A stretch of DNA of 64,000 bases from Bacteroidota bacterium. Its GTDB lineage: Bacteria > Bacteroidota > Bacteroidia > UKL13-3. A program made the position numbers and the translations under genes. The stretch covers positions 62,001 to 126,000 of the forward strand of contig JAIXWD010000007.1 in assembly GCA_027482225.1 (NCBI GenBank). The letters are read 5' to 3'. Positions 1 through 64,000 of this stretch are shown in pieces. The notes below the pieces were generated by a model. The model had not been told where the DNA came from. It saw only the letters and a program-made list of their open reading frames with translations, and did not search any database. How positions within the stretch are numbered: position 1 is the first letter of the stretch; the number at the start of each line of letters is the position of its first letter.

Positions 1-1104
1 CGCAAAACAAAATCGCAGCACGTGATGATCAATATTTTTATGATAAAACACGGATGTTGGTACAGATGCAATTTTATATTCTTTAGTTAAACGAATGGCA
101 TAATCGGTATCTTTTTCTTTTGTTATTTTACTGTAATTCAGCAACTGAAAATAAGAACCTAGGCATGGCATTATCTTAAACTTGCTACCTTTAATCAATT
201 GCTGAAAATAATCTCTTTTCTCCTGATAAAAAGCAGACAGCTGCAAGTAGGCATCCTTATCATCCAAATAATCGGCTATCGCATACTGCACCGGTGTATT
301 TGCACTAAAGCACATAAACTGATGTACTTTTCTAAACTCAGTAGTTAGGTTACTTGGTGCTAATACATAACCCATTTTCCAACCTGTGGTGTGGAAAGTT
401 TTGCCAAAAGATGAAACAATGATACTACGCTCTGCTAATTTAGGATAACGTGCAACACTTTGGTGTTCAACGCCATCAAAAATAATGTGTTCGTATACTT
501 CATCACTTAAAACAATGATTTCTGAGTTTTTAACTATCTTTTCTAAGCGCTGCATATCCTGAGCGCCTAATGTTGTTCCCGTTGGGTTATGAGGCGTATT
601 GATAATGATCATTTTAGTTTTGTAGGTCACTAACTTTTTAACCTCATCCCAATCGATCTTATAATTAGGGTATTTTAACTCAGCAAAAACAGCACGACCA
701 CCATTAACATGAATGGCAGGTAAATAGCTATCGTAGCAAGGTTCAATAATAATAACCTCATCGCCTTCTCCAATAAAGGCACTGATGGCCGCGTAAAGTG
801 CATGGGTTCCACCGGGAGTAACCGTAATTTCTGTTTCGGGGTTATATATTGCGCTATACATTGCTTGTGTTTTTTCGGCAATTTTTTCGCGTAATGTCAT
901 TACTCCTGGCATAGGTGCATATTGGTTGAAACCAGCTTTCATGTAATGGTTTACCAACTCTACTAACTTAGCGCTGCATTCAAAATCGGGAAAACCTTGT
1001 GCTAAATTAATGGCATTATGTTCTGTGGCTAAAGCACTCATCACACTAAATATGGTAGTACCTGTTTTTGGGAGTTTTGATTTGATGGATCCGGGAAACT
1101 GCAT
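1..1104 (-). CDS. PLP-dependent aminotransferase, methionine/kynurenine aminotransferase type (3' end cut off)
   Basis: Fold-type I aminotransferase expected to transfer the amino group of methionine or an aromatic/kynurenine-type amino acid to a 2-oxo acid. Translating the minus strand from the ATG at 1104 gives an open frame to the window edge, 368 codons. It contains an NLAQGFPDF substrate-loop motif, TPGGTHALYAA, NTPHNPTG, LSDEVYEH (the PLP-ring aspartate) and SSFGKTFHTTGWKMGY, which carries the Schiff-base lysine. The frame is still open at RFCFA, where homologues have only some 10-20 residues left, so almost the whole gene is present. It faces the ABC-F gene divergently. YbdL-like methionine aminotransferase is the closest family from motif wording; the exact substrate cannot be read from sequence. 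Confidence 0.9.
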   Translation of the reverse strand, partial: MQFPGSIKSKLPKTGTTIFSVMSALATEHNAINLAQGFPDFECSAKLVELVNHYMKAGFNQYAPMPGVMTLREKIAEKTQAMYSAIYNPETEITVTPGGTHALYAAISAFIGEGDEVIIIEPCYDSYLPAIHVNGGRAVFAELKYPNYKIDWDEVKKLVTYKTKMIIINTPHNPTGTTLGAQDMQRLEKIVKNSEIIVLSDEVYEHIIFDGVEHQSVARYPKLAERSIIVSSFGKTFHTTGWKMGYVLAPSNLTTEFRKVHQFMCFSANTPVQYAIADYLDDKDAYLQLSAFYQEKRDYFQQLIKGSKFKIMPCLGSYFQLLNYSKITKEKDTDYAIRLTKEYKIASVPTSVFYHKNIDHHVLRFCFA

Positions 1105-1135
1105 AATCTTTCGCTATCAATTAAAGTTCTAAAAT

Positions 1136-1162
1136 ACTTGTAAATATTAAAGATTTACAAGT
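1136..1162. promoter_or_regulatory. Perfect 10-bp inverted repeat in divergent intergenic region
   Basis: ACTTGTAAAT (1136-1145) and ATTTACAAGT (1153-1162) are exact reverse complements around a 7-base spacer. They lie between the divergent aminotransferase and ABC-F starts. The shape fits a protein operator or a short hairpin. No run of T follows, so a terminator is less likely. Confidence 0.4.
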
Positions 1163-1241
1163 TTAGGCTCAAAAAAATATAAACCTTAAATAAATATCTT
1201 GTAGCTGTGCATTTTATAGTTTAGGGTTGGTCATATTCTGC

Positions 1242-1249
1242 TATATTTG
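1242..1249 (+). promoter_or_regulatory. Bacteroidota-type -7 promoter box
   Basis: TATATTTG matches the TAnnTTTG consensus of Bacteroidota housekeeping promoters. It ends 10 bases before the ATG at 1260, so the predicted leader is only a few bases long. Confidence 0.5.
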
Positions 1250-1259
1250 CGCCATTAAA

Positions 1260-3200
1260 ATGATAGCATTAACAGATATTGGATTTGAATTTGGCGGACG
1301 CTTTTTATACCGCAACGCAAATTGGCATATTAAACCAAACGAACGTATTGGATTGATTGGAATGAACGGAACAGGTAAATCTACCTTGTTACGTGTAATA
1401 AATGGTGAGTACCAACTAACGGAAGGGAATATTTCTAAACCACGCGATTTAACCATAGGTTTTTTAAACCAAGATCAATTAAGTTTTGAAACTGAGGCCT
1501 CTATTTTGCAAGTAGCAATGAGTGCTTTTCAACGCCAACTCGATTTAGAGATTGAAATTGAAAAGATACTTAAGGTGATGGAAACGGATTACAGCGATGA
1601 GGTTTTAAATAAATTAAGTTATTTACAAACAGAGTTCGATGCGTTGGATGGTTACAATATTCACCATAAATGCGAAAAGGTGTTGGAAGGGCTAGGTTTT
1701 ACAACATCTCAACTACAACAACCGTATAAAAAGTTTTCAGGTGGTTGGCGTATGCGTGTTATGTTGGCCAAGTTATTACTGCAAAATCCCAACTTATTAA
1801 TGCTTGATGAGCCCACTAACCACTTGGATTTACCAACTATTGAGTGGTTAGAAAACTATTTGAGGGATTACAACGGAACTGTAATTGTAGTATCACACGA
1901 TAGAGAGTTTTTGGATAAAATGGTTACCAAAATTGTTGAGGTAAGCATGCAAAAAATTAATGAATACAGTGGTAACTATAGTTATTATTTAGAATCGAAG
2001 GCGGGACGAATGGACTTACAACAACGTCAATTCGATAACCAACAGCAGTTTATTAAACAACAAGAACAGTTTATTAACCGCTTTAAAGCCAAGGCAAGTA
2101 AAGCTACTGCTGCTCAAAGTAGGGTAAAATTATTAGAGAAACTGGATAGGATAGAAGCCCCTGAAGATGATAATGCAGAGATTAATATTGATTTCCGTAT
2201 AAGTGTACAATCTGGTAAGGTGGTAAGTGAAATTAAAAACGTATCAAAATCTTTTCCTGATATTGAAATTCTTAATAATGCAAGTGGAGAGATTGTTAGA
2301 GGTGATAAAATTGCACTAATTGGAGCCAACGGAAAAGGAAAGTCAACTTTATTGCGTTTAATAGCAGGTACAGATACCTATGATGGTGAGATAACTACAG
2401 GGCATAATGTAATTGAAGCATTTTATGCCCAGCATCAGCTGGAGTCGTTAAATGTAGAAAATGAGATTATAGATGAAATGCGCCAATATGCAGTTGATAG
2501 AAGTGAAACAGATTTACGAACCATTTTGGGGTGCTTTTTATTTACAAATGATGAAGTATTTAAAAAGATAAAAGTGTTAAGTGGGGGTGAAAAAGCACGT
2601 GTCGCACTAGCGCGAACGCTATTGGCAGAAGCTAACTTCATGTTATTAGATGAGCCTACCAATCACTTGGATATGCGCTCTATTAATATCCTTATACAGG
2701 CCTTGCAACAATATGAAGGTACTTTCGTTGTTGTATCTCATGATAGGTTTTTTGTATCGCAAATTGCCAACAAAATATGGTGGCTTGAAAATGGAGAAAT
2801 AAAAGAATACCTTGGTACTTATGATGAATATGAATATTGGCGCCAGAAGCAAGAGGATATTAAAAAATTGCAAGATGGTCAGCAGAAAAAAAATATAGCA
2901 GAAGCGCCCAAACCTAAAAAGGATATAGAAAAAAATAACATAAAACCATCAGGTAATCAATTACAAAAGTTACAAAAAGAATTTGCGGATATTGAAAAAC
3001 GTATTGCAGACTTAAAAGTAAAAATTACGGAAGCTGAACAACATTTTTTAGATACCTCATTGATTCAAAATAACTTGAAAGTACAAGAGCATAATACTGG
3101 TTACGAGCTGCTTAAAAATGAACTAAAACAATTTGAAGCAGATTACGAAAAATTATTTGAAGCAATTATTGAATTAGAACAAAACGGTAAGCATGATTAA
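1260..3200 (+). CDS. ABC-F family ATPase (ribosome-associated type)
   Basis: Soluble tandem-ATPase ABC protein with no membrane segments. ABC-F proteins act on the ribosome in translation or antibiotic protection. The first ATPase domain has Walker A GMNGTGKST, signature FSGGWRMRV and Walker B LLMLDEPTNHLD. The second has GANGKGKST, LSGGEKARV and FMLLDEPTNHLD. The linker between them is charged and helical, and a lysine/glutamate-rich coiled-coil tail follows residue 560 or so. The ATG at 1260 (MIALTDIGFEF) is preferred over the TTG at 1227, because the promoter box lies between them and family members start at this point. The stop overlaps the next gene by 8 bases, suggesting co-transcription with the T9SS plug gene. 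Subfamily (EttA, YheS, Uup or resistance type) is not resolved. Confidence 0.93.
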   Translation: MIALTDIGFEFGGRFLYRNANWHIKPNERIGLIGMNGTGKSTLLRVINGEYQLTEGNISKPRDLTIGFLNQDQLSFETEASILQVAMSAFQRQLDLEIEIEKILKVMETDYSDEVLNKLSYLQTEFDALDGYNIHHKCEKVLEGLGFTTSQLQQPYKKFSGGWRMRVMLAKLLLQNPNLLMLDEPTNHLDLPTIEWLENYLRDYNGTVIVVSHDREFLDKMVTKIVEVSMQKINEYSGNYSYYLESKAGRMDLQQRQFDNQQQFIKQQEQFINRFKAKASKATAAQSRVKLLEKLDRIEAPEDDNAEINIDFRISVQSGKVVSEIKNVSKSFPDIEILNNASGEIVRGDKIALIGANGKGKSTLLRLIAGTDTYDGEITTGHNVIEAFYAQHQLESLNVENEIIDEMRQYAVDRSETDLRTILGCFLFTNDEVFKKIKVLSGGEKARVALARTLLAEANFMLLDEPTNHLDMRSINILIQALQQYEGTFVVVSHDRFFVSQIANKIWWLENGEIKEYLGTYDEYEYWRQKQEDIKKLQDGQQKKNIAEAPKPKKDIEKNNIKPSGNQLQKLQKEFADIEKRIADLKVKITEAEQHFLDTSLIQNNLKVQEHNTGYELLKNELKQFEADYEKLFEAIIELEQNGKHD

Positions 3201-4446
3201 AAAAATTTTCTTTGTTATTGCTACTATTTACTCCACTTTATTAAGTGCAGAAGAATTGCGTTACGATAATCAAGTTTTTGATGCGCGAGTTAAATCAGTT
3301 TTATTAACAAAAGCAGGTACTGATGACCGTTATCCGATTATTGCTTTAAACACCAACGATCAATTGGAGTTGAGTTTTGATATATTAGGCAATAAGAATG
3401 ATTATTTTCAGTACACATTGATTCACTGCGATGCAAGTTGGAACCCGACAGCACTTAGCCAAAATGAATATTTAAGAGGTTTAACTTTTGATAATATTAA
3501 TGATTTTAAATATTCTACCAATACCTACGTTAGGTATGTGCATTATAATTTGCTCTTACCTAACGAAAACATGAAACCCATTTTTGCAGGTAATTACTTA
3601 ATTAAAGTTTACCGAAATTTTGATGAATCGGATTTGGTGCTAACACGAAGAATGATGATACTTAATCCTGCAGTTACTATCGAAGGAACAGTAAAGCCAG
3701 CCACTTTAGCTCAATATCGCTTTACTAAGCAAGAGGTTGGTTTTAGTGTAAACTACCGTGGTTTTAATGTACCCGATCCATACAAAGACATTAATGTAGT
3801 GTTGATGCAAAATGGCCAATGGGACAATTCAATTGCAGGATTAAAACCATTGTTCATTCGCGATAATACATTAGACTATAATTATTTCGATCAGACTTTA
3901 TTTTATGGAGGTAATGAGTTTCGTTTTTTTGATATTAGAAGTTTAAGGCAGTTTAGTCAAAATGTACGTGCTAAAACTTTAGATAGTGTATACCATTGTT
4001 TTTTAAATTATGAAGAATCGAGAGGCAGTAAGCAGTATTTTAACTACATAGATTTTAATGGTAAGCGTGTTATAGCCAATAGAGATGGGCAAAATGGTGG
4101 CATTGATGGAGATTATGCTTTTATTAACTTTTACTTGTTGAGTTTAGCACCACTTAACGAAGATGTTTATGTTTATGGAGAATTCACTGATTGGCGCTTA
4201 TTACCTGAATACAAAATGTATTACAACAAAAGCAGGTTACGATATGAGTTGGAGGTACAGTTAAAACAAGGGCGATACGAATATAAGTATGCTACTCAAA
4301 CTGCCGAAGGTAAAATAGATGACAACAGTATTGAAGGTTCTCATGCACAAACCGAAAATGAGTATATGGTATTGGTGTACCATAAAAACATACAATTCAA
4401 ATATGATGAGCTAGTAGGAAGTCGCTTAATTAAAACTCAATTTTAA
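3193..4446 (+). CDS. Type IX secretion system plug protein (DUF5103 family)
   Basis: A 417-residue exported protein with an N-terminal signal peptide (MIKKIFFVIATIYSTLLSAEE). It matches the family once called DUF5103, now known as the T9SS Plug. Plug sits on the periplasmic side of the SprA outer-membrane channel and closes it when no cargo is engaged. Features I recognise are the N-terminal beta region with an HCDASWNPTALSQNEYLRG stretch and a C-terminal beta-sandwich with VYGEFTDW and LKQGRYEYKY. It overlaps the end of the ABC-F gene by 8 bases. No other T9SS machinery gene lies in the window, but two cargo proteins with T9SS sorting domains do. The family call is by recognition only. Confidence 0.82.
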   Translation: MIKKIFFVIATIYSTLLSAEELRYDNQVFDARVKSVLLTKAGTDDRYPIIALNTNDQLELSFDILGNKNDYFQYTLIHCDASWNPTALSQNEYLRGLTFDNINDFKYSTNTYVRYVHYNLLLPNENMKPIFAGNYLIKVYRNFDESDLVLTRRMMILNPAVTIEGTVKPATLAQYRFTKQEVGFSVNYRGFNVPDPYKDINVVLMQNGQWDNSIAGLKPLFIRDNTLDYNYFDQTLFYGGNEFRFFDIRSLRQFSQNVRAKTLDSVYHCFLNYEESRGSKQYFNYIDFNGKRVIANRDGQNGGIDGDYAFINFYLLSLAPLNEDVYVYGEFTDWRLLPEYKMYYNKSRLRYELEVQLKQGRYEYKYATQTAEGKIDDNSIEGSHAQTENEYMVLVYHKNIQFKYDELVGSRLIKTQF

Positions 4447-5798
4447 TTAAGTTTAATACTACCAGTTAGTATAATTGGTGGAACCTCATCTTCATTCATG
4501 ATGTGTCGAGTAGAGTAGGCTTTATAGTTTAATATTCCGTTTTCAAACGATACGCTCATCACCGAAGGATCCTTCTCACCGTTGCCACTTTGTAATTTAA
4601 ACTCGTATTCTAAATCTGCAATTCTATTGCGTTGTTGCCAAACAAAATCGTCATAATTACATATAGAAGCCTCGTAATGGGATAGTGCTCCACACATTAA
4701 TTCATGAATAACTAACGGTTCTTCATTGCCTTTTTTAATTGTTATTGTACTATGTAATGAGGCATTGCCTTGTCCGGTTAGAAATACCAATTTCCCTATG
4801 TTATTCGCCTTAATAAAAAGCAATATTTCTTCTTTCTGTTTTATGTAAGTTTCCGAACTCCAATACTCACTAAAATATGTTTCCTTTATGGCAGCAAAAG
4901 GCACAGCAGTTACTACAAATTTTGGTATATCCTTATTATCCAACAACCAACTTTTGAAATCCTCCATTTGCTCGCTACCAATCATTTGTCGTTTGCCAAA
5001 TTGGTAGCGCTCTGTCCTAACATCCATAACAAAAAAGGCATTTCCTGCATAATTATAGTTGTAGTAAAGCTTTTTTATTCCGTAGGTATGAGGATTTTTT
5101 AAGTGTTGGTAACTGTGATAGGATGGTAGCGCTTCCATTAAATAATACGATGCTGGTTTAAAATCGTACTCAGTATCATTTGCAAATTTAAAGTAAATCT
5201 CATGGTCGTTTATTGCGCTATAATTGGCAATTCTACCAAAAAACTCACTTGCTTCTCTTGTTTTCCAGGCTTCGTTATATCTACGTTTATATAAATCGGC
5301 TAGTATGGGTGTTTTTTGAGATGGAGCATCAATATATATTTGATTTCCCGCATGTATCATAAAAGAGGGCTTGTCAGCCTTGCGTATGTTACTCAAGTTT
5401 TTAAAAACACGTTTAGCATCATCTGCATTTCGGTTTAAAAAATTACTTCCTAACAAAAAACTAATTGGATAATTAACTCTAGGAACAGTATTAAAACTAC
5501 CTCTTCCATATCCGCCAATGGGTACTCTGGCAATGTCTTTAAATACAACCTCTACCATGTACATCACCCTGAAAAATCCGCTGTCGGCAGGGTTTAAATC
5601 GGAAAATTCAAATACCCCTATAAAATTATCGTGTTTATAAATGGTAAGGTTTTGCGTGATGTTTTGGAAGTCGCTTTTTAATGTAATATGAGCCGTAAGT
5701 GTTGCAGTACTTTCATTATTGGCAACACCCTTAACCCAAATTTTTGCTGAGTTTTCAGAAACATGACCTATGATTAATTGAGACATAGTTGGATACAA
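4443..5798 (-). CDS. PhoD-like phosphatase-fold protein with altered metal-ligand motifs
   Basis: A 451-residue protein with the layout of PhoD alkaline phosphatases: an N-terminal fibronectin-like sandwich (residues 5-100) and then a metallophosphatase core. The motif GDxIYAD appears as GNQIYID (near 151), DDHE as NDHE (near 197), then MDVRTERY, and the late GDxH region as TGQGNASLH. There is no signal peptide, and the serine-cysteine motif at the start of the core is missing (LLGSNFL). Loss of the first aspartate and of the final GD suggests weak or no metal-dependent phosphatase activity, or a different substrate. An ATG four codons downstream (5786) is an equally good start. It converges on the T9SS plug gene, with the two stops overlapping by 4 bases. 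Confidence 0.7.
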   Translation of the reverse strand: MYPTMSQLIIGHVSENSAKIWVKGVANNESTATLTAHITLKSDFQNITQNLTIYKHDNFIGVFEFSDLNPADSGFFRVMYMVEVVFKDIARVPIGGYGRGSFNTVPRVNYPISFLLGSNFLNRNADDAKRVFKNLSNIRKADKPSFMIHAGNQIYIDAPSQKTPILADLYKRRYNEAWKTREASEFFGRIANYSAINDHEIYFKFANDTEYDFKPASYYLMEALPSYHSYQHLKNPHTYGIKKLYYNYNYAGNAFFVMDVRTERYQFGKRQMIGSEQMEDFKSWLLDNKDIPKFVVTAVPFAAIKETYFSEYWSSETYIKQKEEILLFIKANNIGKLVFLTGQGNASLHSTITIKKGNEEPLVIHELMCGALSHYEASICNYDDFVWQQRNRIADLEYEFKLQSGNGEKDPSVMSVSFENGILNYKAYSTRHIMNEDEVPPIILTGSIKLN

Positions 5799-5861
5799 TT
5801 GTTATAGTAAAGCTAATCATAAAATTATCTAAAAATCAAGCCTCTGTAAATTAAACAAGTG

Positions 5862-5899
5862 TTAACAATGTATGTAAAAACCTGATTTTACATTGTTAA
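5862..5899. terminator. Hairpin downstream of the SbtA-like gene
   Basis: TTAACAATGTA (5862-5872) pairs with TACATTGTTAA (5889-5899). It lies between the 3' end of the SbtA-like gene and the 5' end of the PhoD-like gene, both on the minus strand. The T-run is weak, so it may be a terminator or a regulatory site. Confidence 0.35.
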
Positions 5900-6017
5900 A
5901 AATTTGTTTATCAGCTACTTATTGTTTAGCTTACTTAGTTTTAGCTATGTGCAGAAAGTATGATAAAAGTTATATATTTATCAAAAATGAATAAAAATTG
6001 ATATCAAATTACATGCT

Positions 6018-6983
6018 TTATATCACCGATTTAACAATTGCCATGTATATCGGCATACCTATCGTAATATTCATAGGGAAAGTAATAGCAAGGGCCATCG
6101 GTATATAAAGTCCAGGATCTGCCCTAGGTGCTGCAATGCGCATGGCTGCGGGAACCGCAATATAAGATGCACTGGCAGCTAAAATAGCAAACATAAACCT
6201 GTTTCCCACATCATTTGATACCAGTATACTTAAAGCTGCAACTAAACAGCCATTTATTAGCGGTATTACTATAGGGAAAAGAGTAACAAACCAACCATAC
6301 TTTTTAAATGCACCTAATTTTTTTGCAGTTACCATACCCATTTCTAATAAAAATAAGGCTAAAAAACCTTTAAAAATATCAGTTGTAAATGGCTTTATTC
6401 CCTCTGCTTGCTTGCTATCAGCTATTAATCCAATAAATAAACTACCTAAAATAAGTAAAACACTACCATTTGTTAATGAGTGTTTGATAACATTTCCAAT
6501 TTTAATTGAATTTTCTTTTTGTTTATCATACAACGTCATAAGCATCACTCCAACAATAATTGCGGGTGATTCCATAAAGGCCATTACAGCAACCATGTGA
6601 CCGCCAAAATGCAATTGGCTATATTCTAAAAATGCAGCAGCAGAAACAAAGGTAACCGCACTTACTGAACCGTATGAAGAGGCAATTGCACCGGAGTCGT
6701 ATATGGATAATTTACGTTTTAATATAAAAAAAGTATAAAATGGAATAACCGAGGCTATTAATAATCCAAACAACAAAGAATATGCAATTTCAGAGGTAAA
6801 TTGACTGTGCGCTAATTCTTGTCCGCCTTTAAAACCAATAGAAAAAAGTAGGTATAAAGAAATGAATTTGGCCGATGATTCAGGAATGGTTAAATCACTT
6901 TTAATTTTAATGGCAACTATACCTAATATAAAAAAAAGTAGCGTAGGGTTGGTGAGGTTACTCAATAAAATTTCTGTATTCAT
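6018..6983 (-). CDS. SbtA-like sodium-dependent bicarbonate transporter family permease
   Basis: A 321-residue integral membrane protein with about ten hydrophobic segments, of the SbtA/DUF897 family. Characterised members import bicarbonate with sodium in cyanobacteria. I recognise the SIGFKGG segment, SSYGSVSAVTFVSA, ESPAIIVGVML, the long FLLEMGMVTAKK helix, and the SYIAVPAAMRIAAPRADPGLY region near the C-terminus. No PII-like SbtB gene is adjacent. The start lies 4 bases past the TolC-type gene's stop, so it is probably the last gene of the ABC-HlyD-TolC operon. Physiological substrate in this organism is unknown. Confidence 0.8.
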   Translation of the reverse strand: MNTEILLSNLTNPTLLFFILGIVAIKIKSDLTIPESSAKFISLYLLFSIGFKGGQELAHSQFTSEIAYSLLFGLLIASVIPFYTFFILKRKLSIYDSGAIASSYGSVSAVTFVSAAAFLEYSQLHFGGHMVAVMAFMESPAIIVGVMLMTLYDKQKENSIKIGNVIKHSLTNGSVLLILGSLFIGLIADSKQAEGIKPFTTDIFKGFLALFLLEMGMVTAKKLGAFKKYGWFVTLFPIVIPLINGCLVAALSILVSNDVGNRFMFAILAASASYIAVPAAMRIAAPRADPGLYIPMALAITFPMNITIGMPIYMAIVKSVI

Positions 6984-6986
6984 TAG

Positions 6987-8384
6987 TTATTGTAATAATC
7001 CTGCACTCCACTGCAGGCCGTATATTGTTTTATAGTATTTTGTTTTTAGCTCAATGAGTTTTTCTTGAGCTTCAAGGGCTTTACTTTCACGGCTGTTTAT
7101 TAAAAAAAGCGAACTTTCTCCATTAAAAAATCTTGTTTCTTCGGCTTTTAGCAGCTGTGTGTAGTTGCTGTAAGCAGCGCTTTGCAAGATAATTTGCTTT
7201 TTTAGGTTAACATACTCATTAAAATACTGCTTTACTTTAATTTCTACTTGTTGTTGTTTTACGTTTAAATCAAGTTTTGATGACTCAAGCTTTAATTTTG
7301 CCATCCTGTATTCGCCTCGTCCTTCACTTAAAAATAATGGCATTTCAAACTTTATACCATATTGATAATTGTTATTAAGAAGCAATCCCTCATTATTCCA
7401 TGCATAATCTTTATTTAAATGATTGTATCTTAAATCTATTTTAGGTAATAGTTCTTGAAATTTTAAACGCTTATCAACCACAGATACATCTATTTTACTT
7501 TTGTATTGGACAAGTGTAGGGTTATTTTCGGCTGTATTTAATAAATCAGCCAATACCAAGTTAAAATTAGTTAGGTTCATTTCGTTTTCCCAACCTGTTT
7601 GCGGTATTACATTTTCTGGTAAATAATATGGCTCATTGTTCGATTTCCATAAATAAGCAGATAATGCTAGGCCTGCATTTTGAAAAGCAAGCCAATATTC
7701 GTTTTTCCGGTATTCGAAACTTTGTAATTGTGTTATAGCCTCAATGGTATCAATCGCAGGGCGTTCACCATTTATATATGTTTTCTTTATTAACTCCAAT
7801 CTGGTTTTATTGATGCTTAGGTTATTATTCATAATAACATAAGATTGGTAGGCATTTACCCATTGCCAATAGTGTTCCATGGCGCCCATTAAAATATCGT
7901 TTAGCAGAGCACGCTGTTCTGCTTTTGCCATGGTTTGATATAATTTTGCTTGTTGTAAAAATGCCCTTCTTTTATCAATAATTAAGTTTTTAGCTAATGG
8001 TAAACTTATTCCTGCATAACTAGTTTTTCCATTTGTTTCATCTTGGTTTAAACGTTGCCCCGTTAAATCTTGTATGCCACCACTTAATTCAATACCATAC
8101 CAAGTTGGTATTATAATTTGGGCATTGGTAAAGTTGTAATATTCTATTTGATTAAAATTTTTCTGTGCCAAATAACCACCAATAATTGGATTAAAAGCAC
8201 CGCGTGCCAGGGTAATATTAGCATTAGATTGTTGCACTCCTATTTGTGCTTGCCGTGCAATAGGATGGTACTTCTTTACCAATAGCAATACTTGTTCTGA
8301 GTTAAGCACTGATAGTGAGTCTTGCGCAAGTAATGCCTGCGATAATCCAAATAGAAATACCAACAACCAGTTATTTTTCTTCAT
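6987..8384 (-). CDS. TolC-family outer membrane efflux protein
   Basis: A 465-residue outer membrane channel component. It has a signal peptide (MKKNNWLLVFLFGLSQALLAQ) and then the repeated long-helix and beta-strand pattern of TolC/OEP proteins, with two similar halves. Typical wording includes VLLLVKKYHPIARQAQIGVQQSNANITLARG-like N-terminal helices (split here only for recognition) and a C-terminal half rich in Leu/Lys/Gln helices ending in a YGLQWSAGLLQ strand. It overlaps the HlyD gene start region by 14 bases, so the two are translationally coupled. It should form the exit duct for the ABC/HlyD pair upstream. Confidence 0.88.
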   Translation of the reverse strand: MKKNNWLLVFLFGLSQALLAQDSLSVLNSEQVLLLVKKYHPIARQAQIGVQQSNANITLARGAFNPIIGGYLAQKNFNQIEYYNFTNAQIIIPTWYGIELSGGIQDLTGQRLNQDETNGKTSYAGISLPLAKNLIIDKRRAFLQQAKLYQTMAKAEQRALLNDILMGAMEHYWQWVNAYQSYVIMNNNLSINKTRLELIKKTYINGERPAIDTIEAITQLQSFEYRKNEYWLAFQNAGLALSAYLWKSNNEPYYLPENVIPQTGWENEMNLTNFNLVLADLLNTAENNPTLVQYKSKIDVSVVDKRLKFQELLPKIDLRYNHLNKDYAWNNEGLLLNNNYQYGIKFEMPLFLSEGRGEYRMAKLKLESSKLDLNVKQQQVEIKVKQYFNEYVNLKKQIILQSAAYSNYTQLLKAEETRFFNGESSLFLINSRESKALEAQEKLIELKTKYYKTIYGLQWSAGLLQ

Positions 8385-9705
8385 CGGTTGTATTTGATTT
8401 GTCTTTACTATTAGGCTCTTTAAGCTTATAATAATCAGGAGGGAAGCCGTTTATATTTCTCCATAACTCATACCATATAGGTACATCTTTAAGTAAGGCA
8501 ATTCCTTGAGCACCGCTGCCCATTTTTAATTGCTGTGGCCAATTTCTTTCGTTAGGGTCTTCTATTACCAAAACCCTAAAAAGACCGTTAGGGCTTATAG
8601 AGCTTTCGTATGCAATAATTTTACCACCAAATGTACCGTAACTGTTGTTTGGCCAACCGCTAAATACAATTGCAGGAAATCCATCAAACATAAACCTTAC
8701 TGTTTGCCCAATACTAATAAGAGGTAAGTCAACCGGACGTACAAAAAGTTCTACAGCAAAGTTATTTTGCATAGGAACTATCATGGTAATGCGTTCTCCT
8801 TCTTTTACAATTTCCCCATATCCTGATCTTTTGGCTTGTACAATTTGTCCATCTTGAGGAGCGGTTATAATGTACATGTCATTACGAATACTATAGTTTG
8901 CAAGTGTGTTAGCGAGTTTAGCAACTTCGCCATCGGTTACAGCAATTTGACTCTGACTTTGGAATCTTTCCCCCTCTGTTTTGCTTATTTTTTCGTTATA
9001 TTCTTGTATCGTACTTTTTTGCTCTAGCCTTGTAATATTTAACTCTTGTAGGGTTTGTTCTATTTTATTATCAACCACTTGCTTTTTGGCTTGCGCATTT
9101 TGAAAAGCAACGCTACGCTGCTGCAGTTGGGTTTGAGAAACCAAACCTTCGGCATACATTTTTTGCTGACGTTCATATTGATCTTTAGCAAGGCTAAATT
9201 CATTTATGGCTGCGATTTGTTCAGCACGCTCACCTGTCAATTTGTTGTTAAGCTGTGAAATTTTGTTCTTAAGCTGCTCAAGTTTTAAAGTTCTACTTTC
9301 ATTAAGTGCCTCAATTTGTGCCGATGCAGTTTTTAGCTTGTTTTGGTATGAACTTAAAGCGTCTCGTTTTGCTGTAAGTTGTTCTTGTGTGCGTAATACC
9401 AAATTAGGATCTAAGTAATCTGATTTTATTTCCGATAGCTGTAAAATGGTATCACCTTTTTTGATGTAATCACCCTCTTTAACCCACCATTTTAAGATAC
9501 GCCCAGGAATAGGAGAGTGTATTTCTTGCGGACGGTCTTCTTGGTAAAGCGTAGTAATTGTTCCGCGTGCTTTTATATTCTGGGTCCAAGGTAATAACAT
9601 GAACCCTATTAAAGTTACTAGTATACCAATAAACCAACGTTTAACATTACTTTCGCGGTTATGGCGGTAAATCGTTTTATATGATTTTAATTCGTCTTGA
9701 TTCAT
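8371..9705 (-). CDS. HlyD-family periplasmic adaptor protein
   Basis: A 444-residue membrane fusion protein linking an inner membrane ABC transporter to a TolC channel. One transmembrane helix (about 25-43) follows a basic cytoplasmic N-terminus. Two halves of a lipoyl-like domain can be seen: IHSPIPGRILKWWVKEGD near 65 and ITAPQDGQIVQAKRSGYG near 280. Between them is a roughly 170-residue coiled coil rich in Gln/Lys/Leu. A beta-barrel region with GQTVRFMFDGFPA follows. It lies 7 bases downstream of the ABC gene and overlaps the TolC gene. Domain order and length are standard for type I-like exporters. Confidence 0.9.
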   Translation of the reverse strand: MNQDELKSYKTIYRHNRESNVKRWFIGILVTLIGFMLLPWTQNIKARGTITTLYQEDRPQEIHSPIPGRILKWWVKEGDYIKKGDTILQLSEIKSDYLDPNLVLRTQEQLTAKRDALSSYQNKLKTASAQIEALNESRTLKLEQLKNKISQLNNKLTGERAEQIAAINEFSLAKDQYERQQKMYAEGLVSQTQLQQRSVAFQNAQAKKQVVDNKIEQTLQELNITRLEQKSTIQEYNEKISKTEGERFQSQSQIAVTDGEVAKLANTLANYSIRNDMYIITAPQDGQIVQAKRSGYGEIVKEGERITMIVPMQNNFAVELFVRPVDLPLISIGQTVRFMFDGFPAIVFSGWPNNSYGTFGGKIIAYESSISPNGLFRVLVIEDPNERNWPQQLKMGSGAQGIALLKDVPIWYELWRNINGFPPDYYKLKEPNSKDKSNTTDEEK

Positions 9706-9712
9706 GAAAATC

Positions 9713-11377
9713 TTAGTTTATTTTCTCAAGTTTTGAAACAGTTCCTTTTTCTAAACTTAGTTTGTGTGTGCAGACAACTTTTACTTCAGCATCATTGCTT
9801 ACCAATATTATGGTTGTATTTTTTAAACTGCTTAAATAGTTTAAAGTTTGTTGCTTAGTCTGTTCATCAACACCAATAAATGGTTCGTTTAGTATAATTA
9901 ACTTACGGTTTCCGCTAAATGTTCTCAACATCATTATTTTTTTAAGCGTTGATTCGGTTAGCTTTTTACCAATAGGGTCAATAAGCGTGTCAAAACCTCT
10001 GTTAAATGAGTTTAAAAAGTTATCCATACCAAGTTTATCTGCCAATTCCAGTATTTCTTTGGGTGTGGTTTCATGGTTTCGTAAAGTAATATTTTCGAGT
10101 ACCGTTCCTAAAAATAAATCATTGTTGTTTAAGTACAAACTTATTTGATTTCGTAAAGATTTAACATCATAGTTGGCAAAAGGCACGTTGTTATACAGTA
10201 ACTTTCCTTGGTAATCATCAAAACAGCCAGCCATAACTTTTAAGAGCGTTGATTTACCTGAACCTTCGTTTCCAGTAATCCAGATTTTTGAGTTCTCAGG
10301 TATTTCAATGTTTACGTTATTTAAAACAGGCTGTTCTTTTATATAACTATAACTAACGTTTTGTAGTGTTATCGAAAGTCCATTTTCGTTATCTGCTAAT
10401 ATAAGCGACCCGTTGCTTTCGGTTGGTAATTCGGTTACAGTGGCAAGTTTTTCCAATCCAGTAATCACATCATAAACATTATCCAAGCTACTAATTAGCT
10501 TTTCTACTGCGCCAATAACAGTTAAAATTACAATCTCGGCAGCAATAAATTCGCCAATATTTATTTGTTGGCTAATTACCAAGTAGGAGCCCACAGATAA
10601 CATTGTAAGTGTGATGGCTACCTTAAAAAACACTAACGATTTATATTGAAGTAATAAAACTCCAAAATGTTTAGTTCTGGCTTTTAGGTATCCTACCAAG
10701 TAATTATCTGTTCGCTCTAAATTAATGTAATTGGTTTTACTATATTTTAATGGTATTACTATGCGGGCAATTTCTTCAAGCCAACCCGCTACCAAATATT
10801 TATAATTACTTTCAATTAAACTGGTTTCTAAACCGTATTTTGAGGTGGATTTAAGAATTAACCAAAGGATTACAACCAATGCAACACCAAATAAAATAAA
10901 AGCAGGATGATAAAGTGACAATAATATTAACCCAAAACCAATTTGAATACCTGCCATTGGCACATCCAATAATAGTTTTGCTAACCCCTTTTGCACTGTA
11001 ATCGTATCAAAAAAACGGTTTGCTTTTTCAGGTAGGTAGTAATCGTCTGTTTGGTTCAGTTTAAGATTGGGTATAACTGTTGCAAAATTAAACGCGAAGC
11101 GTGTAAATAATCGTTGCTGAATTTTTTCAATTACACGCATCTGGCTAATTTGTAACCATCCAACCAGAAATACACCTAAAACAACACCAATTACCAATAT
11201 GTATATTGATGTTACCATGGTTGTACCCAACAATAGCCCTACAATAGTTTGAACGCCCAATGGTAAACTTAACTGCACCAATCCACTAAATGTGGCAAAG
11301 AAATAGATAGAACTAATTTCTCTTTTTTCCAAATTGAGTATATTCATTAAACGGCTTAATGAATTCTTTTTTGTCAT
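9713..11377 (-). CDS. ABC exporter (fused membrane and ATPase domains) with degenerate ATPase motifs
   Basis: A 554-residue half-transporter. Six hydrophobic helices occupy about residues 15-300 and an ATPase domain the remainder; no N-terminal peptidase domain is present. Walker A is intact (GNEGSGKST). Other motifs are not: the Q-loop position reads LYLNNNDLF, the LSGGQ signature reads LTEST, Walker B reads LIILNEPF with Asn for Asp, and the H-switch reads ILVSND with Asn for His. As a homodimer both ATP sites would be affected, so ATP hydrolysis may be weak or replaced by a binding-only mechanism. The ATG at 11377 is chosen over 11422 because AAGGAGAGC precedes it directly. It heads the operon with HlyD, TolC and SbtA-like genes and is divergent from a TetR gene. 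Confidence 0.85.
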   Translation of the reverse strand: MTKKNSLSRLMNILNLEKREISSIYFFATFSGLVQLSLPLGVQTIVGLLLGTTMVTSIYILVIGVVLGVFLVGWLQISQMRVIEKIQQRLFTRFAFNFATVIPNLKLNQTDDYYLPEKANRFFDTITVQKGLAKLLLDVPMAGIQIGFGLILLSLYHPAFILFGVALVVILWLILKSTSKYGLETSLIESNYKYLVAGWLEEIARIVIPLKYSKTNYINLERTDNYLVGYLKARTKHFGVLLLQYKSLVFFKVAITLTMLSVGSYLVISQQINIGEFIAAEIVILTVIGAVEKLISSLDNVYDVITGLEKLATVTELPTESNGSLILADNENGLSITLQNVSYSYIKEQPVLNNVNIEIPENSKIWITGNEGSGKSTLLKVMAGCFDDYQGKLLYNNVPFANYDVKSLRNQISLYLNNNDLFLGTVLENITLRNHETTPKEILELADKLGMDNFLNSFNRGFDTLIDPIGKKLTESTLKKIMMLRTFSGNRKLIILNEPFIGVDEQTKQQTLNYLSSLKNTTIILVSNDAEVKVVCTHKLSLEKGTVSKLEKIN

Positions 11378-11420
11378 GCTCTCCTTCATTTTTATATACT
11401 TGTCAAATACTATACCAAAC

Positions 11421-11435
11421 AATAGTAATACTATT
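11421..11435. promoter_or_regulatory. Candidate TetR operator palindrome
   Basis: AATAGTA-A-TACTATT is a perfect palindrome around a single A. It lies between the divergent ABC operon and TetR starts, and further ACTAT/ATAGT half-sites occur at 11409-11413 and 11463-11467. TetR regulators usually bind such sites next to their own gene. Confidence 0.45.
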
Positions 11436-11513
11436 ATGTCTAAGATTAAAGCTTTTTAGCTTGATAGTGTTATGTTTGTGTAAATTTTCAAATAAACGTG
11501 GGTTGTTTAAATT

Positions 11514-12185
11514 ATGGATTACAAAATCACATTTAATGTTAATAATAAAATTTATTTGCGCAACCCCGAAGGTACAAAATTAGGACGCAATATAGTAAAA
11601 AATGCGATTGATTTAATTAGTATTCTGGGTTTTGAGGCATTTACATTTAAGAAGTTGGCAGTTGAAATAGGAACAACCGAGGCAACAATTTACCGATATT
11701 TTGAAAATAAACACCGCTTGTTGTTGTACATCTTAAATTGGTATTGGTTGTATTTAGCGTTTTTATTAGAGCATAAATTACAAGGCATAACCGATAACAA
11801 AAAAAAACTAAAAATTACTATTCAGCTGCTTACACATGCCTTACCCGAAAGTTCAGGATATTTAGATTACAATAAAAAGTACCTAAATCAAATTGTAATT
11901 GATGAGAGTAGCAAGGTTTATTTGGTAAAGGAAGTAAATGAAATAAACCGCGAACAATTATTTAAACCTTATAAGGATTTATGTGGTAAGATTGCAGACT
12001 TAATTTCATTATACAATTCCAATTATAAATATCCACGTACATTAAGCAGCACATTAGTAGAAACCGCTCATTTGCAGCAATTTTTTGCTAGTCATTTGCC
12101 TAATTTAACTGATCATAATGATTTGGCTGATGAAGATTTTGTGACACATTTTTTAGAAAATTTATTATTTAAGGCGATAGATTAA
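11514..12185 (+). CDS. TetR-family transcriptional regulator
   Basis: A 223-residue regulator. The N-terminal helix-turn-helix reads from about residue 25 to 70, with AIDLISILGFEAFTFKKLA and the recognition segment GTTEATIYRYFENKHRLL typical of TetR. The C-terminal half is helical and is expected to bind a ligand. It is divergent from the degenerate ABC/HlyD/TolC/SbtA operon with about 135 bases between the starts, the classic arrangement for a repressor of an efflux operon. The next gene begins one base after its stop, so the nuclease may be co-transcribed. The ligand cannot be predicted. Confidence 0.88.
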   Translation: MDYKITFNVNNKIYLRNPEGTKLGRNIVKNAIDLISILGFEAFTFKKLAVEIGTTEATIYRYFENKHRLLLYILNWYWLYLAFLLEHKLQGITDNKKKLKITIQLLTHALPESSGYLDYNKKYLNQIVIDESSKVYLVKEVNEINREQLFKPYKDLCGKIADLISLYNSNYKYPRTLSSTLVETAHLQQFFASHLPNLTDHNDLADEDFVTHFLENLLFKAID

Positions 12186-12186
12186 A

Positions 12187-13317
12187 ATGTTAAATAAATA
12201 CGTTTGCGCTTTTGTTTTTTTATGGGGGGTGATATTTAATAGTGTCATACTTATGGCTCAAAAATATGCTGTAACAAACGATGGTAAAAAGGTGATTCTA
12301 TATGCTAATAACATTTGGAAATACGACACAGCCATTGCCAATGTGCCAGATTACTTAGAACTTCCAAGAATAAAAAACAACCAAACTATAACTTACCATG
12401 CCGGGTTTGCGCTGTGTTACAACAAAACCCACGAACAATCTAATTGGGTGGCTTACCAACTTACACAAGCTGAAACGCAAGGAATAGTTGAACGTAGCAA
12501 TAAATTTAAATCCGACCCTAAAATAAAAGGAGGAACTGCTTCAGATGCTGATTATAAGCAAAGTGGCTACGATCGAGGTCATTTAGCACCAGCAGCAGAT
12601 ATGAGTTGGAGTGAAACTTCCATGCAAGAGTCTTTTTATTATAGCAATATGAGTCCGCAGGTACCAAGTTTTAACCGTGGCATATGGAAAAAATTAGAGG
12701 AGCAAGTAAGAAATTGGGCTGTGCAGTTTGATGATATTTATGTGGCAACAGGTCCAGTATTAACTAATGGATTACCCACTATTGGTTTTAATAAAGTGAG
12801 TGTGCCTCAGTTTTATTATAAAGCCCTTTTGGTATATGGTAAAAAAGGAAAACAAGCCATTGCATTTGTTTTGCCAAATGTACCATCGCAACAAGCACTT
12901 AATAATTATGTAATTACAATTGATAGTTTAGAGGTTTTAACGGGAATTGATTTTTTTGCTGGTTTGATTGATGAAGAGGAGGATTTATTAGAATCTTTAA
13001 TTCATTTAGATAATTGGAGTATGACCAACACAAAAGCCAATGCAAAAACCGATAATGACACAAAAAAAAAGGAAGTATCCGCTTTGTGCAAAGGCATGTC
13101 AAAAAGTTTAAACACGCCTTGTAAATTACGTACTAACAACGCCAATGGATATTGTCACCACCATCAATCGCAGGCGCAATTATCCTTACAAAATAAACAA
13201 GATGATAACAATGTAAGAAATGCAAGTGAAACAGTGCAATGCTCAGGAACTACAAAGGCTGGAAACCGTTGTAAGCGCAAAACAACTAATTTGAGTGGCA
13301 GGTGTTATCAGCATTAA
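12187..13317 (+). CDS. Secreted NUC1-type DNA/RNA non-specific endonuclease with two C-terminal Cys/His motifs
   Basis: A 376-residue endonuclease G/NucA-like enzyme that cuts DNA and RNA using a His-metal mechanism. A hydrophobic signal segment (residues 1-24) is followed by the nuclease domain. The active-site motif is YDRGHLAPAADM (His132), and the metal-ligand region NMSPQVPSFNRGIWKKLE follows. After about residue 255 a lysine-rich linker leads to two copies of a small motif: CKGMSK..PCKL..GYCHHH and CSGTTKAGNRCKRK..GRCYQH. Each has the pattern C-x-G-x(6)-C-x(9-10)-G-x-C-x-x-H, resembling short putative zinc-binding tails (DUF5763-like). Start chosen one base past the TetR stop. The tail function is unknown. 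Confidence 0.85.
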   Translation: MLNKYVCAFVFLWGVIFNSVILMAQKYAVTNDGKKVILYANNIWKYDTAIANVPDYLELPRIKNNQTITYHAGFALCYNKTHEQSNWVAYQLTQAETQGIVERSNKFKSDPKIKGGTASDADYKQSGYDRGHLAPAADMSWSETSMQESFYYSNMSPQVPSFNRGIWKKLEEQVRNWAVQFDDIYVATGPVLTNGLPTIGFNKVSVPQFYYKALLVYGKKGKQAIAFVLPNVPSQQALNNYVITIDSLEVLTGIDFFAGLIDEEEDLLESLIHLDNWSMTNTKANAKTDNDTKKKEVSALCKGMSKSLNTPCKLRTNNANGYCHHHQSQAQLSLQNKQDDNNVRNASETVQCSGTTKAGNRCKRKTTNLSGRCYQH

Positions 13318-13703
13318 TGAATTTAAATAAATGAATAAAGAATAGACTAGAATTTTCATAAATTCTATTTGATAATGTTCGGATTATATGCGCTAATTCT
13401 AGGTTGTACATAAGTATTTAATTCAACACAGTTCAAATTTGGTCATCACTTTTTTAGATTAATTATTTTTTGTCCAAACGATTCTATTTATTAATGACTA
13501 TTTTAACTTAACCTAGTTAATTTGAAATAAAATATTTGTGTTGCCTTGGGGTATCTATTTTACCCGTAATAATTACATTCAAAGAGAAAAAAAAATCAAA
13601 TAGACTTTTGAATTTGTACAGTTAAATGATGCACTTATGAAGTATAGAGATGATTTTTATTTTTGTTATGCACCCAAACTAACATTGCTAATAACTTATC
13701 CTA
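13318..13703. other. AT-rich intergenic region, nothing identified
   Basis: About 390 bases between the convergent nuclease and the 181-residue protein. I found no tRNA, no clear terminator stem with a T-run, and no convincing open frame. Confidence 0.5.
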
Positions 13704-14249
13704 TTACATTTTTATTTGATGCATAAATTCCTCAATTTGATGTTCCAAGTTTTCAAGTTCACTTAACTCAACACGTAGGCAAATCTTAATAAGTTGGTTG
13801 GTTTCAAAATTTATTGAGCTTATATTTTCAATCGCAGTAAAATCAGTATTTTCTAGATTATTGTTAAATAAATTATCGGTTGTTAAAACCTGGTAAGGCA
13901 AATTTTTTAACAGCTTCATTTTGCTTATGGTATATTCATCAACCCTAATAAAATACTGTAAACTAACATAGTGCCCCCACCACAACATAATGCGCAAATG
14001 GTGCTCCATGTTTTGGGCAGATAGTTGTGGTGTATCTAGCACAACGTAAGGCATATCTAGGTAGTTTTCGCCACGTGTTACTTTAAAGTTTTGCTTACTA
14101 TTTGGGTAATAAGCGTCCATCAACCATTTGCCCAAACCATACATTGCATCATAAAAATTTCGGAGCAGTTTTTGTTTCATCTGCATATAAATTGGATCTG
14201 AAATAAAATCCAATTCATGTTTTGTCAGTTTAAATGTTGATTTTTGCAT
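13704..14249 (-). CDS. Hypothetical protein, 181 residues
   Basis: I do not recognise this family. The protein is soluble with no signal peptide or membrane segment, and is rich in helices and aromatic residues (FYDAMYGLGKWLMDAYYP, LRIMLWWGHYVSLQYFIR). A conserved-looking core (YLDMPYVVLDTPQLSAQNMEHHLR) sits in the middle. The C-terminus is an acidic amphipathic helix (ELENLEHQIEEFMHQIKM). Codon use and base composition match its neighbours, supporting a real gene. It is divergent from the LptF/G-type permease. No function is proposed. Confidence 0.65.
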   Translation of the reverse strand: MQKSTFKLTKHELDFISDPIYMQMKQKLLRNFYDAMYGLGKWLMDAYYPNSKQNFKVTRGENYLDMPYVVLDTPQLSAQNMEHHLRIMLWWGHYVSLQYFIRVDEYTISKMKLLKNLPYQVLTTDNLFNNNLENTDFTAIENISSINFETNQLIKICLRVELSELENLEHQIEEFMHQIKM

Positions 14250-14270
14250 TCCACTTCAAATAAAGCGTAT

Positions 14271-15689
14271 TTGAAAAAGTTAAACCTATTAATTGTAAAA
14301 CAATTTACTAAGTCGTTTGTGCCCACATTTTTAGTGGTACTGTTTATACTGTTAATGCAGTTTGTATGGCTTTATATTGACGACCTTGCGGGTAAGGGGT
14401 TAAGCGCATGGGTTATTACCCAATTAATGTTTTACTTCTCGGCTAGTATTATTCCTATGGCCTTGCCTTTGTCTATTTTATTGGCATCCATTATGACCTT
14501 TGGTAACCTAGGCGAAACATACGAGTTAGTTGCAGCTAAAGCCGCAGGCGTTTCCATTTGGAGCATGTTTACACCTCTTATTTATGTTATGCTATTTTTA
14601 GGTGTGTTTGGTTTCTTTACTTCAAATGTATTGATACCCGAGGCCAATTTAAAAAAGGGCTCGTTGTTGTACGACATCAAACAACAAAAGCCTACCATAC
14701 TCATACAAGATGGCGTTTTTTTTAATGGCATTGAAGGCATTAGTATGCGCGTAGGTAAACGTAATTCTGAAACAGACGAGCTATTTGATATCGTTATTTA
14801 CGACCAACGCCAAGGAGGAAGCAAGCCTGTTATTATTACTGCCGAAAAAGGTAAAATGATTATGGGTGAAGATAAACGTTACTTGTTTTTTACTTTATAC
14901 AACGGTGCACGTTACGAAGAAATGGATAAACAACAAGGTTACGATCGCACTTATCCGCATACTACTTTTAGCTTTAAGGAAGAAGAAATTGTTTTTGATT
15001 TACAAGCTTTTAAGTTTAGCCGTACCGATGAAAGTTTGTTTAAAAACCACCATCAAATGTTAAATGTAGTTGAATTAAGTAATGGCTACGATTCGTTGGG
15101 TGGTGTAATAGCAGAAAAAAGGGAATCTTTACGTAAAAGTTTAAAAGCGTATTTTCACTTTGCCGATTCTACTCAAAAACTAATGCCTATAAAAGCTACC
15201 AACATACCTGATAGTATTTTCACTCACCTGCTAAGGTTTACGCAACAAACTGTAGTTACTGCGGCATTAAATAATGCACGTTCGGCAAAAGGATATGTAG
15301 AGTATAGTATAAGTGATGTAAATGACACTGAACGCACCCGCATTAGATATGATATTGAATGGCACCGTAAATTCACCTTATCAGTTGCCTGCATCATTAT
15401 GTTTTTTATTGGTGCACCTTTTGGCGCCATTATACGCAAAGGCGGATTTGGTATGCCAGTGGTTATATCTGTCGTATTTTACATCATTTACCATATTATA
15501 TCCATTACCGGAGAAAAAATGGTTAAAACTGCTTCTACATCTGCAACAATGGGCATGTGGTTAGCTGTTTTAATTTTAGCTCCTGTGGGCTTGATACTAA
15601 CTTATTTAGCATCTACAGATTCTGGTTTATTTGATAAGGCATCTTGGAAATCAGCCTTTAAGCGTTTACTTTTAATAGGTAAAAAATAA
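14271..15689 (+). CDS. LptF/LptG family lipopolysaccharide export permease
   Basis: A YjgP/YjgQ-type permease of the Lpt system that extracts lipopolysaccharide from the inner membrane and passes it across the periplasm. Three hydrophobic helices are seen near the N-terminus (about 20-120), then a periplasmic beta-jellyroll domain of about 200 residues, then three helices near the C-terminus. The phrase YELVAAKAAGVSIW is the coupling helix that contacts the LptB ATPase. The TTG at 14271 (read MKKLNLLIVKQF) is preferred to the TTG at 14244, because homologues begin with this basic segment. A promoter-like GATTTTTG box lies just upstream. LptF and LptG cannot be separated by eye; no lptB is nearby. 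Confidence 0.87.
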   Translation: MKKLNLLIVKQFTKSFVPTFLVVLFILLMQFVWLYIDDLAGKGLSAWVITQLMFYFSASIIPMALPLSILLASIMTFGNLGETYELVAAKAAGVSIWSMFTPLIYVMLFLGVFGFFTSNVLIPEANLKKGSLLYDIKQQKPTILIQDGVFFNGIEGISMRVGKRNSETDELFDIVIYDQRQGGSKPVIITAEKGKMIMGEDKRYLFFTLYNGARYEEMDKQQGYDRTYPHTTFSFKEEEIVFDLQAFKFSRTDESLFKNHHQMLNVVELSNGYDSLGGVIAEKRESLRKSLKAYFHFADSTQKLMPIKATNIPDSIFTHLLRFTQQTVVTAALNNARSAKGYVEYSISDVNDTERTRIRYDIEWHRKFTLSVACIIMFFIGAPFGAIIRKGGFGMPVVISVVFYIIYHIISITGEKMVKTASTSATMGMWLAVLILAPVGLILTYLASTDSGLFDKASWKSAFKRLLLIGKK

Positions 15690-15690
15690 T

Positions 15691-16932
15691 ATGTCACTTC
15701 GCATTTTATTATTGATAAACCGAGTACCTTGGCCTGTTAAAGATGGTGGCACTTTGGCACATTACAACTTAATAAAAGGATTGAATGAAGCAGGCTGTGA
15801 TATCACACTTGCCGCTATGAATACAAGTAAACATCAAGTAGATGTAACTAAACTACCCATTGCATTTACCCGCTTGGCAAAACTGCACACTGCTTTTGTT
15901 GATAATAGGGTGAAGGCTTGGCCTGCATTTAAAAATTTATTTACCAAACAATCATACAACATACAACGCTTTATAAACCCTGCCTATAGACAAATTTTGG
16001 TAGATATACTTACTAAACAACAATTTGATTTGGTATTGTTTGATAGCCTGTATACTGCGCCATACATAGATGTGGTACGTAAACACAGCAATGCAATAAT
16101 ATGGCTAAGACAACACAATGTAGAGTTTAAAATTTGGGAAACACTAGCTAATCAAACCAAACAAATACTTAAAAAAAATTACATAAAATTACTTACCAAG
16201 CGCCTTAAAAAATTTGAACAACAAGTGTTACCAAAGTTTGATGCCATTGTAGCGTTAACACAAAAAGATGTTACAGATATGCAAGCTTTAGGTTGTAAGC
16301 AACCTATGTTTATTTCGCCTGTGGGTATAGATTTTAAACAGACGGTAGGTAAAATAGCTGTGCAACTCAAATCTGTATTTCATTTAGGCGCAATGGATTG
16401 GCAACCTAACCAACAAGCCATGGAATGGTTTGTAACACAAGTATGGCCACTAGTAATTAAACAAGAACCGGATGCTATTTTTTACATGGCAGGTAAAAAA
16501 ATGCCTATTACGTTTAAAAAATATCAAAACCAAAACATTAAAGTAATGGGCGAGGTTGATGATGCCACCGCGTTTATGCAAAGCAAACAAATAATGGTGG
16601 TACCTTTATTTGCGGGTAGCGGCATTCGGGTAAAAATATTGGAAGGCATGAGTATTGGTAAAACAATTGTAACTACCAAGCTTGGTGTTGAAGGCATTGA
16701 GGCCCAGCATCAAAAACACCTAATGATAGCTGATGGTGCCGAAGCTTTTGCTGCTAGTATTGTTGAACTGCTTCAAAACAATGCCATGTCCGAACAACTT
16801 GGTAACGAAGCAAAACAGCTGGCAACTGACCAATATCATAATAACAAAGTGATTGCTCAGTTGTTAAATTTTTATAATACACAACAGCACACTAATTTGC
16901 GGTGCAATTTATACACACGAAATGAGTTTTAA
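15691..16932 (+). CDS. Glycosyltransferase, GT-B fold (family 4/1-like)
   Basis: A 413-residue cytosolic or membrane-peripheral sugar transferase. The N-terminal Rossmann half starts with [16 protein letters not shown], typical of these enzymes. The C-terminal nucleotide-sugar-binding half carries [21 protein letters not shown] and the late motif [23 protein letters not shown], where the Glu contacts the donor nucleotide. It begins one base past the LptF/G-type stop and overlaps ribBA by 11 bases, so the three genes are probably co-transcribed. An acceptor such as lipopolysaccharide would fit the neighbour but is inference. Confidence 0.85.
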
Positions 16933-18121
16933 ATTTAATACCATAGAAGAAGCTATTGAAGACATTAAACAAGGTAAATTAATTATTGTTGTTGATGATG
17001 AGGATAGGGAAAATGAAGGCGATTTCTTAACAGCTGCGCGCAATGTAACACCCGAGGTCATTAATTTTATGGCCACTCATGGTCGAGGCTTAATTTGTGC
17101 ACCCATAACTCCAGAGCGCAGTCAAGAGCTTGGATTAAACTTAATGGTTAAACAAAATAATGCGGTACACGAAACGGCATTTACTGTTTCAGTTGATTTA
17201 TTAACACAAGGATGTACAACAGGTATTAGTGCACAAGATCGTTCAAAAACGGTACAGGCATTAATTAACCCCAACATTAAACCCGATGAATTTGGTAAAC
17301 CTGGACATATATTTCCGTTAATTGCCAATAAAGAAGGTGTATTACGTAGGTCAGGACACACCGAAGCAGCTATCGATTTATCTCGTTTAGCCGGATTTGA
17401 ACCTGCAGGTTGTATTGTGGAAATTTTGAATGAAGATGGTACCATGGCTCGTTTGCCTGATTTAATAAAGGTGGCAGAACGCTTCAGTTTAAAATTAATT
17501 ACTATTAAAGATTTAATAGAATACCGTTTAAAAACAGAAAGTTTAATACGCAGAATTATATCGGTTGAAATGCCAACCAAATACGGTAATTTTGAGTTGA
17601 TAGCTTTTGAACAAAAAGATAACGAACAAGAACATCTGGTGCTTAAGAAAGGAACTTGGGAACCTAACGAACCCGTTTTGGTTCGTGTACATTCATCATG
17701 CATAACAGGTGATATTTTCCATAGTATGCGTTGCGATTGTGGAGAACAATTACAAAAATCGATGGAGATGATTGAGCACGAAGGGAAAGGTGCTATTATA
17801 TACATTAACCAAGAGGGCAGAGGCATAGGTTTATCTAATAAGTTAAAAGCGTATAAATTACAAGAGCAAGGTTTAGACACCGTAGATGCAAATGTGCAAT
17901 TGGGCTTTAAACCTGATGAGCGTGATTATGGTGTAGGTGCTCAAATGTTGCGCGATATTGGGATTCATAAAATGCGTTTAATGACCAATAACCCCACTAA
18001 ACGTGCAGGTTTAATAGGTTACGGATTAGAAATAATAGAAAATGTGCCTATTAAAACTCCGGCAAATAAACACAACGAAAATTATTTAAAAACGAAGCGT
18101 GAACGAATGGGCCACGACTAA
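16922..18121 (+). CDS. ribBA: Bifunctional 3,4-dihydroxy-2-butanone 4-phosphate synthase / GTP cyclohydrolase II
   Basis: Catalyses the two entry steps of riboflavin synthesis: ribulose 5-phosphate to dihydroxybutanone phosphate, and GTP to the diaminopyrimidinone. The N-terminal domain (1-200) has [11 protein letters not shown] and [14 protein letters not shown]. The C-terminal domain (from about 205) has the zinc motif [20 protein letters not shown], the GTP-binding [10 protein letters not shown] and [10 protein letters not shown]. Length of 399 matches the family. The start overlaps the glycosyltransferase by 11 bases. A strong hairpin terminator follows. All key residues seem present in both halves. 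Confidence 0.97.
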
Positions 18122-18136
18122 TCAATAACTAAAGTA

Positions 18137-18173
18137 AAAAAAGCGGTAACTCAAAATGAATTACCGCTTTTTT
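18137..18173 (+). terminator. Rho-independent terminator after ribBA
   Basis: AAAAAAGCGGTAA (18137-18149) pairs perfectly with TTACCGCTTTTTT (18161-18173), with an 11-base loop and a T-run. Confidence 0.9.
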
Positions 18174-18224
18174 AATGAATGATGTTGTTATTACATTTAG
18201 CATTTTTTTAAAGGTAAGAAAAGG

Positions 18225-18335
18225 TAAAATCTGTATATGGTTCTGAAGCTTCGTAAGAAGAAATTAATGAGCAAAACCACATGGTAAATGAGTATGTTTT
18301 GCGTGCTTTATGCTAAGCCACCAATACAGATTTTA
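18225..18335. repeat. 111-bp element bounded by 12-bp perfect inverted repeats
   Basis: TAAAATCTGTAT (18225-18236) and ATACAGATTTTA (18324-18335) are exact reverse complements. Pairing continues inward as TGG/CCA past one bulged base. Inside lies a second stem, GCAAAAC..GTTTTGC, and a GAAGCTTC palindrome. It sits between the ribBA terminator and the next gene. It could be a small structured RNA or a miniature mobile element; no flanking duplication was seen. Confidence 0.5.
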
Positions 18336-18397
18336 TACGAACGGTATTTTAACCTTGTTTAATTTGGCTTACTTTGTGCTTTTAATAGCCCCGTTGT

Positions 18398-19330
18398 ATG
18401 AATATTTTAGAAGTTAAACACGTAACCAAACAATACGCCACTCACAAAGCATTAAATGATGTAAGTTTCATAGTGCCTAAAGGCAGTATATTTGGTTTGC
18501 TTGGCCCAAATGGCGCAGGTAAAACCAGTTTAATTCGTATTATTACTCAAATTACCCAAGCTGATAAAGGAGAGGTGTTTTTTGATGAAGAGTTGCTTAA
18601 GCCTGAGCATATTTATCAAATTGGATACTTGCCAGAGGAGCGTGGCTTATACAAAAAAATGGAAGTGGGTGAGCAGCTTTTATACTTTGCACAATTAAAA
18701 GGGTTGAGCAGGAAAGAGGCCATGCACAAGCTTAAAGATTGGGTTGAACGTTTTGAAATTAAAGCGTGGTGGGGCAAGAAAGTAGAGGAGTTAAGTAAAG
18801 GTATGCAGCAAAAAATACAATTTATTGCTACGGTGTTGCATCAACCTAAGTTAATTATTTTGGATGAACCATTTAGTGGTTTTGATCCCATAAATGCCGA
18901 TTTAATTACTCAAGAAATTTTAAAGTTAAAGCAACAAGGCAGCAGCATTATTTTTAGTACACATCGCATGGAAAGTGTGGAGCAATTGTGCGATGATATT
19001 GCATTGATTAATCAATCGGAGAAGGTTTTGGAAGGCAGTGTAAAACAGGTACGCGAGCAATTTAGAACCCACATTTTTAATGTAGAGTGCACCAGCCCGC
19101 AAATTATTTTACCTGATACTTATCAAGTGTCAAGTAGTAAACAGCTTGATAACAAACACTTTGTGTACGAAATTAAAAAGCCCGAACACGAAGTCAACAA
19201 CATTTTACTTAAGGAGTTGTTAAACCAAACAGAAATCATAAGATTTGCCGAGATGCTTCCTACCATGTCGCAAATATTTATTGATGTGGTGAATGCGCAT
19301 CAACCCAATAAAATTTTAAAAGTACAATAA
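18398..19330 (+). CDS. ABC transporter ATP-binding protein (NatA/DUF4162 type)
   Basis: A 310-residue ATPase subunit. Walker A is GLLGPNGAGKTS (about 33-44), followed by GYLPEERGLYKKM, signature LSKGMQQKIQF, Walker B LIILDEPFSGFD and H-loop IIFSTHRMESVE. The C-terminal 80 residues match the DUF4162 extension of Na+ efflux/ABC-2-type ATPases. Such subunits are normally followed by a large permease gene (NatB type). Here the next gene is an M20 peptidase, so the partner must be encoded elsewhere or lost. A stem-rich element lies upstream. Confidence 0.9.
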   Translation: MNILEVKHVTKQYATHKALNDVSFIVPKGSIFGLLGPNGAGKTSLIRIITQITQADKGEVFFDEELLKPEHIYQIGYLPEERGLYKKMEVGEQLLYFAQLKGLSRKEAMHKLKDWVERFEIKAWWGKKVEELSKGMQQKIQFIATVLHQPKLIILDEPFSGFDPINADLITQEILKLKQQGSSIIFSTHRMESVEQLCDDIALINQSEKVLEGSVKQVREQFRTHIFNVECTSPQIILPDTYQVSSSKQLDNKHFVYEIKKPEHEVNNILLKELLNQTEIIRFAEMLPTMSQIFIDVVNAHQPNKILKVQ

Positions 19331-19340
19331 CAAACATATT

Positions 19341-20729
19341 ATGAGTGATATTAAACAGTACATTGAACAAAACAAACAACGTTTTTTAGACGAACTTTTT
19401 GCGTTATTACGTATTCCATCAATTAGTGCCGATAGTGCATTTGCAGGAGATGTAGCAAAGGCTGCTGATTTTGTGGCTGAAAGCATGCGTGCTGCAGGTG
19501 CAGATAAGGTAGAGGTTTGCAAAACACCTGGACATCCAATTGTGTATGGTGAAAAAATAATTGACCCAAGTTTGCCAACAGTTTTGGTATACGGTCATTA
19601 TGATGTACAACCTGCTGTACCATTAGAGTTGTGGCATACGCCTCCATTTGAACCTACGATTAAGAAAACCGAATTACACCCTGAAGGTGCTATTTATGCA
19701 CGTGGATCGGCTGATGATAAAGGACAGTTTTACATGCATGTAAAAGCATTTGAATACATGATGAAAAACAATGCATTGCCTTGTAACATTAAAATGATGA
19801 TTGAAGGTGAAGAAGAAGTAGGTAGCAATAACTTAGCTGATTTTTGTATTGCCAATAAAGAGCGGTTGAAAGCTGATGTGGTATTGATTTCTGATACTTC
19901 TATTATTGCTAACGATTGCCCAAGTATTGATACCGGTTTACGTGGTTTAAGTTATGTAGAGGTTGAAATTACTGGACCAAATCGCGATTTACACTCTGGT
20001 GTTTATGGTGGAGCCGTGGCTAATCCAATTAACATATTGGCTAAAATGATTGCCAGTATGCATGATGAAAACAACCACATTACCATTCCTGGTTTTTACG
20101 ATAAAGTAGCCGACTTAACAGCTGACGAACGTGAGGATTTAAACAAAGCTCCGTTTGATTTAGAAGTATACAAAAAGGATTTAAATGTAGGTGATGTTTG
20201 GGGTGAAAAAGGATATACTGTTTTAGAACGCACAGGCATTCGTCCAACGTTAGATGTAAATGGTATTTGGGGCGGTTACATTGGCGAAGGTGCTAAAACC
20301 GTTTTACCAAGTAAAGCATTTGCAAAAATTAGCATGCGTTTGGTACCACATCAAGTAAGTGATGAAATTACCGAGTTGTTTAAAAAACACTTTGAAAGTA
20401 TAGCACCTGCAGGTGTAAAAGTAGAAGTACGTCCGCACCACGGTGGTGAGCCTGTTGTAACACCAACCGATAGCGTAGCATACAGAGCAGCATCTAAAGC
20501 TATGGAAACCACTTTTGGCAAAACACCAGTGCCAACGCGTGGCGGAGGAAGTATTCCGATTGTAGCCATGTTTGAAAAAGAATTAGGTTTAAAATCAGTT
20601 TTAATGGGCTTTGGTTTAGATAGTGATGCACTGCACTCACCAAACGAACACTATGGTATTGTAAACTATTTAAAAGGTATAGAAACCATACCTTATTTCT
20701 TTAAGTATTACGCTGAAGGAAGTAAATAA
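19341..20729 (+). CDS. M20-family dipeptidase
   Basis: A 462-residue metallopeptidase expected to cleave dipeptides in the cytoplasm with two zinc ions. The metal and catalytic motifs are GHYDVQP (His and Asp), ARGSADDKGQ (bridging Asp), EGEEEVGS (catalytic Glu) and a late SPNEHYGI (His). The lid domain carries GPNRDLHSGVYGG. Length and order are typical of the M20 dipeptidase group that includes carnosine-type dipeptidases. It begins 10 bases past the ABC ATPase stop and ends before a bidirectional terminator. Substrate range is not readable from sequence. Confidence 0.94.
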   Translation: MSDIKQYIEQNKQRFLDELFALLRIPSISADSAFAGDVAKAADFVAESMRAAGADKVEVCKTPGHPIVYGEKIIDPSLPTVLVYGHYDVQPAVPLELWHTPPFEPTIKKTELHPEGAIYARGSADDKGQFYMHVKAFEYMMKNNALPCNIKMMIEGEEEVGSNNLADFCIANKERLKADVVLISDTSIIANDCPSIDTGLRGLSYVEVEITGPNRDLHSGVYGGAVANPINILAKMIASMHDENNHITIPGFYDKVADLTADEREDLNKAPFDLEVYKKDLNVGDVWGEKGYTVLERTGIRPTLDVNGIWGGYIGEGAKTVLPSKAFAKISMRLVPHQVSDEITELFKKHFESIAPAGVKVEVRPHHGGEPVVTPTDSVAYRAASKAMETTFGKTPVPTRGGGSIPIVAMFEKELGLKSVLMGFGLDSDALHSPNEHYGIVNYLKGIETIPYFFKYYAEGSK

Positions 20730-20747
20730 ATGTTGCACATTTTATAA

Positions 20748-20785
20748 AAAAAACGCCTTCGATAAAATCTTCGAAGGCGTTTTTT
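20748..20785. terminator. Bidirectional terminator between convergent genes
   Basis: AAAAAACGCCTTCGA (20748-20762) pairs with TCGAAGGCGTTTTTT (20771-20785) around an 8-base loop. T-runs occur in both directions, so it should serve the dipeptidase gene and the seven-gene minus-strand operon. Confidence 0.92.
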
Positions 20786-20799
20786 ATGAAATAAATTTT

Positions 20800-21789
20800 C
20801 TAATCAAATCGCAACACTAGTGCACCGAAGCTAACACCTGCCCCCGAACCAAAGAGCAGGATGTTTTTATTTTTTATTTGTTTTTCCTCTTGGTAATAAT
20901 GCGCCAACCCCAAGGGAATACTCGCTGATATGCAGTTGCCGTATATGTTTAGTGTTTCAACAACTTTACTTTTATCAATACCAAAATGACTGATAAAATA
21001 TTCGTTTCCCATTTTACTGGTTTGATGCGTGATGATTTTATCAAACTCATTTAGCTTTAGTTGAGTTTGCGTCTCCAATTTTACTACAAATTCATCCAGA
21101 TGTTTAGTGGTTAATCGAAACAAGCTTTTACCTTTCATATGAAAATAATATCCCACATCAGAGGGTGAGGACATAATACCACGATTAATAGCACCACCTA
21201 TTGGAACATGAGCAAATAGAGCCCCGGATGGATAGTTAACAAAATCAATATATGATTGGCAGTACCCATTTTCGCTACTCTTTTCAAGAATAAGCGCGAC
21301 AGCTGCATCGCCAAATAGTCCGAATACTTTTTCATCGTGTGGTGATAATGCACGCGAAGAAACTTCAGCACACACTAAAGCAATAGTTTTATATCTACCC
21401 GATTCTAGGTACATATTCACTATGTCTAAAGCATTTAAAAAGCTTAAGCAAGTAGAGTTGATGTCTATACAATGAAAGTTGACTTGATCATCAGCAATTA
21501 AAGCTTTAATGATTGCAGAATTATGAGGAATGGGATAATCAAAGCTAGCACCTGAAAAGACTAAAAGATCTATTTCACCAACCTGCATATTGGCACTTTT
21601 TAATGCTTTTTTAAGTGCCTCAGCTCCTAATGTAGTAACTGATTCGTCACCTGAAATATGGTGTCTATATTCAACTCCAGTATACTTTTCAATTCTGCCC
21701 ATAAAACCATTTGCCAATTTATCCATGGTAGTTGAATGAATTCGGTTTTGAGGTAATTGAGTTTCTATAGCTCTGATATTTATGCTCAT
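20800..21789 (-). CDS. Beta-ketoacyl-ACP synthase III-like enzyme (last gene of putative biosynthetic operon)
   Basis: A 329-residue thiolase-fold condensing enzyme of the FabH/OleA/PqsD group. These enzymes join an acyl thioester to a malonyl or second acyl unit. The Cys-His-Asn triad is visible: DINSTCLSF (Cys114), IITHQTS and IYGNCISASIPLGLA. FGDAAVALIL and LLFGSGAGVSFGALVL match the family. Its start overlaps the upstream ligase gene by ATGA. Location as the seventh gene of an overlapping operon with oxygenase, reductase and ligase genes argues for secondary metabolism and not bulk fatty acid synthesis. No acyl carrier protein gene is nearby. Confidence 0.88.
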   Translation of the reverse strand: MSINIRAIETQLPQNRIHSTTMDKLANGFMGRIEKYTGVEYRHHISGDESVTTLGAEALKKALKSANMQVGEIDLLVFSGASFDYPIPHNSAIIKALIADDQVNFHCIDINSTCLSFLNALDIVNMYLESGRYKTIALVCAEVSSRALSPHDEKVFGLFGDAAVALILEKSSENGYCQSYIDFVNYPSGALFAHVPIGGAINRGIMSSPSDVGYYFHMKGKSLFRLTTKHLDEFVVKLETQTQLKLNEFDKIITHQTSKMGNEYFISHFGIDKSKVVETLNIYGNCISASIPLGLAHYYQEEKQIKNKNILLFGSGAGVSFGALVLRFD

Positions 21790-23066
21790 ATTGCTCTTAT
21801 TATTTTTCTGAGTTTGTTACCTGGTATTCTTACTTGCTGCATTTTAAATTCCAATAAAACACCATATATGCCATGCTCGTTTAATAGTTCAGTGATGGCT
21901 TTTTTAAAAGCATCTTGTGTTATTGCTCCAACTTTTTCCTCACATTCTAATTTAATTTCTAATGCTTGTTGTCCGATTTGTGTGATGGTATAGTTTTGAA
22001 AATTATTGGTTTGAATAGCTATTCTGCGTGCAATTAAATCTGGATAAATTTTTTGCTCATTTATTACCAAAATGTCATCATCTCTACCCATTATTTTTTC
22101 TAGTGCTAATAGAGGCGAACCGCAAGCGCATGAAGTAGATTTTATTTGTAGCACATCATTCAGTTTGTATTTTACAACCGGTTGACTTCTTCTAGAGAAA
22201 TCGGTGATAATGGGATAAAATTTATCATCATCAATCCATTCCTTTTCAAAACGAATAAAATCTTCATTTAAATGCATGGTTCCGTATTGGCAGGAAACGC
22301 CTAAAAAACCTTCAGTGCATTGATAAACTTCTGTAATACTGGATTGCAACTTTTGTGATATAAATGCTTTGTCGTGTGCATGTAACACCTCAGCAAATGA
22401 GATAATCTGATTAGGATTGATATGAATAATTTGTTGATGATGTGCTTGTGCTATATCAAACAATAAAGATGGTTGTGCCGCTAAAATATGTGGAGAGAAC
22501 GTATGAAGTTCTTGTAATAAATCTGATAGGGGTTTGAAAATATCGAAATACTTGAACTCAAATAATGAAGAGGATACAGATGTATATAAATTGCTATTAG
22601 CTCTCAAGAAGAAAGCGATTTTTTGTTTTTTGAATAAGCGAGGTTTAATAACACGCGACATGACTAATGCAACCCATAATGCTCTTTCGTTTTCAGATAC
22701 TAAAAACAAACCTCGTTTACCACTGGTTCCTGTTGATAAGCCTATCGTTATTCCATTCAATTCTTGGTTAAATGATCTGCTTGTTTCGGCATCCAACGCA
22801 ATTTGCATGGCATCATTCAGCTCTATTCCACATGTATTTATCTCATTAAAAGCATCCATAAATGTTGCCTTAGTAATGTGAGGCACTTTATTCCAATCCA
22901 TGTTTGGCTTTACGTATGGCTTGTAAAAAGGAGATTTTACCAGCACTTGTTCAGCAAAAAGCTGAAGTTGTTTTTGCTGATAAACTTCAATATGCTCTTG
23001 TGAAGAGAATACCGTTCTAATCTTTAGTTTAAGCCACTGAAAAACTATTTTAAGTTTAAATAACAC
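21786..23066 (-). CDS. Adenylate-forming ligase, PaaK/coenzyme F390 synthetase-like
   Basis: A 426-residue member of the CapK/PaaK branch of adenylate-forming enzymes, which activate a carboxylate with ATP and pass it to CoA or another nucleophile. The phosphate loop is GLSTGTSGKRG (about residue 108). VYQCTEGFLG, VVKYKLNDV and GRDDDILVI follow in family order. The end, IPGNKLRKIIRAI, may provide the C-terminal lysine. A cysteine pair (CACGSPLLAL) resembles zinc-binding loops in PaaK relatives. It overlaps the MBL hydrolase gene by 11 bases and the ketoacyl synthase by 4. Its substrate is unknown; in context it may prime the condensing enzyme. Confidence 0.78.
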   Translation of the reverse strand: MLFKLKIVFQWLKLKIRTVFSSQEHIEVYQQKQLQLFAEQVLVKSPFYKPYVKPNMDWNKVPHITKATFMDAFNEINTCGIELNDAMQIALDAETSRSFNQELNGITIGLSTGTSGKRGLFLVSENERALWVALVMSRVIKPRLFKKQKIAFFLRANSNLYTSVSSSLFEFKYFDIFKPLSDLLQELHTFSPHILAAQPSLLFDIAQAHHQQIIHINPNQIISFAEVLHAHDKAFISQKLQSSITEVYQCTEGFLGVSCQYGTMHLNEDFIRFEKEWIDDDKFYPIITDFSRRSQPVVKYKLNDVLQIKSTSCACGSPLLALEKIMGRDDDILVINEQKIYPDLIARRIAIQTNNFQNYTITQIGQQALEIKLECEEKVGAITQDAFKKAITELLNEHGIYGVLLEFKMQQVRIPGNKLRKIIRAI

Positions 23067-23898
23067 GTTGAGTATGATCTAATGTTTTTGGACAATGCGT
23101 GAATAAAATTTTAATGCCTTGGTGTGCAACTTCGTATGCTCTCAACTTATCAAGTGTTTCCGCATATTCATTCCAAGAGTCAAAGAATAACTTCACAATT
23201 TTACTTGGTAATATGCCTTGTTTAAAGCAATCGTAACTCCACGATGCATCGGTAGCATAAAGTATATGCTGATTGGATTGTTTTACTTCAAATCCTAACA
23301 TACCTTTGGCATGCCCGGGTAATAACAACAACTTAAAATCTTGAAGTCCCCATAATTGATATTCGGTTATACCGAAATTGTTTATATGAATTCGTTCTGC
23401 AATATCCTCTACATAGACTAGTCTTTTTTCATAGCCATTTGGTAATAAGCCATGCAAAATACCCTTACTTACTGCTTTAAAATTTTTAGTAGCTAATACC
23501 TCTTGGTGGGCTGATTTACTACAAATTATTTTTGCTTTTGGGAAATCTTTTAAACCCGCAATGTGGTCAGCGTGGAAGTGCGATAGAATAACATAGTCAA
23601 TATGATTTGGGGTAAGATTTAACTGTTGCAATATACTTGCAGCTGATTCCTTTTCATCAAGAAAAAAGGGCGTAACCCAACGATAAAATCGAGCAGGGAA
23701 CTTTATGGTGGCATCAGTAAAAGCACTGCTATAGCCAGTATCAAAAAGTATATTGCCAACTTGAGGTAGTTGAAGTAACGCCCAAACTGCGTAAAACTTA
23801 CATTTACCTTTTCCGTGCTTAGGGTTTACAATATTTTCATGCGAAACACAATAACCCGATTTAAAAAAGTGAACTTTTATCGATTCTGTTTGTGCCAT
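23056..23898 (-). CDS. Metallo-beta-lactamase-fold hydrolase (lactonase/thioesterase-like)
   Basis: A 280-residue hydrolase. The two-metal site motif is SHFHADH (His107, His109, Asp111, His112), with LPGHAKG, an ATDASW ligand region and FTHCP at the end. The arrangement is similar to AHL lactonases and to PqsE-type thioesterases. A role in releasing or opening a thioester or lactone would suit the ketoacyl synthase and ligase beside it. There is no signal peptide. It overlaps the upstream reductase gene by 22 bases and the downstream ligase by 11. Confidence 0.87.
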   Translation of the reverse strand: MAQTESIKVHFFKSGYCVSHENIVNPKHGKGKCKFYAVWALLQLPQVGNILFDTGYSSAFTDATIKFPARFYRWVTPFFLDEKESAASILQQLNLTPNHIDYVILSHFHADHIAGLKDFPKAKIICSKSAHQEVLATKNFKAVSKGILHGLLPNGYEKRLVYVEDIAERIHINNFGITEYQLWGLQDFKLLLLPGHAKGMLGFEVKQSNQHILYATDASWSYDCFKQGILPSKIVKLFFDSWNEYAETLDKLRAYEVAHQGIKILFTHCPKTLDHTQRVI

Positions 23899-24890
23899 AA
23901 TATAAATTCATTAATGCCCTCGTAAGTAGTCATAATTGGTTTGTAACGAAGTAGTTTATTTGCTTTTTCAATGCTAAGCGTGAAGCTATGACTCAATATA
24001 CCGATTCCGTATTTGGTGAGCGTTGGTTCTTTTTTAGAAAATAATTTTGCCTTTTGTTCCATTACTGTTGCAGCAAGATAGGCAAGTGCCTGGGGAACTT
24101 TACGTTCTACCGGCTCATAATCTAAAGAGGTAAGTGCGTAATTTACAGCATCCCAAAACTTAACATAAGCGCCATCGGTAATATTATAAGCCTCACCGTA
24201 TGCCTCATCGCTAGCTTGTAAAGCACAACTTATGGCTTCAATAACGTTGTATGCACAAGTCATATCGCACACATTTTGCCCATCACCAATAATACGTAAT
24301 CGATTTTGGTTGTAAGCTTCCAATACGCGTGGGAATATAACAGTATCCTCTGCTCCAATAATTGCTCTAGGTCTTAGTGCTATAGTTTTAAACTCAGCAT
24401 TATTTTGAGTTAATACAAATTGCTCGGCTTGTAGTTTGGTATCTGCATAAGCATTTACCATTTTTAAAGGTAAAGGGTCACTTTCTTTCACATCAAACCT
24501 ATCGGAGTGGTTAAAGTATATACTAGGGGTTGATATGAAAATGAATTTTTTCACTCCATTTTTTATACTTGAATTTAAAAGTGATTGAGTAGCCAATACA
24601 TTAGATTGATGAAAGTTATGGTAGTTACCAAATGGTGCAGATAAAGCAGCACAATGAACAACTGTATTTACTTGTTGTGTAATTTTATCGCAAAAATCGT
24701 TATCACACAAGTCTCCTGCTATAAATTCGCAGCCATGGTTTTCCAATTCAGTTTTTCGTTCTGTTCTTCTTGATGTGGTAATAACGGTGAATTGTTCATT
24801 GAGTTTAGCAAAATGCTTGGCAACTCTTCCTCCCAAAAAGCCAGCTGCTCCAGTAATTAAAATCTTATTCTTCATATTACCAATATACAT
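23877..24890 (-). CDS. NAD(P)-dependent extended SDR (3-beta-HSD/OleD-like)
   Basis: A 337-residue Rossmann-fold reductase or epimerase. The dinucleotide motif is ITGAAGFLGGRVA near the start, VHCAALSAPFG is the structural motif, and YADTK contains the Tyr-x-x-x-Lys pair. The segment FISTPSIYFN and the RPRAIIGAEDTVIFPR region resemble 3-beta-hydroxysteroid dehydrogenase and OleD-type 2-alkyl-3-ketoacid reductases. The start may be the ATG at 24890 or at 24875 (MKNKILITG). The first overlaps the Rieske gene by 14 bases; the second lies just past its stop. In context it may reduce the beta-keto product of the condensing enzyme. Confidence 0.85.
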   Translation of the reverse strand: MYIGNMKNKILITGAAGFLGGRVAKHFAKLNEQFTVITTSRRTERKTELENHGCEFIAGDLCDNDFCDKITQQVNTVVHCAALSAPFGNYHNFHQSNVLATQSLLNSSIKNGVKKFIFISTPSIYFNHSDRFDVKESDPLPLKMVNAYADTKLQAEQFVLTQNNAEFKTIALRPRAIIGAEDTVIFPRVLEAYNQNRLRIIGDGQNVCDMTCAYNVIEAISCALQASDEAYGEAYNITDGAYVKFWDAVNYALTSLDYEPVERKVPQALAYLAATVMEQKAKLFSKKEPTLTKYGIGILSHSFTLSIEKANKLLRYKPIMTTYEGINEFILWHKQNR

Positions 24891-25848
24891 TAAATGTTAC
24901 CTCATTTGGAAGCTCATGGTTCTTGGCATTTTGCCAAGCATAAATGTACTTACCTACCATGTCTGTCTCATCAGTTACAAACTTTTTTTCATTAAATAAA
25001 CGTAGATTTTGCTGTTGTAACTCTAGTATATTTTTATCTTGTTCTATGATACGTTTAAATAAGAAACGAGCAAAGGGCTTCACCAAAAATCCTAGTGGCC
25101 CAATATGCAAGTATACTCTTGCTGAATAATGAATATGATCTTCCTTGTTACTCAAAATAGCTTCGAATCGAGCTACCTCTTTTTGTTCGTGATTGATATA
25201 AGTAAGTATGGCTACACCTGAATGTAAATATGTGGAAACCGGTTTTAATGAACGATACTTTTTGGGTAGAAGTTTCGTTATTAAACCTTTTGCTGGCTCA
25301 CTTTGGTAGGTAACGTTAAAGCCACTGGTTGTTTGAATTAGTTTTGCGTTAATTTGATGTCGCTTTTTATTTTTTGTTCTTACCAAACCATTGTGCACGT
25401 AGTGTGTATGACTACCTTCTAAAAAATTTTCCAACACATGAGTCATCTCTGCATTTATCTTACCCGTAAGGTAAATATGAGCTTTATTAGGAGTTAACTC
25501 AGGTATCAATGCATCAGGTTGTGTGCTTAACCAAATCTGCTCATACTGTTCTTTAACATGAAGAGGTTTTAGTTTACATGAGACCTTATTATTTTTAACA
25601 GGAACGAATGTGTTTTCTCCATTCGCAATACTGAAACTCCAACCATGATATTTGCAATGCAGTTGATTATCATGGAAAAAACCTTTCGATAGGGCCAAAC
25701 CACGGTGAGGACAAAAATCCTCGTATGCAGTAATCTTCGATTGTGTTTTAATTAATACTATTGGAATATCATTAAGCCATACTCGAGTTGGCTTATTTGG
25801 CAACAAGCTTTTAACACTAATAACCGGGGTATAATAATCAGAGCTCAT
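24877..25848 (-). CDS. Rieske non-heme iron oxygenase (alpha-subunit type)
   Basis: A 323-residue oxygenase. The Rieske [2Fe-2S] motif is CPHRG..CKYHGW (Cys46, His48, Cys65, His68). The catalytic iron site is seen as ENFLEGSHTHYVH, with His147 and His152; the usual bridging Asp of the NxxDxxH motif is replaced by Glu144. The third ligand is probably in the EQDKNILELQQQN segment. Such enzymes hydroxylate, demethylate or desaturate using an external ferredoxin/reductase, which is not encoded here. It overlaps the GNAT-like gene by 11 bases. Confidence 0.88.
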   Translation of the reverse strand: MSSDYYTPVISVKSLLPNKPTRVWLNDIPIVLIKTQSKITAYEDFCPHRGLALSKGFFHDNQLHCKYHGWSFSIANGENTFVPVKNNKVSCKLKPLHVKEQYEQIWLSTQPDALIPELTPNKAHIYLTGKINAEMTHVLENFLEGSHTHYVHNGLVRTKNKKRHQINAKLIQTTSGFNVTYQSEPAKGLITKLLPKKYRSLKPVSTYLHSGVAILTYINHEQKEVARFEAILSNKEDHIHYSARVYLHIGPLGFLVKPFARFLFKRIIEQDKNILELQQQNLRLFNEKKFVTDETDMVGKYIYAWQNAKNHELPNEVTFNVYW

Positions 25849-26956
25849 ATTTTTGGGTTAAAGGAATTCCTATTTTGTTTGAAACGAAAATGAGAAAATA
25901 CCAAACTACCTTTCGATAGCTTGGTAGATGTCTTAGATAAATTACAGAGTATTCAACGTATGGTACTCCGCCTCTAAATCGCTTAAATTGTGATGCACCT
26001 GAACTTAGATTTAAAATCTTACCACTTTCAAATTTGTATTTGAATATAAGGTTGATGGCATGTATGTATAGGCCATCTTTTTGCGGGCTATTGGTATCAT
26101 AACCAACCAGAGGAGAAGTTATGGTTTGATCAAGAATAAACAAACCAGAGAATGCTCTAAGTTTACCTTGTTCATCTGCATAGCCTTGAAAATGCATAAG
26201 TTGATTCTGATGACTTGCTTGGAAATATTTTATACTGAATTGCGGATTGTATTTAGAGTATTTTTTGAGGTATAATAAATTATATAGTGCTAACGCCTCA
26301 TCCAAATAATTACCCATTTCTTGATGGGATAGGTACCTTAGTTTTTGCTTTTTTATGAGCCTTAAGTCGTTTTTGTTATTGTTATGTTTGAGCCAACTTT
26401 CGTAAGGCATTGCATATATATAAACTTGTCGGCTGCCAACTTTATGGTACCCGTTTACTTCAAATGAGTTGATTAGGTTTTGATGTTGTTTTAAATTCAA
26501 CGACCGGAAAATAATAGCATGTTTAGGATACTTTAGCAGAATAGCATCTGTGATCTCAGTTATTTCTTTACCATCCCATTCTTGATAAGGATTTGTAGAT
26601 AACAGGAAATTATTGACGTGTACATTACGGTCGATACGCCCGATTTTAAATAAAAGTCCGAGCAGTTTTATAATCCATAAAACGGAATACTGAAGTAACT
26701 TATTCGGCACCTTAGCCTTCAACTCGTCTTGAGCATATAATGCGTATGCGGTGTATGGCGAACAAACAAAAGAGTTTTCAATTGCAGCATCATTTATTGT
26801 AGTAGTAAACAATAAATGCTCGTTTACTTGTAATGTTTCTAATTGTGTAGATACATTATGAATAAGTTCACAAGATGGTACATGAGCGAACATGGTGGCA
26901 AATTTTTTATGCAAACCATCAGGTAATTCATGATATGATAACCATTTAATTGCCAT
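25838..26956 (-). CDS. GNAT/Fem-like acyltransferase of unknown substrate
   Basis: A 372-residue protein with no signal peptide. The C-terminal half looks like a GNAT-fold acyltransferase of the FemAB type: a DEQGKLRAFSGLFIL strand, HAINLIFKYKFESGK, then NLSSGASQFKRFRGG and EYSVIYLRHLPSYRK. The N-terminal half is less clear and includes a hydrophobic helix (VLWIIKLLGLLFKIG). FemAB relatives transfer aminoacyl or acyl groups to amines. Overlaps by 11 bases on each side with the ATP-grasp and Rieske genes fix it in the operon. Specific function is unknown. Confidence 0.65.
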   Translation of the reverse strand: MAIKWLSYHELPDGLHKKFATMFAHVPSCELIHNVSTQLETLQVNEHLLFTTTINDAAIENSFVCSPYTAYALYAQDELKAKVPNKLLQYSVLWIIKLLGLLFKIGRIDRNVHVNNFLLSTNPYQEWDGKEITEITDAILLKYPKHAIIFRSLNLKQHQNLINSFEVNGYHKVGSRQVYIYAMPYESWLKHNNNKNDLRLIKKQKLRYLSHQEMGNYLDEALALYNLLYLKKYSKYNPQFSIKYFQASHQNQLMHFQGYADEQGKLRAFSGLFILDQTITSPLVGYDTNSPQKDGLYIHAINLIFKYKFESGKILNLSSGASQFKRFRGGVPYVEYSVIYLRHLPSYRKVVWYFLIFVSNKIGIPLTQKYEL

Positions 26957-28031
26957 TCCATTCTATATCAGAAGTAGTAGCCTCCAACCAACTTGTCTTT
27001 TTGGTAAACTTATTGTAAGTAATTTCAAACAAGGAAATCACTTGCAAGAAAAATGGCTTCAAGTCACGCCATCTGAATATGGTATCATCGGCTTTTATTA
27101 CTCTATTTTTTGCCAATGAAAATGGATGAAGTAAGAATAAGGCATATTTAATTGCAAATTCTTTCATAATATCAACTTGCACAAAGGTGTTGTCCAAAAA
27201 GGCTGAAGCCAATTGCTTATTTAATAAATGAGCACCACTTGTTCCTCTTGGATTACACTCGATAAAATAGTGCTTTTGTTGTTGGTCAACAATCACATCA
27301 AAACATAGTTGACCATGATAGCGAATGGTTTCTCCGAATTTTTTTACATCGTTATATACATTTTCGTATTGAACTGGCTCGAAAAATATACCGGCACCTT
27401 TACCTGCCCTATATAAAGGATGATAAGCAGCAAACGCTTTTAAAACGCCATGCTCCCAAATACTGTAAATGCAAATTTCTTTTCCGTCAATAAACTCTTG
27501 GGCCACCCATTTTTGCTTTTCTTCCTCTTTTAAAAAAGTTGGTTCAACCACTTTTTTTATGAGCACTGAATTAGCAAATCGGGAGTATACTGGTTTAAGA
27601 ACACAGTTTTTTGTTGAGCTCCAATCGGTTAAATCACTTAATAAAATGGTCTTAGGGAAGGGCAGTAAATGATTAAATCGTTTAACAAACTCATATTTAT
27701 TATGCAATTGGATCATCAAATCGTGCTCAGCAGTCCAAACTTTGCAAGGCAAAACGTTTCGGTATGCGGAGATGAATAAGGCCTCTTCGCAAGTTGGTAT
27801 TAAGTGATCAACTTTCTCATGTAGTATAATTTGTTGTAACGATTTTAAAAAACCTTCTGGATTAAATCTTGGAGAAGGAACTGTATAATATTTGTCAACA
27901 CAATTAGACCACCTTGCAATAGTTAGGTGTTGACAGTCAATCATAATCACGCGATGTTTTTCACCTTTAAAGCTACGTGCCATCTCTAAAGCAATTGGAG
28001 CTCTTGCGCCACTGATTAGCACAGTTTTCAT
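26946..28031 (-). CDS. ATP-grasp family ligase (first gene of putative biosynthetic operon)
   Basis: A 361-residue ATP-grasp protein, the class that joins a carboxylate to an amine, thiol or other nucleophile through an acyl phosphate. The N-terminal Rossmann-like segment (VLISGARAPIALEMARSF) resembles carbamoyl phosphate synthase-like ATP-grasp enzymes. The ATP-binding region runs through KNCVLKPVYSR and WVAQEFIDGKEICIYS. The metal-binding end is HYFIECNPRGTSGAHLL. The C-terminal 80 residues are hydrophobic and basic and may touch the membrane. It is the promoter-proximal gene of the seven-gene run, with about 530 non-coding bases upstream. Confidence 0.8.
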   Translation of the reverse strand: MKTVLISGARAPIALEMARSFKGEKHRVIMIDCQHLTIARWSNCVDKYYTVPSPRFNPEGFLKSLQQIILHEKVDHLIPTCEEALFISAYRNVLPCKVWTAEHDLMIQLHNKYEFVKRFNHLLPFPKTILLSDLTDWSSTKNCVLKPVYSRFANSVLIKKVVEPTFLKEEEKQKWVAQEFIDGKEICIYSIWEHGVLKAFAAYHPLYRAGKGAGIFFEPVQYENVYNDVKKFGETIRYHGQLCFDVIVDQQQKHYFIECNPRGTSGAHLLNKQLASAFLDNTFVQVDIMKEFAIKYALFLLHPFSLAKNRVIKADDTIFRWRDLKPFFLQVISLFEITYNKFTKKTSWLEATTSDIEWNGN

Positions 28032-28562
28032 TTGTTCAATAGGTTTTAATTTAGGGATATAATGTATTATACAATTTTATTAATTTTTCTTAATTTTTAA
28101 AGTTTGAATGTCCTTGATTGAATATTTTAATAAGTATTTTAAAAAGTTGTTAGTGAAAAAATAAGTTCTGTGCAGCAAAAAAATTAAATAAATGGAATAA
28201 CTTAATTGTTTTAACTTATCTGTTGTGCAAATAATTAGATTATCTGAACCCTGCTTCACTTTTAAAATCTTTCTTAGCATTCACTGTTAAATAACCTTGT
28301 AAAGTATAACATTAGTTTTCATTCTTGTAAAAAGTGTTGGTACTTAATAGAAGACGAGAATTATTTTGATTGCCAATAATTATTTGGTTATGAACATTGT
28401 TTAATTGTACACATATGTCTTTTTCTAAACAATCTTTGGTTGAGTTATTTATGATGCTTTGAATGAAACTATAGTTAAATACATAGAGGACTTAATTGCG
28501 GGTTCAAACTCTCGTTACTATGGCTTTAATTGTGGTGCTTTTTATCTAAAATTACATTATGT
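28032..28562. other. Intergenic leader region of the biosynthetic operon
   Basis: About 530 bases with no recognised gene. A 66-codon minus frame (28080-28280) has no family resemblance and lacks a ribosome site. ATTGTTTA (28396-28403) and TAAACAAT (28426-28433) form a perfect inverted repeat that could be an operator. The operon promoter must lie here, but I could not find a good TAnnTTTG box on the minus strand. Confidence 0.4.
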
Positions 28563-29822
28563 TTACTTAGCACGCATAGCAGTTACTGGATCTAATTTAG
28601 CTGCTGATACAGCAGGTATTAAACCTGCCATTATACCTACTAAAGCTGAGGTGCCAAATCCTGTTAATATATTGGGTATGCTCAAAACCACTTCAAAATC
28701 AAAAAAGTATTGTACAGCAAATACAGATAACCCAACTACACTTATACCCACAGCACCACCTGCTAAACACAAAACCACAGCCTCAACCAAAAATTCAATT
28801 AAAATAAAATAGCTGCGTGCGCCTAAACTCTTTTTTATACCTATTTGGTTGGTACGTTCTTTAACAGAAACAAACATAATATTGGCAATACCAAAGCCGC
28901 CTACCAGCATGGCAAAGCCACCAATAATCCAACCTGCAATGGTAACAGCTTTAAATGTTGCTTTTAATGGTGCATCAAATAAACTGGTTTTATTCAAGGC
29001 AAAGTTCTCTTCTTGACCTGGACGAAGTTTACGTTGTGCACGCATAATACCTCGCAATTCTTCTTCCAATAAATCGGGCGAAACCCCCGCTTTTGTTTTT
29101 ATCTCAATGGTGGTTTGGTTGCGGTTTGAGTTTAATCTTATGTAATTGGCCAAACACTTAACAGGTACTATTGCCAAGTTGTCAAACTGATTACCAAATA
29201 AACTTTCTCCTTGTTTCTCAATAATACCAACAATGCGGTATTTTTTCTTTTTTATCACAATTTCTTTTCCAACTGCATTACCAGTTGGAAATAAGTTGTT
29301 TGCTAACCCATAACCCAATACCACAACGGATAAACCATTGTTGGTTTCGGTTTCGGTAAAGTATCTGCCATCAAAAATATTAAAGTTTTTTACACGGTAA
29401 TAATCATGCGTAACCCCCGATATACTAACGCCTGATGCTGAGTTACTGCCATATTCAACTGTTGCACCTCCCATTGTTGCAACCAAACAAGCAGCTTCAG
29501 ACAATTGGCTATTAAGTTCAATTTGTTTTAACTCGTTAAGTGTGGGGTTTGGTCTATTCATAAATTTCCACCACTTGTAGTCACCACTAAAATCCCAAGG
29601 CCATTTATCAACTATTATGGCATCTTTACCTAGGGTATCAATACTTTTTTTAACGTTTCGTTCAAGCGAATCAACCAGAGCCAATACCATGATAATGCTA
29701 AAAATACCAATGGTTATTCCTAGTGTTGAAAGGATGGTGCGCACCTTATTACCCTTTAGTGCTTGAAAAGCAAAAATGGTACTCTCAGATACTTGATTAA
29801 AAACGATGCGCAGTTGTTTCAT
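28563..29822 (-). CDS. MacB/FtsX-family ABC transporter permease
   Basis: A 419-residue inner membrane permease. It has one helix near residues 25-50 (LSTLGITIGIFSIIMVLALVD), a roughly 220-residue periplasmic MacB-like core domain, and three helices at the C-terminus. The FtsX signature NIMFVSVKERTNQIGIKKSLGAR is clear, and the protein ends with AAKLDPVTAMRAK. Such permeases act with a separate ATPase of the MacB/LolD type, not encoded beside it. It begins 21 bases past the ung stop, so the two may be co-transcribed. Substrate (lipoprotein, peptide or drug) is unknown. Confidence 0.9.
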   Translation of the reverse strand: MKQLRIVFNQVSESTIFAFQALKGNKVRTILSTLGITIGIFSIIMVLALVDSLERNVKKSIDTLGKDAIIVDKWPWDFSGDYKWWKFMNRPNPTLNELKQIELNSQLSEAACLVATMGGATVEYGSNSASGVSISGVTHDYYRVKNFNIFDGRYFTETETNNGLSVVVLGYGLANNLFPTGNAVGKEIVIKKKKYRIVGIIEKQGESLFGNQFDNLAIVPVKCLANYIRLNSNRNQTTIEIKTKAGVSPDLLEEELRGIMRAQRKLRPGQEENFALNKTSLFDAPLKATFKAVTIAGWIIGGFAMLVGGFGIANIMFVSVKERTNQIGIKKSLGARSYFILIEFLVEAVVLCLAGGAVGISVVGLSVFAVQYFFDFEVVLSIPNILTGFGTSALVGIMAGLIPAVSAAKLDPVTAMRAK

Positions 29823-29843
29823 TTGTTTTACAAATGTATTGAT

Positions 29844-30518
29844 TTACCAATTAACAATGGGTAATTGATATTGCTTCAAATAATCGTTGGTTTTACTAAA
29901 ATGTTTACATCCCCAAAAACCATTATAGGCTGATAAAGGAGAGGGGTGGGCGGCCATTAAAATTAAATGTTTGGAGTCATCAATTAAACGTACTTTACTT
30001 TGTGCAAACTTACCCCAGAGTATAAATACCACATGTTCTTTTTGTTTTGAAATGGCTTTAATAACAGCATCTGTAAACTCTTCCCAACCTTTACCTTGGT
30101 GCGACCCAGCTTTGTCTTTTTCTACAGTTAATGTGGCATTTAATAGCAATACACCTTGTTTTGCCCAATGCGATAAATCCCCGTGTGCTGGAATGTTAAA
30201 TCCTTCTATATCTGTTTTTATTTCCTTATATATATTTATTAAGGATGGCGGAACTTTTACCCCTTTGTTTACACTAAAACACAAACCATGTGCCTGGCCT
30301 ACTCCATGATATGGGTCTTGGCCTATAATTACAACGCGTGTATCATTAAAAGGGGTATAATCAAAAGCTGAAAAAATTTGTGGAGCGGGCGGAAAAATAA
30401 TTTTACCCTCAGCTTGTTGTTGTTTTAAAAAAAGATAAAGCTCCTTAAAATAGGGCTTGTCTATTTCTGACTGTATAATTGGTTTCCAACTTTCTGATAT
30501 GGCTATTTGGTTAGTCAT
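29844..30518 (-). CDS. ung: Uracil-DNA glycosylase
   Basis: A 224-residue family 1 uracil-DNA glycosylase that removes uracil from DNA to begin base excision repair. The water-activating motif is GQDPYHG, the uracil-binding phenylalanine lies in GLCFSV, LLLNATLTV follows, and the minor-groove loop is HPSPLSA near the C-terminus. All catalytic residues (Asp and His) are present and the length is standard. The ATG at 30518 is divergent from the T9SS protein gene. Confidence 0.97.
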   Translation of the reverse strand: MTNQIAISESWKPIIQSEIDKPYFKELYLFLKQQQAEGKIIFPPAPQIFSAFDYTPFNDTRVVIIGQDPYHGVGQAHGLCFSVNKGVKVPPSLINIYKEIKTDIEGFNIPAHGDLSHWAKQGVLLLNATLTVEKDKAGSHQGKGWEEFTDAVIKAISKQKEHVVFILWGKFAQSKVRLIDDSKHLILMAAHPSPLSAYNGFWGCKHFSKTNDYLKQYQLPIVNW

Positions 30519-30557
30519 TTAATAATTATAAATTGGGTCATATTTCAAATGCAAATT

Positions 30558-32549
30558 ATGCAACATAATTACAAACTTTTTACTTGTGCGCTTTTATTTA
30601 TTTGTTTATCAGTTAGCGGCTTTTCTCAAACGGTTAAAAGCTACGCTGTAATGGTAAAACGCGAGGGAACATCAACACCCATTAAATTGGTTTGGGATAA
30701 AGATAATACCACAAACAATTATAACATATATCGTAGAACTCCAGGACAATTAAATTGGGGAGCAAGCATTGCTACTAAAGCCGCAAACGATACTTTTTAT
30801 TTTGAAAACCTTGCTTCGGGCACATACGAGTATTATGTTCAACGTAATTTAACTAACGGACAAAGAGGACATGGATACATAGTTACATCTGCACTTGTAG
30901 CTGACGCAATAGCCACAAACCGAATGTTATTAGTAGTTGATGCTAATTATGTGCAGCCGTTAGTCATTGAAATAAACCAATTGATAAAAGATTTAGTAGC
31001 TGATGGTTGGTTTGTTGATACCATAAATGTGCAACGCAATACATCAGTTTTTGCATTAAAACAACGTATAACTGAATGGTACAATACATATAAAAATGAT
31101 ACACATAAACCACAACAATTGTATTTATTGGGCAGAATTCCTGTGCCGTATTCTGGTGTTATTTTTCCTGATGGACATACACCTGATCATAAAGGTGCAT
31201 GGCCTGCAGATGTGTATTATGGGGTAATGAATGAACAAATTTGGACTGACAATACAGCAAATTTTGATTCGGCTTCACAGGCGCGTAACCGCAATATTCC
31301 TGGTGATGGAAAGTTTGATGTGGATTATTTATTTCCCGATTCAAGTAGTTTAGAAATTGGCAGGGTTGATTTAACCAACATGCCTGCATTTGGACAAAGC
31401 GATACACAATTGGTTAAGAATTATTTAAACCGTGCACACGATTTTAAAACAAATGCATTTGTACCTAATAGGAAAGCTGTAGTTGATAATAATTTTGGTG
31501 TAATGGGTGGTGAGGCTTTTGCAAGTAGTGGATATCGCAGTTTTAGTACAATGATTGGTAGTGAAAATATTAATGATGGAGATTTACTAACTTCTATCAA
31601 ACAATCATCTTACTTATTGGCCTATGGTTGTGGTGGAGGTACATATACAAGCGCATCTGGAATTGGTAACACATCCAATTTTGTTTCAGATAGTATTAAT
31701 GTGGTATACATGATGTTGTTTGGCAGTTATTTTGGCGATTGGGATAACAGCAATAATTTTTTACGAGCGCCTTTATGTTCAAAACCAATGAGTTTAGCCA
31801 GCATATGGAGTGGCCGTCCGCATTGGAATTTACACCCCATGAGTATGGGGCACACCATTGGGCATTGCGCCAAACTAGCCCAAAATAACGTTGATGGTAG
31901 GTTACTTACTCCCGTTGTTTTAAGTGGTTATTTTAGCAGTTTTTTCCCATCTTATGTGCATGTTTCGTTAATGGGTGACCCTAGTTTGCGTTTGTTTTAT
32001 AATACCATTCCACAAAATGTTAAAGCCACACCTAACTCAGATTCAACCACGTATAACCTAACATGTGATGCTGTTCCTGGAGCTTTGGGATATCAGGTTT
32101 TTAGGTCGCTAAATGCTATGCATGGTGGCGATGCTATTGCAACAAGTAATACCAATTCTTTAAGTATTAGCAACATATTTCGGGGGTTAAATTTTATGCA
32201 TGTAAGGGCATTGTTTGTCGAAACTTCAGCCTCAGGACAATACAACCAATTGTCGTTAGGTGCACCAGTAAGCGTTACTGGAGGCGTTAATGCGGTTGGG
32301 TTGATGGAGCAGCAAATACAAAAAATAGATTTAGAAATTTATCCTAATCCATCTAGCCGTTATTTTAACATTGGTGGTGATGTAAAAAATGCGCAATTAC
32401 AAATATTTGATGTAACAGGTAAATTGTTTTTTGAACAGCATAACATTTATAATTCTAATACCATTCATCATAACTTGCAAACGGGCGTATATATTATAAA
32501 ATTATCACAAATAGGCAAAGTAGGATATAAAAAGCTAGTTGTTGATTAG
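30558..32549 (+). CDS. Secreted gingipain-fold (C25-like) protein with T9SS type A sorting domain
   Basis: About 663 residues. The ATG at 30558 gives a clean signal peptide (NYKLFTCALLFICLSVSGFSQ); 30549 is also possible, while 30507 overlaps ung. A fibronectin-like domain (about 25-115) precedes a large central domain. This resembles peptidase C25: MLLVVDANYVQPL at its start and a VHVSLMGDPSLRLF end. The expected catalytic His region reads YGCGGGTY and the Cys region LFGSYFGDW, so the usual His and Cys seem missing. A second Fn3-like stretch precedes the C-terminal sorting domain (LEIYPNPSSRYFNI ... TGVYIIKL), which directs export by the type IX system. It is probably surface-attached or secreted; activity is doubtful. 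Confidence 0.75.
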   Translation: MQHNYKLFTCALLFICLSVSGFSQTVKSYAVMVKREGTSTPIKLVWDKDNTTNNYNIYRRTPGQLNWGASIATKAANDTFYFENLASGTYEYYVQRNLTNGQRGHGYIVTSALVADAIATNRMLLVVDANYVQPLVIEINQLIKDLVADGWFVDTINVQRNTSVFALKQRITEWYNTYKNDTHKPQQLYLLGRIPVPYSGVIFPDGHTPDHKGAWPADVYYGVMNEQIWTDNTANFDSASQARNRNIPGDGKFDVDYLFPDSSSLEIGRVDLTNMPAFGQSDTQLVKNYLNRAHDFKTNAFVPNRKAVVDNNFGVMGGEAFASSGYRSFSTMIGSENINDGDLLTSIKQSSYLLAYGCGGGTYTSASGIGNTSNFVSDSINVVYMMLFGSYFGDWDNSNNFLRAPLCSKPMSLASIWSGRPHWNLHPMSMGHTIGHCAKLAQNNVDGRLLTPVVLSGYFSSFFPSYVHVSLMGDPSLRLFYNTIPQNVKATPNSDSTTYNLTCDAVPGALGYQVFRSLNAMHGGDAIATSNTNSLSISNIFRGLNFMHVRALFVETSASGQYNQLSLGAPVSVTGGVNAVGLMEQQIQKIDLEIYPNPSSRYFNIGGDVKNAQLQIFDVTGKLFFEQHNIYNSNTIHHNLQTGVYIIKLSQIGKVGYKKLVVD

Positions 32550-32673
32550 ATAATAATTGTATCCGAATACAAAATGGGTGAAGTGATACACAATTGATAT
32601 CAGCCTATTTGGATAGCTTTTGATAAAAAAAAATCGGCTACCTTTATGGGCAACCAATTGGTGTATAAAATAG

Positions 32674-33315
32674 TTAATACCTGTAAATGTAAATAAGCTT
32701 TTTGGTTTCAAAGAACTCTTCATCAAACCAATCTTTTAATGGATATTCATCTACAAAAAGTTTACGGTTCATTCTTTTAATAGCTTTTGTTTCTTCTTTT
32801 AAATCTCCTCCTTTTAATAGTAAGTAACCATTTATTTTACTGTTGCGGCTGGTTTCATCAATATAACTTTGAGTCCAACGATAAAGTTGATCCATTGGGG
32901 CAACGGCTCGGCTAATTACAAATTCAAATTGTTCTTTCAGGTTTTCAACCCTGCCTACTACAAAATCGGTATTGGGCAATTCAAGGGCTTCGGACACACT
33001 TTCGGAAACTACAATTTTTTTGCTGATGCTATCACACAAGGTAAAGTTAACTTCTGGAAACATAATGGCTAGCGGAATACCAGGAAATCCACCACCTGTG
33101 CCTAAATCTAAAACTTTTGTATGAGGAATAAATTGTACAAATTTAGCAATGGCTAATGAGTGCAAAATATGACGTTCGTAAAGTTGGTCAATATCCTTTC
33201 GTGAAATTACATTTACCTTTTCGTTTGCTGTTTTATATAAATCATACAATGCTGCAAACTGTTGTTTTTGAAGTTCGGTTATTTCGGGGAAGTACTTTAG
33301 AATAATATCAATCAT
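32674..33315 (-). CDS. rsmG: 16S rRNA (guanine-527-N7) methyltransferase
   Basis: A 213-residue SAM-dependent enzyme that methylates G527 of 16S rRNA. The SAM motif is VLDLGTGGGFPGIPLAI, preceded by NVISRKDIDQLYERHILHSL, both hallmark segments of RsmG (GidB). ISRAVAPMDQLY and LLLKGGDL follow. The start lies 24 bases after the glycosyltransferase stop, so they may form an operon. Length and motif order are normal. Confidence 0.95.
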   Translation of the reverse strand: MIDIILKYFPEITELQKQQFAALYDLYKTANEKVNVISRKDIDQLYERHILHSLAIAKFVQFIPHTKVLDLGTGGGFPGIPLAIMFPEVNFTLCDSISKKIVVSESVSEALELPNTDFVVGRVENLKEQFEFVISRAVAPMDQLYRWTQSYIDETSRNSKINGYLLLKGGDLKEETKAIKRMNRKLFVDEYPLKDWFDEEFFETKKLIYIYRY

Positions 33316-33339
33316 AAATTTAACGAAGGTATGTTTACC

Positions 33340-34470
33340 TTACCATTGTTTTCTGTTTTTAGAAAATAAACCTTTGGTTCCGTATATAATGATATAAAGT
33401 AAATACACCACATCTAACAACAAAAGGTTAAAAATCAACGATTGGTATTTAAGTTTTTTACCACTGAAATAAAACACCACACTTTGACTTATATATTTAA
33501 CTGCGAAGATTCCCACTACAATTGGCCAAGTGAATATATTTACGATTAAATTAGTAGCTACCAACGCATAAAAAAGTATGATGGCCGAATAATAGGTGCC
33601 TAATACACGTTTATGATGGGTTTTGTAATACTTCCCAGTAGTCATGTGACGTGATTTTTGATTGCTCCAAGATTCGAACGTTATTTTGGCATCGGTATTT
33701 ACAAAAGAAGCGGAATCAATTTCTATGGCCACATTTGTTTTAGTGGCTGCTTGATTAATGAAGAGGTCATCATCGCCCGACATGATATGTTGGTGACTTG
33801 CAAACCCCTTGTGTTTAAAAAACAAATCTTTGCGGTAAGCCAAATTTCGACCAACTCCCATAAATGAGTTATTACGCAATGCCATTGATAAATAAAACTG
33901 CGCAGTAATCAATGTCTCGAATCTAATAAATTGGTTTAAAAAACCTTTTCTTTTACGGTATGGCGAAAATCCAAGAACAATATCTTTACCCGGTGTAAAT
34001 CGGCTTTGCATATTGCGAATCCATTGGTTTGATGCTGGTTCGCAATCTGCATCTGTAAATAAAAGCAAGTTGTGTTTAGCTGCTTTAATGCCAATAGTTA
34101 TAGCAAACTTTTTACCTGTAGGATATTTCTCTTGCTCAATAATTTGTGATATTTTTAATCGTGGTTGAGATTTTTGGAGCTCTTCCAACCAAGTTTGGCT
34201 GCCATCCCAGCTGCAATCGTTTACTACTACTACTTCAAATTCGGGATAATCTTGTTCTAAAATAGAGATAAGATTTTTTTGCAGGTTTTCAAACTCGTTG
34301 CGCGCAGCTATAATTACAGAAACGGGTTCGAGCCTATTATTTGGTGCAGGTTGTGGCTTAAAGAAGGCAAACTTGCCAAAAACCGCAAAATAATAATAAA
34401 GAAGCACGGAGGTAAAAATACCAAGTGCTGAAAGGAGTATCCAATTATATGGAGTGATAAATTCTATCAT
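33340..34470 (-). CDS. Membrane-bound family 2 glycosyltransferase
   Basis: About 376 residues from the ATG at 34470. One transmembrane helix comes near the N-terminus, then a GT-A domain with SVIIAARNE, VVVVNDCSWDG, LFTDADCEP (the metal-binding DxD) and MSGDDDLFI. The later NQKSRHMTTGKYY is the Q/RxxRW-like acceptor region. Two or three helices lie at the C-terminus. Processive or polyprenyl-linked transfer is typical for this layout. The upstream in-frame ATG at 34551 would add 27 residues without a matching motif, so the shorter start is favoured. A TAAATTCG box is just upstream. Confidence 0.85.
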   Translation of the reverse strand: MIEFITPYNWILLSALGIFTSVLLYYYFAVFGKFAFFKPQPAPNNRLEPVSVIIAARNEFENLQKNLISILEQDYPEFEVVVVNDCSWDGSQTWLEELQKSQPRLKISQIIEQEKYPTGKKFAITIGIKAAKHNLLLFTDADCEPASNQWIRNMQSRFTPGKDIVLGFSPYRKRKGFLNQFIRFETLITAQFYLSMALRNNSFMGVGRNLAYRKDLFFKHKGFASHQHIMSGDDDLFINQAATKTNVAIEIDSASFVNTDAKITFESWSNQKSRHMTTGKYYKTHHKRVLGTYYSAIILFYALVATNLIVNIFTWPIVVGIFAVKYISQSVVFYFSGKKLKYQSLIFNLLLLDVVYLLYIIIYGTKGLFSKNRKQW

Positions 34471-34678
34471 ATTACAGAAGGGCGAATTTAGGTTAGGATA
34501 ACATATGCTTGTAAAATGGATTTCAACAGGGTGTGTAGAATTAGTACACAAACATGTATTAACAAGTTTTACAACTAATTAACTCGGTGTTTATGTTTAT
34601 ATTCACTGAATGAATAAACCTTGTTGTGAATACCAATTGTATTAAGTTCAGGTTTTTTAAACTGATTTCGTGAAATGT

Positions 34679-34709
34679 TTGGTAGTTATATAAAATAGTC
34701 ATACTTTTG
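34679..34709 (+). promoter_or_regulatory. Promoter of the ribosomal protein operon
   Basis: TTG (34679-34681) and TACTTTTG (34702-34709) are 20 bases apart, fitting the Bacteroidota -33/-7 promoter. The predicted leader to the rpsF start is about 25 bases, too short for the S6:S18-binding leader RNA seen in other bacteria. Confidence 0.7.
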
Positions 34710-34738
34710 CCGTCCTTTTAAATAAAAATAACCCAAGA

Positions 34739-35140
34739 ATGGCAGCTAAAAAAACAACAAATGAGCAAGTTGTCTTAAACGACTATGAATCTGTGATTAT
34801 TTTCACACCCGTGCTCTCTGAAGAGCAGCTGAAAGATGCTGTAGCCAAATACCGTAGTTTTATTACGGATAATGGCGGAGAGATGGTTCATGAAGAAAAT
34901 TGGGGCTTAACAAAGTTGGCATATGCCATAGATAAAAAAACTACAGGTTTTTACATTATCTATGAGTACAAAGCACCAGCTGAGTTTGTCGCAAAATTTG
35001 AATTGGCCTTCAGACGTGATGAAAGAATCATGCGCTTCTTAACAACATCGTTAGACAAGCATGCACAAGTTTACAACCAACGTAAACGTAATGGTGAATT
35101 CAATCAAAACAAAAAAGAAAAACAACAAGAAGGAAAGTAA
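34739..35140 (+). CDS. rpsF: 30S ribosomal protein bS6
   Basis: A 133-residue small-subunit protein that pairs with bS18 in the platform. The core has [16 protein letters not shown], a [17 protein letters not shown] strand and [13 protein letters not shown], all standard for bS6. N-terminal and C-terminal extensions are rich in Lys/Gln. First gene of rpsF-rpsR-rplI, with 2 bases to rpsR. Confidence 0.96.
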
Positions 35141-35142
35141 TT

Positions 35143-35421
35143 ATGAGCAGACCAAAAACTCAACACAATCCGGGTATGGTGTTTAACACCACTCCGGAAA
35201 CTCCATTAAAGAAAAAATACTGCCGTTTTAAAAAGAACGGAATCAAGTATATTGACTATAAGGACGCTAACTTCTTGATGAAGTTTGTTAATGAGCAAGG
35301 TAAGATTCTACCTCGTAGAATTACCGGTACTTCATTGAAATACCAACGTAAAATTGCATTGGCAGTTAAAAAAGCTCGCCACTTAGCTGTTTTACCTTAC
35401 GTTGCTGATGGTTTAAAATAA
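35143..35421 (+). CDS. rpsR: 30S ribosomal protein bS18
   Basis: A 92-residue small-subunit protein. The segments [20 protein letters not shown] and [31 protein letters not shown] (positions about 27-85) are the bS18 core. The N-terminus is extended by about 20 residues relative to E. coli. It lies between rpsF and rplI in the usual order. Confidence 0.97.
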
Positions 35422-35440
35422 TTTCAACAGGAACATCAAG

Positions 35441-35881
35441 ATGAAAATTATACTTAAAGAAAACTTGAAAAACCTTGGTGCGCAAGGTGATGTGCTAATT
35501 GTTAAAGACGGTTATGCAAATAACTACCTTTTTCCTCGCGGTTTAGCTGTTTTGGCTACTTCATCAAATATTAAAATGATGGAAGAAAATAACCGTCAAG
35601 GTGCATTGAAGCGTGAAAAAATGAAAGCAGATGCTTTGGCTCTTTCTGACAAACTAAAAGAATTGAAGTTAACTATCGGTACTAAAGCTGGTAGTAACGG
35701 AAAAATATTTGGTTCTATTACTCCATTGCAAGTATCACAATCTCTTAAAAACTTAGGTTACGAAATTGACCGTAGAAAAATTGAAGTTGATGATATTAAA
35801 TTATTAGGTACATACGAAGCCATTGTTAACTTACACAGAGATGTTGTAGTTCCAATTGTTGTTGAAGTAGTTGCCGAATAA
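35441..35881 (+). CDS. rplI: 50S ribosomal protein bL9
   Basis: A 146-residue large-subunit protein. The N-terminal domain reads MKIILKENLKNLGAQGDVL and DGYANNYLFPRGLA, both diagnostic. A long lysine-rich connecting helix leads to the C-terminal domain (GKIFGSITPLQVSQSL). A strong terminator follows. Confidence 0.97.
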   Translation: MKIILKENLKNLGAQGDVLIVKDGYANNYLFPRGLAVLATSSNIKMMEENNRQGALKREKMKADALALSDKLKELKLTIGTKAGSNGKIFGSITPLQVSQSLKNLGYEIDRRKIEVDDIKLLGTYEAIVNLHRDVVVPIVVEVVAE

Positions 35882-35901
35882 TATTTGATTGATTTACCAT
35901 C

Positions 35902-35934
35902 AAAAGCCCCGTCCATTGGTCGGGGCTTTTTTTT
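35902..35934 (+). terminator. Rho-independent terminator after rplI
   Basis: AAAAGCCCCG (35902-35911) pairs with CGGGGCTTTT (35921-35930), 9-base loop, T-run of eight. Confidence 0.95.
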
Positions 35935-36054
35935 ATAACTATTAGTTTTGTTATACTGATTTTATACTTTTATTGTTAATGCTAAGAACTAATTACTTAA
36001 CCAATTTGTTTAACTATTAAATTACATGTTTAAAATAACACATACAAACTAGTA

Positions 36055-37173
36055 TTGTTGCAGGTGTTAAAGAATATAGGAATGATTATACTACTGGCAA
36101 TTTTAGCCTCGTTTACAGGAGGTGGGTATTTGTTTATGCAACAAAAACAATTTGGGGCCGAGCCTAAAGGAGAACGTTTAACCCGAATATTAAATTCGAC
36201 AAATTATAGAGATGGTTCCTTTCAAAATCTAACACCAACTCCAATGCTGGCTGAGGGGGTGACTTATTTTACAGTGATGAAAGATTACTTGAGTAAAGCC
36301 GAAGGTCGCGAGCCACAGGAGAGTATTCCTACTTTAACTACTAATCTAAAACAACTCTCAGATAGTATTCCGAGTATAGTTTGGTTTGGCCATTCTTCAT
36401 ATCTAATTAAAATTAATGGTAAACACATTTTGGTTGATCCCGTTTTTAGTGGCTCAGCTTCACCTGTTAGTTTTTTTGGAAAAAATTTTAAAGGTAGTAA
36501 CATGTATGATGTAGATGCTTTTCCTGATATAGATGTTGTATTAATTACACATGATCATTATGATCACTTAGATTATCAAACCATTCAGAAACTCATACCC
36601 AAAACCAAAAACTTTTGTACCAGTTTAGGTGTAGGTGCACACTTAGAATATTGGGGAGTACCATCAAGTAAAATAACCGAACTTGACTGGTGGGAGCGTG
36701 CTAGGCTGGATAGCGACATGTTGTTTACTGCAGCACCTGCAAGGCATTTTAGCGGTAGAAAATTTACGCGTGGCAAAACATTATGGTCATCGTTTATTTT
36801 TGAAAGTAATGGTTACAAATTGTTTTTAGGTGGTGATAGTGGCTACGAAAATCACTTTAAAGAGATAGGTTCAAAATTTGGTCCATTTGATATTGCCATC
36901 CTTGAATGCGGCCAATACAATACAGCTTGGCGAAACATACACATGATGCCCGAAGAAACAGCTCAAGCAGCGGTTGATTTAAAAGCAAAAGTATTAATGC
37001 CGGTTCACAACAGTAAGTTTACTTTGGCGCTTCACCCATGGAATGAACCATTAAACCGAGTTACAACAAGAGCAAAGGAGTTACTAATGCCTTTAACAAC
37101 GCCCATGATTGGTGAGCCTGTTTTATTGGGTTCGCATTATCCAAACCAACAATGGTATAATGCCATAAAATAA
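36055..37173 (+). CDS. Metallo-beta-lactamase-fold hydrolase, NAPE-PLD/UlaG-like, membrane-anchored
   Basis: About 370 residues. An N-terminal hydrophobic helix (MIILLAILASFTGGGYLFM) anchors or exports it. The catalytic domain has the core motif THDHYDHLD, an upstream WFGHSSYLI strand, LVDPVF, PARHFSGR and FLGGDSGY. These match enzymes of the NAPE-phospholipase D / UlaG lactonase group. The start is uncertain: TTG 36055, GTG 36064 and ATG 36082 are in frame. The first two give basic residues before the helix and seem better. A phospholipid or lactone substrate is only family inference. Confidence 0.8.
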   Translation: MLQVLKNIGMIILLAILASFTGGGYLFMQQKQFGAEPKGERLTRILNSTNYRDGSFQNLTPTPMLAEGVTYFTVMKDYLSKAEGREPQESIPTLTTNLKQLSDSIPSIVWFGHSSYLIKINGKHILVDPVFSGSASPVSFFGKNFKGSNMYDVDAFPDIDVVLITHDHYDHLDYQTIQKLIPKTKNFCTSLGVGAHLEYWGVPSSKITELDWWERARLDSDMLFTAAPARHFSGRKFTRGKTLWSSFIFESNGYKLFLGGDSGYENHFKEIGSKFGPFDIAILECGQYNTAWRNIHMMPEETAQAAVDLKAKVLMPVHNSKFTLALHPWNEPLNRVTTRAKELLMPLTTPMIGEPVLLGSHYPNQQWYNAIK

Positions 37174-37221
37174 TTTGGCTTAATTTAGGTATGATTGCAT
37201 AAAACAATATCAACCTAAAAA

Positions 37222-37608
37222 ATGAAACTTAAAATAACATTTGTATTCTTATTTTTATGGGTGATGTTGCCAGCTGAGGCTTCATTATCCAATATAGTAA
37301 AAGTATTACAGCAGCCTAGAAAATTAACCGAATCACAGAAAATAGAATCCTTAATTGCTTTTATTGCAAAGCAAGAAGGGGTATTTTTAAGAAATGGTGG
37401 CGAGTATACTCCAGGTCAAGCAGCAGAGCATTTGCGTATGAAATGGAAAAAAGGTGGAAGCGCCATTAACACAGCCGAAATATTTATTGAAAAACTAGCT
37501 ACCACAAGCAGTGTAAGTGGTAAGCCTTATCAAATTAGGTTAAAAAATGGACAGATAGTTAACCTGGCACCAATGTTAAGAGCCGAATTAAAAAGGTTAA
37601 ACCAATAA
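37222..37608 (+). CDS. Small exported DUF5329-like protein
   Basis: A 128-residue protein with a signal peptide (residues 1-20). The mature part is mostly helical: KIESLIAFIAKQEGVFLRNGGEY and PGQAAEHLRMKWKKGG resemble the DUF5329/YfeK family. The RNG and HLRMKW residues match, but the usual Cys before the Phe is absent. A C-terminal segment has PYQIRLKNGQIVNL. Function of the family is unknown. It lies between the MBL hydrolase and efp. Confidence 0.6.
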   Translation: MKLKITFVFLFLWVMLPAEASLSNIVKVLQQPRKLTESQKIESLIAFIAKQEGVFLRNGGEYTPGQAAEHLRMKWKKGGSAINTAEIFIEKLATTSSVSGKPYQIRLKNGQIVNLAPMLRAELKRLNQ

Positions 37609-37650
37609 CCAACAATACGATTACATCAAGCAAGTATTTATAAAAAAATG

Positions 37651-37658
37651 TATACTTG
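37651..37658 (+). promoter_or_regulatory. Candidate -7 promoter box for efp
   Basis: TATACTTG differs from TAnnTTTG by one base and ends 25 bases before the efp start. Confidence 0.4.
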
Positions 37659-37683
37659 TAACATAATATTTAAAAGCTAAGCA

Positions 37684-38244
37684 ATGGCAAATACTGGAGA
37701 TTTATCTAAAGGCATGTTCATAAGACACAACAATGAATTGTGCCAAGTAATGGAATATCAACACCGTACACCGGGTAACTTACGTGCATTTTACCAAGTG
37801 GTATTGCGTAACGTAAAAACCGGTAAACAAATGGAACACCGCTACAGAGCTGGTGAATCTATTGAAGTGATACGTGTTGATTTTAAAGAAATGCAATATG
37901 TGTACAAAGACGGAACAAACTTTGTACTAATGGATCCTGAAACTTTCGATCAAATTTATATTAGCGAAGTATTGTTTGGAGACCAAGCTCGTTTCTTGAA
38001 AGAAGAAATGATTATTAAGGTTTCTTTTGAAGGTGATGAACCAATTGGTGTAGAACCTCCAACATTTGTTATTTTAGAGGTAACCTATACTGAACCAGGA
38101 GTTAAAGGTGATACAGCAACCAACACCTTAAAACCTGCAACCCTAGAAAACGGTGCAGAAGTTCGTGTTCCTTTGTTTACCAGCGTAGGCGATAAGGTAA
38201 AAGTAGATACCCGCACGGGCGATTACGTGGAGCGTGTAAAATAA
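37684..38244 (+). CDS. efp: Elongation factor P with Asn at the modified-lysine position
   Basis: A 186-residue three-domain translation factor that rescues ribosomes stalled at proline runs. Domain I carries the tip loop HRTPGNLRAFYQ. Aligned by its PG and AF residues to E. coli PGKGQAF, the lysine that EpmA modifies is replaced by Asn (Asn32 here). Domains II and III are standard: YLYNDG-like YVYKDGTNFVLMD, VEPPTFVILEV, PGVKGDTA and the C-terminal TGDYVERVK. No epmA, epmB or earP gene is in the window. The variant loop may be normal in this lineage. A terminator follows. Confidence 0.95.
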   Translation: MANTGDLSKGMFIRHNNELCQVMEYQHRTPGNLRAFYQVVLRNVKTGKQMEHRYRAGESIEVIRVDFKEMQYVYKDGTNFVLMDPETFDQIYISEVLFGDQARFLKEEMIIKVSFEGDEPIGVEPPTFVILEVTYTEPGVKGDTATNTLKPATLENGAEVRVPLFTSVGDKVKVDTRTGDYVERVK

Positions 38245-38261
38245 TTTCAAACATTATATTT

Positions 38262-38285
38262 AAAGCGGCTTAGGCCGCTTTTTTT
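38262..38285 (+). terminator. Rho-independent terminator after efp
   Basis: AAAGCGGC (38262-38269) pairs with GCCGCTTT (38274-38281) around a 4-base loop, followed by T-residues. Confidence 0.9.
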
Positions 38286-38300
38286 ATGCAATTTCAAATG

Positions 38301-38860
38301 ACGTTTGCCCCAGTCAATACTCCTCTGTCATGGCTACGCAAAGGCCTTGCATGACAGCTCCACTGAAGGGGAGCAACACTTACATCCAATACTTTATGAT
38401 TTAAAATTTTGCTTGGTTGTGTCAGTGAAATTATAAAGAGGATGTATTCAACTATTAGAATGTTGAATCATGTTAGAAGGACTCTATTCGGCACATGAGA
38501 TTTTTGCGTAACAAGTAAGTGCAGTTGTATTTGCGTTGGGTTTGGGAAGCAATCCGGAAATGAAGCGTAGCGTAATGGCTTGAATTGCGCGGGATACAAC
38601 TAACGTAACTTGTAGCGAAAAGATCATAAGCCTTGAATTTTTTGCTAACTTTTTGTTTCAAGACAAAAAGTTAGGCGGTTTGGGGTGCAACCCCAAGAAT
38701 AATGTATCTTCAAAATTTCTTTTCGCACTTTTTTTAGAAAAAAGTACTGCAAAAAATCAAACGATTTAATGGCTCTTCATCACCAACACGCGCAAGACCA
38801 ACCGCCCCTTGGCCCTTGGTGATTCCACCCGCAGAAGGCGGCCCCGCCAAATCGTTTAAA
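38301..38860. repeat. Non-coding island of nested inverted repeats
   Basis: About 560 bases without a believable gene. CTGTCATG/CATGACAG (38325-38332/38350-38357) sits within CCCCAGT..ACTGAAGGGG (38308-38371). CTAACTTTTTGT/ACAAAAAGTTAG (38645-38656/38663-38674) and TTGGGGT/ACCCCAA (38680-38696) follow. A distal part is bounded by AAACGATTT (38759-38767) and AAATCGTTT (38849-38857), with TCACCAA/TTGGTGA inside, and is visibly richer in G+C than its flanks. The pattern suggests stacked repetitive or mobile-element remnants. The 62-codon minus frame at 38473-38661 is probably spurious. Confidence 0.6.
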
Positions 38861-39009
38861 ACCCACCGCACGCTTAATCAATTTGTCAGGTCTGTTGATT
38901 CTAACATCAAACAAACTTATGTATGATTCCTCAAGAATATTTTATCAAGTTAGTTTAATTCAATCAACACTCCATTCCAAATTTCAATACCAAAATATAT
39001 CTTCGTGCC

Positions 39010-40455
39010 ATGCAAAAAATAGCAAACTACATTAATGGTGCTTTGGTTGAGCCAACATCAAAGCAATATATAGATAACTACAATCCTTCAACAGGAACAG
39101 TTTATTCGCTTTGCCCCGATAGTGACGAAAGGGACGTTGAACTGGCATATCAAGCAGCAGAAGCGGCTTTTGAAGGTTGGAGCAACACACCTACTGAAAA
39201 ACGCAGCCGAATAATGGTTCACATCAGCGAGTTGTTAGAGCGTGATATCGATAAGTTTGCGATGGCAGAAACCATTGATCAGGGTAAGCCTTTGTGGTTA
39301 TCAAAAAATGGCGAAATGCCACGTGCAATTAGTAACATTCGTTTCTTCGGAACGGCTATAGAACACTTTGCTAGCGAAGCTCACCCAATGGGTAATCATG
39401 CCATTAATTATACATTACGCACACCCATAGGTGTAGTGGGTTGTATATCGCCATGGAATTTGCCCTTGTATTTATTTACTTGGAAAATAGCTCCTGCCAT
39501 AGCAGCAGGAAATTGTGTAGTGGCCAAACCCAGCGAGGTTACACCATATACAGCATACTTATTAAGTGAAATTTGTATAGAAGCAGGTTTGCCTGCAGGC
39601 GTGTTAAATATAGTGCACGGCTTGGGTCCTAAAGTAGGAAGTGCATTAACGGTTCACCCCCAAATAAAGGCCATTAGTTTTACCGGTGGCACAAAAACAG
39701 GTGCAGAAATTGCCCGTGTGGCCGCGCCAATGTTTAAAAAACTATCGTTGGAGTTAGGTGGTAAAAATCCAAACATCATTTTTGCTGATTGCGATTTTGA
39801 TAAGATGTTAAACGAAACAGTTCGTTCTTCATTTTTAAACCAAGGCGAGATTTGTTTATGTGGTTCGCGCATTTTTGTGGAGCGACCAATTTATGATAAA
39901 TTTAAAGTTGCTTTTGTAGAGAAAGTAAAAACAGAATTGGTAGTTGGAAATCCATTAGATGCCAAAACCAAAACAGGTGCAATTGTTAGTAAAATGCATT
40001 TCGAAAAAGTATTGAGCTACATTGAATTGGCAAAAGAGGAGGGCGGTACTATTTTATGTGGCGGACATGCTGTAAAACCTGAAGGAGATTGTGCCAATGG
40101 GTGGTACATTGCACCAACTGTAATAGAAGGTTTGAGTTATGATTGTAGAACTAACCAAGAAGAAATTTTTGGCCCTGTGGTTACCATTACTCCTTTTGAT
40201 ACAGATGAAGAAGCATTGATGATGGCAAACTCTACCGAATATGGTTTGGCATCAACCATTTGGACAGAAAACCTGACTCGTGCACACAAAATGGCAGCTG
40301 AAATAAAAGCAGGTATTGTTTGGATTAACTGTTGGTTGTTACGTGATTTACGTACTCCTTTTGGTGGCGTAAAAAGCAGTGGTGTAGGTCGCGAGGGTGG
40401 TTTAGAAGCCTTGCGATTTTTTACAGAAGCCAAAAATGTTTGTGTGAAATTGTAG
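39010..40455 (+). CDS. NAD-dependent aldehyde dehydrogenase (semialdehyde type)
   Basis: A 481-residue aldehyde dehydrogenase oxidising an aldehyde to its acid with NAD. Key residues can be seen: the oxyanion-hole Asn in ISPWNLPLY, the cofactor Lys in VAKPSEVTP, FTGGTKTG, the general base Glu in LELGGKNP, the catalytic Cys in NQGEICLCGS, and EEIFGPVV. The sequence is closest in feel to 2-hydroxymuconate/2-aminomuconate semialdehyde dehydrogenases (ALDH8-like). It stands alone between two repeat-rich non-coding islands with no catabolic partner genes, so the substrate is uncertain. Confidence 0.9.
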   Translation: MQKIANYINGALVEPTSKQYIDNYNPSTGTVYSLCPDSDERDVELAYQAAEAAFEGWSNTPTEKRSRIMVHISELLERDIDKFAMAETIDQGKPLWLSKNGEMPRAISNIRFFGTAIEHFASEAHPMGNHAINYTLRTPIGVVGCISPWNLPLYLFTWKIAPAIAAGNCVVAKPSEVTPYTAYLLSEICIEAGLPAGVLNIVHGLGPKVGSALTVHPQIKAISFTGGTKTGAEIARVAAPMFKKLSLELGGKNPNIIFADCDFDKMLNETVRSSFLNQGEICLCGSRIFVERPIYDKFKVAFVEKVKTELVVGNPLDAKTKTGAIVSKMHFEKVLSYIELAKEEGGTILCGGHAVKPEGDCANGWYIAPTVIEGLSYDCRTNQEEIFGPVVTITPFDTDEEALMMANSTEYGLASTIWTENLTRAHKMAAEIKAGIVWINCWLLRDLRTPFGGVKSSGVGREGGLEALRFFTEAKNVCVKL

Positions 40456-40478
40456 TATATTTGTATATTTTAGATCAT

Positions 40479-40508
40479 AAGGTCTAACGATTAAAAGTGT
40501 TAGGCCTT
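40479..40508 (+). terminator. Hairpin after aldehyde dehydrogenase gene
   Basis: AAGGTCTAAC (40479-40488) pairs with GTTAGGCCTT (40499-40508) with one G-T pair. The T-run is short, so efficiency is doubtful. Confidence 0.5.
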
Positions 40509-40717
40509 TAACCTGAATCAATACTGCGAGAACCTTCTTTCACTCTTTGTGATGAAAAGTTAAATGCAGATTTACTGTGTAATGTAATTTTTGTTCAGTG
40601 CGCATTCATGTAATATTAACCTATTGGTATTATTAAGCTGAAGATAAAGCAGAAATACTATCCCTTATATATTCGAGTGGATTAACTTGATTTAATAGTT
40701 AAGTTATGAAAAATAAT

Positions 40718-40885
40718 GCCAGTTCGAGTACCCCGATAACAAATCGGGTTGTATGTAAAAGTGGAATGTTAAAATTTACAATTGATATTGGTAATATAGG
40801 CTAATTATCCTCTCGATAATAGCGCTACCCTCAGTTTTTGCAAAGCGAACAACAGACGCTATGGTCTGTGTAAACTCGAACAGGC
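40718..40885. repeat. 168-bp element with imperfect terminal inverted repeats
   Basis: GCCAGTTCGAGT (40718-40729) and ACTCGAACAGGC (40874-40885) match as inverted repeats at 11 of 12 positions. Inside are two perfect hairpins, CCCGAT/ATCGGG (40732-40748) and ACAGAC/GTCTGT (40852-40869). There is no open frame. The shape is that of a miniature inverted-repeat element or repetitive palindrome. The rest of the gap 40509-40974 shows nothing recognisable. Confidence 0.5.
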
Positions 40886-40974
40886 TGAACTTTTGCGTAA
40901 TAAGAAACAATAAAAAAAAAATAAATTAGAAGTTGGGTGTGCTGAACTGCTTTGTTAAATAAAAGAAACTTATT

Positions 40975-41658
40975 TTACTTGAATAAAGTTTCAACCCATT
41001 GTTTTACTCCAACAGTAGCATTTTGATTGATATAAGTAACATTGCATTTAGCGTGTTTAACCTCAGGACTTGATGGGTCAATAACCACAATAGGAGTATT
41101 AATTTTAATCAAATCAACCAAACCTGCAGCAGGATAAACTTGTAATGAAGTACCTATTACGACCAATACCTCTGCTTCCTGTACTAAAATTGTAGCGGGT
41201 TCTATCATTGGCACTGGCTCACCAAACCATACAATATGTGGCCTAAGTTGGGCACCTAGTTCGCATACATCGCCCATTCTAAGTTCCCAGCCTTCAATAT
41301 CATAAACTAAATCAGCATTTAGCGTACTGTGTGATTTGGTTATTTCGCCATGTAAATGCAGGATGTTACTACTTCCAGCACGTTCATGTAAATCATCTAT
41401 ATTTTGTGTAATAATCTGTACTTCATGGTACTGCTCTAATTCTGCTAATGCATAATGAGCTGCATTAGGTAATGCTTCAAGTACTCCTTTTCTGCGCATA
41501 TTGTAAAATTCTTGTACCATATGCGGATTTTTCTTCCAAGCTTCAGGGGTGGCCACATCATACACATTATAACCTTCCCATAAGCCATCACTGCCCCTAA
41601 AGGTTTTTAAGCCACTTTCGGCACTAATGCCTGCACCCGTTAAAACCACTATTTTCAT
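40975..41658 (-). CDS. Sir2-family NAD-dependent protein deacylase (class III) lacking zinc cysteines
   Basis: A 227-residue sirtuin that removes acyl groups from lysines using NAD. The NAD-binding motif is VLTGAGISAESGLKTFRG, then TQNIDDLHERAG with the QNID motif, and the catalytic His in LHLHGEI. The Tyr and Arg of the class III succinyl/malonyl pocket appear in EFYNMRR. The zinc ribbon that normally follows HGEI needs four cysteines; only one Cys (GDVCELG) lies in that stretch. WFGEPV and VIGTSLQVYPAAGL complete the fold. Start at 41658, divergent from the large T9SS protein. Confidence 0.92.
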   Translation of the reverse strand: MKIVVLTGAGISAESGLKTFRGSDGLWEGYNVYDVATPEAWKKNPHMVQEFYNMRRKGVLEALPNAAHYALAELEQYHEVQIITQNIDDLHERAGSSNILHLHGEITKSHSTLNADLVYDIEGWELRMGDVCELGAQLRPHIVWFGEPVPMIEPATILVQEAEVLVVIGTSLQVYPAAGLVDLIKINTPIVVIDPSSPEVKHAKCNVTYINQNATVGVKQWVETLFK

Positions 41659-41710
41659 ATTTTTAAGTCTACAATTAAATTGGTATAAACTATAAAATCA
41701 ATTAACTCAT

Positions 41711-41718
41711 TATATTTG
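41711..41718 (+). promoter_or_regulatory. -7 promoter box of the large T9SS protein gene
   Basis: TATATTTG matches TAnnTTTG and ends 11 bases before the TTG start at 41730. Confidence 0.5.
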
Positions 41719-41729
41719 TTTGTACTGCA

Positions 41730-44700
41730 TTGAAATATAAAATTAAATATTTGCTTTTCCTAATGCTGCTTGCACCATTTTTTGTAAGTGCACAGCAAGT
41801 GCGTTTTATCGAAAATAAAGGGCAATGGGATAGTAATATTTTGTACAAAGCTGATATTCCTGGTGGCGATTTATACATTACCAATCAAGGTTTAGTTTAT
41901 AATTTGGTTGATGAGCATGCACTTCATGAGCAACAGCATAATAAAGTAGAGTCTGGCATACAGGCACACGCAATTTTTATAAATTTTGTTGGTTATAATT
42001 CCTCCTTTACACATCATAGTTTTAACCCTTTTGTTACCCAATACAATTACTATATTGGTAACAATGAAACCAAATGGGCTGCAGGTGTTAAGGCCTATCA
42101 AAAAATAGTATTGCGTAATATTTATCCGCATATTGATTTTGAAATTGCAGGGGAAAACGGTGGTGTTAAAACTGCATTTATTCTAAGACAGGGAGCACAA
42201 TCAGCAAATATTAAACTGGCCTATCGTGGTGCAAGCCAACTTAATTTAGTTAATGGAGATTTAAATGTTCAACATTCGCTTGGTCAAATTAAAGAACTTA
42301 AACCTGTTAGTTTTATTACCAATGGCTCAATACAAAAGCTTGTGGAGAGTTCCTATTTATTAAGTAACGACACCGTTACTTACAACATTAATCTAGGTAA
42401 AGGCTTATCATATCACGATAGTCTAATTATCGACCCGTCAATTGTATTTAGTACCTTTAGTGGTTCGGTTGCTGATAATTTTGGTTTTACTGCAACACAT
42501 GATTATTTAGGCAATGCATATGGAGGTGGAACAGTTTATAATATCAATTTTCCAGTAACCTCAGGTGCTTACCAATTAACATATGGAGGTGGCAGTGATT
42601 TTAATGATGGACCTGCACGCGATGTTGGTATACTAAAGTTTTCAGCAAATGGAACCCAGCTTTTGTATGCCACTTATTTAGGCGGTTCGGGTAACGAGCA
42701 GCCACATAGTATGAGTTGTGATGCGGCAGGTAACTTATATATCATGGGTACTACTAAATCAACCAACTTTCCATATAGGATAGGCGTTGATAATTCATAC
42801 AATGGCAATTACGACTTATTTGTGACTTGCCTCAGTGTAAATGGAAATACATTACGTTATTCTACATACTTGGGTGGCTCGCAAAACGATGGTTATAATA
42901 ACCACAGTACAATTGATAAAAAAAATCAGCTTACTTATAATTTTGGTGATGAGTATAGGGGCGATATACGTTTAGATGCTTTGGGCAATGTATACATTGC
43001 AACCGTAACGGCAAGTAATCAAACGCAAGGTTTACCAATTATAAATGCTACACAAGCAAACTTTGGTGGTGCGGGTCAAGATGGTTGGGTAATTAAACTT
43101 AACAGCCAACTTAGCACTATTTTATTGAGTACATATTTGGGTGGAAGTGGTTATGATGCGGCCTATGGTTTGAGAGTGGAAGGAGATAATTTTTATGTTA
43201 CAGGTGGTACATTAAGTTCCAATTTGCCTAACAGTTCAATATCGGTATATAAAGGCGGTGTTGATGGATATATTGCTAGGTACAACCAAAGTGGTGGAGT
43301 AATAACACATCAAAAAACTATTTATGTGGGTACGCTAAGTTACGATCAATCCTATTTTGTGTATACCGACAAAGATAAAAATGTATATGTAACAGGTCAA
43401 ACTACTGGTTTATTTCCCCAGTTAGGTAGTGGATATTACGAGGTTGGTGGCAAGCAGTTTATTGCTATATATGATGCCCAATTAAATACAATATTAAATC
43501 AAACTGTTTTCGGAAATGGAAGTTTGTATCCCAAACTTTCACCATCTGCATTTATGGTTGACGAGTGTAATCAAATATATTTTAGCGGTTGGGGAGGTGC
43601 AGTTAACCAAAGTCACAACGAGAATACATCTCCTGTATCAGGCCTCATTACCACATCTGATGCATTTCAAAAAACAACAGATGGTTCTGATTTTTATTTG
43701 ATTGTATTTGATAAGAAATTATCACGAGTGGCATATGCAACTTATTTTGGTGGCAATATTACCCAAGAGCACGTAGATGGCGGTACCAGTCATTTTGATG
43801 AAAGCGGTGTGGTTTACCAATCAGTATGTGCAGGCTGTGGAGGCTTGTCTGATTTTCCAACAACTCCAGGGGCTTATAGTAGAATCAATAACGGACTACG
43901 CACCAATAATCCGAGTTTAGGCGGATGTAATAATGCTGTATTTAAGTTTGACATTAGACCAAATCCTGTACCTCCTGTAATGAAGGATACCACATTGTTT
44001 GTTATTGCAACGGATACATTGAGTTACACATTTGATATCACAGACATCAATTCAGATTCAATTGCTATAACTGCCATAATTAGTGATTTGTTAAATATAC
44101 CTCCACCAAATCAACCAACAATTGTTGAACTGAAAAATAATGCTGGATTAGTTAGGGTTAATTTAAAGTGGACAGCACCTTGCAACAAAACCAACGATAC
44201 CATTGTTACGCTATTTAAGTTACGCGATTATGCTTGCCGTACATCTGATACTTCGTCAGGAAAAATAACCATTATAGTTAAACCTGTACCAGAACCTGTT
44301 ATTAATTTAGCTTGTGCAATAAGAAGCGGAGAGTCGGATATGTTGTTGCGATGGGATAATACATGGACTACAAACCCAGACTCAAAATATATTAGTAATG
44401 TTACATTATACCGCAATAAATCGGGCGGAAGTTTTGATTCCATTGCACAGTTTAGCAAGTTGATGTTAGCCAGTGCATACTTAGATAAAAATCTAGCAGA
44501 ATTAAATTCAACCAATTATTGCTATAAAGTGGTTACCCAAAACTTATGTGGTTTGGTAAAAGGTGGCGTACGTTTATCATGCTCCCAATTACAGGATAGC
44601 TTTGATGCATCAGCATATACATTCAGCCGCGATACCATTTATTATGTTCGTGCAACTGATACTTTAGTTACAACTTTAAAAATAACGGATAATGAATTTG

Positions 44701-46046
44701 CTGATTCTTTGTTTTTAAGCTACAAGGGTGCATTAACACAAATGTCTTTTGCAAAAGTTACTCATAAAAATGGAGTAGGCAATGCCGAAATAAATTTAAG
44801 TGTAATTGGTCCATGCGAAAGAATAGGCGACACACTTGAATTGGAATTTATTGTTCAAGACAACCGATGTCCTTTACCCATAAGAGATAGAGGAAAACTG
44901 TTTGTGGTGATTTTGCCAACACTACCAGCAGTTAGTCCTGCATTAAATTGCATAAAGCTTTTAAGTGCAAATCAAGTTGGGTTAACATGGCCATTACCCA
45001 ACGATTTACGAGTAACCAAATTGCTAACGTTAATTAAAAAGGATGCTTCAGGTGTAATTACTCAAGTTGGAAGGTATGGAAATTCATTTAATGAGCAAGT
45101 GCCCCAACAAGTAATCAACCCAACCCAACAAACAACTTGTTTTGCTTTAGTAGCCCATGATAATTGCGATAATCCAACAGATACTGGTGCTTTTGTTTGC
45201 ATACCATGGACAGACGAACAATACCCAGAACCCATACAACCGCATTTTGTTACTGTTATAGATAATAAACACATAGCAGTTAGCTGGCAAGCAACTAATC
45301 ATGTGCTAAATGAAATTTACAGGTTTGATTTGGTTACCCAACAAAAACAAAAAATGGCGGAAAAAACAACCACGCAAACTGATACAACTTTTATAGACGA
45401 ACAAGTAGATGTGCAGAATTACCGTTATTGTTATTTGATAGAACCCACCAATGCTTGTGGACTAAAACCCAAACAAAATAAACATGCTTGCAGTATATTA
45501 CTTAAAGGTATAAGTAAGCCATTTGAGCATAATTTAGATTGGACTACGTATAATTTTTTTGCTAATGGTACCAATAGCCACGATTTATTTAAGCGAGATT
45601 ATACTGAGCAAATGTTCTCATTGCGTGTATCAAACGAAAACAAAAATGCCAGCAACATAGATGTTGATTTAAACAAGGAAACAGGGTTGTTTTATTATTA
45701 TGTAGTTGCTCCTGAAAATCAACCTAGCAAATACAGCAGCCAATCAAACACGATAGAGTTGGTGCAGGCACCTTTATTGCATGTGCCTAACGCATTTACG
45801 CCTAATGGAGATGGTATAAACGACTTATGGAATGTGGTTCCTGCTTTTGTTAAAGATTATCATTGCCGCGTATACGACCGTTGGGGCAGGCTAGTTTTTG
45901 AAACCAAAGACAATAAAAAGTTACTAAGCGACAGGGACTTAGGTGATGTTATTTTAGCTGAAGATGCTTTTGTTTACGTAATTACCTACACTGGTTTTGA
46001 AGGTACTTTTAAACAAGTTACAGGAAATGTTACCATTTTAAAATAG
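41730..46046 (+). CDS. Large surface protein: DUF7948, SBBP beta-propeller repeats, gliding-associated type B T9SS domain
   Basis: A 1438-residue exported protein. The TTG start at 41730 gives a basic n-region and signal peptide (KYKIKYLLFLMLLAPFFVSAQQ is cut before QQV). Residues 25-235 match DUF7948 (FIENKGQWDSNILYKAD). Several SBBP-type repeats follow (LYATYLGGSG, RYSTYLGGSQND, STYLGGSGYDAAYG, AYATYFGG) and should form a beta-propeller. Fibronectin/Ig-like modules occupy the middle to late region. The C-terminus VPNAFTPNGDGINDLW..VYDRWGRLVFE is the gliding motility-associated CHU_C/type B sorting domain. It is therefore a T9SS cargo displayed on the surface, likely adhesive. No catalytic motif is visible. 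Confidence 0.9.
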   Translation: MKYKIKYLLFLMLLAPFFVSAQQVRFIENKGQWDSNILYKADIPGGDLYITNQGLVYNLVDEHALHEQQHNKVESGIQAHAIFINFVGYNSSFTHHSFNPFVTQYNYYIGNNETKWAAGVKAYQKIVLRNIYPHIDFEIAGENGGVKTAFILRQGAQSANIKLAYRGASQLNLVNGDLNVQHSLGQIKELKPVSFITNGSIQKLVESSYLLSNDTVTYNINLGKGLSYHDSLIIDPSIVFSTFSGSVADNFGFTATHDYLGNAYGGGTVYNINFPVTSGAYQLTYGGGSDFNDGPARDVGILKFSANGTQLLYATYLGGSGNEQPHSMSCDAAGNLYIMGTTKSTNFPYRIGVDNSYNGNYDLFVTCLSVNGNTLRYSTYLGGSQNDGYNNHSTIDKKNQLTYNFGDEYRGDIRLDALGNVYIATVTASNQTQGLPIINATQANFGGAGQDGWVIKLNSQLSTILLSTYLGGSGYDAAYGLRVEGDNFYVTGGTLSSNLPNSSISVYKGGVDGYIARYNQSGGVITHQKTIYVGTLSYDQSYFVYTDKDKNVYVTGQTTGLFPQLGSGYYEVGGKQFIAIYDAQLNTILNQTVFGNGSLYPKLSPSAFMVDECNQIYFSGWGGAVNQSHNENTSPVSGLITTSDAFQKTTDGSDFYLIVFDKKLSRVAYATYFGGNITQEHVDGGTSHFDESGVVYQSVCAGCGGLSDFPTTPGAYSRINNGLRTNNPSLGGCNNAVFKFDIRPNPVPPVMKDTTLFVIATDTLSYTFDITDINSDSIAITAIISDLLNIPPPNQPTIVELKNNAGLVRVNLKWTAPCNKTNDTIVTLFKLRDYACRTSDTSSGKITIIVKPVPEPVINLACAIRSGESDMLLRWDNTWTTNPDSKYISNVTLYRNKSGGSFDSIAQFSKLMLASAYLDKNLAELNSTNYCYKVVTQNLCGLVKGGVRLSCSQLQDSFDASAYTFSRDTIYYVRATDTLVTTLKITDNEFADSLFLSYKGALTQMSFAKVTHKNGVGNAEINLSVIGPCERIGDTLELEFIVQDNRCPLPIRDRGKLFVVILPTLPAVSPALNCIKLLSANQVGLTWPLPNDLRVTKLLTLIKKDASGVITQVGRYGNSFNEQVPQQVINPTQQTTCFALVAHDNCDNPTDTGAFVCIPWTDEQYPEPIQPHFVTVIDNKHIAVSWQATNHVLNEIYRFDLVTQQKQKMAEKTTTQTDTTFIDEQVDVQNYRYCYLIEPTNACGLKPKQNKHACSILLKGISKPFEHNLDWTTYNFFANGTNSHDLFKRDYTEQMFSLRVSNENKNASNIDVDLNKETGLFYYYVVAPENQPSKYSSQSNTIELVQAPLLHVPNAFTPNGDGINDLWNVVPAFVKDYHCRVYDRWGRLVFETKDNKKLLSDRDLGDVILAEDAFVYVITYTGFEGTFKQVTGNVTILK

Positions 46047-46072
46047 CAGTATGCGCAATTGCCGATAAAGTA

Positions 46073-46080
46073 TATTTTTG
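46073..46080 (+). promoter_or_regulatory. Candidate -7 promoter box
   Basis: TATTTTTG fits TAnnTTTG, 39 bases before the ATG at 46120. Confidence 0.4.
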
Positions 46081-46119
46081 CATTTCTTAACAGATAATTT
46101 ACACGTTTCAACATTTACT

Positions 46120-46719
46120 ATGGCATTATACAAATTCAAACTAACGTTCGAGGAATATGAAGACATTTCCCGTGTTATTGAAATTAAGTCATCGCAAACC
46201 TTTTTCGAATTCCATAAGGCAATTCTTGATTCAGTAGGTTTCGATCAAAAGCAAATGGCTTCTTTTTACATGAGTAATGATACATGGAAAAAAGAGCAAG
46301 AAATCACCTTGGAAGACATGAGCGATGACAAAGATGAGAATAGCATTCCTATTCCTACTATGAAAGATTCGCGATTAAGCATGTTTGTTAACGATCCGCA
46401 CCAAAAAATTGTATACGTTTACGATTTTTTAGAAATGTGGACTATGCACCTTGAATTGGTGGCCATCGAGATGAAAGAAAAAGCAGGAATTAAATATCCG
46501 CTTTGTAGCAAATCAGTTGGGTTAGCACCTAAACAATACGATAAAGTGCAACGTTTTGGTTTAGTTGATGAGAACGAGTTTGATGAAATTACAAAAAACT
46601 ATTTAGATAAATCTGACGAGATTCCTGGTGAGATTAGTGATGATGAAGCAGACGAATTTGGTTTGTATGATGACGGAGAATCGAGTGAAGAAGGTGGCGG
46701 ACTAGATGAAAGATTCTAA
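46120..46719 (+). CDS. PRiA4b ORF-3-like protein
   Basis: About 199 residues from the ATG at 46120 (MALYKFKLTFEEYEDISRV). The N-terminal 120 residues resemble the plasmid pRiA4b ORF-3 fold: a beta strand, SQTFFEFHKAILDSVGFD, FYMSNDTWKKEQEITLEDM, and later VYVYDFLEMWTMHLELV. The C-terminus is highly acidic (ISDDEADEFGLYDDGESSEE). It is soluble with no signal peptide. The family's role is unknown; some members sit in mobile elements. An upstream ATG at 46078 overlaps the promoter box and is less likely. A strong terminator hairpin follows. Confidence 0.72.
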   Translation: MALYKFKLTFEEYEDISRVIEIKSSQTFFEFHKAILDSVGFDQKQMASFYMSNDTWKKEQEITLEDMSDDKDENSIPIPTMKDSRLSMFVNDPHQKIVYVYDFLEMWTMHLELVAIEMKEKAGIKYPLCSKSVGLAPKQYDKVQRFGLVDENEFDEITKNYLDKSDEIPGEISDDEADEFGLYDDGESSEEGGGLDERF

Positions 46720-46722
46720 TAT

Positions 46723-46764
46723 TATAAAGTGAGCTAAGTGTTTACTTAACTCACTTTATATTTT
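46723..46764 (+). terminator. Terminator after the PRiA4b-like gene
   Basis: TATAAAGTGAG (46723-46733) pairs perfectly with CTCACTTTATA (46750-46760); an inner TAAGT/ACTTA extends the stem, and TTTTA follows. Confidence 0.8.
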
Positions 46765-46852
46765 ATAATAAATCGGCCCTTGCTTACTGATAGCTTGTTA
46801 TTAATCGCATTGCGACAAATCTGTTTTTAAGCATACAATAAACCTTTTGTAC

Positions 46853-47350
46853 ATGAAAACTTTGATATTGATGCGCCACGCAAAGGCTGTTCATGCCGAT
46901 GGTTTACTTTCTGATTTTGAAAGAAACTTAAACGACCGAGGCAAGGAGGATGCTGCCCAAATGGGTAAACGTTTGCTTAATAAAAAAGTTAATCCTGATT
47001 TGATTATTTGCAGTGCGGCTAAACGAACCGCTAAAACCGCCAAAATTGTTGCCGATCAATTGGGTTACCACGAACATAATATCAACAAGGAATTTGATTT
47101 GTATAACTGTACAGTTGATGAAGCGTTAAATATAATAAGGCACATGAATGATGATTGTAAGACCCTACTTTTAGTTGGCCACAATCCTGCTGTAACTAGT
47201 TTAGCAGGTTATTTAACCAACACACTGATAGAAAGTTTACCAACATCGGGGCAAGTAAGTATTGGCTTTAAAGGTATATCTTGGAAACAAGTTGCACGAA
47301 ACATGGGAGAGTTAAATTGGGTTGATTTACCAAAATTACCATTGCATTGA
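46853..47350 (+). CDS. SixA-type histidine phosphatase
   Basis: About 165 residues. The catalytic motif is LILMRHAKA (His of the RHG/RHA motif), followed by DFERNLNDRGKEDA, ICSAAKRTAKTA and the second His in LLVGHNPAV. These fit the SixA/phosphohistidine phosphatase branch of the histidine phosphatase family. The ATG at 46853 is used; a TTG two codons upstream is the alternative. Its stop overlaps the SDR start by 4 bases, so the pair is translationally coupled. Substrate is not known. Confidence 0.87.
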   Translation: MKTLILMRHAKAVHADGLLSDFERNLNDRGKEDAAQMGKRLLNKKVNPDLIICSAAKRTAKTAKIVADQLGYHEHNINKEFDLYNCTVDEALNIIRHMNDDCKTLLLVGHNPAVTSLAGYLTNTLIESLPTSGQVSIGFKGISWKQVARNMGELNWVDLPKLPLH

Positions 47351-48153
47351 AAAATAAAACAGTAATCATAACCGGAGCATCATCTGGAATTGGAGAAGCT
47401 ACTTCATACGCTTTTGCCATGCAAGGTGCAAATGTAGTTTTGGCTGCACGCAAACTTGATAAATTAAACGAGGTAAAACAGCATTGCGAAAAATTTGGCG
47501 TGCAAGTTTTAGTTGTAAAATGTGATGTTAGTATTGAACAAGATTGCATCAACTTAGTTGATCAAACAATAAGAACTTTTGGAGGTGTAGATGTGCTGGT
47601 AAATAATGCAGGCATCAGTATGCGCGCCATTTTTGCGGATTGCGACATCAAAGTTTTAAAGCAATTAATGGATATAAATTTTTGGGGTGCGGTGTATTGT
47701 ACCAAACATGCCTTGCCTTATTTAATGGATAAAAAAGGTACTGTTGTTGCAGTTTCATCTGTTGCTGGTTTAGTTGGTTTACCTGCTCGCACCGGTTACT
47801 CAGCATCTAAATTTGCATTGGAAGGTTTTATGCAAAGCTTGCGAATTGAAACGTTAAAAAGTGGATTGCATGTTGGTATGATTTATCCAGGTTATACAGC
47901 ATCAAACATACGTAATGTGGCTTTAAATAATACTGGAGCAACACAACAAGAATCTCCATTAGATGAAAGTAAATTGATGCAACCCGAAACCGTAGCAGAT
48001 GCTATTGTTTACATGGTTAAAAAACGTAAACGACAACAAATTTTAACAGGTATAGGTAAAGTTTCAAAATGGTTAAACATCTTGTTACCTTCGCAAAGCG
48101 ATAAAGCCGTATATAATTTTGTGGCTAAAGAAAAGGATAGTCCTTTTAAATAA
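47347..48153 (+). CDS. Short-chain dehydrogenase/reductase
   Basis: A 268-residue classical SDR using NAD(P). Motifs are VIITGASSGIGEA at the start, NNAGIS, SSVAGLVGLPARTGYSASK with the catalytic Ser, Tyr and Lys, and MIYPGYTASN. The TTG at 47347 must be the start, since no other start lies before the cofactor motif. It overlaps the phosphatase gene by 4 bases and is followed by argS about 20 bases later. Resembles the DHRS7B-like group; substrate unknown. Confidence 0.9.
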   Translation: MKNKTVIITGASSGIGEATSYAFAMQGANVVLAARKLDKLNEVKQHCEKFGVQVLVVKCDVSIEQDCINLVDQTIRTFGGVDVLVNNAGISMRAIFADCDIKVLKQLMDINFWGAVYCTKHALPYLMDKKGTVVAVSSVAGLVGLPARTGYSASKFALEGFMQSLRIETLKSGLHVGMIYPGYTASNIRNVALNNTGATQQESPLDESKLMQPETVADAIVYMVKKRKRQQILTGIGKVSKWLNILLPSQSDKAVYNFVAKEKDSPFK

Positions 48154-48172
48154 TCTTAGAACAAACATTTAC

Positions 48173-49957
48173 ATGATAGCAGATATATTAAAACATCAAA
48201 TAGCCCAAGCATTACATAATTTGTATATGGTTGGGGTTAGTGATGATCAATTAGACATAGAACAAACCAAACCTGATTTTGAAGGTGACTTTACTTTTGT
48301 GGTTTTTCCTTATTTAAAACAAAGTAAAAAAGGCCCTGAACAAACAGCCCAAGAGATTGGTGCTTATTTATTAGAGCAGGTTGAAGAGGTTGCATCATAT
48401 AATGTAATAAAAGGATTTTTAAATATAGTGGTGGCTCAAAATTATTGGGTTAACTTCTTAACCAAAAACTATAATACCACCAATTTTGGTTTTGCAACTC
48501 ATGCTACCAATCAAAAAATATTGGTAGAGTACTCATCACCCAATACCAATAAACCCTTACACTTAGGCCACATACGCAATAACCTTTTAGGATATGCAGT
48601 ATCGCAAATATTAAAAGCAAATGCACACCAAGTGCATACATGCAATTTAGTAAACGATAGAGGCATACACATTTGCAAAAGCATGTTAGCTTGGATGCAA
48701 TATGGCAATGGCGAAACACCTGCTAGCAGCGGTTTGAAAGGCGATCACTTGGTTGGTAAATACTATGTGTTGTTTGATAAACATTACAAAGCCGAGCAAC
48801 AAGAATTAATGAATAACGGCTTAACCCATGAGCAAGCAGAAAAACAAGCACCTAGCATATTAGCTGCACAAGAGTTATTGCGCAAGTGGGAAGCCAATGA
48901 CGAAGAAACCGTTAACATTTGGAAAATGATGAATGGTTGGGTGTATGAAGGCTTTCATGTTTCATACAGAACTTTGGGAATTAGCTTTGATAAATTTTAC
49001 TACGAAAGCAACACTTATTTATTGGGTAAAGAAATTGTAGAAGAAGGCATACAAAAAGGTGTGTTTTATAAAAAAGATGATGGCAGCGTTTGGATTGATT
49101 TAACAGAAGAAGGACTTGACCATAAATTGGTATTACGTGCTGATGGAACGAGTGTATACATAACACAAGACATGGGTACTGCTGATTTAAAATACACTGA
49201 TTTTGGTTGTAAACAATCAATATACGTTGTAGGCAACGAGCAAGATTACCACTTTAAAGTATTACAGCTTATTTTAAAAAAATTAGGTCGTCCTTATGCC
49301 GATGGTATTTACCACCTAAGCTATGGCATGGTGGAGTTGCCAGAAGGAAAAATGAAAAGCCGCGAAGGAACAGTAGTTGATGCTGATGATTTAATGGCTG
49401 CGATGATTGAACAAGCCGAAGAAACAACAAAAGAATTGGGTAAAACGGATGGCTTATCTCAAGAGGAGTTGATAGAACTATACAACATGGTTGGTTTAGG
49501 TGCCTTAAAGTACTTTATTTTAAAGGTTGATCCTAAAAAGAAAATGTTGTTTAATCCTAAAGAGTCAATAGATTTTCAGGGTAATACTGGTCCATTTATA
49601 CAATACACTCATGCACGTATAAAAAGTGTGCTGCGTAATGCAAAAGCCGCTGACTTAATTATGCAGTTTGATGAATCAGAAATTACCTTGAGCAAAGTTG
49701 AAAAGGAGTTGTTGGTTATTAATTACAAATACCCAGAAGTATTGGCTGAGGCTGGTAAAACTTTTAGTCCTGGTGTTTTATGTAATTATGTTTATGAGTT
49801 GGCTAAAGTATACAGTCATTTTTACCACGAACATTCTGTACTTAAAGAAACCAATGTAAACCAACAAGCGTTGCGATTACAATTGTGTACACTAACTGCA
49901 GATATTATTCGTTCATCATTCCAACTATTGGGTATACAAGTGCCAGAGCGCATGTAA
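48173..49957 (+). CDS. argS: Arginine-tRNA ligase
   Basis: About 594 residues, class Ia aminoacyl-tRNA synthetase. The N-terminal additional domain (1-110) precedes the catalytic core. The HIGH motif is SSPNTNKPLHLGHIRNN. ADGTSVYITQDMGTAD and YVVGNEQDYHF follow, and the KMSKS counterpart is GKMKSREGT. The C-terminal helical anticodon domain has GPFIQYTHARIKS and the terminal LLGIQVPERM. The ATG at 48173 is chosen over 48119, which would overlap the SDR end without any family match. Confidence 0.97.
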   Translation: MIADILKHQIAQALHNLYMVGVSDDQLDIEQTKPDFEGDFTFVVFPYLKQSKKGPEQTAQEIGAYLLEQVEEVASYNVIKGFLNIVVAQNYWVNFLTKNYNTTNFGFATHATNQKILVEYSSPNTNKPLHLGHIRNNLLGYAVSQILKANAHQVHTCNLVNDRGIHICKSMLAWMQYGNGETPASSGLKGDHLVGKYYVLFDKHYKAEQQELMNNGLTHEQAEKQAPSILAAQELLRKWEANDEETVNIWKMMNGWVYEGFHVSYRTLGISFDKFYYESNTYLLGKEIVEEGIQKGVFYKKDDGSVWIDLTEEGLDHKLVLRADGTSVYITQDMGTADLKYTDFGCKQSIYVVGNEQDYHFKVLQLILKKLGRPYADGIYHLSYGMVELPEGKMKSREGTVVDADDLMAAMIEQAEETTKELGKTDGLSQEELIELYNMVGLGALKYFILKVDPKKKMLFNPKESIDFQGNTGPFIQYTHARIKSVLRNAKAADLIMQFDESEITLSKVEKELLVINYKYPEVLAEAGKTFSPGVLCNYVYELAKVYSHFYHEHSVLKETNVNQQALRLQLCTLTADIIRSSFQLLGIQVPERM

Positions 49958-49968
49958 TTTTAAAACTT

Positions 49969-51333
49969 TTGGATGTATTAAAGGTAATATCTGTTGCATC
50001 GGTATTGGTTTTGTTTGGGTTAATTACTGCTTGTAACCCCCAAACAAAACTATTTAAACAAGCACGTATACAAAGCAGCAACGGCATGTACGAAGATGCC
50101 GCAAACCTTTATTACAACATTTTACTTACCGATAGTAAAAATAAGTTAGCCCGTGCCGAGCTAAAATATATTGCGCAAAAAGTAATTACTGATAAATTTG
50201 CTAAGTTCAGTAAACTGGTAATTGAAGATAGGATAGATGAAGCCCTAAGAACTTATAAGTACGCCAAAGAATATACCCAAAACGCTGCCAAAGTAGGTGT
50301 GGTACTCGAGTGGCCAAGTGAATACGATGAGGTATACAATGACATCAAAAACGAATACACCCAACAACAATATGATATAGCAGTTGGACTCATTCAAAAC
50401 CGTAAATACGAGGCAGCAGAAAAGGTATTTGGTAGAATTGCCTCATTTGATAGTAATTACAAAGATGTATCGGTGCTACGTTTAAATACAGTTTTAGAAC
50501 CCCTTTACACAAAGGCGATACAGCAATACAACAACAAACAATTTAAAGATGCGTATTATGCATTTAATAAAATTGTACAAATAGACGATCAATATAAAGA
50601 TGCACAAAAAATGCGTGCAATGTCTATTCAACAAGCTACTTCAATTGTTGGGGTATTGCCTTTACAAATTAATACTAAAGTAAATTTTAATATAGCAAAT
50701 ATGTCTGATGCTTTAGCCGATTTAATTGGCCAGCAACAAGGCAGCTATGTTAAAATAGCCAATGTACAAGTACTGCACCGCGATTTGGAAAGTAGGGGGT
50801 TTAATAGTGTTAAAAATACAGAACAAGCCATAGAAGCTGGAAAGAGTTTAAACTTAGGATATGTTATACTAATTCAGTTAGATACGTTTGATTATGTTAA
50901 ACAACCTAAACAGACGGTTTTGCGTGAAGGATATGAAGCTTTTACCGAAAGCATTTTGAATCCTTACACCAAAACTTACTCAAGCATTAGTAAATTTAAA
51001 AAAGCCACTTACTCCGATAATACTGAAGGACAGCATGTGCACATGGCTTTTAAAGTATCATTAATTCAAGTAAGTACGGGTGATGTGTTGGTAAACGAAA
51101 TGATAACAGTGCTTAAAAAAGACGAATTACATGCTGCGAAATTTAGCGGGAATTCTAATAATCTATATCCTAATTTACCCGAAGGAAATTACCTGCCGCA
51201 AGTTAGCCGCGAATGGCGCGATATGTTTTTTAACCCGCGTAAAAACTTGTTGCCTGTTACCGATTTATTAAACCAAGCTTTTAATGAAGCATCATTAAAA
51301 ATGGCTACTCTTATTCAACCCAAACTGCGGTAA
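49969..51333 (+). CDS. TPR-containing lipoprotein of unknown function
   Basis: About 454 residues from the TTG at 49969. A hydrophobic N-terminal segment ends in a lipobox (LFGLITAC), so it should be a lipidated envelope protein. Residues about 25-220 form TPR-like helical repeats (SSNGMYEDAANLYYNIL, NRKYEAAEKVFGRI, NKQFKDAYYAFNKIVQID). The C-terminal half has an alpha/beta region (VGVLPLQINTKVNFNIANMS, LNLGYVILIQLDTFD) that loosely recalls CsgG-type proteins. It begins 11 bases past argS. I do not recognise a named family. Confidence 0.75.
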   Translation: MDVLKVISVASVLVLFGLITACNPQTKLFKQARIQSSNGMYEDAANLYYNILLTDSKNKLARAELKYIAQKVITDKFAKFSKLVIEDRIDEALRTYKYAKEYTQNAAKVGVVLEWPSEYDEVYNDIKNEYTQQQYDIAVGLIQNRKYEAAEKVFGRIASFDSNYKDVSVLRLNTVLEPLYTKAIQQYNNKQFKDAYYAFNKIVQIDDQYKDAQKMRAMSIQQATSIVGVLPLQINTKVNFNIANMSDALADLIGQQQGSYVKIANVQVLHRDLESRGFNSVKNTEQAIEAGKSLNLGYVILIQLDTFDYVKQPKQTVLREGYEAFTESILNPYTKTYSSISKFKKATYSDNTEGQHVHMAFKVSLIQVSTGDVLVNEMITVLKKDELHAAKFSGNSNNLYPNLPEGNYLPQVSREWRDMFFNPRKNLLPVTDLLNQAFNEASLKMATLIQPKLR

Positions 51334-51446
51334 TAACAGAGGTAGATTTGGTAACGTTTTTAACTTGATAATTTAAAAAGTTAATGTTAGTCTTTTACCT
51401 TTATAAAATAATGGCTGAACCTTTTAAATAAATACCCTGCTATAAA

Positions 51447-52547
51447 TTAACCAGCCAACGATACACCAATAAGTTTGCCAATACCAAAAGTAATAGCAGC
51501 AGCTATTAATCCAAACAACACTTGTCTAAATCCCGAAAACCAAATGCTTTTTCCAGTAAAGAGTGTAATGGCCGATCCAATTAAAAACAAACCACCTGCA
51601 CTTAATATTGCACTTAAACCAATAGCAGTGTATCCTTCAAACATAAAAAACGGAATAACAGGAATAATTGCACCTGCAGCAAAAAGCACAAAAGATGTAA
51701 CTGCTGCTTCCATAGCCGAACCTTTCAAATCATCAGCATTAATACCCAATTCTTCTTTTACTAAAATTTCGTGGGCTTTGTCTTTGTCTTGAATAATATC
51801 TTTTGCCATTTGTTTCGCTTGTGCCTCAGGTATTCCTTTCGAATAATAAATCAGCGCCAATTCTTTTTCTTCTCCTTCTGGGTTGGTTTCTAATTCATCC
51901 ATTTCTAATTGCATTTGGTTTTCCGATAATTCTTGGGAGCTTTTAACAGAAATCCACTCACCTAAAGCCATAGATAAGGCACCTGCCAATAAACCTGCAA
52001 TACCAGTAAGTAGCACTTCTTTTTGTCCGCTAGTGGCACCTGCAATACCCATTACCAAACTAAAGTTGGATACCAATCCGTCATTTCCACCCAGAACAGC
52101 TGCGCGTAAAGCGTTACCGCCAACAGATCGGTGGCGTTTCTCAAATCGTGCCAGGGTTGATGCTGTAATGGTTTGTGTATTGCTTAATATATTTTTTAAA
52201 ATGGTAACATGCGCAGTATCAGAAAGTGAAATAGGGGAATTTGTTTTTTTACGCGCATTTAAAACCGATGAAGAAATACTTTTTTCTGAATCTAACAATA
52301 CCCCCAATATGTAATCGTAACCCAACACGCTCCCAATTAATTTTAAAATTTTTGCTCTTCTAGAAGGACCAGGTAAAAGAGAAGCATCCATTTCGTTTTT
52401 TTGTAAAAAGGCTAATGCGTGTCCCTTTTCAATCTCACTCATTTGGTTAAAAATGTTGGCTACGTTTTCATCTTCTTCGTGCTCAGCAAGAAGAGCGTAT
52501 AAGTATCCTGCATCAACTTCGGTTTGAATATTTTTTAAATTAATCAT
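51447..52547 (-). CDS. Ferritin-like/VIT1-CCC1 family iron or manganese transporter
   Basis: A 366-residue membrane protein. Residues 1-135 form a ferritin-like four-helix region with metal-ligand candidates (LYALLAEHEEDENVANIF, MSEIEKGHA). From about 145 comes the VIT1/CCC1 domain: ALRAAVLGGNDGLVSNFSLVMGIAGA, ALSMALGEWISVKSSQEL, then a cytoplasmic helical insert (MDELETNPEGEEKEL) and three C-terminal helices. This matches the erythrin-VIT (MbfA-like) group that exports iron or manganese. No start ambiguity was noted. Confidence 0.88.
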   Translation of the reverse strand: MINLKNIQTEVDAGYLYALLAEHEEDENVANIFNQMSEIEKGHALAFLQKNEMDASLLPGPSRRAKILKLIGSVLGYDYILGVLLDSEKSISSSVLNARKKTNSPISLSDTAHVTILKNILSNTQTITASTLARFEKRHRSVGGNALRAAVLGGNDGLVSNFSLVMGIAGATSGQKEVLLTGIAGLLAGALSMALGEWISVKSSQELSENQMQLEMDELETNPEGEEKELALIYYSKGIPEAQAKQMAKDIIQDKDKAHEILVKEELGINADDLKGSAMEAAVTSFVLFAAGAIIPVIPFFMFEGYTAIGLSAILSAGGLFLIGSAITLFTGKSIWFSGFRQVLFGLIAAAITFGIGKLIGVSLAG

Positions 52548-52733
52548 GTTGTTTTGGTTTTACTTTCAAACCTAAACAGAAAATAGTTTTAAACCTAAAA
52601 AAGTAAACCAAGCTATTTTACATATTTGGCGTGGAATTTTAACTGGATTTCAAACCCAAAGAAAAAATTGTTTTTTTAAATGGAAGCAGGCTAATTACCT
52701 TAGCATATCAAAAAAATTTTAACAACAACATAC

Positions 52734-54182
52734 TTAAGGTAGCAATGTGCTTTTTGCACAACCACCTCTGGTAATATTGCCTTCTTGCAATACAATATCT
52801 GAATGTAAAAATTGAGCTGCGGCCCTCGACTCGTTTACCTTAACGGCACTTCTAGCCATCATATTTTCTTCAAATTCAAATAATATCTGTTTTCTTAATC
52901 CCACATCTCGCCATTCGGCAGATGGTTTGCAATTAATGGCTATGGCTTTTGCCAGTGCAAGTGCATCTAATAAAGCTTGGTTGGCTCCTTGTCCTTTAAA
53001 AGGACTCATTGGATGAGCTGCATCACCAATTAAAGTTATTGGCCCTATATTTTTTAAGAGTGAGGTTTGGAGTAACTCCCTGTCGTAAACTGGATAACCT
53101 GAAATTTGAGTATCTTGTGTTGCTGCTAAAATATCTGGTATGGGTTGATGCCATTGTGTTCTGCGACAGGCTTCTTTTTTTAGTGCTGCTGCACCTTGGG
53201 CACTCAATTCTATTGCTTCTGCCTCGGTTAGTGGGAAACTAAGCTGCCACATAATTGAGTCGGCAGAATAAGGCATCATATAAATGCGCTCATGTCCATT
53301 GGCTGTTTGAAATACTGTTGCCGAATCGAGCAAGGAACTATGAATATGTTTTAGGTCTCTTAAATTGCAAATACCTAATATTACGATACAACCTAGGTAA
53401 TTCAATGGGGACATTTCTTCGCCAATAGTTAATCTACGTAATACACTTCTAATACCATCAGCTCCCACCACCAAATCGGCAGATGCATGTTTTGTAGTTT
53501 CATTAACAGTAAAGGTCAATTCTACTTTGTTTTGGGCCGTATTTTTTATAGCGGTAAGTTGATGCCCCCATTTTATATTGTCATGTTGGCCAAGTTGATT
53601 CAGTAAAGTCTTTCGCAAAGCTTGGCGAGCAATGTGTATATTGTGTATGTGGCTTTTTCTGGGTAAAGCATTGGGGTTGGTTTCCATCCATTTTCTCATT
53701 CCCCATTCGCCTAAAACTTTTCCTTCTATATTGTGCACCACATGTTTGGTAGAAACTATTCCATCATTTAAAGTTAAAATACCAAGCCCTGATAAGGCTT
53801 TGCTGGCTTGTTGTAGGGTTAGTCCATATCCTTGCGAACGTGCATCAAAACTATTATCACGCTCATATAAAGTAAATGGAATACCCCTGTGCAAACAAGC
53901 TACAGCAAGCGCAACACCACCAATGCCTCCTCCAATAATGGCCACATGAGGGTAATGATGGGTATCGGCTTCAGGAGGTTTAGCAGCAGGAATTAAGCCT
54001 TTGCCTGCACAAGCTAAACAGTTTTCTAGATGAAATTTAGTGGGATTGACCTCAGCCGCTTCAATGGTTTTTAACAAGGTATGATGACGCTTTTTCGCTG
54101 AGTTTTTAATCACCCGATTTTTTTTTCCGAGTCCTTTACATTCCTCACAAACTGTCCAATCAAAAGCCAATAGTTTCTCCAT
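52734..54182 (-). CDS. FAD-dependent monooxygenase with N-terminal DnaJ-type Cys motifs
   Basis: A 482-residue flavoprotein. The FAD-binding Rossmann motif VAIIGGGIGGVALAVACL starts near residue 80, far later than usual. A DLVVGADGIRSVLRR motif (DG motif) follows, and GDAAHPMSPFKGQGANQALLDA near 395 is the GD motif. It is therefore a group A aromatic-type hydroxylase or related oxidase. The first 65 residues carry two perfect CxxCxGxG repeats (CEECKGLG, Cys12/15, and CLACAGKG, Cys55/58), the pattern of the DnaJ zinc centre. Substrate unknown. No neighbour points to a pathway. Confidence 0.85.
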   Translation of the reverse strand: MEKLLAFDWTVCEECKGLGKKNRVIKNSAKKRHHTLLKTIEAAEVNPTKFHLENCLACAGKGLIPAAKPPEADTHHYPHVAIIGGGIGGVALAVACLHRGIPFTLYERDNSFDARSQGYGLTLQQASKALSGLGILTLNDGIVSTKHVVHNIEGKVLGEWGMRKWMETNPNALPRKSHIHNIHIARQALRKTLLNQLGQHDNIKWGHQLTAIKNTAQNKVELTFTVNETTKHASADLVVGADGIRSVLRRLTIGEEMSPLNYLGCIVILGICNLRDLKHIHSSLLDSATVFQTANGHERIYMMPYSADSIMWQLSFPLTEAEAIELSAQGAAALKKEACRRTQWHQPIPDILAATQDTQISGYPVYDRELLQTSLLKNIGPITLIGDAAHPMSPFKGQGANQALLDALALAKAIAINCKPSAEWRDVGLRKQILFEFEENMMARSAVKVNESRAAAQFLHSDIVLQEGNITRGGCAKSTLLP

Positions 54183-54360
54183 TCTTGTTTAACCTTAATT
54201 GTTGCCTTTACTATGCTATAAAACTTTATTTAAAGCAAATATAAAGGTTGTGGTGGGTTGTTGGTTTTGGCGTTCGCAGTTTCGATGTTATTGAAGATTG
54301 GCTTTGATTAAAGTGAAATAAATAATATAATGTAAATATTTAATGAAAACTGAAGCGTTG

Positions 54361-54969
54361 TTAGCTTGCGTTGTTCTTTTTTAATCGTCTAAAAACAACC
54401 AATCCAATAATTATAAGCAGTACACCCCCAATAATAACATAAAATGATTTTAACAACGAACCTTTATTTTCTATGACCATCCATTTGTTGTTTTCAAAGG
54501 CTAATGTTACCTCTTGTTTGTTGTCGTTGTTTAATATAAATTGGTGTTGAGGTTTATCTTTTAAAGACAAAATGAACTCACATTGATTGTTATGAATATC
54601 TTTAAAAAAGGTATTTTTAAGGTATATCGATTCAACCTCATTAGACATTGTTCCTAGCAAGGCAAAAATTGTTGTTTCATGTCCAAGAATAACCCTTGGG
54701 TTGATGAGTTTTACAGAATCACCATTTATTATTAAAAAACAATTGGCTGTAAAATGTTTAATTGCTAATGCGGCAAATTCTTCTGGCGATTTAAATGCAC
54801 CTTTTTTAAAATGAAAGTCCACCTCACCTTCAAATGCGGTGAGGGAACTTTTTAAGACCAATACCTTTTTACCATTTTGTTCATAAATCATCAGGTTTGA
54901 TAAGTCAGGCTGATGCGCAAAAGCAATATTTACATAAAATAGGATTAGCGATAAAAGTCTTAACTTCAT
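54361..54969 (-). CDS. Exported hypothetical protein with C-terminal membrane helix
   Basis: A 202-residue protein with a signal peptide (residues 1-18, ending near IAFAHQ) and one C-terminal transmembrane helix (about 173-192, SFYVIIGGVLLIIIGLVVF) followed by a basic tail. Topology should therefore place the middle in the periplasm. That middle is mostly beta strands (KVLVLKSSLTAFEGEVDFHF, NGDSVKLINPRVIL). I recognise no family. It starts 18 bases after the YHYH gene stop, so the pair is probably one operon. Confidence 0.72.
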   Translation of the reverse strand: MKLRLLSLILFYVNIAFAHQPDLSNLMIYEQNGKKVLVLKSSLTAFEGEVDFHFKKGAFKSPEEFAALAIKHFTANCFLIINGDSVKLINPRVILGHETTIFALLGTMSNEVESIYLKNTFFKDIHNNQCEFILSLKDKPQHQFILNNDNKQEVTLAFENNKWMVIENKGSLLKSFYVIIGGVLLIIIGLVVFRRLKKNNAS

Positions 54970-54987
54970 TGGTATAATGATGAGTTG

Positions 54988-55983
54988 CTATTTTGCGTAT
55001 GCACCAGCTAAACTGTTAATAAAGTTATTAGCTCCTGCTTTATCAACATGATAATGATAACCTCTGGTAATATCATAATGTCCGCGACTTGCATCTAAAT
55101 CGCTGTATTCAGTTCCAGCTGCACTTAATCTCTCATACAATCCAAATCCATCTAATGCATAACCAATCATACCTGCATGTCCATCTGTTTGAGTAATTTT
55201 AGTTGATTTACCTGTAGCAGCATGGTAGTGGTAACCAGCACCCATATTTATGTGTCCACCAGCATCATCAAATGGGGCTAATGTATAAGCGCCTAAAATG
55301 GCACTCACAGGAGCAGGTGCGTCAAATACAACACCATTAAATGCAATTCCTCTTGTTGTTGGGGCAGTAGAACCTGGTCCAGCACCAAAGCTAACTGGTG
55401 ATGTTAGTTTTACAGGAGTTACAGGAATATAGATGGTTTTTGTTAACGTAGATACATAAGAAGGTAAGCACTCTACACAGTAGTTTTTATATTCAACACC
55501 AACATTTGGGTTAGCTGCAGCTTGGCATGCTGCTTGGGTTAATGTTTTTGTAATTACACCTGTACTTACATTGTACATTTGCCAAGTTGTGTTGTTATAA
55601 AACGTGGCTAAGTTTTTTATAAATGCACCATCCACATCATATACATTTCCATTTTCTAACCAAATGCCTCCTAATGTTGCATTATCACTTATATTATTTG
55701 GACACCAAGGTCCTTGCACGTGGTCTGTAGGCGTGCTTTTGGTAACTATTTTGTAGCAATCTGCGGTAGTTCCGGTAGATAGCGTGCGAGAAACAATTGT
55801 AATTGGCTCGGCTAAACCTCCTGAGAGGAAATTACTCGATAGCACTTTTATTACCGTTTCGTCAGTAACAGACGCAGCAGTGCTGTTGGTAGTATCATCA
55901 TCCTTACTACAAGAAATAAAAGCACAAACAAGTGCAGCAAATAATAAATTTTTTAAAGACATTTTACTTATATTAAGGTTCAT
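54988..55983 (-). CDS. YHYH-domain lipoprotein
   Basis: About 331 residues. The N-terminus is a lipoprotein signal (LLFAALVCAFISC). A Ser/Thr/Asp-rich linker follows and then a YHYH domain: GYHYHAATGK, HAGMIGYALDGFGLYE and a second GYHYHVDKAG. Several cysteine pairs (CYKIV, CPNN, CQAA, CVEC) suit an exported, disulphide-bonded protein. The YHYH family occurs in marine and aquatic bacteria and has no established function. Two start candidates exist (55983 and 55962); the ATG at 56049 adds residues before the signal and is unlikely. Confidence 0.83.
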   Translation of the reverse strand: MNLNISKMSLKNLLFAALVCAFISCSKDDDTTNSTAASVTDETVIKVLSSNFLSGGLAEPITIVSRTLSTGTTADCYKIVTKSTPTDHVQGPWCPNNISDNATLGGIWLENGNVYDVDGAFIKNLATFYNNTTWQMYNVSTGVITKTLTQAACQAAANPNVGVEYKNYCVECLPSYVSTLTKTIYIPVTPVKLTSPVSFGAGPGSTAPTTRGIAFNGVVFDAPAPVSAILGAYTLAPFDDAGGHINMGAGYHYHAATGKSTKITQTDGHAGMIGYALDGFGLYERLSAAGTEYSDLDASRGHYDITRGYHYHVDKAGANNFINSLAGAYAK

Positions 55984-56049
55984 AATTATGTTTGACGATT
56001 TTTCAAAAAATAACCTGCTTTCAAATTTACCAGTTTTAAAGGTTAACAT

Positions 56050-56427
56050 AAAAACTAGAATAGGTTCGTTTTTAGCTTTTTCATGCTAGCGTAGAGCTGA
56101 ACAAACTTCGGTAATAATACAACGGTTTATTAGAATTACAAAAGTTGAAGTTTACACATTAGACTTGCTTTTACAAAAACATGTTTTGCGTAAGTTTAGT
56201 AATTAAGCAATATTTTGTTTTCAAAACTATCATAACCCCAATTTTACACCCTATTTCCATTCTTTTTAATCTAATATTCTCAATAATAAAAAAGGGCAAC
56301 ACATGTATTTAACATGCATTGCCCCAATAAAAAAACAATTTACCAACTAAAAAAAGTAACCTAATTTGTAATCAAGAAGTTTGTCGCTATGGCTGCAAAG
56401 CCAATAAGAAATGGAGTTGAAATGTTA
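56050..56427. other. Intergenic region between YHYH lipoprotein and SRPBCC genes
   Basis: About 380 bases, both flanking genes on the minus strand. It holds the terminator at 56288-56324 and otherwise nothing I recognise. Confidence 0.5.
56288..56324 (-). terminator. Terminator downstream of the SRPBCC gene
   Basis: GGGCAACACATGT (56294-56306) pairs with ACATGCATTGCCC (56312-56324) at 11 of 13 positions. On the minus strand it is followed by six T. Confidence 0.75.
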
Positions 56428-56883
56428 TTACCCGAAAATTTCTGTTAGTTTTTGTTCGCGGTATTTAAAAATTTGTGTTACACGTTTTTCAATAAACATG
56501 GCATTGATTAAAGGTTCTAATATCCATCCTGGAGATAAAAATTCTACACGATCCAACATCTCTGTTCTGCCATCTCCTAAATCTTTAAAAGAGTGTGTGT
56601 GGTGCCAACGCACATATGGACCTTTTATCTGTTCGTCAATAAATTGGTGTGGAGGGTTCCATGTGCTTATTTTTGTTTTCCAATTAAAAGGAATACCGTT
56701 TAATTTAATTCTATATTCAATTAAAGTACCAGGAAACATTTTAATGGGCATGGGTGTAAGAATTTTAAATTCTAACTCGGGTGGCGTTAAAGCATTTAGG
56801 TTTTCGGCCTTGCTAAAAAAATCAAATACCACATCCAGTGGCTTATTAATAATGGTAATGGTTTCAAGTATATGTGGTTTCAT
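56428..56883 (-). CDS. SRPBCC-family protein (polyketide cyclase/START-like fold)
   Basis: A 151-residue soluble protein. The N-terminus (ETITIINKPLDVVFDFFSKAENL) and TPPELEFKILTP are characteristic of the SRPBCC ligand-binding fold. FPGTLIEYRIKLNGIPFNWKTKI and FIDEQIKGPYVRWHHTHSF follow. The fold binds hydrophobic ligands in a deep pocket; some homologues are annotated as cell division inhibitors. It is divergent from the uup-like gene and ends in its own terminator. Confidence 0.87.
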   Translation of the reverse strand: MKPHILETITIINKPLDVVFDFFSKAENLNALTPPELEFKILTPMPIKMFPGTLIEYRIKLNGIPFNWKTKISTWNPPHQFIDEQIKGPYVRWHHTHSFKDLGDGRTEMLDRVEFLSPGWILEPLINAMFIEKRVTQIFKYREQKLTEIFG

Positions 56884-56952
56884 TTTTTAGTTTGATGCTT
56901 ATTAAATTCATCAACACAAATAAAGACAATTAAAAAGCCTAACTGTTTTAAC

Positions 56953-56960
56953 TACCTTTG
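56953..56960 (+). promoter_or_regulatory. -7 promoter box immediately before the Uup-like gene
   Basis: TACCTTTG matches TAnnTTTG and ends four bases before the GTG start at 56965, leaving almost no leader. Confidence 0.6.
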
Positions 56961-56964
56961 CAAT

Positions 56965-58866
56965 GTGAATTATTTACGTGCAGAAAACTTGAACAAACGA
57001 TATGGCGATAGGATATTGTTTGAAAACCTAACGTTAACCATAGAAAAAGGCGATAAAATTGCATTAATCGCTAAAAATGGTACAGGAAAAACCAATTTGT
57101 TAAACATATTAGCAGGACTAGATACCAGTGATGGAGAAGGTAAGGTTATTACTGACAAAAATATACAGGTAGCTTATTTGCCGCAAGAACCTTATTTGGA
57201 TCCTAAATTAAATGTTTGGGACGCGCTGTTTAATAGCAACAACGAATTGCTTAAAGCCGTTGCCGAATATGAAGAGGTAATGCGTGTTTCTGAAACCAAC
57301 CATGACGAAGCCACCATGCTTAAGTTGCAATATGCAATGGAAAAAATGGATTTACTTAATGCTTGGGATTACGAAAGTCGTATCAAATTAATTCTAACAA
57401 AATTAAGTATAACCCGCTACGATCAGCCAGTTACTATGCTAAGTGGTGGACAACGTAAACGTTTAGCTTTGGCACGCATTTTAATTCAAACTCCCGATTT
57501 AATTATAATGGATGAGCCTACTAACCATCTTGATGTAGAGATGATTGAGTGGCTTGAAGGTTACCTTAAAAGTGCTGATGTTACTTTGTTTTTAGTTACC
57601 CACGATAGGTACTTTTTAGATGCAGTTTGTAACGAAATTATAGAGTTAGAAAACAACCAACTTTACACATATAAAGGCAATTATGCTTATTTTATGGAGA
57701 AAAAGGAGGAGCGTATTTTTAAAGAAGGTAGAGAAATTGATAAAGCCCGTAATTTATTTAGAAAAGAGTTAGAATGGATGCGTAAGCAACCCAGGGCAAG
57801 AGGTACCAAACAAAAAGCCCGTATTGACGCCTTTTACGAAACCAAAGAAAAAGCCAGCCAAAAATTAGAAAATTATAAGGTAGAGTTAGACATGAAAATG
57901 CAACGCCTTGGTGGTAAAATAATTGAACTTCATCATGTTAACAAGACTTATCCAGGTTTAAAAATTATTGATGACTTTAGTTACATGTTTAGACCAGGCG
58001 AGCGTGTTGGTATTATAGGTAAAAATGGTGTTGGTAAAAGTACCTTTTTAAATACCCTAATGGAGCTTGATACGCCAGATAGTGGGCATATTAGTAAGGG
58101 AGATACTGTGGTTTATGGTTATTACTCGCAAAAAGGTTTAGAGATTAAAGAAGATAAACGTGTGCTTGATGTGGTGAAAGACATTGCAGAGGTTATAGAA
58201 TTGGGCAGGGGCGAGCAAGTAACTGCCACACAATTGTGTAAGCGATTTTTGTTTGATGATAAAATGCAGCACACATACGTGAGCAAATTAAGTGGTGGTG
58301 AACGCAGAAGACTGTTTTTATTAACTGTATTAATAAAAAATCCTAACTTTTTAGTACTGGATGAACCAACAAACGACTTAGATATTCAAACCTTAAATGT
58401 ATTGGAAGATTTTTTAGAGAGTTATAAAGGTTGTTTGGTAATTGTAACCCACGATAGGTACTTTATGGATAAACTGGTTGAACACTTGTTTATTTTTGAA
58501 GGTGAAGGTAAAATACGTGATTTTAATGGCAATTATCAAGATTACTTAGACGAGCAGGAAGAAAAACGTAACGCAGCTAAATTGGCACAACAAACGCCTA
58601 AAGTAGTAAAGGTTGATGTGTCGGTAGCTGCTACAGAAACAGTAAAAGCACCTATTAAACGAAAGCTAAGTTTTAAAGAACAACAAGAGTTGGATGCACT
58701 AAATAAAGATATTCCAGATCTAGAGTTAAAGAAACTAGAGTGGAGCGCCAAATTAATTGCCGGTAGTAGTAATCATGAAGATTTAATGAAGTGGAGCAGG
58801 GCAGTAGAGGAAATTAACGCACAGCTTGACGAAAAAGGAATGCGCTGGCTTGAACTAAGCGAATAA
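56965..58866 (+). CDS. ABC-F ATPase, Uup-like
   Basis: A 633-residue tandem ATPase. The first domain has LIAKNGTGKTNLL, LSGGQRKRLALARIL and LIIMDEPTNHLD. The second has IIGKNGVGKSTFL, LSGGERRRLFLLTVL and FLVLDEPTNDLD. The inter-domain linker carries the arginine-rich WMRKQPRARGTKQKAR typical of Uup. A lysine/glutamate coiled-coil tail follows 560 or so. Uup binds branched DNA and affects transposon excision in E. coli, and ABC-F members also act on ribosomes. The GTG start at 56965 matches the family N-terminus; an ATG two bases earlier is out of frame. A terminator follows. Confidence 0.94.
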   Translation: MNYLRAENLNKRYGDRILFENLTLTIEKGDKIALIAKNGTGKTNLLNILAGLDTSDGEGKVITDKNIQVAYLPQEPYLDPKLNVWDALFNSNNELLKAVAEYEEVMRVSETNHDEATMLKLQYAMEKMDLLNAWDYESRIKLILTKLSITRYDQPVTMLSGGQRKRLALARILIQTPDLIIMDEPTNHLDVEMIEWLEGYLKSADVTLFLVTHDRYFLDAVCNEIIELENNQLYTYKGNYAYFMEKKEERIFKEGREIDKARNLFRKELEWMRKQPRARGTKQKARIDAFYETKEKASQKLENYKVELDMKMQRLGGKIIELHHVNKTYPGLKIIDDFSYMFRPGERVGIIGKNGVGKSTFLNTLMELDTPDSGHISKGDTVVYGYYSQKGLEIKEDKRVLDVVKDIAEVIELGRGEQVTATQLCKRFLFDDKMQHTYVSKLSGGERRRLFLLTVLIKNPNFLVLDEPTNDLDIQTLNVLEDFLESYKGCLVIVTHDRYFMDKLVEHLFIFEGEGKIRDFNGNYQDYLDEQEEKRNAAKLAQQTPKVVKVDVSVAATETVKAPIKRKLSFKEQQELDALNKDIPDLELKKLEWSAKLIAGSSNHEDLMKWSRAVEEINAQLDEKGMRWLELSE

Positions 58867-58887
58867 TAATATTAGGTGTTATTCATG

Positions 58888-58921
58888 GCCCGAATAGGTT
58901 TATACTTATTCGGGCTTTTTT
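58888..58921 (+). terminator. Terminator after the Uup-like gene
   Basis: GCCCGAATA (58888-58896) pairs with TATTCGGGC (58907-58915), followed by a T-run. Confidence 0.92.
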
Positions 58922-59204
58922 ATGTGTATTTGGGCCAGTTTGGCAGCAATAACAAATGTAAATAGTCTTAAAACGTGTTAAATAGACTTGTTTACCGTTG
59001 TTAAATTAGATACTATTTATTAAATAAAATATATGTAAATCAGTTATTTATGATATTGAATATAAAGTGTTAATAAATGCTTATAATTAACATTTGTTTT
59101 GCATATTGTTTACAAAAGTTAACTCGGGTATACAATTGTTAATAAGGCGGTTAACATATGTTTTAAATGATACATAGCTCATTAAATATCAATATTTTAT
59201 AAAT
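58922..59204. promoter_or_regulatory. Upstream region of XRE regulator with repeated GTTAA boxes
   Basis: An AT-rich stretch with many GTTAA/TTAAC boxes in both orientations, including GTTAAC at 59119-59124 and 59151-59156. Clustering before a helix-turn-helix gene suggests autoregulation. Confidence 0.4.
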
Positions 59205-59654
59205 ATGGATGAACTTAACAAACGTATTGTAGAGATTATGGTTCGTTTTAACCACTCTAAATCTTCTTTAGCTACCGAGTTGGGGGTTTCTTTACCACTT
59301 ATAACCCACATTACCACCGGACGTAACAAGCCTGGAATTGAATTACTTCAACGTGTTTTGCTGCGTTTTCCTGATATAAACCCCAATTGGTTGTTTTTGG
59401 GTGATGGAGATATGATGAAGCCTGAACCTAAACAAGTGGATATAACACCGGTTTTAATGAAAATGAACGAACTTAATGACTTGGTAAATAAAGCATTAAA
59501 TGTAAATAAAACCATGGTCGATTACCACAAACTTTTGCTTGATGAGGTGTTGCATCTGCAGGAAATGAGTATTCAAATTCAACATTCAACCCACGATTTA
59601 GATCAGTTGAAAGTAAAGCTGGAGAATATAAAAGAAGATCTTAGAAATATTTAA
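59205..59654 (+). CDS. XRE-type helix-turn-helix regulator
   Basis: A 149-residue DNA-binding protein. Residues 5-70 form a Cro/CI-type HTH: FNHSKSSLATELGVSLPLITHITTGRNKP (about 15-43) holds the two core helices, and LLQRVLLRFPDINPNWLFLGDGDM is the frequent phage-repressor-like continuation. The remaining 80 residues are a coiled coil, likely for dimerisation. The gene stands alone with a long AT-rich upstream region holding repeated GTTAA boxes. Target genes unknown. Confidence 0.87.
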   Translation: MDELNKRIVEIMVRFNHSKSSLATELGVSLPLITHITTGRNKPGIELLQRVLLRFPDINPNWLFLGDGDMMKPEPKQVDITPVLMKMNELNDLVNKALNVNKTMVDYHKLLLDEVLHLQEMSIQIQHSTHDLDQLKVKLENIKEDLRNI

Positions 59655-59807
59655 AGTATTAATACATATTTATTAATTTAAATTATTGATTTAAAGATAT
59701 AAAAGTTTATTAATATACACATGTATTAAACTGTATTTTATCTTCATTTAATCCAATAACACTATACATAGTCACTTTGTCAGTAATTTAAAAATGCGTA
59801 ATTTGGG

Positions 59808-59815
59808 TATATTTG
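59808..59815 (+). promoter_or_regulatory. -7 promoter box before the AHSA1-like gene
   Basis: TATATTTG matches TAnnTTTG, 19 bases before the ATG at 59835. Confidence 0.55.
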
Positions 59816-59834
59816 AAGCCACAAAATACAAACA

Positions 59835-60224
59835 ATGAAAGATTTTAAGAAATACTACCAAATAGAAGCTGCACCTGAAGAAGTTTATGCTGCATTAACC
59901 AACCCAGCAACTATATCACTTTGGACAGGTGACCATGCTGAGATGAAACCAGAGGTTGGAACCGAATTTAGTATGTGGGATGGCAGCATAGTTGGTAAAA
60001 TACTTGAATTAGTAGAAGGAAAGTTGATTGTACAACAATGGTATTTTGGTGAAAACGAAACAGATACACCTTCTATTGTTACCATTAAATTGCATGACGA
60101 TAATGGTGATACTTCATTGGAATTGCGCCACACCAATATACCAGATGAAGATTATGCGGATATTGTTGATGGTTGGAATGATACCTACATGGCCGATTTA
60201 ATTGACTTTTACGAGGAGGATTAA
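59835..60224 (+). CDS. SRPBCC/AHSA1-like small protein
   Basis: A 129-residue acidic protein. YYQIEAAPEEVYAALTNPATISLWTGDHAEM and VGTEFSMWDG (positions about 7-52) match the activator-of-Hsp90 homologue branch of the SRPBCC fold. The C-terminal helix has DDYADIVDGWNDTY-type acidic residues. There is no signal peptide or catalytic motif. It stands alone between the XRE regulator and copA. Ligand unknown. Confidence 0.85.
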   Translation: MKDFKKYYQIEAAPEEVYAALTNPATISLWTGDHAEMKPEVGTEFSMWDGSIVGKILELVEGKLIVQQWYFGENETDTPSIVTIKLHDDNGDTSLELRHTNIPDEDYADIVDGWNDTYMADLIDFYEED

Positions 60225-60482
60225 TCTCGTAATTACTTTTTAAGTTCTTACAGATTTGACTATTGATCGTTGTTCTTCATGACATTAATTAACTAAATAC
60301 ACTTTACAATTTGGATCTCTAATACTTTTTGCAGCATAAGTTGTAAATTTATAAACCATTCAAATTACTTTGTGTATACCTTTTAATAGCGTTTATTAAT
60401 AAAATCGCATAACTCAGCTACTAAATTCTGTAACGGGTTATCCTTAATCTATCGCATATTTGTAACTTTATTTTAGCCCAAA

Positions 60483-62699
60483 ATGAGCGATAAACAAAAC
60501 ATACGAAAAAACTTCCCAGTTTTGGGCATGAGTTGTGCTGCTTGTGCTATAAGCGTAGAAAGCATGTTTAAGAACACAGAAGGAGTGAAAGATGCAGGAG
60601 TTAACTACGCTAATCAAACTGCCTGGGCCGATGTTGAAATTGGATTTGACGCAATCGCATTAAAAAAAGCCATTCAGGCCATTGGCTATGATATTATCAT
60701 AACAGAGGAAAACGCACAAGCCATTCAAGAAGCAGCACAAATAAAACACTATCAGCAATTAAAAGTGCGCACCATATGGTCGGTGGCACTTACTTTGCCT
60801 GTATTTACCATCGGGATGTTTTTTATGGATATGCCATACGGAAATTGGATATCTATGGTATTATCGGTCCCAATAGTTTTTTTTATTGGTAAAAGCTTTT
60901 TTATTACAGCATACAAACAAGCCAAACATGGCAAAGCTAATATGGATACATTGGTTGCCTTAAGTACTTCAATTGCATTTGTTTTCAGCGTGTTTAATAC
61001 TATATACCCACAATTTTGGCATCAACAAGGCTTGCATCCACATGTTTATTACGAAGCACCATCGGTGGTAATTACCTTTGTTTTGTTGGGTAAATTGCTT
61101 GAAGAAAGGGCAAAATCAAACACATCCTCTGCCATAAAAAAATTAATGGGTCTGCAACCCAATACAGTTACTGCTATTATTAATGGTAAAGAACAAATTA
61201 TGGCCATAGCGGAGGTTAAAAAGGGCTACTTATTATTGGTAAAACCAGGCGAAAAGATTCCTGTTGATGGAATTGTAAAGCAAGGAAATTCGTTTGTTGA
61301 TGAAAGCATGATTACCGGAGAATCTGTAACTGTTTATAAACAAGAAGGCTTAACTGTTTTTGCAGGTACCATTAACCAAAAGGGGAGTTTTAGGTTTGAG
61401 GCGCAAAAAGTGGGCAATGAAACCTTACTTGCTCAAATAATTAAAACTGTTCAAGATGCCCAAGGATCGAAAGCTCCAGTACAAAAAACGGTTGATAAAA
61501 TAGCTGGTATTTTTGTACCAATGGTCATGAGTATTTCTATTTTAACCTTTGTGGCTTGGATGATTTTGGGTGGCGAAAACGCATTTACACATGCACTTTT
61601 AACATCGGTTACGGTTTTGGTTATTGCATGTCCGTGTGCACTTGGTTTGGCAACACCTACTGCTATTATGGTGGGTGTGGGAATAGGTGCCGAAAACCAT
61701 TTGCTCATTAAAGATGCCGAAAGTTTAGAGCTAGCACACCGAGTAAATACCATTATTTTAGACAAAACAGGAACCATAACAGTTGGTAAACCAATGGTAA
61801 CTGATGTTTGGACAGCACCCGAATTTGATTTAACCCAACAACGAATATTGGTGGCTTTGGAAAAACTTTCGGAGCACCCGTTAGCAGATGCGGTGGTATG
61901 TTATTATGATCATGAAGGTGTTGGAGATATCGTTATTCAGGGATTTGAAAGTATTACAGGAAAAGGTGTAAAGGCGCAATACAACAACTTACCTTATTTT
62001 ATTGGAAACAATAATTTAATCATAAGCAACGGTATACAACTTACATCGACACAAGCCTCCACTGCACAAAACTGGCAAGAGCAAGCAAAAACAGTGGTGT
62101 TTTTTGCAAATAGCTACCAAGTATTGGCCATTATAGCCATTGCTGATAGCATTAAAACCACATCAAAACAGGCTGTAAATTTGCTTCAAAAACAAGGCAT
62201 TGAGGTATTTATGTTAACAGGTGATAACATTCAAACTGCAACTGCTGTAGCAATACAAGTAGGTATTACCCAATTTAAAGCAGAGGTATTGCCAAGCGAT
62301 AAAGCCAAGTTTGTTAAACAATTGCAAGCACAAGGTAAAATAGTGGCTATGGTTGGTGATGGTATAAATGATAGTGAGGCATTAGCTCAAGCAGATGTAA
62401 GTATAGCCATGGGAAAAGGTTCTGACATTGCGATGGATGTGGCCAAAATTACCATCATAAATTCCGATTTACAATTTATAGCTAAAGCCATTTTGTTGTC
62501 TAAAAAAACAGTGACTACCATCCGTCAAAACTTATTTTGGGCATTTATTTACAACGTAATTGGAATTCCATTAGCAGCAGGTATTTTGTATCCCGTAAAC
62601 GGTTTTTTACTTAACCCAATGATAGCTGGAGCTGCAATGGCACTTAGCTCGGTTTCGGTTGTTAGTAACAGTTTGCGATTAAAATTGTTAAAATTATAA
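60483..62699 (+). CDS. copA: Copper-transporting P-type ATPase
   Basis: A 738-residue P1B-type ATPase that exports monovalent copper. The N-terminal heavy-metal-associated domain has GMSCAACAISVES. Eight transmembrane helices surround an A-domain with MITGES, the CPC metal site (VIACPCALGLATPT), the phosphorylation motif DKTGTITVGKP, SEHPLA and MVGDGINDSEALAQAD. All key residues are present. The next gene, 10 bases downstream, is a small HMA protein. No CueR/CsoR gene is nearby. Copper specificity follows from the CPC motif and is not proven here. Confidence 0.95.
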   Translation: MSDKQNIRKNFPVLGMSCAACAISVESMFKNTEGVKDAGVNYANQTAWADVEIGFDAIALKKAIQAIGYDIIITEENAQAIQEAAQIKHYQQLKVRTIWSVALTLPVFTIGMFFMDMPYGNWISMVLSVPIVFFIGKSFFITAYKQAKHGKANMDTLVALSTSIAFVFSVFNTIYPQFWHQQGLHPHVYYEAPSVVITFVLLGKLLEERAKSNTSSAIKKLMGLQPNTVTAIINGKEQIMAIAEVKKGYLLLVKPGEKIPVDGIVKQGNSFVDESMITGESVTVYKQEGLTVFAGTINQKGSFRFEAQKVGNETLLAQIIKTVQDAQGSKAPVQKTVDKIAGIFVPMVMSISILTFVAWMILGGENAFTHALLTSVTVLVIACPCALGLATPTAIMVGVGIGAENHLLIKDAESLELAHRVNTIILDKTGTITVGKPMVTDVWTAPEFDLTQQRILVALEKLSEHPLADAVVCYYDHEGVGDIVIQGFESITGKGVKAQYNNLPYFIGNNNLIISNGIQLTSTQASTAQNWQEQAKTVVFFANSYQVLAIIAIADSIKTTSKQAVNLLQKQGIEVFMLTGDNIQTATAVAIQVGITQFKAEVLPSDKAKFVKQLQAQGKIVAMVGDGINDSEALAQADVSIAMGKGSDIAMDVAKITIINSDLQFIAKAILLSKKTVTTIRQNLFWAFIYNVIGIPLAAGILYPVNGFLLNPMIAGAAMALSSVSVVSNSLRLKLLKL

Positions 62700-62709
62700 A
62701 ACATAGCAT

Positions 62710-62922
62710 ATGACAGATTTTAAATTTAAAACCAACATTAAATGTGGCGGATGCATTGCCGCAGTTACTCCTTTTTTAGATAAAGTAAATGGAATTGAAA
62801 AGTGGGAGGTAGACACCGCTAATTTGGATAAAGTACTTACCGTGACTTGCAATTTAATTGACACCTTTAGTATAGAAAATGCAGTGAAAGAAGCGGGTTA
62901 TAATATTGAGAAAATAGGATAG
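62710..62922 (+). CDS. Small heavy-metal-associated (HMA) protein, CopZ-like
   Basis: A 70-residue ferredoxin-fold metal chaperone. The binding motif is NIKCGGCIAAV (CxxC), and AVKEAGYNIEKIG ends the domain. Placed 10 bases after copA, it probably hands copper to or receives it from the ATPase. The usual Met before the CxxC is replaced (IKC), a small departure from CopZ. Confidence 0.87.
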   Translation: MTDFKFKTNIKCGGCIAAVTPFLDKVNGIEKWEVDTANLDKVLTVTCNLIDTFSIENAVKEAGYNIEKIG

Positions 62923-62937
62923 AAATTAGCCTAAACA

Positions 62938-62970
62938 ATAAAGCCGCCCTATAAATAGGAACGGCTTTAT
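62938..62970. terminator. Hairpin between copA operon and alcohol dehydrogenase
   Basis: ATAAAGCCG (62938-62946) pairs with CGGCTTTAT (62962-62970), and an inner CCTAT/ATAGG lengthens the stem. It can act for both convergent transcripts, though the T-run is short. Confidence 0.7.
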
Positions 62971-63053
62971 AAAATAAAGGGGGTTAACAAATATGTTTAA
63001 TTAAAATTTAATAAAGTAGCATTTTTAGTACATAAACATGTACCTCTATTAAA

Positions 63054-64000
63054 TTACAAAGTTGCCATATCAATTACAAAACGATATTTAACATCCGACT
63101 TTAGCATGCGCTCATATGCCTCATTAATTTTATCCATTGGTATCAACTCAATGTCACTCATGATGTTGTGAACTGCGCAATAATCCAGCATCTCTTGGGT
63201 TTCTTTAATTCCTCCAATTAATGATCCGGCCAAGGTTCTACGCTTGCCTAATAAACTAAATGCATTTATTTGTGATGGGCTTGGAGGTGCACCTAAAAGC
63301 ACCATCACACCATCTGATTTTAATAACTGTAAATAGGTATTGTAATCGTGCGGTGCCGAAACAGTATTGATGATGAAATCAAATTTCATGGTTAAATTTT
63401 TCATGGTTTCTGCATCACTAGTTAAAGCAAAATGATGTGCGCCTAACATGTCAGCATCAGCTTTTTTATTTGCACTAGAACTTAGTATGGTTACTTCGGC
63501 ACCAAACGAAACGGCAAACTTAACTGCCATATGACCTAATCCGCCTAATCCTAATACGCCAACTTTATGCCCTTTTCCAACTTTCCAATGGCGTAATGGA
63601 GAATAAGTGGTAACACCTGCGCATAACAATGGTGCAACACGAGCTAAATCCAATTTATCAGAAACATGCAAAGTGTATTTTTCATCAACCACTATGTTGT
63701 TGCTGTATCCGCCAAATGTTTGTGTTTTGCCATCTAAACGTAAACTGTTGTATGTGCTAATTGCCCCTGTATCGCAATATTGCTCTAATCCCTCTTGACA
63801 ATTAGGGCAAGTACGACAAGAATCTACAAAGCAACCTACACCAGCTAAATCACCAACTTTAAAATTGGTAACCAAATTGCCTATAGCAGTAATTTTTCCC
63901 ACTATTTCGTGACCAGGTACAATGGGGTAAATTGCACTATTCCACTCGTTGCGTGCAGCATGTAAATCGCTGTGGCAAACACCACAATAAAGTATTTCTA
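63054..64000 (-). CDS. Zinc-dependent alcohol dehydrogenase, cinnamyl/YahK type (5' end cut off)
   Basis: Medium-chain NADP alcohol dehydrogenase. Reading past the internal ATG at 63902 to the window edge gives EILYCGVCHSDLH and YPIVPGHEIVGK, the zinc-site segments, so the true start lies beyond 64000. The structural zinc cysteines (CRTCPNCQEGLEQYC), GGYSNNIVVDE, and the cofactor motif VGVLGLGGLGHMAVKFA follow. The C-terminus is complete (KYRFVIDMATL). It likely reduces aldehydes to alcohols with NADPH. It converges on the copper operon. Confidence 0.93.
   Translation of the reverse strand, partial: EILYCGVCHSDLHAARNEWNSAIYPIVPGHEIVGKITAIGNLVTNFKVGDLAGVGCFVDSCRTCPNCQEGLEQYCDTGAISTYNSLRLDGKTQTFGGYSNNIVVDEKYTLHVSDKLDLARVAPLLCAGVTTYSPLRHWKVGKGHKVGVLGLGGLGHMAVKFAVSFGAEVTILSSSANKKADADMLGAHHFALTSDAETMKNLTMKFDFIINTVSAPHDYNTYLQLLKSDGVMVLLGAPPSPSQINAFSLLGKRRTLAGSLIGGIKETQEMLDYCAVHNIMSDIELIPMDKINEAYERMLKSDVKYRFVIDMATL

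Follow-up and report, generated by a model that had tools for sequence, protein, structure and literature searches.

Organization of the operon

The window, by which we mean the whole stretch of 64,000 nucleotides that was analyzed, belongs to a genome of 2.72 Mb (24 contigs, completeness 99.9%) and carries, between positions 20800 and 28031, seven intact ORFs that all lie on the minus strand (Table 1). In transcription order, successive genes overlap by 11, 11, 14, 22, 11, and 4 nt, and placing the start of the short-chain dehydrogenase/reductase (SDR) at its second Met turns the 14-nt overlap into a 1-nt gap. These ORF coordinates agree with the original prediction, which had described seven minus-strand genes with overlaps of 4–22 bases and one junction that is either a 14-base overlap or a 1-base gap, depending on start choice.

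Table 1. Features of the operon and its borders (positions in the window)
Feature	Position	Strand	Remarks
ATP-grasp carboxylate-amine ligase-like protein (PRK06849/NF005315-like)	26946..28031	-	first gene; tailoring module
Putative Fem/MprF-like double-GNAT transferase	25838..26956	-	tailoring module
Rieske non-haem iron oxygenase	24877..25848	-	tailoring module
Extended SDR, 3-beta-HSD/OleD-like reductase	23877..24890	-	core
MBL-fold hydrolase, AHL-lactonase/pyridoxolactonase branch	23056..23898	-	core
PaaK-type adenylate-forming enzyme, TIGR02304 'F390 synthetase-related'	21786..23066	-	core
Ketoacyl synthase III (KAS III)	20800..21789	-	core; last gene
Bidirectional intrinsic terminator	20740..20795	both strands	hairpin visible in sequence; folding vs shuffles
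AT-rich intergenic region, 531 bp; presumed promoter region	28032..28562	-	upstream of operon, up to next minus-strand gene

The hairpin that closes the operon sits between the KAS III gene and a convergent M20 peptidase gene, and its folding energy of -21 to -24 kcal/mol on either strand (z about -7.3 to -7.6 against shuffles, on both strands) bears out the strong bidirectional terminator that had been proposed. At the other end, a search of the presumed promoter region returned consensus promoter-like matches only, not above shuffle level. The GC content of the operon (0.349, versus 0.352 for the window) gives no sign of foreign origin, and the operon has no dedicated carrier protein gene.

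Catalytic residues of the seven enzymes

Profile matches and alignments confirmed the folds and catalytic motifs of the enzyme families originally named. In the core, both Pfam halves of KAS III score above cut-off and the Cys114/His255/Asn285 triad is unchanged across 32 homologues. The SDR matches PF01073 at 132 bits, and its catalytic pair, Tyr148/Lys152, is intact and kept in the homologue alignment; its best NCBIfam matches are OleD models (190.7 bits, far under the cut-off of 580). The MBL hydrolase scores above cut-off for PF00753, with AttM/AiiA-like matches below the equivalog cut-off. Its metal ligands (H107xH109xD111H112 together with H196, D217, and H268) are kept as a complete set in 33 homologues, and its nearest solved relatives are lactonases.

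The adenylating enzyme passes TIGR02304 with 419.7 bits over 421 residues (cut-off 251.9), and its STGTSG loop, GRDDD motif, and Lys418 are kept in the homologue alignment. Its predicted structure (pLDDT 87) finds PaaK-family ligases in Foldseek with E about 2e-20, the structural matches including the PaaK-family natural-product ligases AjiA1, NatL2, and ClxA. The nearest solved relatives of this enzyme include aryl-acid ligases.

Among the three remaining proteins, the ATP-grasp protein carries an ATP-grasp_3 domain above the Pfam cut-off, reaches 307 bits against NF005315 (below the cut-off of 406), and has zero matches among PDB sequences. The Rieske protein matches PF00355 at 59.5 bits, plus VanA_C; its mononuclear-iron ligands His147/His152/Asp271 are kept among the aligned homologues, and its nearest PDB relatives are SxtDIOX/SxtT. 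A Pfam search with the transferase itself gave no match, its homologues match Acetyltransf_6, and its profile yielded only spurious matches among PDB sequences. We retain, via the homologues, the GNAT part of the GNAT/Fem-like assignment that had been made, and refine the Fem-like part on the basis of a predicted structure of moderate confidence (pLDDT 72, built from 5 sequences). The top Foldseek matches of this model are the MprF C-terminal domain, FemX, and an aminoacyl-tRNA-dependent peptide synthase (E 2e-7 to 1e-6, TM 0.41–0.58), and the model tentatively suggests a double-GNAT transferase of the MprF/FemX type. The structure predictions drew on sequences of the window and of genome loci, leaving plasmid-derived ones out.

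A conserved four-gene core

We surveyed 42 loci outside the window that were picked solely for a TIGR02304-type gene. The quartet of KAS III, SDR, MBL hydrolase, and TIGR02304 enzyme occurs together in 36 of them and, since the loci were chosen by the adenylating gene alone, this clustering goes beyond chance. The loci with the core span Bacteroidota, Pseudomonadota (Alpha-, Beta-, and Gammaproteobacteria), Bacillota, and Fusobacteriota, so that the four genes form a core in fixed association across at least four phyla. In Fusobacterium and most Bacteroidota the genes run SDR-MBL-F390-KAS; other lineages have the arrangement KAS-SDR-MBL-F390 or KAS-ATPgrasp-SDR-MBL-F390. The exceptions are one locus in which the contig edge falls right after the adenylating gene (L005), three lone paralogues of this gene (L044–L046), and two Pseudomonas megaplasmids with a partial set (L059, L060). 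The core is also co-inherited: pairwise protein distances for the four core proteins in 32 loci correlate with r = 0.91–0.96, the best of 1000 permutations reaching 0.33. An adenylating enzyme 94% identical to that of the window lies in the locus of a Bacteroidetes MAG, and a control search found a TIGR02304 match above cut-off in Deinobacterium chartae, known from that protein alone.

Exchangeable tailoring modules

All seven genes occur together on plasmids of Rhizobium sp. BT03, Shinella zoogloeoides, and Roseateles sp. XES5, in all three with the ATP-grasp gene on the opposite strand, and again on a plasmid of Paraburkholderia sp. PREW-6R, in which the Rieske gene is frameshifted. A further locus (L006) holds the seven genes plus a carbamoyltransferase, and Paenibacillus urinalis has six of the seven. 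Homologues of the ATP-grasp protein adjoin the core in L005, L006, L014, L018, L050, L058, L061, L066, L067, and L068. The same set thus recurs in distant genomes, as the neighborhood check attached to the original prediction had called for, and the recurrence of the seven genes as neighbors in Alpha- and Betaproteobacteria, together with that of the core in four phyla, upholds the proposal of a dedicated, uncharacterized biosynthetic operon. That seven overlapping genes form a real pathway operon is well supported.

Other loci join the core to other genes. In E. coli and Burkholderia stagnalis, the partners are a PAP2 protein, a fatty-acid hydroxylase, and an acyl-CoA desaturase; elsewhere, they are a fatty-acid hydroxylase alone, a DUF3419 (BtaA-like) protein with or without a GNAT, a sulfotransferase, a carbamoyltransferase with a glycosyltransferase, or a GT21 with an SDR. 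The hydroxylase partner matches OlsE weakly, at about 67 bits against 475. Some loci hold the core alone, which indicates that a module is not always nearby, and in one genome (G253) ATP-grasp, GNAT, and Rieske genes form an operon of their own, about 29 kb from its core. The seven-gene set is therefore divisible into a fixed four-gene core and one of several exchangeable modules, of which ATP-grasp, GNAT, and Rieske are one. The earlier view of a full tool set for one product stands in that the genes recur together, but not as an indivisible unit.

Distribution of the cluster

The distribution of the cluster is patchy. A strong TIGR02304 match is found in 5 of 64 genomes of the family and in 6 of 396 genomes of the phylum. 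Of 345 genomes sampled from the class, 5 have the GNAT, 8 have the core adenylating gene, and 4 have both. With the window genome left out, the hypergeometric p of this co-occurrence is about 2e-5, a value that treats genomes as independent draws, which they are not. In three of the four shared genomes, the two genes lie apart, by the distance given above in G253, by about 277 kb in G725, and by more than 2 Mb in G726.

Within the genus, the operon is present in the window genome and in two others (G060 and G061), the adenylating gene of G061 being missed because the contigs end inside the cluster. A further genome (G054) has flanking proteins 95–97% identical to those of the window with unrelated genes between the two flanks, which indicates that a genome has either the entire cluster or none of it. 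A version is carried by 674 of the 5,426 complete E. coli genomes (about one in eight); in one record, it is located between narI and the tyrT region. The asymptomatic E. coli strain ABU 83972 is a carrier.

Proposed pathway and alternative explanations

A lipid-like or amide-type molecule, as yet undescribed, is the probable product of the operon. The original prediction had named a lipid- or amide-type metabolite, which fits the tailoring enzymes of the relatives; the product itself, like the substrates and the order of steps, we infer from the enzyme types. In our preferred reading, which we hold with as much doubt as conviction, the core would make and activate an acyl scaffold, and the module would add an amino acid or amine to it and oxidize the result, a lipid-like molecule that contains the amino acid or amine. 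KAS III would form a beta-keto unit by condensing malonyl with an acyl starter, the SDR would reduce the keto group to a hydroxyl, and the MBL enzyme would release the free acid by hydrolysis of a thioester or lactone. This acid may then be re-activated for transfer by the adenylating enzyme, which may instead supply the starter. The ATP-grasp ligase, the MprF/FemX-like transferase, and the Rieske oxygenase would attach the amino acid or amine and oxidize the product. In other bacteria, other modules would leave the scaffold sulfated, carbamoylated, glycosylated, dephosphorylated, hydroxylated, desaturated, or aminocarboxypropylated. A lipid-like scaffold with a hydroxyl is argued for by the partner enzymes of other lineages, whose targets are lipids or hydroxyls. 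Points against this reading are the lack of a dedicated carrier protein gene, the moderate confidence of the GNAT model, and the loci in which the core stands alone.

The product could also be aryl or diffusible, given that the closest solved relatives are lactonases for the MBL enzyme and include aryl-acid ligases for the adenylating enzyme. Here, the operon would encode a PqsABCDE-like signal or a small aromatic/polyketide pathway: the PaaK-type enzyme would provide a starter (perhaps an aryl-CoA), KAS III would extend it with malonyl, the MBL enzyme would act as thioesterase, and the SDR would reduce. The enzyme types are those of PqsA, PqsD, and PqsE, PqsD is among the KAS III relatives in the PDB, and the structural matches to AjiA1, NatL2, and ClxA point the same way. 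However, PQS members are not the top matches, PqsE is absent from the MBL matches at E <= 1e-5, and the partners in relatives are of lipid type (fatty-acid hydroxylase, acyl-CoA desaturase, PAP2, GT21). We consider such a diffusible product unlikely.

The best model matches of the SDR, which are to OleD, prompted us to consider OleABCD-like chemistry. In a non-homologous version of that pathway, KAS III would join two acyl chains head to head and the SDR would reduce the product, leading to an olefin or a 2-alkyl-3-hydroxy acid; a beta-lactone might be closed by the adenylating enzyme and opened by the MBL enzyme, which is of lactonase type. All four enzyme roles can be aligned with OleA-D. 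We nevertheless rank this explanation low, as an improbable one, on account of the KAS site: at the position aligned to the second-subunit base of OleA, which we take to be Glu117 (the numbering is matched by the alignment offset), KAS III has Ile87/Pro88, and 32 homologues have no Glu or Asp there. Moreover, the OleD score lies well below its cut-off, and OleB- and OleC-type proteins are absent from the operon, the Pfam search of the seven proteins giving no alpha/beta hydrolase or AMP-binding PF00501 match.

Rieske, SDR, MBL, and PaaK-like proteins are also known from degradation pathways, and all four are confirmed members of the operon, which could thus degrade a lactone or aromatic compound. 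We regard a catabolic cluster of this kind as very unlikely, since the operon also encodes anabolic proteins (KAS III, ATP-grasp, and Fem-like), neither the ORF list nor Pfam places a transporter, regulator, beta-oxidation, or ring-cleavage gene in it, and genes for a sulfotransferase, a carbamoyltransferase, and a glycosyltransferase occur in relatives. Finally, the adenylating gene is solitary in a few loci, but the recurrence of the quartet, the seven-gene sets in Alpha- and Betaproteobacteria, and the correlated distances rule out, to a near certainty, that unrelated genes lie side by side by chance.

Returning to an acyl scaffold carrying an amino acid or amine, we propose, more tentatively still, that the core may be the scaffold maker for an unrecognized, modular family of bacterial lipids in at least four phyla, with amino-acid, sulfate, carbamoyl, sugar, and homoserine-type variants, one version of which, carried by roughly an eighth of the complete E. 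coli genomes, would lie beside narI. The core has a wide range and a patchy inheritance, and its hosts include well-studied, genetically tractable bacteria such as E. coli and Rhizobium. Once identified, the product would account for hundreds of clusters together, and the variety of modules would reveal how one scaffold is diversified. The E. coli strains that carry the cluster make the product question directly testable, both genetically and by lipidomics.

Comparison with known systems

In open-access full text, we found no description of the cluster, and those papers naming F390 synthetase that we read are about individual genes, lists of genes, or a different lipid pathway. Novelty is provisional, being judged against this open-access literature. 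That the set was not recognized as any named pathway is borne out for OleABCD, PqsABCDE, and ornithine-lipid synthesis, whose defining features were tested and not found here. The adenylating enzyme scores above the family cut-off of TIGR02304 (NCBIfam aden_form_hyp), but this is the name of a protein family alone and covers neither the cluster nor a product.

With OleABCD, the operon shares a KAS-type condensing enzyme, an OleD-like SDR, an AMP-forming enzyme, and a hydrolase; here, however, the adenylating enzyme is PaaK-type, the hydrolase is MBL-type, and the KAS is without the OleA Glu. Like PqsABCDE, it combines an adenylating ligase, a FabH-like synthase, and an MBL hydrolase in one operon, but SDR, Rieske, ATP-grasp, and Fem-like genes are present in addition. 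None of the seven proteins matches a PQS family model above cut-off, and genes for a PqsBC heterodimer and for a PqsE-type MBL are absent from the operon, which has one KAS III gene and an MBL enzyme with lactonases as best matches.

Ornithine- and glycine-type aminolipid synthesis runs through OlsB/OlsA and GlsB/GlsA (review PMC11631085). The two systems would have in common a GNAT-superfamily transferase and a 3-hydroxyacyl scaffold, the latter made here by a dedicated KAS III; neither OlsB-type N-acyltransferase nor PlsC-type O-acyltransferase domains occur in the seven proteins. Judged by its moderate-confidence model, the transferase may resemble the aminoacyl-tRNA-dependent MprF/FemX enzymes in a double-GNAT fold; identity is 9–16%, with no match at the sequence level. 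As far as it is described where cited in PMC11631085, an ATP-grasp enzyme of Legionella serves acyl-histidine synthesis; likened by this description of activity only, the coupling of a fatty acid to an amino acid would be a plausible role for the first gene of the operon.

A second seven-gene set built on the core

Besides the operon in the window, in which the core of KAS III (KAS), SDR, MBL hydrolase (MBL) and TIGR02304 PaaK-type adenylating enzyme (F390) carries ATP-grasp, Fem/MprF-like GNAT and Rieske genes, we find a second conserved seven-gene set, with the order KAS-SDR-MBL-F390-PAP2-fatty-acid hydroxylase-acyl-CoA desaturase. This version is present in 674 of the 5,426 complete E. coli genomes, and is found again in Burkholderia stagnalis (L015). 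In the one E. coli record read, the cluster lies between narI on one side and the tyrT region on the other.

Coordinates of features in the comparison loci
Locus	Positions	Feature	Source
L055	4001-10882	KAS-SDR-MBL-F390-PAP2-fatty-acid hydroxylase-acyl-CoA desaturase set	E. coli NRG 857C
L013	6203-13084	KAS-SDR-MBL-F390-PAP2-fatty-acid hydroxylase-acyl-CoA desaturase set	
L096	4124-9727	Unrelated genes in place of the window operon, at its chromosomal position	G054, close relative in the same genus as the window genome
L058	9560-10700	Rieske gene divided by a frameshift	Paraburkholderia plasmid copy of the cluster
L053	11052-12281	PARP-domain protein gene (WGR match) near the core	One Bacteroidota genome

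Sites and neighbouring genes

In both G054 and the window genome, the operon site is bounded by M20 peptidase and permease genes. The frameshift in the Paraburkholderia Rieske gene may reflect either a pseudogene or a sequencing error.

Three core-bearing Bacteroidota genomes encode an extra, lone TIGR02304-type gene (L044, L045 and L046; ~235-270 bits), in a neighbourhood that is common to all three and different from that of the core. In two related Pseudomonas megaplasmids (L059, L060), the adenylating gene is accompanied by only a partial core. Finally, a DUF3419 (BtaA-like) gene adjoins or lies near the Fem-like GNAT gene in four loci, the pair having no core nearby in L076 and L077 and adjoining one in L064 and L065.
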